From the NCBI GenBank assembly GCA_019751475.1, contig JAIENH010000418.1, forward strand, positions 1 through 14,732: 14,732 nucleotides of DNA, written 5' to 3'. This DNA is from Cyclobacteriaceae bacterium. Lineage in GTDB: Bacteria > Bacteroidota > Bacteroidia > Cytophagales > Cyclobacteriaceae. The position numbers and the translations under genes were made by a program. The notes below the pieces were generated by a model. That model saw only the letters and a list, made by a program, of their open reading frames with translations. It did not search any database and had not been told where the DNA came from. Shown in pieces: positions 1 to 14,732 of the stretch (the stretch's first letter is position 1; each line of letters begins with the position of its first letter).

Positions 1-242
1 ATATGTTACAACTAGCTGTTGTAAAACTTCTGGAAGTAATCGGTGAGGCAAGTAATCATTTATCGAAAGAATTGAAGGACGAGTACAGTGAAATAGAATG
101 GAAATTGATTGTCGGCTCTCGAAACGTGCTAATCCACGAATATTTTTCTATTAGCTTCGATATTGTTTGGGAGGCTGTTCAAAAAGATATTCCTATTCTG
201 AAAAAGGACATTCATAAAATTATCAAGGGAAAGTTCAGTTAA
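1..242 (+). CDS. HepT-like (DUF86) ribonuclease toxin family protein, 5' partial
   Basis: About 79 C-terminal residues are visible, and the first in-window ATG (position 3) is probably internal because HepT/DUF86 proteins are usually about 110-120 residues. The helical segment around IGEASNHLS and the downstream RNVLIHEY (residues 40-47 from that ATG) match the family, and the latter is the R-x4-H-x-Y motif of HEPN-type HepT RNases. In characterised systems HepT is the toxin and a small nucleotidyltransferase, MntA, neutralises it by adding AMP to the motif tyrosine. The partner would lie upstream, outside the window. The gene ends in TAA and is more AT-rich than the dehydratase gene that follows 75 bp later. 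Family assignment is firm; toxin activity is inferred from the intact motif. Confidence 0.8.
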   Translation, partial: MLQLAVVKLLEVIGEASNHLSKELKDEYSEIEWKLIVGSRNVLIHEYFSISFDIVWEAVQKDIPILKKDIHKIIKGKFS

Positions 243-317
243 CGATCATCCTAAAAATATCTGGGATAGTCTAAGTATCGCTTCTTTTTCTACCTTTCAG
301 GTCTTGTCACCATCTTC

Positions 318-1268
318 ATGACACGCCTTGAAAAAATCATGGATGCGGAGAAGCGCATCCGGCCTTACCTCCGCGAGACACCGCTGGAATATTCATACGC
401 CCTGCGCAAACTCACCGGGGCCGATGCTTATTTGAAATTAGAAAACCTGCAACTTACCGGCTCTTTCAAAGCGCGCGGAGCACTCAATAAAATACTTTCG
501 TTAAAAAATTCAACGGCCAAAATTGTAACAGCCTCCACCGGCAACCACGGACTGGGCGTGGCCCATGCACTGTTGGTAGTGGAAAAAAATGGCACCATCT
601 ACCTGCCCATGAATGCCTCCCCTGCCAAAGTAGATGCCATCAAGATGCGCGGTGTGCCCGTGGAGTTTTATGGCAACAACTGCGATGAGACCGAGCGCTA
701 CGTGCGAAGTTTGTCGGAAACAACTGACCAGGTATATGTGTCGCCTTACAACGATGAAGACGTGATGGCTGGCCAGGGAAGTATTGGTGTTGAGTTGCTG
801 CGGCAACTGCCGTCACTGCAAGCGGTGTTTATATCGGTGGGCGGTGGCGGACTGATTGCCGGCATTGCCTCGTATCTGAAAGCCATCAAACCAGACATTG
901 AGGTAATCGGGTGCTTGCCAGAAAATGCTCCGGTGATGTATGAGTGCATAAAAGCAGGAAAGATCATTGACGTGAAAGAAAAGCCCACGCTCTCAGACGC
1001 CACAGCAGGAGGTATTGAAGCGGGATCCATCACGTTTGAAATCTGCCAGCAATGTGTGGACACGTGGACGCTAGTAAGCGAAGAGGAAATACGGGAGGCC
1101 ATGCGCCTGGTGGTGAAGCACCATCACCTTTTGGTGGAAGGCTCGGCCGGAGTGGCCCTGGCAGCGCTGCTGAAAGAAAAAGAAACCTACCGGGAAAAAC
1201 AGGTGGCCGTGCTTTTGTGCGGAGGCAATATGAGTGAGGCAGTGATGAAAAATATTATTTGCGGATGA
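318..1268 (+). CDS. PLP-dependent threonine/serine dehydratase-like enzyme
   Basis: A 316-residue fold-type II PLP enzyme. The Schiff-base lysine is K51 in GSFKARGA; S73-TGNHG-78 is the substrate-carboxylate loop; GGGGL at 175-179 is the phosphate-binding glycine loop; CGGN at 301-304 supplies the Cys/Ser that usually contacts the PLP pyridine nitrogen. The length fits the catabolic dehydratase/serine racemase group, with no C-terminal ACT domain, so it is probably not the allosteric biosynthetic IlvA. The likely reaction is deamination of L-threonine or L-serine to the 2-oxo acid in the cytoplasm, but racemase or other beta-elimination activity cannot be excluded. Start ATG at 318 has no Shine-Dalgarno, normal for Bacteroidota. 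The gene is GC-richer than its flanks and appears monocistronic. It ends in TGA. Confidence 0.88.
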   Translation: MTRLEKIMDAEKRIRPYLRETPLEYSYALRKLTGADAYLKLENLQLTGSFKARGALNKILSLKNSTAKIVTASTGNHGLGVAHALLVVEKNGTIYLPMNASPAKVDAIKMRGVPVEFYGNNCDETERYVRSLSETTDQVYVSPYNDEDVMAGQGSIGVELLRQLPSLQAVFISVGGGGLIAGIASYLKAIKPDIEVIGCLPENAPVMYECIKAGKIIDVKEKPTLSDATAGGIEAGSITFEICQQCVDTWTLVSEEEIREAMRLVVKHHHLLVEGSAGVALAALLKEKETYREKQVAVLLCGGNMSEAVMKNIICG

Positions 1269-1383
1269 ATCTCTCCGTTTCTGTTTTTAATGATTCTGAA
1301 AGCTCTGGCAAAGGTAGATTTAAGTCGCCAACTACTTGAAGTTCGGCTAGGATAGATTCAAGTTGCGCAAGTTCGTATTTCAA
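1255..1383 (-). CDS. doubtful small ORF, 42 codons (possible gene remnant)
   Basis: A minus-strand frame from TTG (1383) to TAA (1255) encodes a glutamate/leucine-rich amphipathic peptide containing ESILAELQVVGDLNLPLPEL, which looks more protein-like than random frames nearby. A stop lies two codons upstream of the TTG. An ATG at 1388-1390 is out of frame by one base, so a single indel in the GAAATAC stretch would join ATG-AAG-ATT-GAA to this frame. It overlaps the last 14 bp of the dehydratase gene tail to tail. I do not recognise a family. It may be a real small protein, a frameshifted one, the tail of a lost gene, or chance. Confidence 0.2.
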   Translation of the reverse strand: MKYELAQLESILAELQVVGDLNLPLPELSESLKTETERFIRK

Positions 1384-1516
1384 TCTTCATCCGTTATATA
1401 CGTTAAGGGGTTTAGTAAAAGACCATTTAGCTACGTCAATAGAAAAGACTTTGATTTACTTTTGGGGTTTGGATGAAGAGAAATACATTTAATTCTTGGC
1501 ACAATAACTTTGACTT
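1384..1516. other. intergenic spacer with no recognised gene
   Basis: With the doubtful small ORF, the gap between the dehydratase and the AhpD-like gene is 248 bp. A weak inverted repeat (ACTTGAA 1334-1340 with TTCAAGT 1357-1363, 16-nt spacer) lies in its left half. I see no convincing terminator with a T-run, no promoter, and no RNA gene. Confidence 0.4.
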
Positions 1517-2053
1517 TCACTTCTTTGGCAGAGCCAAGTTATCAGAAGTAAAACCAAGTGGCTTGGCTTGCATGTTGAAGTAATTTTCTGAGGCACATAC
1601 CCACGTGATTTCTACCATCTGCTTTTCGTTGAAATAGGTTTTGAGTTTATCGAAGGTTTCTTGTGTGGCGGTTTTGGTGAGGCTGATTTGCTCGACATAA
1701 TCCAGGATTGCTTTCTCTTTGTCAGAATAATTAGGGCTATTGCGGAAGTTGAACATGTCTTTCAATCTATTAAGGTCCCACTTTTCTTTGACTGACATAT
1801 ACTCGATGGCGTTTGCACAAAACTTGCAATCGTTTAGGTGGGATACATAGTTGCGAATGAGCAAATTGGTATCGCGGTCGATGGATAGCTTTTTATCTGC
1901 ACTAAGGATTTTTATGGCCACTGAAAAAATAGCTGAACTGCGAGAGTAGATGACCAGTAGCGGAGAAACTACTTTGCCAAACTGCCGCTTGGACATGAAG
2001 TAGGCAAGTTTTAAAAAGAGTGATGACGGAGATTGGATCGGTTCGAGGCGCAT
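1517..2053 (-). CDS. AhpD-like carboxymuconolactone decarboxylase family protein
   Basis: A 178-residue, all-helical protein of the AhpD/CMD superfamily. The redox-type motif is C76-K-F-C79 in HLNDCKFCANAIEYM, where AhpD enzymes carry E-x11-C-x2-C-x3-H. Both cysteines are present, but the proton-relay histidine position is isoleucine (83) and the glutamate position (64) is leucine. Relatives reduce peroxides through the cysteine pair; with both relay residues absent, peroxidase activity is uncertain, and a thiol-redox or structural role is possible. There is no signal peptide, so it is cytoplasmic. The ATG at 2051-2053 has its own promoter region with a perfect 16-bp palindrome centred 57 bp upstream, so it is probably a member of the Crp/Fnr-linked group described here. 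The gene points away from the dehydratase tail to tail. Confidence 0.75.
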   Translation of the reverse strand: MRLEPIQSPSSLFLKLAYFMSKRQFGKVVSPLLVIYSRSSAIFSVAIKILSADKKLSIDRDTNLLIRNYVSHLNDCKFCANAIEYMSVKEKWDLNRLKDMFNFRNSPNYSDKEKAILDYVEQISLTKTATQETFDKLKTYFNEKQMVEITWVCASENYFNMQAKPLGFTSDNLALPKK

Positions 2054-2102
2054 AGTGTTGAATGTTTATACAGCAACATTATGCGAGGATTGAATAACTT
2101 CC

Positions 2103-2118
2103 TTTGACAATTGTCAAA
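2103..2118. promoter_or_regulatory. palindromic operator, copy 1 (Crp/Fnr-type site)
   Basis: TTTGACAATTGTCAAA is a perfect 16-bp palindrome with the FNR-like core TTGAC-N4-GTCAA. Its centre is 57 bp upstream of the AhpD-like ATG. On the minus strand a -7-like box TAATGTTG (2074-2081; Bacteroidota consensus TAnnTTTG, one mismatch) begins 29 nt downstream of the centre, placing the operator near -41 relative to the expected transcript start. This is the usual position for class II activation by Crp/Fnr proteins. Confidence 0.65.
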
Positions 2119-2138
2119 ATCGAATTACAAAAAAACCA

Positions 2139-2584
2139 CTACACCAGAACCCGTGACTTTTTTCGATGGTAGTAAAGCAAACTGAAAAGGAATGCCACAA
2201 ACCCGATGCAAAACCAGAAATCCCAAAACAAAAATGAGTTAAGAACTACCGTACCCTCCAAGACCATGCGGATAATTGAATGAGCGCACCCGATGTCCTT
2301 AGCGCTAACAAGATTATGTATAACCACCCCGCTATAAGTACAGGTTTGTGCCACTTTAACTTTCGGTGTTCGGCTGTAAGCCCGAGCGCAATGAACATAC
2401 CGATGAAACACGCCAGTGCCGCGAACAAGTTGTAATACCAAAACCATGTGCGAGTAAACGCTTGCGCTGCGCCCTCAGCAGGTAAGCCTATGTAATATCC
2501 GAACAGCCAAAGTATGTGAACTACTCCGAAAACTATGCACCAGCCAATGGTGAGGTATTTGATGAAAACGGGGTTGAGTCTCAT
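2139..2584 (-). pseudogene. DUF3995-like four-helix membrane protein, frameshifted
   Basis: Two overlapping minus-strand frames together form one small integral membrane protein of about 148 residues. The first frame (ATG 2584, stop 2246) has helices near YLTIGWCIVFGVVHILWLFG, YYNLFAALACFIGMFIALGL and LIAGWLYIILLALRTSGALI. It then degrades into a short tryptophan/arginine tail. The second frame, shifted by -1, resumes with IIRMVLEGTVVLNSFLF and a fourth helix WFCIGFVAFLFSLLYYHRKK ending at 2139. The break lies roughly between 2255 and 2290, with no obvious slippery heptamer, so programmed frameshifting is unlikely. The VHxxW...G...GLP pattern near the N-terminus resembles DUF3995 proteins, whose function is unknown. 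It is either a genuine one-base deletion or a sequencing error. It has its own palindrome-bearing promoter and is divergent from the AraC gene at 2698. Confidence 0.6.
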
Positions 2585-2628
2585 GGAAAAAATTTAGACC
2601 CAAATTTGAGGTGAGATAAGGAATTTCG

Positions 2629-2646
2629 TTTTGATAATTGTCAAAA
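2629..2646. promoter_or_regulatory. palindromic operator, copy 2 (Crp/Fnr-type site)
   Basis: TTTTGATAATTGTCAAAA is an 18-bp palindrome with one mismatched pair, in the divergent spacer between the DUF3995-like gene and the AraC gene. Its centre is about 53 bp upstream of the minus-strand ATG (2584). On the minus strand a -7-like box CAAATTTG (2601-2608) begins exactly 29 nt from the centre, as at copy 1. On the plus strand no box occurs at that spacing, so the leftward gene is the better target. Confidence 0.6.
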
Positions 2647-2679
2647 TCGTATGGTGTCAAAATATATGAAAGAGTTTTT

Positions 2680-2687
2680 TATCTTTC
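2680..2687 (+). promoter_or_regulatory. possible -7 box for the AraC gene
   Basis: TATCTTTC matches the Bacteroidota -7 consensus TAnnTTTG at all but the last base and lies 10 bp before the AraC start at 2698. No clear -33 TTTG was found at the usual distance, and the leader would be very short, so this is a weak call. Confidence 0.25.
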
Positions 2688-2697
2688 GCACTAGTTT

Positions 2698-3471
2698 ATG
2701 ACAATCAATCAATACAGTCCATCAGAGCCACTCAAGCCCTTTATTAAGGTTTACAAAGTTATTGAGAGCGATGAGGAAATTACTAATCGAGTGTTGCCCT
2801 CCACTTCGTTTGTATTGGCCATTCGGTTTAGGGGTAATATATCGTATGTAAATGATTCTAATAAAGTTGCGCTACCTCTTTGTACGCTTTCTGGTTTGAG
2901 GAAAACAGTCAGGTTTATTCAGTATGCACCTAGCAGTGCTTGCATTGTTGTACTCTTTACCGAATTGGGTGCGTCTCTATTTTTTCGAGAACCTCTTGAC
3001 GATTTCTTTGAACAAAGTATTTCATTGGATTATGTGTTACCGACTCACGAAGTAGCTGAGTTGATTGAACAAATTGATGGCGCATGTGATACTAAAGAGC
3101 GCATTGATGCGGTTGACGCATTTCTACTGTCGAAGCTTGTTCACTCAAAACAAGATATGCTTGTCAGCCAAGCGATAAAAGACATACACGCTGAACGGGG
3201 AATACTTAGTATAAACTCCCTTGCTGCGAGTTTAGCCATTAGTCAAGATGTGTTGGAGAAGCGCTTTCGAAAGGCAACCGGAGCAACGCCCAAACAATTT
3301 GCTTCCATTGTTCGAATGGATAATCTTATCAGGCACGTGGCAAAACAACCTTCTATTCTGGATAAAGTTTTTGAGGGCGGATATTATGACCAGGCACACT
3401 TCAGCAAAGAGTTTAAAGTATTCACCGGGCTTACCCCAAAGCACTTTTTTCAATCGGCTGTTTTTTGGTAG
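2698..3471 (+). CDS. AraC-family transcriptional regulator (DUF6597-type N-terminus)
   Basis: A 257-residue cytoplasmic regulator. Residues 1 to about 140 match the short beta-rich N-terminal sensor of DUF6597-type AraC proteins (start YSPSEPLKPFIKVYKVIES; VLPSTSFVLAIRF is typical). The two helix-turn-helix units lie at about 160-255, with SINSLAASLAISQDVLEKRF as the first HTH, followed by GATPKQFASIVRM and the signature GYYDQAHFSKEFKVFTGLTP. The effector is unknown. The ATG at 2698 sits just after a weak -7 box. The secreted ABM-like gene follows after 65 bp on the same strand and may be co-transcribed. It diverges from the DUF3995-like gene across a spacer holding palindrome copy 2. Family is clear; targets are inferred to be local. 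Confidence 0.85.
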   Translation: MTINQYSPSEPLKPFIKVYKVIESDEEITNRVLPSTSFVLAIRFRGNISYVNDSNKVALPLCTLSGLRKTVRFIQYAPSSACIVVLFTELGASLFFREPLDDFFEQSISLDYVLPTHEVAELIEQIDGACDTKERIDAVDAFLLSKLVHSKQDMLVSQAIKDIHAERGILSINSLAASLAISQDVLEKRFRKATGATPKQFASIVRMDNLIRHVAKQPSILDKVFEGGYYDQAHFSKEFKVFTGLTPKHFFQSAVFW

Positions 3472-3536
3472 CCATTGATTTTTTACAAGAATTAGTCTTA
3501 AAAAGACCTGATTCTTGCAGAGAAAATTTACACATA

Positions 3537-3956
3537 ATGAAATCCATCTGCAAACTCTGTCTTATCATCGCCATGATGACAAGCATTAGTGCCTTTTGTC
3601 AAAATCAATCAGCTAAAGAAGTTATGAGCAAGCCGAACCATGAATCAGTAGTTTACTTTGTCGACAAGTTTTCAGTGCCACGTGCGTCCTTTGAAGAATT
3701 TGAAAAACAAATGCAATACAACCGAAGCTTTGTGCGAAGTATATCAGGATTATTGAGCGACCAAGCTATGATTGGTAAAGACGCTGAGGGCAATGTAACA
3801 GTTCTTACCATTGCTACCTGGGAGAGCAAAGAGCATCTAGAAAAGGCAAAGGCATTAGTGCAAGGTGAGTTTAAAAGGATAAACTTTAACCCTGTTGATT
3901 TTTTTCAACGATTGAATGTGAAAATGGAGAGGCAGGTTTATATGCCCTATCAATAA
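3537..3956 (+). CDS. secreted ABM-like (dimeric alpha/beta barrel) protein
   Basis: The chosen ATG at 3537 gives 139 residues beginning with a clear signal peptide (MKSICKLCLIIAMMTSISAFC, charged then hydrophobic), probably cut after A or C near residue 21. An in-frame ATG at 3465 would overlap the AraC gene and bury this signal, so it was rejected. The mature part has the pattern of antibiotic-biosynthesis-monooxygenase/dimeric alpha-beta barrel proteins: VYFVDKFSVP strand, FEEFEKQMQYNRSFVRSI helix, VTVLTIATWESKEHLEKAKA strand and helix. The family includes small cofactor-free oxygenases and haem-degrading enzymes; the substrate cannot be read here. It is expected to act in the periplasm. 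Its stop lies 1 bp from the stop of the convergent Crp/Fnr gene, leaving no room for a separate terminator. Confidence 0.65.
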   Translation: MKSICKLCLIIAMMTSISAFCQNQSAKEVMSKPNHESVVYFVDKFSVPRASFEEFEKQMQYNRSFVRSISGLLSDQAMIGKDAEGNVTVLTIATWESKEHLEKAKALVQGEFKRINFNPVDFFQRLNVKMERQVYMPYQ

Positions 3957-3957
3957 A

Positions 3958-4521
3958 TCAAATCTGCGCCCGTATTCTACTCAACGTCTCCTGTGTAATT
4001 CCAAGAAAAGAAGCAATGATACCAAGCGGCACACGCTGTAGGGCAGATGGATTTCGGTCAACGAATTTTTTATAGCGTTCGGTGGCTGTAGCAAAGTGGA
4101 GGTCATCGAAGCGTTGTTGAAGCTGCACGATGCCAAAGTTCGACCACAGCCGTCCCAAAGTTTCGATATCATGATGCTTGTGGTACAATTGCTCTAATTC
4201 GTAATAAGGAATTTCTACAATCGTGCTGTCTTCCAATAGTTCAATGCCTCGCCTATCCGGAAGACGCGTGATGAAACTGATGACCGAAACGGCAAACGTA
4301 TTTTCCAAGCTAATCCAATCCGTTACGTCTTTGCCATCCTTGATGTAGAATGTGCGTGTGAGTCCTTCCTGAATAAAAAATAGGTGATTGCAAACTGCAC
4401 CCGCATGTAGTAAGGTATAGCCTTTGGGCAACTGACGTGTTTTAGTGATGGCGCCAAACGCATGTTTGCTTTCTAGCGATAGTGGGGAAATTTGCTCAAG
4501 CACATGAAATAAATTGTCCAT
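3958..4521 (-). CDS. Crp/Fnr-family transcriptional regulator
   Basis: A 187-residue regulator: cyclic-nucleotide-binding-like beta barrel at about 20-110 (LPKGYTLLHAGAVCNHLFFI, EGLTRTFYIKDGK), a dimerisation helix at about 118-140, and a C-terminal HTH at 160-187 with no wing beyond it, usual for this Bacteroidota subgroup. The recognition helix T176-QETLSRIRAQI has E178, S181 and R182, the E..SR pattern by which E. coli FNR reads TTGA half-sites. Only one cysteine (C44) is present, so there is no oxygen-sensing Fe-S cluster, and the phosphate-binding cassette residues of CRP are not recognisable. The signal is therefore unknown. Start: ATG 4521 (ATG 4542 also possible); a longer TTG frame from 4587 would run into the operator. 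The perfect palindrome lies 66 bp upstream, suggesting autoregulation. Confidence 0.85.
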   Translation of the reverse strand: MDNLFHVLEQISPLSLESKHAFGAITKTRQLPKGYTLLHAGAVCNHLFFIQEGLTRTFYIKDGKDVTDWISLENTFAVSVISFITRLPDRRGIELLEDSTIVEIPYYELEQLYHKHHDIETLGRLWSNFGIVQLQQRFDDLHFATATERYKKFVDRNPSALQRVPLGIIASFLGITQETLSRIRAQI

Positions 4522-4578
4522 TAAAGAGGCCTGTAAGAGCATTCGAAAACTTCTGAAAGATACGTGAAGTGCGTTGCT

Positions 4579-4596
4579 TTTTGACAATTGTCAAAA
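4579..4596. promoter_or_regulatory. palindromic operator, copy 3 (perfect; beside the crp/fnr gene)
   Basis: TTTTGACAATTGTCAAAA is a perfect 18-bp palindrome, the best of the four copies, in the divergent spacer between the Crp/Fnr gene (minus) and the methyltransferase gene (plus). On the plus strand a -7-like CTCTTTTG (4617-4624) begins 29 nt from the centre, the same distance as at the other copies, although only its TTTG half fits the consensus. On the minus strand the nearest box is TATCTTTC at 25 nt. It may therefore control both directions: activation of the methyltransferase-hydrolase pair and autoregulation. Confidence 0.7.
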
Positions 4597-4668
4597 GAAG
4601 AGTCTTCAAAATCTTGCTCTTTTGATGTTGCGTCCTGCAGTTGCTCTTGATGCCATCCATATTGAAAC

Positions 4669-5316
4669 ATGAATTCTTTTGCAGATACACAAACGATTAT
4701 ACGGTGTTATGATAAGACAGCTATACACTATGCATCAAAATTCAGTGATGAACTAAGCAAAAAATTCTTTGAGCGAACTTACTTAAAAGCCTTTGCTGAC
4801 AGATACCAAAGTATGAATGCCTGTCTGTTGGATGCGGGATGTTGAATTGGACACATCTCCAAGTATCTGGCTGACTACGGATTTAAAACTATTGGTGTAG
4901 ACCTCTCACCGCGAATGATACAAAAAGCCAACGAGTTGTATCCTGGTGTCTCGTTTGAGGTGGCGGACATGCGAGCCATGCGATTTCCCGATGGGTATTT
5001 CTCAGGTGTGCTGGCCTTGTATTCCATAATCCATTTTGATTATCAGACTATAAACGATGTCTTTACGGAAATCAATAGGGTACTGATTGGAAGAGGTGGC
5101 TTCTTACTCTCATTCCATCTGGGCAATGAAGTAATGACACGCCATGAGTTTTTAGGAGAAGCCGTGACCATTGACCTTCACTTGCTTCAAGTAGAGCAGA
5201 TTCGCCAGTTACTTGTGACCAATGGGTTCAACGTGATTGAAATTATTGAGCGTTATCCTAATCCTGAAATAGAGTACCCAAGCAAGCGGGCTTATTTATT
5301 GGCAACGAAGTTATAG
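4669..5316 (+). pseudogene. class I SAM-dependent methyltransferase with in-frame TGA
   Basis: One continuous frame of 215 codons from ATG 4669 to TAG 5316 is interrupted only by TGA at 4843-4845 (codon 59). The surrounding sequence reads LLDAGC-stop-IGHISKYLADYG, where class I methyltransferases have the SAM-binding motif I DAGCGxGhxxxxLA. The stop thus replaces the motif's second glycine, one base (GGA to TGA) away. Beyond it the domain is intact: GVDLS (motif II, acidic residue for ribose), VADMRAMRFPDGYFSGVLALYSIIHF (motifs III-IV region) and a normal C-terminus. As written, only a 58-residue fragment or an internal start at 4915 lacking motif I could be made, neither able to bind SAM. 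Neighbouring genes use TGA as stop. It is 3 bp upstream of the hydrolase gene, so they form an operon. Confidence 0.75.
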
Positions 5317-5319
5317 AAG

Positions 5320-6204
5320 ATGAAGACATTTATTGGTAAACTCATTGGCTTGTACCTAAACTTACTTGCAGTGATAGCTCCACGAAAAGCTGCCATTAAA
5401 GGGTTTGCCTTGTTCTGCCATCCCTTTCGTGGAAAGTTGAAAGACTATCATCATTCTTTTTTTAATAGTGCGGAGAAGTTTGATTTTATGGTTCATGATG
5501 AAAAAATTCAAGCCTATCGCTGGGGCAATGGTGCAAAGAAGGTTTTGTTTTTGCACGGATGGCAGAGCCATAGTTTTCGGTGGAGGAATTACATCGAGGC
5601 ACTCGATAAATCAACGCATACCCTATTTGCAATGGATGCGCCCGCCCACGGCTTGAGTACGGGCAAGGCAATGACGATACCTCTTTATTGCGAAGCGATA
5701 CTAAAACTGATAGCTGTATCAGGTAAACCCGATGTGGTGGTTGCACATTCAGCTGGAAGTTTTACTTCTATTTACACCTTCCATCATTACCCTGCCCTCT
5801 CACCCTTGAAAATGGTGGCTATGGCACCGCCTGGAGAAGCGGAAGAGATGGTCGAGTTTTTCAAAAGTAAACTTGGGCTAAGCCATCGATGCCTGAACCT
5901 GATTCTTCAACAATTTGAAAAAACAGTCAACCAATTACCAAGTTATTTCTCCGCCCCATACTTTGCTGCTTCGCTGAAGTTTCCAGGATTGATTATACAT
6001 GATGAGAAAGATGACGAAACGCCTGTGGAGAATTCTAAAAACATTCACCGAGCTTGGAAAGGCTCGCGACTGATGTTGACAAAAGGCAACGGTCACAACC
6101 TGAAATCACCTGATGTACTAAAAGCAGTTTTGGATTTTATCCAAAGTGAAGACAACATGCATAATAAAAACGGAGCCGCTGTTATCAGCAAACAAACTAA
6201 GTGA
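5320..6204 (+). CDS. alpha/beta hydrolase
   Basis: A 294-residue alpha/beta-hydrolase fold enzyme. Visible elements: oxyanion-hole HGW at 79-81, DAPAHGLS at 106-113, nucleophile elbow A142-H-S144-A-G146 with catalytic Ser144, the acid probably D231 in HDEKDDETP, and His259 in GNGHN. The triad is complete, so the enzyme should be active on an ester or similar bond; the substrate is not evident. The N-terminal 30 residues contain one hydrophobic stretch (IGLYLNLLAVIA) that could be a membrane anchor, and a cap helix region spans about 170-210. The gene starts 3 bp after the methyltransferase stop and should share its palindrome-containing promoter. The stop is TGA. Confidence 0.82.
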   Translation: MKTFIGKLIGLYLNLLAVIAPRKAAIKGFALFCHPFRGKLKDYHHSFFNSAEKFDFMVHDEKIQAYRWGNGAKKVLFLHGWQSHSFRWRNYIEALDKSTHTLFAMDAPAHGLSTGKAMTIPLYCEAILKLIAVSGKPDVVVAHSAGSFTSIYTFHHYPALSPLKMVAMAPPGEAEEMVEFFKSKLGLSHRCLNLILQQFEKTVNQLPSYFSAPYFAASLKFPGLIIHDEKDDETPVENSKNIHRAWKGSRLMLTKGNGHNLKSPDVLKAVLDFIQSEDNMHNKNGAAVISKQTK

Positions 6205-6265
6205 GGATGAAACGCTACGCAGCTGCTATTAACTACAAACAAATTGGTTGGAATCTTTGGTTTTA

Positions 6266-6724
6266 TCAAAAACCATCTCGCACATCCCAGCTTTCTAGAT
6301 TTAACTTGTTGAGGTCATCCCTCACCCTGTCGATGGAGATGCTACCTGCACCACTGAAAAGCAGAAAGAGTGAACCCGCTAGCATTGTTATTGCCGGAAA
6401 GGTATTTGTGTATGTATCACCTATATGAACGAAGCCAATAGCACAGATGAAGTTAATGACCATCACTATTCCGGCCGCGTGTGTTAAGAAGCCAAGTATG
6501 AAAAGTAAGCCGCAAATGAATTGACAGTAGGCAGACAGGTAAGCTGAGAAGAATGGAAAAGGAATGCCTTGTGTTTGAAACCAACCGCCAATGCCCTGCA
6601 TGGCTTCTGCACTAAAAATTTTATCGTGCGTGCCGTAGACAAGGTGAAAGCCAATGAGTAAACGAATGAACACCGGAGCGAAAGGACTGAGTCGTTCGAA
6701 GAAAGCATTAAAGTTTTTATGCAT
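6266..6724 (-). CDS. DoxX family membrane protein
   Basis: A 152-residue, four-helix integral membrane protein. It has the DoxX pattern: first helix FIRLLIGFHLVYGTHDKI, an amphipathic loop GGWFQTQGIPFP, second helix AYCQFICGLLFILGFLTHAAG, third VMVINFICAIGFVHIG, fourth AITMLAGSLFLLFSGAG. DoxX proteins are linked in various bacteria to quinone- or thiol-dependent redox complexes, often beside oxidoreductases; no catalytic residues are defined. It lies 3 bp downstream of the NIPSNAP-SnoaL gene and is the second gene of that operon. Its stop codon is convergent with the alpha/beta hydrolase, 61 bp away. Confidence 0.82.
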   Translation of the reverse strand: MHKNFNAFFERLSPFAPVFIRLLIGFHLVYGTHDKIFSAEAMQGIGGWFQTQGIPFPFFSAYLSAYCQFICGLLFILGFLTHAAGIVMVINFICAIGFVHIGDTYTNTFPAITMLAGSLFLLFSGAGSISIDRVRDDLNKLNLESWDVRDGF

Positions 6725-6727
6725 CGG

Positions 6728-7501
6728 TTATTTGATAGGAGTAATCTGTGCATGCACACACCACCAGCGCCCATTTTCTTTTTTGTAGGTATCGGTGTAA
6801 ACAGACACGCCCGAAGAAACGACTCCCTTTACTCTGCGAGTCCAACTGGTTTTAGCCCTGACCAAAGCCATATCGCCAAACAATCGGATAAACTCATCTT
6901 CCATTTTGAAAGAAGTAAACCCGCTGCTCTTATAAGAAGTCGCCCAATCTTTCATGTATTCTTTGCGGCTAACGATAGCACCTGCATTTTCAATGCAAAC
7001 AAAATCTTCATGGATTATCTCATTGTGCGCTGTCGTGTCTTGCGCGATATAATTCTTGATGAACTGTGCATTCAACCTACTGAGTTGGTCGAGGTCGTCC
7101 ATTTCGGTATTCATGTTGACTTTATTTAGTTGAGTTCTTGGTATTACAATAGTGGTGTAGCTTTCAATGAGGTTGAGGATTGCTTCTCTTGGCCCATTTT
7201 TCCATTCAGGGCTACCGTAAAATGCATCCTCTGTGCTTTGCCTGTTGGCCAGGCTTGTGAACGCACGGGCTAGAAAAAAAGAATTTTCATCGTGAAGCGA
7301 AGAGCCGTAGGCGACTACTTCTATTTTCCATTTTTTGAGCATCGGCAGAGCTTGCTCATCAAACAGTTTCTGAAACTGGCTGCGGCTGCCGGGCTTAAGA
7401 TTGTACGAACGGATTTCGATTACATCTTCCATGGGCTGGGCGGTTAGGTTGAGTGCCAGTGCGCAACAGAAAAGCGTGAGGCAATAGTTGATTGTTTTCA
7501 T
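6728..7501 (-). CDS. secreted NIPSNAP and SnoaL/DUF4440-like two-domain protein
   Basis: A 257-residue protein with a Sec signal peptide (residues 1-22, ending LTAQ) followed by two small-molecule-binding folds. Residues about 25-125 match NIPSNAP (dimeric alpha/beta barrel: VIEIRSYNLKPGSRSQFQKLF, FFLARAFTSLANRQSTEDAFY, IVIPRT). Residues about 135-255 match the SnoaL/NTF2-like DUF4440 group (NAQFIKNYIAQDTTAHNEII, FVCIENAGAIVSRKEYM, YTDTYKKENGRWWCVHAQIT). Each is usually a stand-alone protein. No catalytic residues can be assigned with confidence; a periplasmic role in binding or modifying a small hydrophobic compound is inferred. The linker contains an in-frame ATG pair near MNTEMDDLDQ. Palindrome copy 4 lies 69 bp upstream, in the spacer shared with the AraC gene. 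Confidence 0.75.
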   Translation of the reverse strand: MKTINYCLTLFCCALALNLTAQPMEDVIEIRSYNLKPGSRSQFQKLFDEQALPMLKKWKIEVVAYGSSLHDENSFFLARAFTSLANRQSTEDAFYGSPEWKNGPREAILNLIESYTTIVIPRTQLNKVNMNTEMDDLDQLSRLNAQFIKNYIAQDTTAHNEIIHEDFVCIENAGAIVSRKEYMKDWATSYKSSGFTSFKMEDEFIRLFGDMALVRAKTSWTRRVKGVVSSGVSVYTDTYKKENGRWWCVHAQITPIK

Positions 7502-7562
7502 AGATGAAAGAAAACATATAGTGACGGAACTGGCCTTTAAAATCTTGCTATGTCATCTCTTT

Positions 7563-7578
7563 TTTGATTAATGTCAAA
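7563..7578. promoter_or_regulatory. palindromic operator, copy 4 (degenerate Crp/Fnr-type site)
   Basis: TTTGATTAATGTCAAA keeps the TTGA-N6-TCAA core with mismatches in the inner part. It lies in the 174-bp divergent spacer between the NIPSNAP-SnoaL gene and the AraC gene at 7676. On the plus strand a -7-like TATATTTA (7600-7607, consensus except the last base) begins 29 nt from the centre, the spacing found at the other three copies, giving a leader of roughly 64 nt before 7676. No matching box occurs on the minus strand at that distance. Confidence 0.5.
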
Positions 7579-7675
7579 GTCTTCTTGTGCTTGGTGACAT
7601 ATATTTATGACCAGATAAAAGCAGGATTTTGAAGGAGGAACTAAGATAGACTTCGTAAATTTTGCACCCATAGAT

Positions 7676-8560
7676 ATGGCAGAACCCAATACCACGTTTC
7701 AAAAAGTCACGCAAGTAGAAAAGGTGTTTTCGGAAAACCTCTTTGCTTCTGACTTTTATCAGGTAAAGAGTTGGGGGTTTGATTTTGGCGAAGACAAAAA
7801 GACGAGCGTGGGTTTTAATGATTGCCTCTGCTTTGTGTATGTGCGAAGGGGTTGGTTTCTGTTTGACCTATCGAAGGAATCGTACAACATGCACACGGGG
7901 CATATTGTGATTGACAAGCCTAATTATGAATATCGCTTACGGCCTTCGGCTGGTGCGTGTACCATCTTTAATTTCAGTAATGAATTTTACGCTCAGTTTG
8001 TAGAAGACCTAAACCTGAAAACATCTTTCTTTTTTGGTAACGACAACTTGTTGTCGTTGATGCTCAAGTCAAGCCCCGAGACGGACTACCTCCATCACCA
8101 GATAGTAAGCAAAGGAAGAGAGGCGGGACGCTTGGAGATGGACCAACTGGTGCTGGATTTGCTTCAGCAAATTGTTGCCCTTGTATCCAACGAATCATTG
8201 GATGATGATTTGAACGGTGCACTTAGGCAAAACCATATCGGCACGATAGAACGAGCCAAGCAGTTTATACACGAGAATTTTTCAACTGATATTTCACTGT
8301 ACCAGATAGCTGACTACAGTTGCGTAAGCCCATTTCACTTTAGTCGTGTGTTTAAAAAGTTCACGTCTTTTACTCCACATCAGTATTTGCAAAACGTACG
8401 ATTGAAACATGGTGAAGTCTTACTAAAAAACAGCACCCTGCCCGTATCAGATATTTCGCACCAATCGGGTTTTAACACGGCTGAATATTTTGCGACCGCC
8501 TTTAAACAGAAGTATAGGATGAGCCCTTCGGAGTTTAGGAATACAATTGGTTCTAATTAG
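7676..8560 (+). CDS. AraC-family transcriptional regulator
   Basis: A 294-residue cytoplasmic regulator. The N-terminal half (to about 180) is a cupin-like sensor domain (CLCFVYVRRGWFLFDLSKESYNMHTGHIVID is typical beta-barrel sequence). The AraC DNA-binding domain is at about 190-290: ERAKQFIHENFSTDISLYQI, CVSPFHFSRVFKKFTSFTPHQYL, then SDISHQSGFNTAEYFATAFKQKYRMSPSEFR. The ATG at 7676 is the only plausible start because an in-frame stop lies two codons upstream. A GGAGG at 7634-7638 is too far away to serve as its ribosome binding site. It is divergent from the NIPSNAP-DoxX operon, which is therefore its most likely target, and convergent with the DUF2141 gene (6 bp gap). The ligand is unknown. 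Confidence 0.85.
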   Translation: MAEPNTTFQKVTQVEKVFSENLFASDFYQVKSWGFDFGEDKKTSVGFNDCLCFVYVRRGWFLFDLSKESYNMHTGHIVIDKPNYEYRLRPSAGACTIFNFSNEFYAQFVEDLNLKTSFFFGNDNLLSLMLKSSPETDYLHHQIVSKGREAGRLEMDQLVLDLLQQIVALVSNESLDDDLNGALRQNHIGTIERAKQFIHENFSTDISLYQIADYSCVSPFHFSRVFKKFTSFTPHQYLQNVRLKHGEVLLKNSTLPVSDISHQSGFNTAEYFATAFKQKYRMSPSEFRNTIGSN

Positions 8561-8566
8561 AAAAAC

Positions 8567-8989
8567 TCAAATTGTTATAAAATAGGCACCGCCTTCAAAC
8601 CTAAATTTCAATTTCTTAAAACTTGGCATGCCAGAGAAGAGTGATAGTTTCCATTGATTTGAAAAACCCATTGGCTCGTTGGGCAAACCAAATTTGTGGT
8701 CTAGTATTCCGTTGGAATTTTCATCTTGAAAAAGAATGGCTGCATAGTCGCCAAACAGAATATTCGGAAATGCAATCGTAGCTTTTCCATTTGTAATCTT
8801 GGCTGTTGCTTTCATAAACGGTTTTCTGGGAAGGTCATCATGCTCTCTGAAGAGATGAACAATTGCCACGCCTGTGTCACTTTTGAAATTGGTAGCTTCA
8901 ATGTTCAATGTTCCCGTTTGTGCTTTGCAGAAGCAGGAAATAAGCAGGAAGCAAATGCCTCCTGCCAAGATTGATACAAATTTTTTCAT
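8567..8989 (-). CDS. DUF2141 domain-containing exported protein
   Basis: A 140-residue exported protein. The N-terminus is a signal sequence (MKKFVSILAGGICFLLISCF). L16-I-S-C19 fits a lipobox, so it may be a lipoprotein; cleavage after KAQ (22-24) as a soluble protein is the alternative. The mature domain has the hallmarks of DUF2141: beta strands GTLNIEATNF and VAIVHLF, the acidic FQDENSNGILDHKF turn, and LPNEPMGFSNQW. The fold is a predicted beta sandwich and the function is unknown. The gene starts 9 bp after the permease stop, so it is the last gene of the ABC operon and may be its periplasmic partner. Confidence 0.8.
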   Translation of the reverse strand: MKKFVSILAGGICFLLISCFCKAQTGTLNIEATNFKSDTGVAIVHLFREHDDLPRKPFMKATAKITNGKATIAFPNILFGDYAAILFQDENSNGILDHKFGLPNEPMGFSNQWKLSLFSGMPSFKKLKFRFEGGAYFITI

Positions 8990-8998
8990 GGTTACTCC

Positions 8999-11398
8999 TT
9001 ATTCGTAAGTCAACGCCTCGCGTGTGGTAATTTTGTTAGCTCTCCTTGCGGGGTACAACGTAGCTACATAAGAGCCTACTATAATGATAAGAACCCAAAT
9101 CCCCAAAGCAAGAAGGGAAACCGTTAGCGTAAGTGGAGTTCGGAATGACAGGTTGCCAATCAATCGACCTAAGTAGGTAGAGAGGATTAGTGACAAAGCA
9201 ACGGCAAGAAAAATACTCATAGCACCAATAAAGAATCCTTCCCACACAATAAGGTTTTTGATTTTAGTTGGGGTAGCACCGATGGCTCGCATCACACCTA
9301 TTTCGCGCGTTCGCTCCAAAATATTCATGCTCATGGTGGACATCAACCCAAGTGTGCCTACAAAGGCCATCAATATCGCCATCGCCAACAATGAGTTTAC
9401 CAGCACCTTCATGTGTGCAGCAATTGCATTTTGAAGTAGCCATACGGGAATGGCGGCACTGATGGAAATATTTTCTCTCTCCAACAATGCTTCTACTTCA
9501 CGGTTTTTGCGCACGGCATTTTCTTTTGTACGGTCAGCATATGCAATCCGCAGCATCTTAACTTGCCCTTGAGTATTCTTGAGTTTTGAAAATACCTCCA
9601 ACGATACATAAGCGATGGCGGGTGAACCTACGTCCTCGGTAAACCCAATCACATTCCATTGAGTGACTTGGCCATCCAAGTTGAAAGAAACTATATCACC
9701 AACCTTTAACGACCCCCTTGATGACTGATTTAGCACCACATCGTTTGCCGTATTGTTGTTCAGCCATTTTCCTGCTACTATGGTCGGCTTTAATAGTTGT
9801 GTTGGCACAGGCAATGCCTGCATGGTAAAACTTCCATGACCTTTATCGGGATACGTTTGTGTTACCTCAAAAGCATTTGACTTGCTCACGGACGTAGGCG
9901 AATAACTCCAGCCTTCTGCTCTGCTTACACCTTGGATGGTTTTTATTTCCTCGAGTAGTGAGTCTGCTTGAATAGAATTGTTGAGCCTTACTTCTAAATC
10001 ATAAAGACGCTGAACATAAATTCGTTTCAGGTTTTCATTCCACGCTTCTGATACATTTAGTGCTGTCATGAACATCGCCCCACCTGCTGCCAGTAATCCT
10101 AGTGTCATCACTAATCTAGAACGAAGGCGAAATACGTTTCTGATGGATAGCCGAAACGTTTCGCTTAAAAAACTTAATTGTGAGAATTTTAACTCCCAAG
10201 AATTTTTATGGATGTTTTGTTGATTCGCACCGTGATTATCCAACGCAGCCCGCACAGATATGCGACTGCCTCTAATAACTGGAAAGGCAGCAGCAATAAC
10301 TGGAATGAAAATGCCCGAGGCAATTTGCAACAGCACAACCCAAGAGGGTATTGAACTATTTCTGATTTCAAGATTAAGCAATACTGCAATTTGATTATAA
10401 AATCCCGCGGCAGCGAGCCTGCTCAAAGGGATAGCAATGACTAAAGCTATTACGCAAAGAAGTGTAATCATCAACAAATACAAACCAGTAATTTGTGATG
10501 AAGTAGCTCCAATTGTTTTCATCACGCCAATCTGCCGAACTTGTTTGACCATCAGCGTGGCCATGGATGTAGCTACGAGTATCGAACCAAGAATTAAAAT
10601 CAAAAAACTAAAAATGATGAAGATGGTCATCACCGTACTCATCTGCCCTTGGTGCGGATGTTTGCCCGGAGGAGGTACTTGTATTTCATGAACCTCGTAA
10701 CCAGCTTGCTCCAATCGATGGGCAACTGTTTGCGCTACTTCAGTAATGTGTTTTTTTGAATCTTGATTTTCGCTTACCAAAATCCGCAGTTGGTCGAAGC
10801 CCGTTGTTTCTCCCAGCAAATGAAGTGTTGACAGCGTAATGTATCCGTATCCCGTTTGCTCTTGCCAAGCAGGTGCCAAGCCAGGGTCGTGTACGGTACC
10901 CACTAATTTTATTTTTTGTGGTGTACCGTTTGGAGTCTTGATAATAAGTTCATCGCCTTCCTTTGCTTGCATCAATCCAAACGCGGTGCGCTCCACTAGC
11001 ATCGTTCCAGCAACAGGCTCTCGCTCCCCAGAAATGTAAAAAGCTTTGTTCGTTCTTTTTTCTTTGAAGTCGTCAATGATAAAAAGTAGCAACGGGTACC
11101 ATTTCTCGCCTACTTTCATTCTCGCCACTAACGTAGCGTGTCGTTCGGCTTCTGCTATTCCCGAAATTTGTTTTACACTATCAACTAACCCTTTTGTAAT
11201 CTTTCCTTCTATTTCGATAGTGGCTGATGCGGGCATGGTGCTTTTGTAGTTGTCCGTCATCTCGCGCTTAATCACACTATAGCCATCGAGGATTGCACCA
11301 ATTCCAAAAACGCCAACAGCAATCGCCAGCACCAACATAAAATTCTTTGAGTAATCAGAGGTAAGGTCACGGATGACTTTATAATATCTTGTTTGCAT
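8999..11398 (-). CDS. FtsX-type ABC transporter permease (two FtsX cores)
   Basis: A 799-residue inner-membrane permease with two fused FtsX/MacB-type halves. An N-terminal helix (about 18-38) is followed by a periplasmic domain, then a three-helix FtsX core starting near residue 255, with VRQIGVMKTIGATSSQI as the cytoplasmic coupling segment. A second MacB-like half begins with a helix near 430, a periplasmic domain, and a second FtsX core with TREIGVMRAIGATPTKI and the C-terminal PARRANKITTREAL. In LolCDE/MacB-like systems such permeases use mechanotransmission to extract lipids, extrude compounds or act on periplasmic partners. The upstream ATPase gene ends 19 bp before this start. The substrate is unknown; efflux or envelope function is inferred. 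No lesion was seen. Confidence 0.87.
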   Translation of the reverse strand: MQTRYYKVIRDLTSDYSKNFMLVLAIAVGVFGIGAILDGYSVIKREMTDNYKSTMPASATIEIEGKITKGLVDSVKQISGIAEAERHATLVARMKVGEKWYPLLLFIIDDFKEKRTNKAFYISGEREPVAGTMLVERTAFGLMQAKEGDELIIKTPNGTPQKIKLVGTVHDPGLAPAWQEQTGYGYITLSTLHLLGETTGFDQLRILVSENQDSKKHITEVAQTVAHRLEQAGYEVHEIQVPPPGKHPHQGQMSTVMTIFIIFSFLILILGSILVATSMATLMVKQVRQIGVMKTIGATSSQITGLYLLMITLLCVIALVIAIPLSRLAAAGFYNQIAVLLNLEIRNSSIPSWVVLLQIASGIFIPVIAAAFPVIRGSRISVRAALDNHGANQQNIHKNSWELKFSQLSFLSETFRLSIRNVFRLRSRLVMTLGLLAAGGAMFMTALNVSEAWNENLKRIYVQRLYDLEVRLNNSIQADSLLEEIKTIQGVSRAEGWSYSPTSVSKSNAFEVTQTYPDKGHGSFTMQALPVPTQLLKPTIVAGKWLNNNTANDVVLNQSSRGSLKVGDIVSFNLDGQVTQWNVIGFTEDVGSPAIAYVSLEVFSKLKNTQGQVKMLRIAYADRTKENAVRKNREVEALLERENISISAAIPVWLLQNAIAAHMKVLVNSLLAMAILMAFVGTLGLMSTMSMNILERTREIGVMRAIGATPTKIKNLIVWEGFFIGAMSIFLAVALSLILSTYLGRLIGNLSFRTPLTLTVSLLALGIWVLIIIVGSYVATLYPARRANKITTREALTYE

Positions 11399-11417
11399 AA
11401 ATAGATTTGAATTATGT

Positions 11418-12122
11418 TTAAGCGGGCACCCTTTCGTTCACAATCTCACCGTCTGCAATGGCGATAACATTTTCAAAATACGATGAGAAGTCTTTTTCGT
11501 GCGTGACGATGATAACCGTTTTGCCTGAGCGAGCAAGTGCAGCAAATAACTCAAAAATAGCGATGGCCGTTTGTGAATCTAAGTTGCCGGTTGGTTCATC
11601 GGCAATGATAATAGGTGGGTCATTTGCCAATGCCCTAGCAATGGCTGCGCGCTGCTGCTGCCCGCCCGATAAAGTCGAAGGCAACTTATCCGCTTGCTCT
11701 TTGATATTTACTTGTTCCAACAACGCCAACGCGCGTTCCCTTCTTTCTCTTTTCGGATAGCTGTTGCAGAAATCCATGGGCAACATCACATTTTCTAAAA
11801 TGGTCAGTGTTGGCAGCAATTGAAAAAACTGAAAGACAACACCAACATTCTTTCCACGCCAAGTGGCCAGGGCACTTTCAGAAAGTTTTTCGACTTGTAT
11901 TCCGTTAATCGAAACGCTGCCTTGGGTAGGCTTGTCTATCCCCGCAATGATGTTGAGCAAAGTGGATTTTCCACTCCCTGATTTTCCGGTGATAGCAATC
12001 AGTTGTCCTTTTGGAATTTGCAGGCTTACATTTTTCAATGCTTGAAACGTGCCTGATGCCAATGTGAACGACTTGGTTACATTGCTCAGTTCAATGAGGT
12101 TTTTATTTTGTGGGTGGTTCAT
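11418..12122 (-). CDS. ABC transporter ATP-binding protein (LolD/MacB-type)
   Basis: A 234-residue cytoplasmic ATPase with all motifs: Walker A GKSGSGKST (46-54), Q-loop Q98, signature LSGGQ (151-155) in LSGGQQQRAAIARAL, Walker B IIIADE (171-176), D-loop NLDS (180-183), switch H208 in VTHE. This arrangement belongs to the LolD/MacB/SalX group that powers FtsX-type permeases. The chosen start is ATG 12122, giving the usual N-terminus NLIELSNVTKSF; a longer frame to 12173 has no family support. It precedes the permease gene by 19 bp. The ATG itself sits at the edge of a 10-bp inverted repeat, see the separate entry. Confidence 0.88.
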   Translation of the reverse strand: MNHPQNKNLIELSNVTKSFTLASGTFQALKNVSLQIPKGQLIAITGKSGSGKSTLLNIIAGIDKPTQGSVSINGIQVEKLSESALATWRGKNVGVVFQFFQLLPTLTILENVMLPMDFCNSYPKRERRERALALLEQVNIKEQADKLPSTLSGGQQQRAAIARALANDPPIIIADEPTGNLDSQTAIAIFELFAALARSGKTVIIVTHEKDFSSYFENVIAIADGEIVNERVPA

Positions 12123-12150
12123 CGTATTGTTTTTTGATGCAACAATACGA
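12122..12150 (-). promoter_or_regulatory. inverted repeat abutting the ABC ATPase start
   Basis: A perfect 10-bp inverted repeat (arms 12122-12131 and 12141-12150, TCGTATTGTT and AACAATACGA, 9-nt spacer) ends on the first base of the ATPase ATG. It could be an operator for a dimeric regulator or an mRNA hairpin masking the start. It is in the 71-bp spacer after the membrane AraC gene, so it could uncouple ABC expression from that gene. Confidence 0.4.
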
Positions 12151-12193
12151 AGCCAAAAGAGCCACCGCGTCAATAGAAATCCAGTTGGACGTC

Positions 12194-13321
12194 TTATTGC
12201 GAAAGATTTTTGCGGTACTCGGTCGGGGTCAACCCTGTAAAGCGCTTGAAGATGAGGTTGAAAGTAGATTTGGATTTGAAACCAGCTTCGAGCGCGATGC
12301 CCAACAGATTGTAATTCTTCACTTGCGGGTCTATCATCAGCCGCTTTACCTCTTCCACTCTATATTTATTGACGAAGTCGTAAAAATTATCGCCAATCCC
12401 TTCATTAATCAACAATGACAACTGACTTCGGCTTATATTCAAATCTTTGGCAAGACTGCTCAGTGTCAGTTCAGAATCGAGGTAAGGCTTTTTATTGGTC
12501 ATATAATCAAGAAGTTTTCCAATAAGTTCTTCATCAAATTTGGTTGTCAAAGCATTTGGCAACGATTCAATTATTTTTTCTGGCATTGTCTCTACTTTTC
12601 GAAAAAGCTCTCGCTGCAAAATTCCTTTATAGCTCAATGCAAATACCGCTAGGGAAAAAATCAACGCGGTTGCCTTTAACTGCCAGGCTCCGTATTCGAA
12701 ATGAATGGCCGTAAAAAGACTAAAGAAGAAAAATAAGTTTATCACCAAGAAAACAATCAAGAAGAATCGCACCCATGAAATATCAACACCTTCTTTGTTC
12801 GAAACTTCTTGTTTGATAAATTCCTGATACGCCATCCATTTCTTTCGAATGAGAAATTGATAAGAAGAAAACTGAATGACCAAACTTATCCGGAAAAACA
12901 CATTGATGAATCGCTGATGCTGATTTAAAAACGACATCAATGGAAAACTGGGGTCAACGGATTTCAACGTCAGCGATAGAAAAATAATGATAAAAAAAGG
13001 CAATACATGCAGAACCAAATTTTTAGATAATGCTACGCGCTCGCCAATCAACTCCTTGGTATAAAACCAAAGTAGCGGGGCGATAAGAAAGAAAGTAGGG
13101 TCGCCAAGTGTATAAACGTTGGCCGAAAAGTGGTTGAGTACATCACCCGCAAAAAGAATGTGCGCGATGCTGAACGAAAGCGAAATGAGTAAGATGGAAA
13201 GAAACACATTTGCCCGACTTTTCCTTGCTGCCTTATTATTTAGGAGCAAGGCAACAAACAACCCCTGCGCAATTCCCGCATAAGTCAAAACTAAAGAAAG
13301 CAGTTCGGCAAGTACCTTCAA
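12194..13321 (-). CDS. membrane-anchored AraC-type transcriptional regulator (7 TM)
   Basis: A 375-residue protein with seven predicted transmembrane helices in residues 5-235 (for example TYAGIAQGLFVALLL, NVFLSILLISLSFSIAHILF, WVRFFLIVFLVINLFFFFSLF) followed by a cytoplasmic AraC domain at about 275-375 (SSLAKDLNISRSQLSLLINE, then GFKSKSTFNLIFKRFTGLTP). The family is widespread in Bacteroidota and thought to sense envelope or membrane signals. The frame begins at TTG 13321; no in-frame ATG exists upstream before a stop, and none near the N-terminus inside, so TTG is the likely start. A -7-like TAACTTTG lies about 20 bp upstream. It is the first gene of a leftward group with the ABC ATPase, permease and DUF2141 genes, and probably controls them. 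Confidence 0.82.
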   Translation of the reverse strand: MKVLAELLSLVLTYAGIAQGLFVALLLNNKAARKSRANVFLSILLISLSFSIAHILFAGDVLNHFSANVYTLGDPTFFLIAPLLWFYTKELIGERVALSKNLVLHVLPFFIIIFLSLTLKSVDPSFPLMSFLNQHQRFINVFFRISLVIQFSSYQFLIRKKWMAYQEFIKQEVSNKEGVDISWVRFFLIVFLVINLFFFFSLFTAIHFEYGAWQLKATALIFSLAVFALSYKGILQRELFRKVETMPEKIIESLPNALTTKFDEELIGKLLDYMTNKKPYLDSELTLSSLAKDLNISRSQLSLLINEGIGDNFYDFVNKYRVEEVKRLMIDPQVKNYNLLGIALEAGFKSKSTFNLIFKRFTGLTPTEYRKNLSQ

Positions 13322-13340
13322 TACATTAAAATTTAAGGAA

Positions 13341-13348
13341 CAAAGTTA
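13341..13348 (-). promoter_or_regulatory. -7 promoter box for the membrane AraC gene
   Basis: On the minus strand TAACTTTG matches TAnnTTTG exactly, about 20 bp before the TTG start at 13321, giving a short leader. No clear -33 TTTG is present 19-21 bp upstream. The match is good but the single element is weak evidence. Confidence 0.4.
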
Positions 13349-13440
13349 GCGCAAAACCTCACTCCCCATGTAAGTGATGCGTCCACAGGGATGTTGGTGG
13401 ACGGTTGATGGTATGGTTTACTCCATTTCTGGTAGGTCAA

Positions 13441-13471
13441 GGTGTCCTACACCTCAAAGGTGTAGGACACC
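13441..13471. repeat. 14-bp perfect hairpin with nested palindromes
   Basis: Arms 13441-13454 (GGTGTCCTACACCT) and 13458-13471 (AGGTGTAGGACACC) pair perfectly around a CAA loop. Each arm is itself nearly palindromic (GGTGT-CCT-ACACC), so one long stem or two short hairpins can form. It sits 9 bp past the VOC gene stop, which suits a transcription terminator for the leftward VOC gene, but no T-run follows on either strand. It may instead be a dispersed REP-type palindrome. A smaller inverted repeat CGTCCAC/GTGGACG lies nearby (13380-13403). Confidence 0.55.
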
Positions 13472-13479
13472 CATCTTGC

Positions 13480-14319
13480 TTAGGCATTTAGTAATTTTTC
13501 AATGTCAAACTTTTTCATTTGCATGAAGGCAGCCATCACACGCTGCGATTTGGTGGGGTCACTCATTAGCTTGCCCAAGATAGTCGGCACAATTTGCCAT
13601 GAAACTCCAAACTTATCTTTCAGCCATCCGCACTGGCTTTCTTGTCCGCCTTCTGTCAACTTACCCCAGTAGTAGTCAATTTCTTCTTGCTTCCCACACT
13701 CCAACACAAACGAGATGGCTTCATTAAATTCGAAAGCGTGTGGCGCAGAGCTATCCATGGCAACGAAATTTTCTTTACCCAAATGGAAGCGTGCATGCTT
13801 GACAGTACCCTCTACATCATGTTCTCCCGCCAAATACCGATTGATGTCTTTTATTTTTGAATCTCTAAAAATAGCAGCATAGAAATTCATGGCCGATTCT
13901 GCTTTGCCCGCTTGCGAACCGGTAAACATGAAAGCTGGAATAATTTTCCCGCCCATTTGCTCAGCATCCCCCATCATCACTTGCCACGAAATACCAAATG
14001 TATCCCGTAGCCAACCATACTTTTTGCTCCACGGATAGTTGTTGAGCGGCATCATCACAAAAGCATCTTTGAGCAATTTATTCCACACACTATCAACTTC
14101 GCTCTCTGTCTCACAGATTGCAAAAAATGAAATGGAAGGGTTGAACTTGAATTGAGGGCCACCATTTAAACCCATGAACTTTTTGCCATCCAATTCGAAG
14201 TTCACCACCATAGGCGTGTCCGCAGTGATTTTTGAATTCGGAAAAGCGGAACAGTAGAACTCTGCGGCAGCTTTGGCGTTGCCATCAAACCAGAGGCAAG
14301 GGTAAATGGGGTTTGTCAT
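13480..14319 (-). CDS. VOC family protein, two PhnB/3-demethylubiquinone methyltransferase-like domains
   Basis: A 279-residue cytoplasmic protein with two tandem domains of the family annotated as '3-demethylubiquinone-9 3-methyltransferase' (a VOC/PhnB fold, not a true SAM methyltransferase). Domain 1 (about 1-125) begins YPCLWFDGNAKAAAEFYCSAF and ends YGWLRDTFGISWQVM; domain 2 (about 132-279) carries PAFMFTGSQAGKAESAMNFYAAIF and CGWLKDKFGVSWQIVPT. The repeated W-L-x-D-x-FG-x-SWQ shows an internal duplication. The biochemical role is not established for the family; the fold often binds metal or hydrophobic ligands. Start ATG at 14319 agrees with the family N-terminus; a TTG extension to 14349 was rejected. 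The truncated VOC gene lies immediately upstream, with 40 bp between them. Confidence 0.82.
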   Translation of the reverse strand: MTNPIYPCLWFDGNAKAAAEFYCSAFPNSKITADTPMVVNFELDGKKFMGLNGGPQFKFNPSISFFAICETESEVDSVWNKLLKDAFVMMPLNNYPWSKKYGWLRDTFGISWQVMMGDAEQMGGKIIPAFMFTGSQAGKAESAMNFYAAIFRDSKIKDINRYLAGEHDVEGTVKHARFHLGKENFVAMDSSAPHAFEFNEAISFVLECGKQEEIDYYWGKLTEGGQESQCGWLKDKFGVSWQIVPTILGKLMSDPTKSQRVMAAFMQMKKFDIEKLLNA

Positions 14320-14359
14320 TTCAATTGGATTCAGGGATGAGATGTTCAAACTATGTCGG

Positions 14360-14659
14360 CTACTCAGTCAATGGCTTGCCGATTTCCCAGTGGAGTCCAA
14401 ATGGGTCTGAAAGCCTTCCCAACCTCCAGCCAAAATCTTCTCCAACTGGAAACACTTCTTTAGCCCCTGCTTTCAATGCTTGTTCAAAAACACTGTCGGG
14501 ATTATCAACTGTTAAGACTATCTTTATCGAATCTCCCCCTAAATTTTCATGAGTCATTTTGTCAATGCCTGAGTCATTAGACTTTCCGCTAACCCAAAAT
14601 TCAGCACCCTCTACAGAAAGCCTTACGACAAGTCCGCCATCGGGGTCTTCCATACGGTA
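14360..14659 (-). pseudogene. VOC/glyoxalase-like gene, N-terminally truncated
   Basis: About 99 residues remain of a VOC-fold protein of about 125. The retained part starts inside the family's YRMEDPDGG strand and continues with LVVRLSVEGAEFWVSGKS, IVLTVDNPDSVFEQALKAGA and FGWRLGRLSDPFGLHWEIG, a full C-terminus. The first beta strand and helix (about 25 residues, of the kind xxYLxVxDAxxAIxFYxxAFG) are missing. Directly upstream from 14660 the sequence changes to a repeated motif resembling an insertion-sequence end, and the open frame reaches a stop at 14693-14695. The in-frame ATG at 14653 lies within a core strand and would make an unstable domain. The gene is therefore probably inactivated. 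Before truncation it probably formed an operon with the neighbouring VOC gene. Confidence 0.65.
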
Positions 14660-14732
14660 TGACTCGTCCTGAAAAAAGTTTACACAATTTGGTTAAGAGT
14701 CCTGATTCAAATTTACACTTTTTAGTTAGTCC
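14660..14732. mobile_element. possible insertion-sequence end with repeated 20-bp motif
   Basis: From 14660 the sequence begins with TGACTC and contains two direct repeats: GTCCTGAAAAAAGTTTACAC at 14666-14685 and GTCCTGATTCAAATTTACAC at 14699-14718 (16 of 20 identical, 33-bp period). A third GTCC starts at 14729, 30 bp after the second, and runs off the window. TG-initiated ends carrying several spaced transposase-binding repeats are known for IS21-family and Tn7/Mu-like elements. No transposase gene is visible, so the family is not assigned. The boundary coincides with loss of the VOC gene N-terminus. Confidence 0.45.

Follow-up and report, generated by a model that had tools for sequence, protein, structure and literature searches.

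The window, meaning the whole stretch of 14,732 bp that was analysed, carries a gene for a Crp/Fnr-type regulator (crp) and four copies of one palindrome in the intergenic space around it. The putative operators are numbered by position, the predicted -7 boxes were scored out of six against TAnnTTTG, and the features are as follows.

1517..2053, minus strand: AhpD-like (carboxymuconolactone-decarboxylase-like) gene, predicted target, with a CxxC at C76/C79
2074..2081, minus strand: predicted -7 box TAATGTTG of the AhpD-like gene, 5/6, separated from operator 1 by 21 nt (p = 0.012 in comparison with every 8-mer of the window)
2103..2118: operator 1 TTTGACAATTGTCAAA, perfect, facing the AhpD-like gene; minus strand rank 1 of 60 offsets for the in-phase box
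2246..2584, minus strand: DUF3995-like small membrane protein of 112 aa, predicted target (DUF3995 at E 0.057, below the cut-off)
2601..2608, minus strand: predicted -7 box CAAATTTG of the DUF3995-like gene, 5/6 (p = 0.0007)
2630..2645: operator 2 TTTGATAATTGTCAAA, facing the DUF3995-like gene; minus strand rank 1 of 60 for the in-phase box
3958..4521, minus strand: Crp/Fnr-type regulator (crp), 187 aa, wingless, recognition helix TQETLSRIR at the extreme end, sole cysteine C44
4580..4595: operator 3 TTTGACAATTGTCAAA, an 18-bp perfect copy at 4579-4596, between crp and the methyltransferase and facing the latter; plus strand rank 1 of 60, minus strand rank 45 of 60
4617..4624, plus strand: predicted -7 box CTCTTTTG of the methyltransferase-hydrolase genes, 4/6 (p = 0.005)
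4669..5316, plus strand: methyltransferase, predicted target, read in two frames (a stop closes 4669-4845, and the remainder is open in another frame, 4915-5316 listed)
5320..6204, plus strand: alpha/beta hydrolase (PF12146/PF00561) behind the methyltransferase, predicted co-transcribed target
7563..7578: operator 4 TTTGATTAATGTCAAA, its geometry preferring the AraC gene at 7676 to NIPSNAP; plus strand rank 2 of 60, minus strand rank 44 of 60
7600..7607, plus strand: predicted -7 box TATATTTA towards AraC 7676, 5/6 (weakest of the four boxes, p = 0.016)
7676..8560, plus strand: AraC-type regulator (HTH_18, E 3.4e-21), probable target

Matches to the palindrome TTTGAYNNNNRTCAAA in the window start at 2103, 2630, 4580 and 7563, and the coordinates 2103-2118, 2629-2646, 4579-4596 and 7563-7578 given in the earlier note were all confirmed. 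As that note had also stated, three sites (2630, 4580 and 7563) lie in divergent spacers; the site at 2103 lies between two same-strand genes. The copy beside crp had been described as the perfect one and is indeed perfect over 18 bp (4579-4596), but it is not unique, two copies being perfect because 2103-2118 is also a perfect 16-mer. An open-frame extension of crp (TTG at 4587) runs over the site at 4580, and the relatives align with the start at 4521.

The clustering of the sites was estimated in the window and in its own genome (G000; 3,931,120 bases in 813 contigs, 90% complete). TTTGAN6TCAAA with at most one mismatch was found at 7 places in the window where 1.98 would be expected, a count reached in 0 of 200 shuffles, and its zero-mismatch matches there were exactly the four sites of the earlier note. 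The loose pattern occurred at 23 places genome-wide, compared with 9 for a backward control, and 4 of the 23 were inside the window; when 23 sites were placed at random, any four fell within 5,476 bp in 21 of 200,000 trials. The tighter TTTGAYNANTGTCAAA was present at exactly four places in the genome, all of them inside the window. With up to two mismatches it gave 49 forward matches against 35 in the control, and the weaker copies elsewhere are thus mostly background.

The regulator has the features of the CRP/FNR superfamily, namely a CNB-like domain (PF00027, 33.6 bits against a cut-off of 27.5) followed by a dimer helix and a C-terminal HTH in the CRP/FNR arrangement. A beta wing behind the recognition helix is usual in this superfamily; here the helix comprises residues 177-186, the chain stops at residue 187 and the wing is absent. 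Residues of an E-x-x-S-R helix act in DNA recognition by FNR, and this feature is present as QETLSR, together with TTGA half-sites. The FNR-type cysteine set is absent (one cysteine in 187 residues), so that the protein cannot by itself hold an FNR-type [4Fe-4S] cluster, and it differs in this respect from FNR (A. fischeri structures; E. coli FNR box TTGATnnnnATCAA), as it does in ending at the recognition helix and in the local rather than global extent of its proposed regulon. The only sequence relative in the PDB at E <= 0.01 was 3dn7 (E = 1.6e-18), a cyclic nucleotide binding regulatory protein of Cytophaga hutchinsonii with about 146 residues in the solved chain.

For the comparison with related loci, the 29 best crp loci besides the window's own and the best 80 of 108 others were taken, and 19 of these 109 were dropped as near-copies to leave 90. 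Sites co-occur with relatives of the regulator: a palindrome matching at least 11/12 was present within -40 to +200 of the crp stop in 79 of the 90 non-redundant relatives and in 7 of 259 control windows. The site comes after crp in the relatives and not in the window, a difference in gene order. The 11 loci without a site comprised 7 with V in the recognition helix (V-type), 3 with E (E-type; L075, L131 and L154) and L173, which is cut by a contig end and was counted as neither type. Among the E-type relatives 79 of 82 had TTTGA sites, which supports the FNR-type half-sites proposed earlier, and 3 of 82 had none; of the V-type relatives 0 of 7 had TTTGA sites and 5 of 7 had TTTAAC..GTAAAA. 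The association of helix and operator gave p = 1.7e-8, with related rows treated as independent, and it corresponds to about two independent V-type cases because four of the five TTTAAC V-type loci form one clade.

A -7 box (TAnnTTTG, at least 5/6) was found 21-22 nt beyond the palindrome in 70 of the 79 relatives with a site and was absent in phase from the other 9; four esterase loci, some with tandem sites, have no box 21-22 nt behind the best-scoring site. TTTG was absent 17-22 nt before the box in 79/79, an absence largely forced by the palindrome itself. Scanning 295 genomes without regard to crp gave 114 palindrome-plus-box matches (40 at 21 nt, 13 at 22 nt and 8 at the next commonest spacing), compared with 22 for a reversed-pattern control (hand sum of the table), and the exact form of this pattern had 0 matches in the own genome. 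A crp relative adjoined 7 of 10 loci examined at spacing 21, 1 of 2 at spacing 22 and 0 of 18 at other spacings. The 21-nt spacing and the recurrence of the module in relatives lay beyond the view of the earlier note.

The position of the palindromes just behind the crp stop in relatives is a possible place for terminators, and they might be read as such or as AT-rich inverted repeats with no regulator. This reading was rejected as highly improbable, considering the constant distance to the -7 box, the covariation with the helix and the location of the window sites in front of genes, three of them in divergent spacers; the arms are six AT-rich bases around four. It is very probable, from the conserved proximity and the covariation of operator and helix, that the adjacent Crp/Fnr protein reads the sites. 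A paralogue with the same helix would be a very unlikely reader: the own genome holds 12 PF00027 matches, and one of them (L045, SKETLSR) is followed directly after its stop by a site of its own, TTTGACATTTATCAAC, which has an in-phase TTTG (box scored 4/6 by eye), but the four sites flank the window crp and no other, the site adjoins the crp gene itself in relatives, and L045 alone among the 11 other own-genome matches examined has the ETLSR helix.

The site selection and the box model were derived from the relatives only. When they were applied to the window, an offset of 21 took ranks 1, 1, 1 and 2 among 60 when each site was read in one of its two directions, the ranks having been computed after the 21-nt rule had already been seen in the relatives and the window; none of the four boxes is perfect. 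Each site has one direction, given by the 21-nt spacing to the -7 box. TAnnTTTG is located at -12 to -5 in F. psychrophilum (PMC9723704, accessible text), so that a gap of 21 nt would place the operator centre at about -41.5, the position of a class II activator. Accordingly placed, the Crp/Fnr-type protein would bind the four palindromes, presumably as a dimer, each palindrome ending 21 nt before a box that resembles the Bacteroidota sigma-A -7 box, and would most likely stand in for the missing -33 element. We consider it likely that the regulator at 3958-4521 acts in this way, as a class II activator of the genes that the palindromes face.

An unlikely alternative is that the same protein at the same sites represses, or that in the divergent spacers it activates one side and represses the opposite one (crp, AraC 2698 and NIPSNAP-DoxX). 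The three divergent-spacer sites would lie over or next to the promoters of the opposite side as well, and NIPSNAP-DoxX is favoured by the closest clade, where the target is a DoxX-like gene in 16 of 19 non-redundant loci; the fixed -41.5 position, however, suits activation and not steric block, the opposite directions are without an in-phase box (ranks 40, 45 and 44 of 60), and sites stand in front of crp, within 400 nt upstream, in only 3 of 88 relatives.

For class II activation, the proposed targets are the AhpD-like gene, the DUF3995-like gene, the methyltransferase-hydrolase pair and, probably, AraC 7676. The compact regulon suggested in the earlier note thus keeps the first three and retains AraC 7676 weakly. 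The promoter geometry gives no support to NIPSNAP-DoxX or AraC 2698, neither having an in-phase box, although NIPSNAP-DoxX would be a natural target given the closest-clade loci. The autoregulation of crp that the note had also suggested is not supported, there being no -7 box at 21 nt towards crp (TTTCAGAA) and few upstream sites in relatives.

The AhpD-like gene bears its family name loosely (sub-threshold NCBIfam matches only, no Pfam match). Its homologues come after crp and its site in L052/L112, L053, L054 and L130, and the CxxC is invariant in 4/4 homologues. In the closest relatives having this gene, crp, site and AhpD-like gene stand in a row; close relatives of it (53-55%) were found in 3 of 294 other genomes, all beside crp and a site, and the next seven loci examined (33-37%) had no exact site and no crp match. 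The second part of the methyltransferase matches PF13649, and a homologue of the hydrolase (38%) is near a crp relative in L180. A search of the other 294 genomes gave no relative of the DUF3995-like gene, and the whole gene set was not found elsewhere in them. Exact sites number at most two in the named relatives and three in another genome.

HcpR1, DNR and HcpR2 are, like the window regulator, CRP/FNR proteins without the FNR cysteines, and HcpR1 has the motif TTGACnnnnGTCAA and small local regulons (Rodionov et al. 2005, PMC1274295, accessible portions). In HcpR2, changes at E181 lead to GTAAC sites, so that residue and base are linked as in the present E/V switch; the controlled genes are hcp, frdX or denitrification genes, none of which is among the annotated proteins here, and the -7 spacing rule found here is absent from the same portions. 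The window proteins scanned included no hcp, nir, nor or nos genes (HcpR/DNR/NnrR targets). The CRP/FNR survey of Krishnaswamy and Seshasayee 2025 (PMC12531629) treats the same superfamily and discusses class II activation, and the words Bacteroidetes, Bacteroidota and TTGA are absent from its main text. A literature search, thin and partly blind to the slash spelling CRP/FNR, yielded no paper on the regulator-operator-promoter arrangement among the matches listed.

Judged from sequence, the four-site arrangement very probably forms a compact, self-contained circuit of gene control, and its type is widespread and apparently undescribed. On balance we favour a wider reading, in which a widespread family of short wingless Crp/Fnr proteins, mostly of Bacteroidota, serves as a plug-in cassette of regulator gene, operator at -41.5 and -7 box before any gene at hand (GH3 glycosidase, DoxX-like, YiaA, AhpD-like, amidase, FAD enzyme and others), with E or V in the helix setting the operator; here the operator would have come to stand at four promoters, so that a switch for one gene grew into a compact regulon. 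With a fixed distance from operator to box and a specificity switch of one residue, the targets and the direction of control of many Bacteroidota Crp/Fnr genes would be readable directly from sequence, and activator-dependent sigma-A promoters would have a general rule in a phylum whose promoters are unusual. The window offers a compact case for testing this, with one regulator and four promoters within 5.5 kb.

The palindrome TTTGAYNNNNRTCAAA, four copies of which had been claimed in the earlier note, is present in the window at 2103, 2630, 4580 and 7563. In the window's own genome, which is fragmented into 813 contigs with the window as one entire 14.7-kb contig, the loose form of the palindrome was found at 23 places vs 9 for the backward control, and the tight form TTTGAYNANTGTCAAA at four places, every one inside the window. 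By random placement of 23 sites, four sites within 5,476 bp were obtained in 21 of 200,000 trials.

For comparison, 109 loci, each holding a relative of the regulator (crp, 3958..4521, minus strand, 187 aa), namely the 29 best of a first search and the best 80 of 108 of a second one, were reduced to 90 at <90% identity. In 79 of the 90 loci, a palindrome (≥11/12) was detected at -40 to +200 relative to the crp stop, vs 7 of 259 equally long control windows, and in 68 of those 79 it started at -5 to +31 from the stop-codon end, which places it in the gap separating crp from the following gene. Four Chryseobacterium loci (L134, L135 and L136, L139) carry a pair of palindromes behind crp, spaced 31 nt apart and upstream of an esterase gene. 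A Crp/Fnr paralogue in the window's own genome (L045, G000:C621; helix SKETLSR), with the palindrome TTTGACATTTATCAAC directly behind its stop codon and TTTG in phase, represents a second instance of the module, with a single site. Site-bearing relatives from Glaciecola (L149, a gammaproteobacterium) and Pyrinomonadaceae (L145, an acidobacterial metagenome genome) lie outside Bacteroidota, pointing to transfer of the module.

The next genes in the relatives were grouped as GH3 glycosidases (18), DoxX-like (16), YiaA (9), FAD enzymes, esterases and xylose-isomerase-like proteins (4 each), AhpD-like proteins and amidases (3 each) and smaller groups; one member from each of seven groups was scanned with Pfam, and 'amidase' was assigned by eye. 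Eight such labels on the regulator tree need at least 10 changes, and the window's regulator belongs to a 21-row DoxX/AhpD clade (support 85/93, not starred).

The Bacteroidota -7 box TAnnTTTG (≥5/6) was located 21 nt behind the palindrome in 64 of the 79 loci and 22 nt behind it in 6 (together 70), the next commonest offset being 43 (5 loci). A crp-blind scan of 295 genomes for the palindrome, 8-38 nt and the exact box gave 114 matches, of which 40 have a spacing of 21 nt and 13 one of 22 nt, with at most 8 at each other spacing, vs 22 matches (summed by hand) for the backward control; no such exact match was found in the window's own genome. Among 30 scan loci, a crp relative adjoins the site in seven of the ten with a 21-nt spacing (two of the seven duplicating L052 and L053), in one of the two with a 22-nt spacing and in none of the 18 spaced otherwise. 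As TAnnTTTG is placed at -12 to -5 in Flavobacterium psychrophilum (PMC9723704), the 21-nt gap would put the palindrome at -49 to -34, with its centre at -41.5. A near-identical 36-mer (palindrome, 12 nt, box) occurs in four genomes of different genera (L091, L099 and scan rows of G020, G096); no crp was found beside it in the two loci looked at, and it probably belongs to a different conserved gene.

When the window was scored with the box model from the relatives, offset 21 came first among 60 offsets in three directions (AhpD-like gene, DUF3995-like gene, methyltransferase) and second in the direction of AraC 7676.

Predicted -7 boxes in the window (p vs all window 8-mers)
AhpD-like gene: 5/6, p 0.012
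DUF3995-like gene: 5/6, p 0.0007
Methyltransferase: 4/6, p 0.005
AraC 7676: 5/6, p 0.016

The opposite readings ranked 20 (DUF3995-like 3' end), 40 (AraC 2698), 45 (crp) and 44 (NIPSNAP). From these ranks, with one direction per site, each site is predicted to face one gene, crp not being among them. The autoregulation of crp proposed earlier thus gains no support, a site within 400 nt upstream of crp also having been found in only 3 of 88 loci, and by their ranks NIPSNAP and AraC 2698 are unsupported as targets. The methyltransferase (4669-5316) lies in two frames, its first part stopping at 4843-4845 within a DAGC motif and the remainder being open in another, by either a real frameshift or an assembly error.

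An AhpD-like homologue of the window gene directly follows crp and the site in L052/L112, L053, L054 and L130, with CxxC conserved in 4/4; in the window the pair is separated by three genes. C44 of the regulator is conserved in its closest clade, and this residue, together with the CxxC (C76, C79) of the predicted AhpD-like target, hints at a thiol or redox signal. We infer both the sign of control and the signal of the regulator.

E is present in the recognition helix in all 79 site-bearing loci (82 E-type in total), and the seven V-type loci have the TTTGA site in 0/7 and TTTAAC..GTAAAA in 5/7. The latter lies behind crp in L067, L068, L069, L074 and L064, three of them upstream of FAD-dependent enzymes. 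The same residue-base rule appears in Rodionov et al. 2005 (PMC1274295), where E181 changes in HcpR2 lead to GTAAC. Since the V-type loci amount to only about two independent cases, the covariation is good but not overwhelming evidence that the regulator protein determines the site sequence.

Among 65 non-redundant named loci (≤16.5 kb), exact sites numbered 0 in 14, 1 in 47 and 2 in 4, vs 4 in the window. L222 (G010:C2:398000-409000), with sites at 3476, 5156 and 5972 around another crp (5175-5744) and in-phase -7 boxes at all three (5/6, 6/6 and 6/6), appears to be an independent three-site local regulon. Gene order in L180 runs from crp and its site through a small membrane-like protein and a TetR-like gene to a hydrolase sharing 38% identity with that of the window and then a SnoaL-like gene, all but the hydrolase being named by eye.

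Judged by literature searches that the slash spelling of CRP/FNR hampered, the general module appears to be undescribed. The core idea of the earlier note, a local Crp/Fnr regulon in the window, holds and is well supported by the comparison with relatives.
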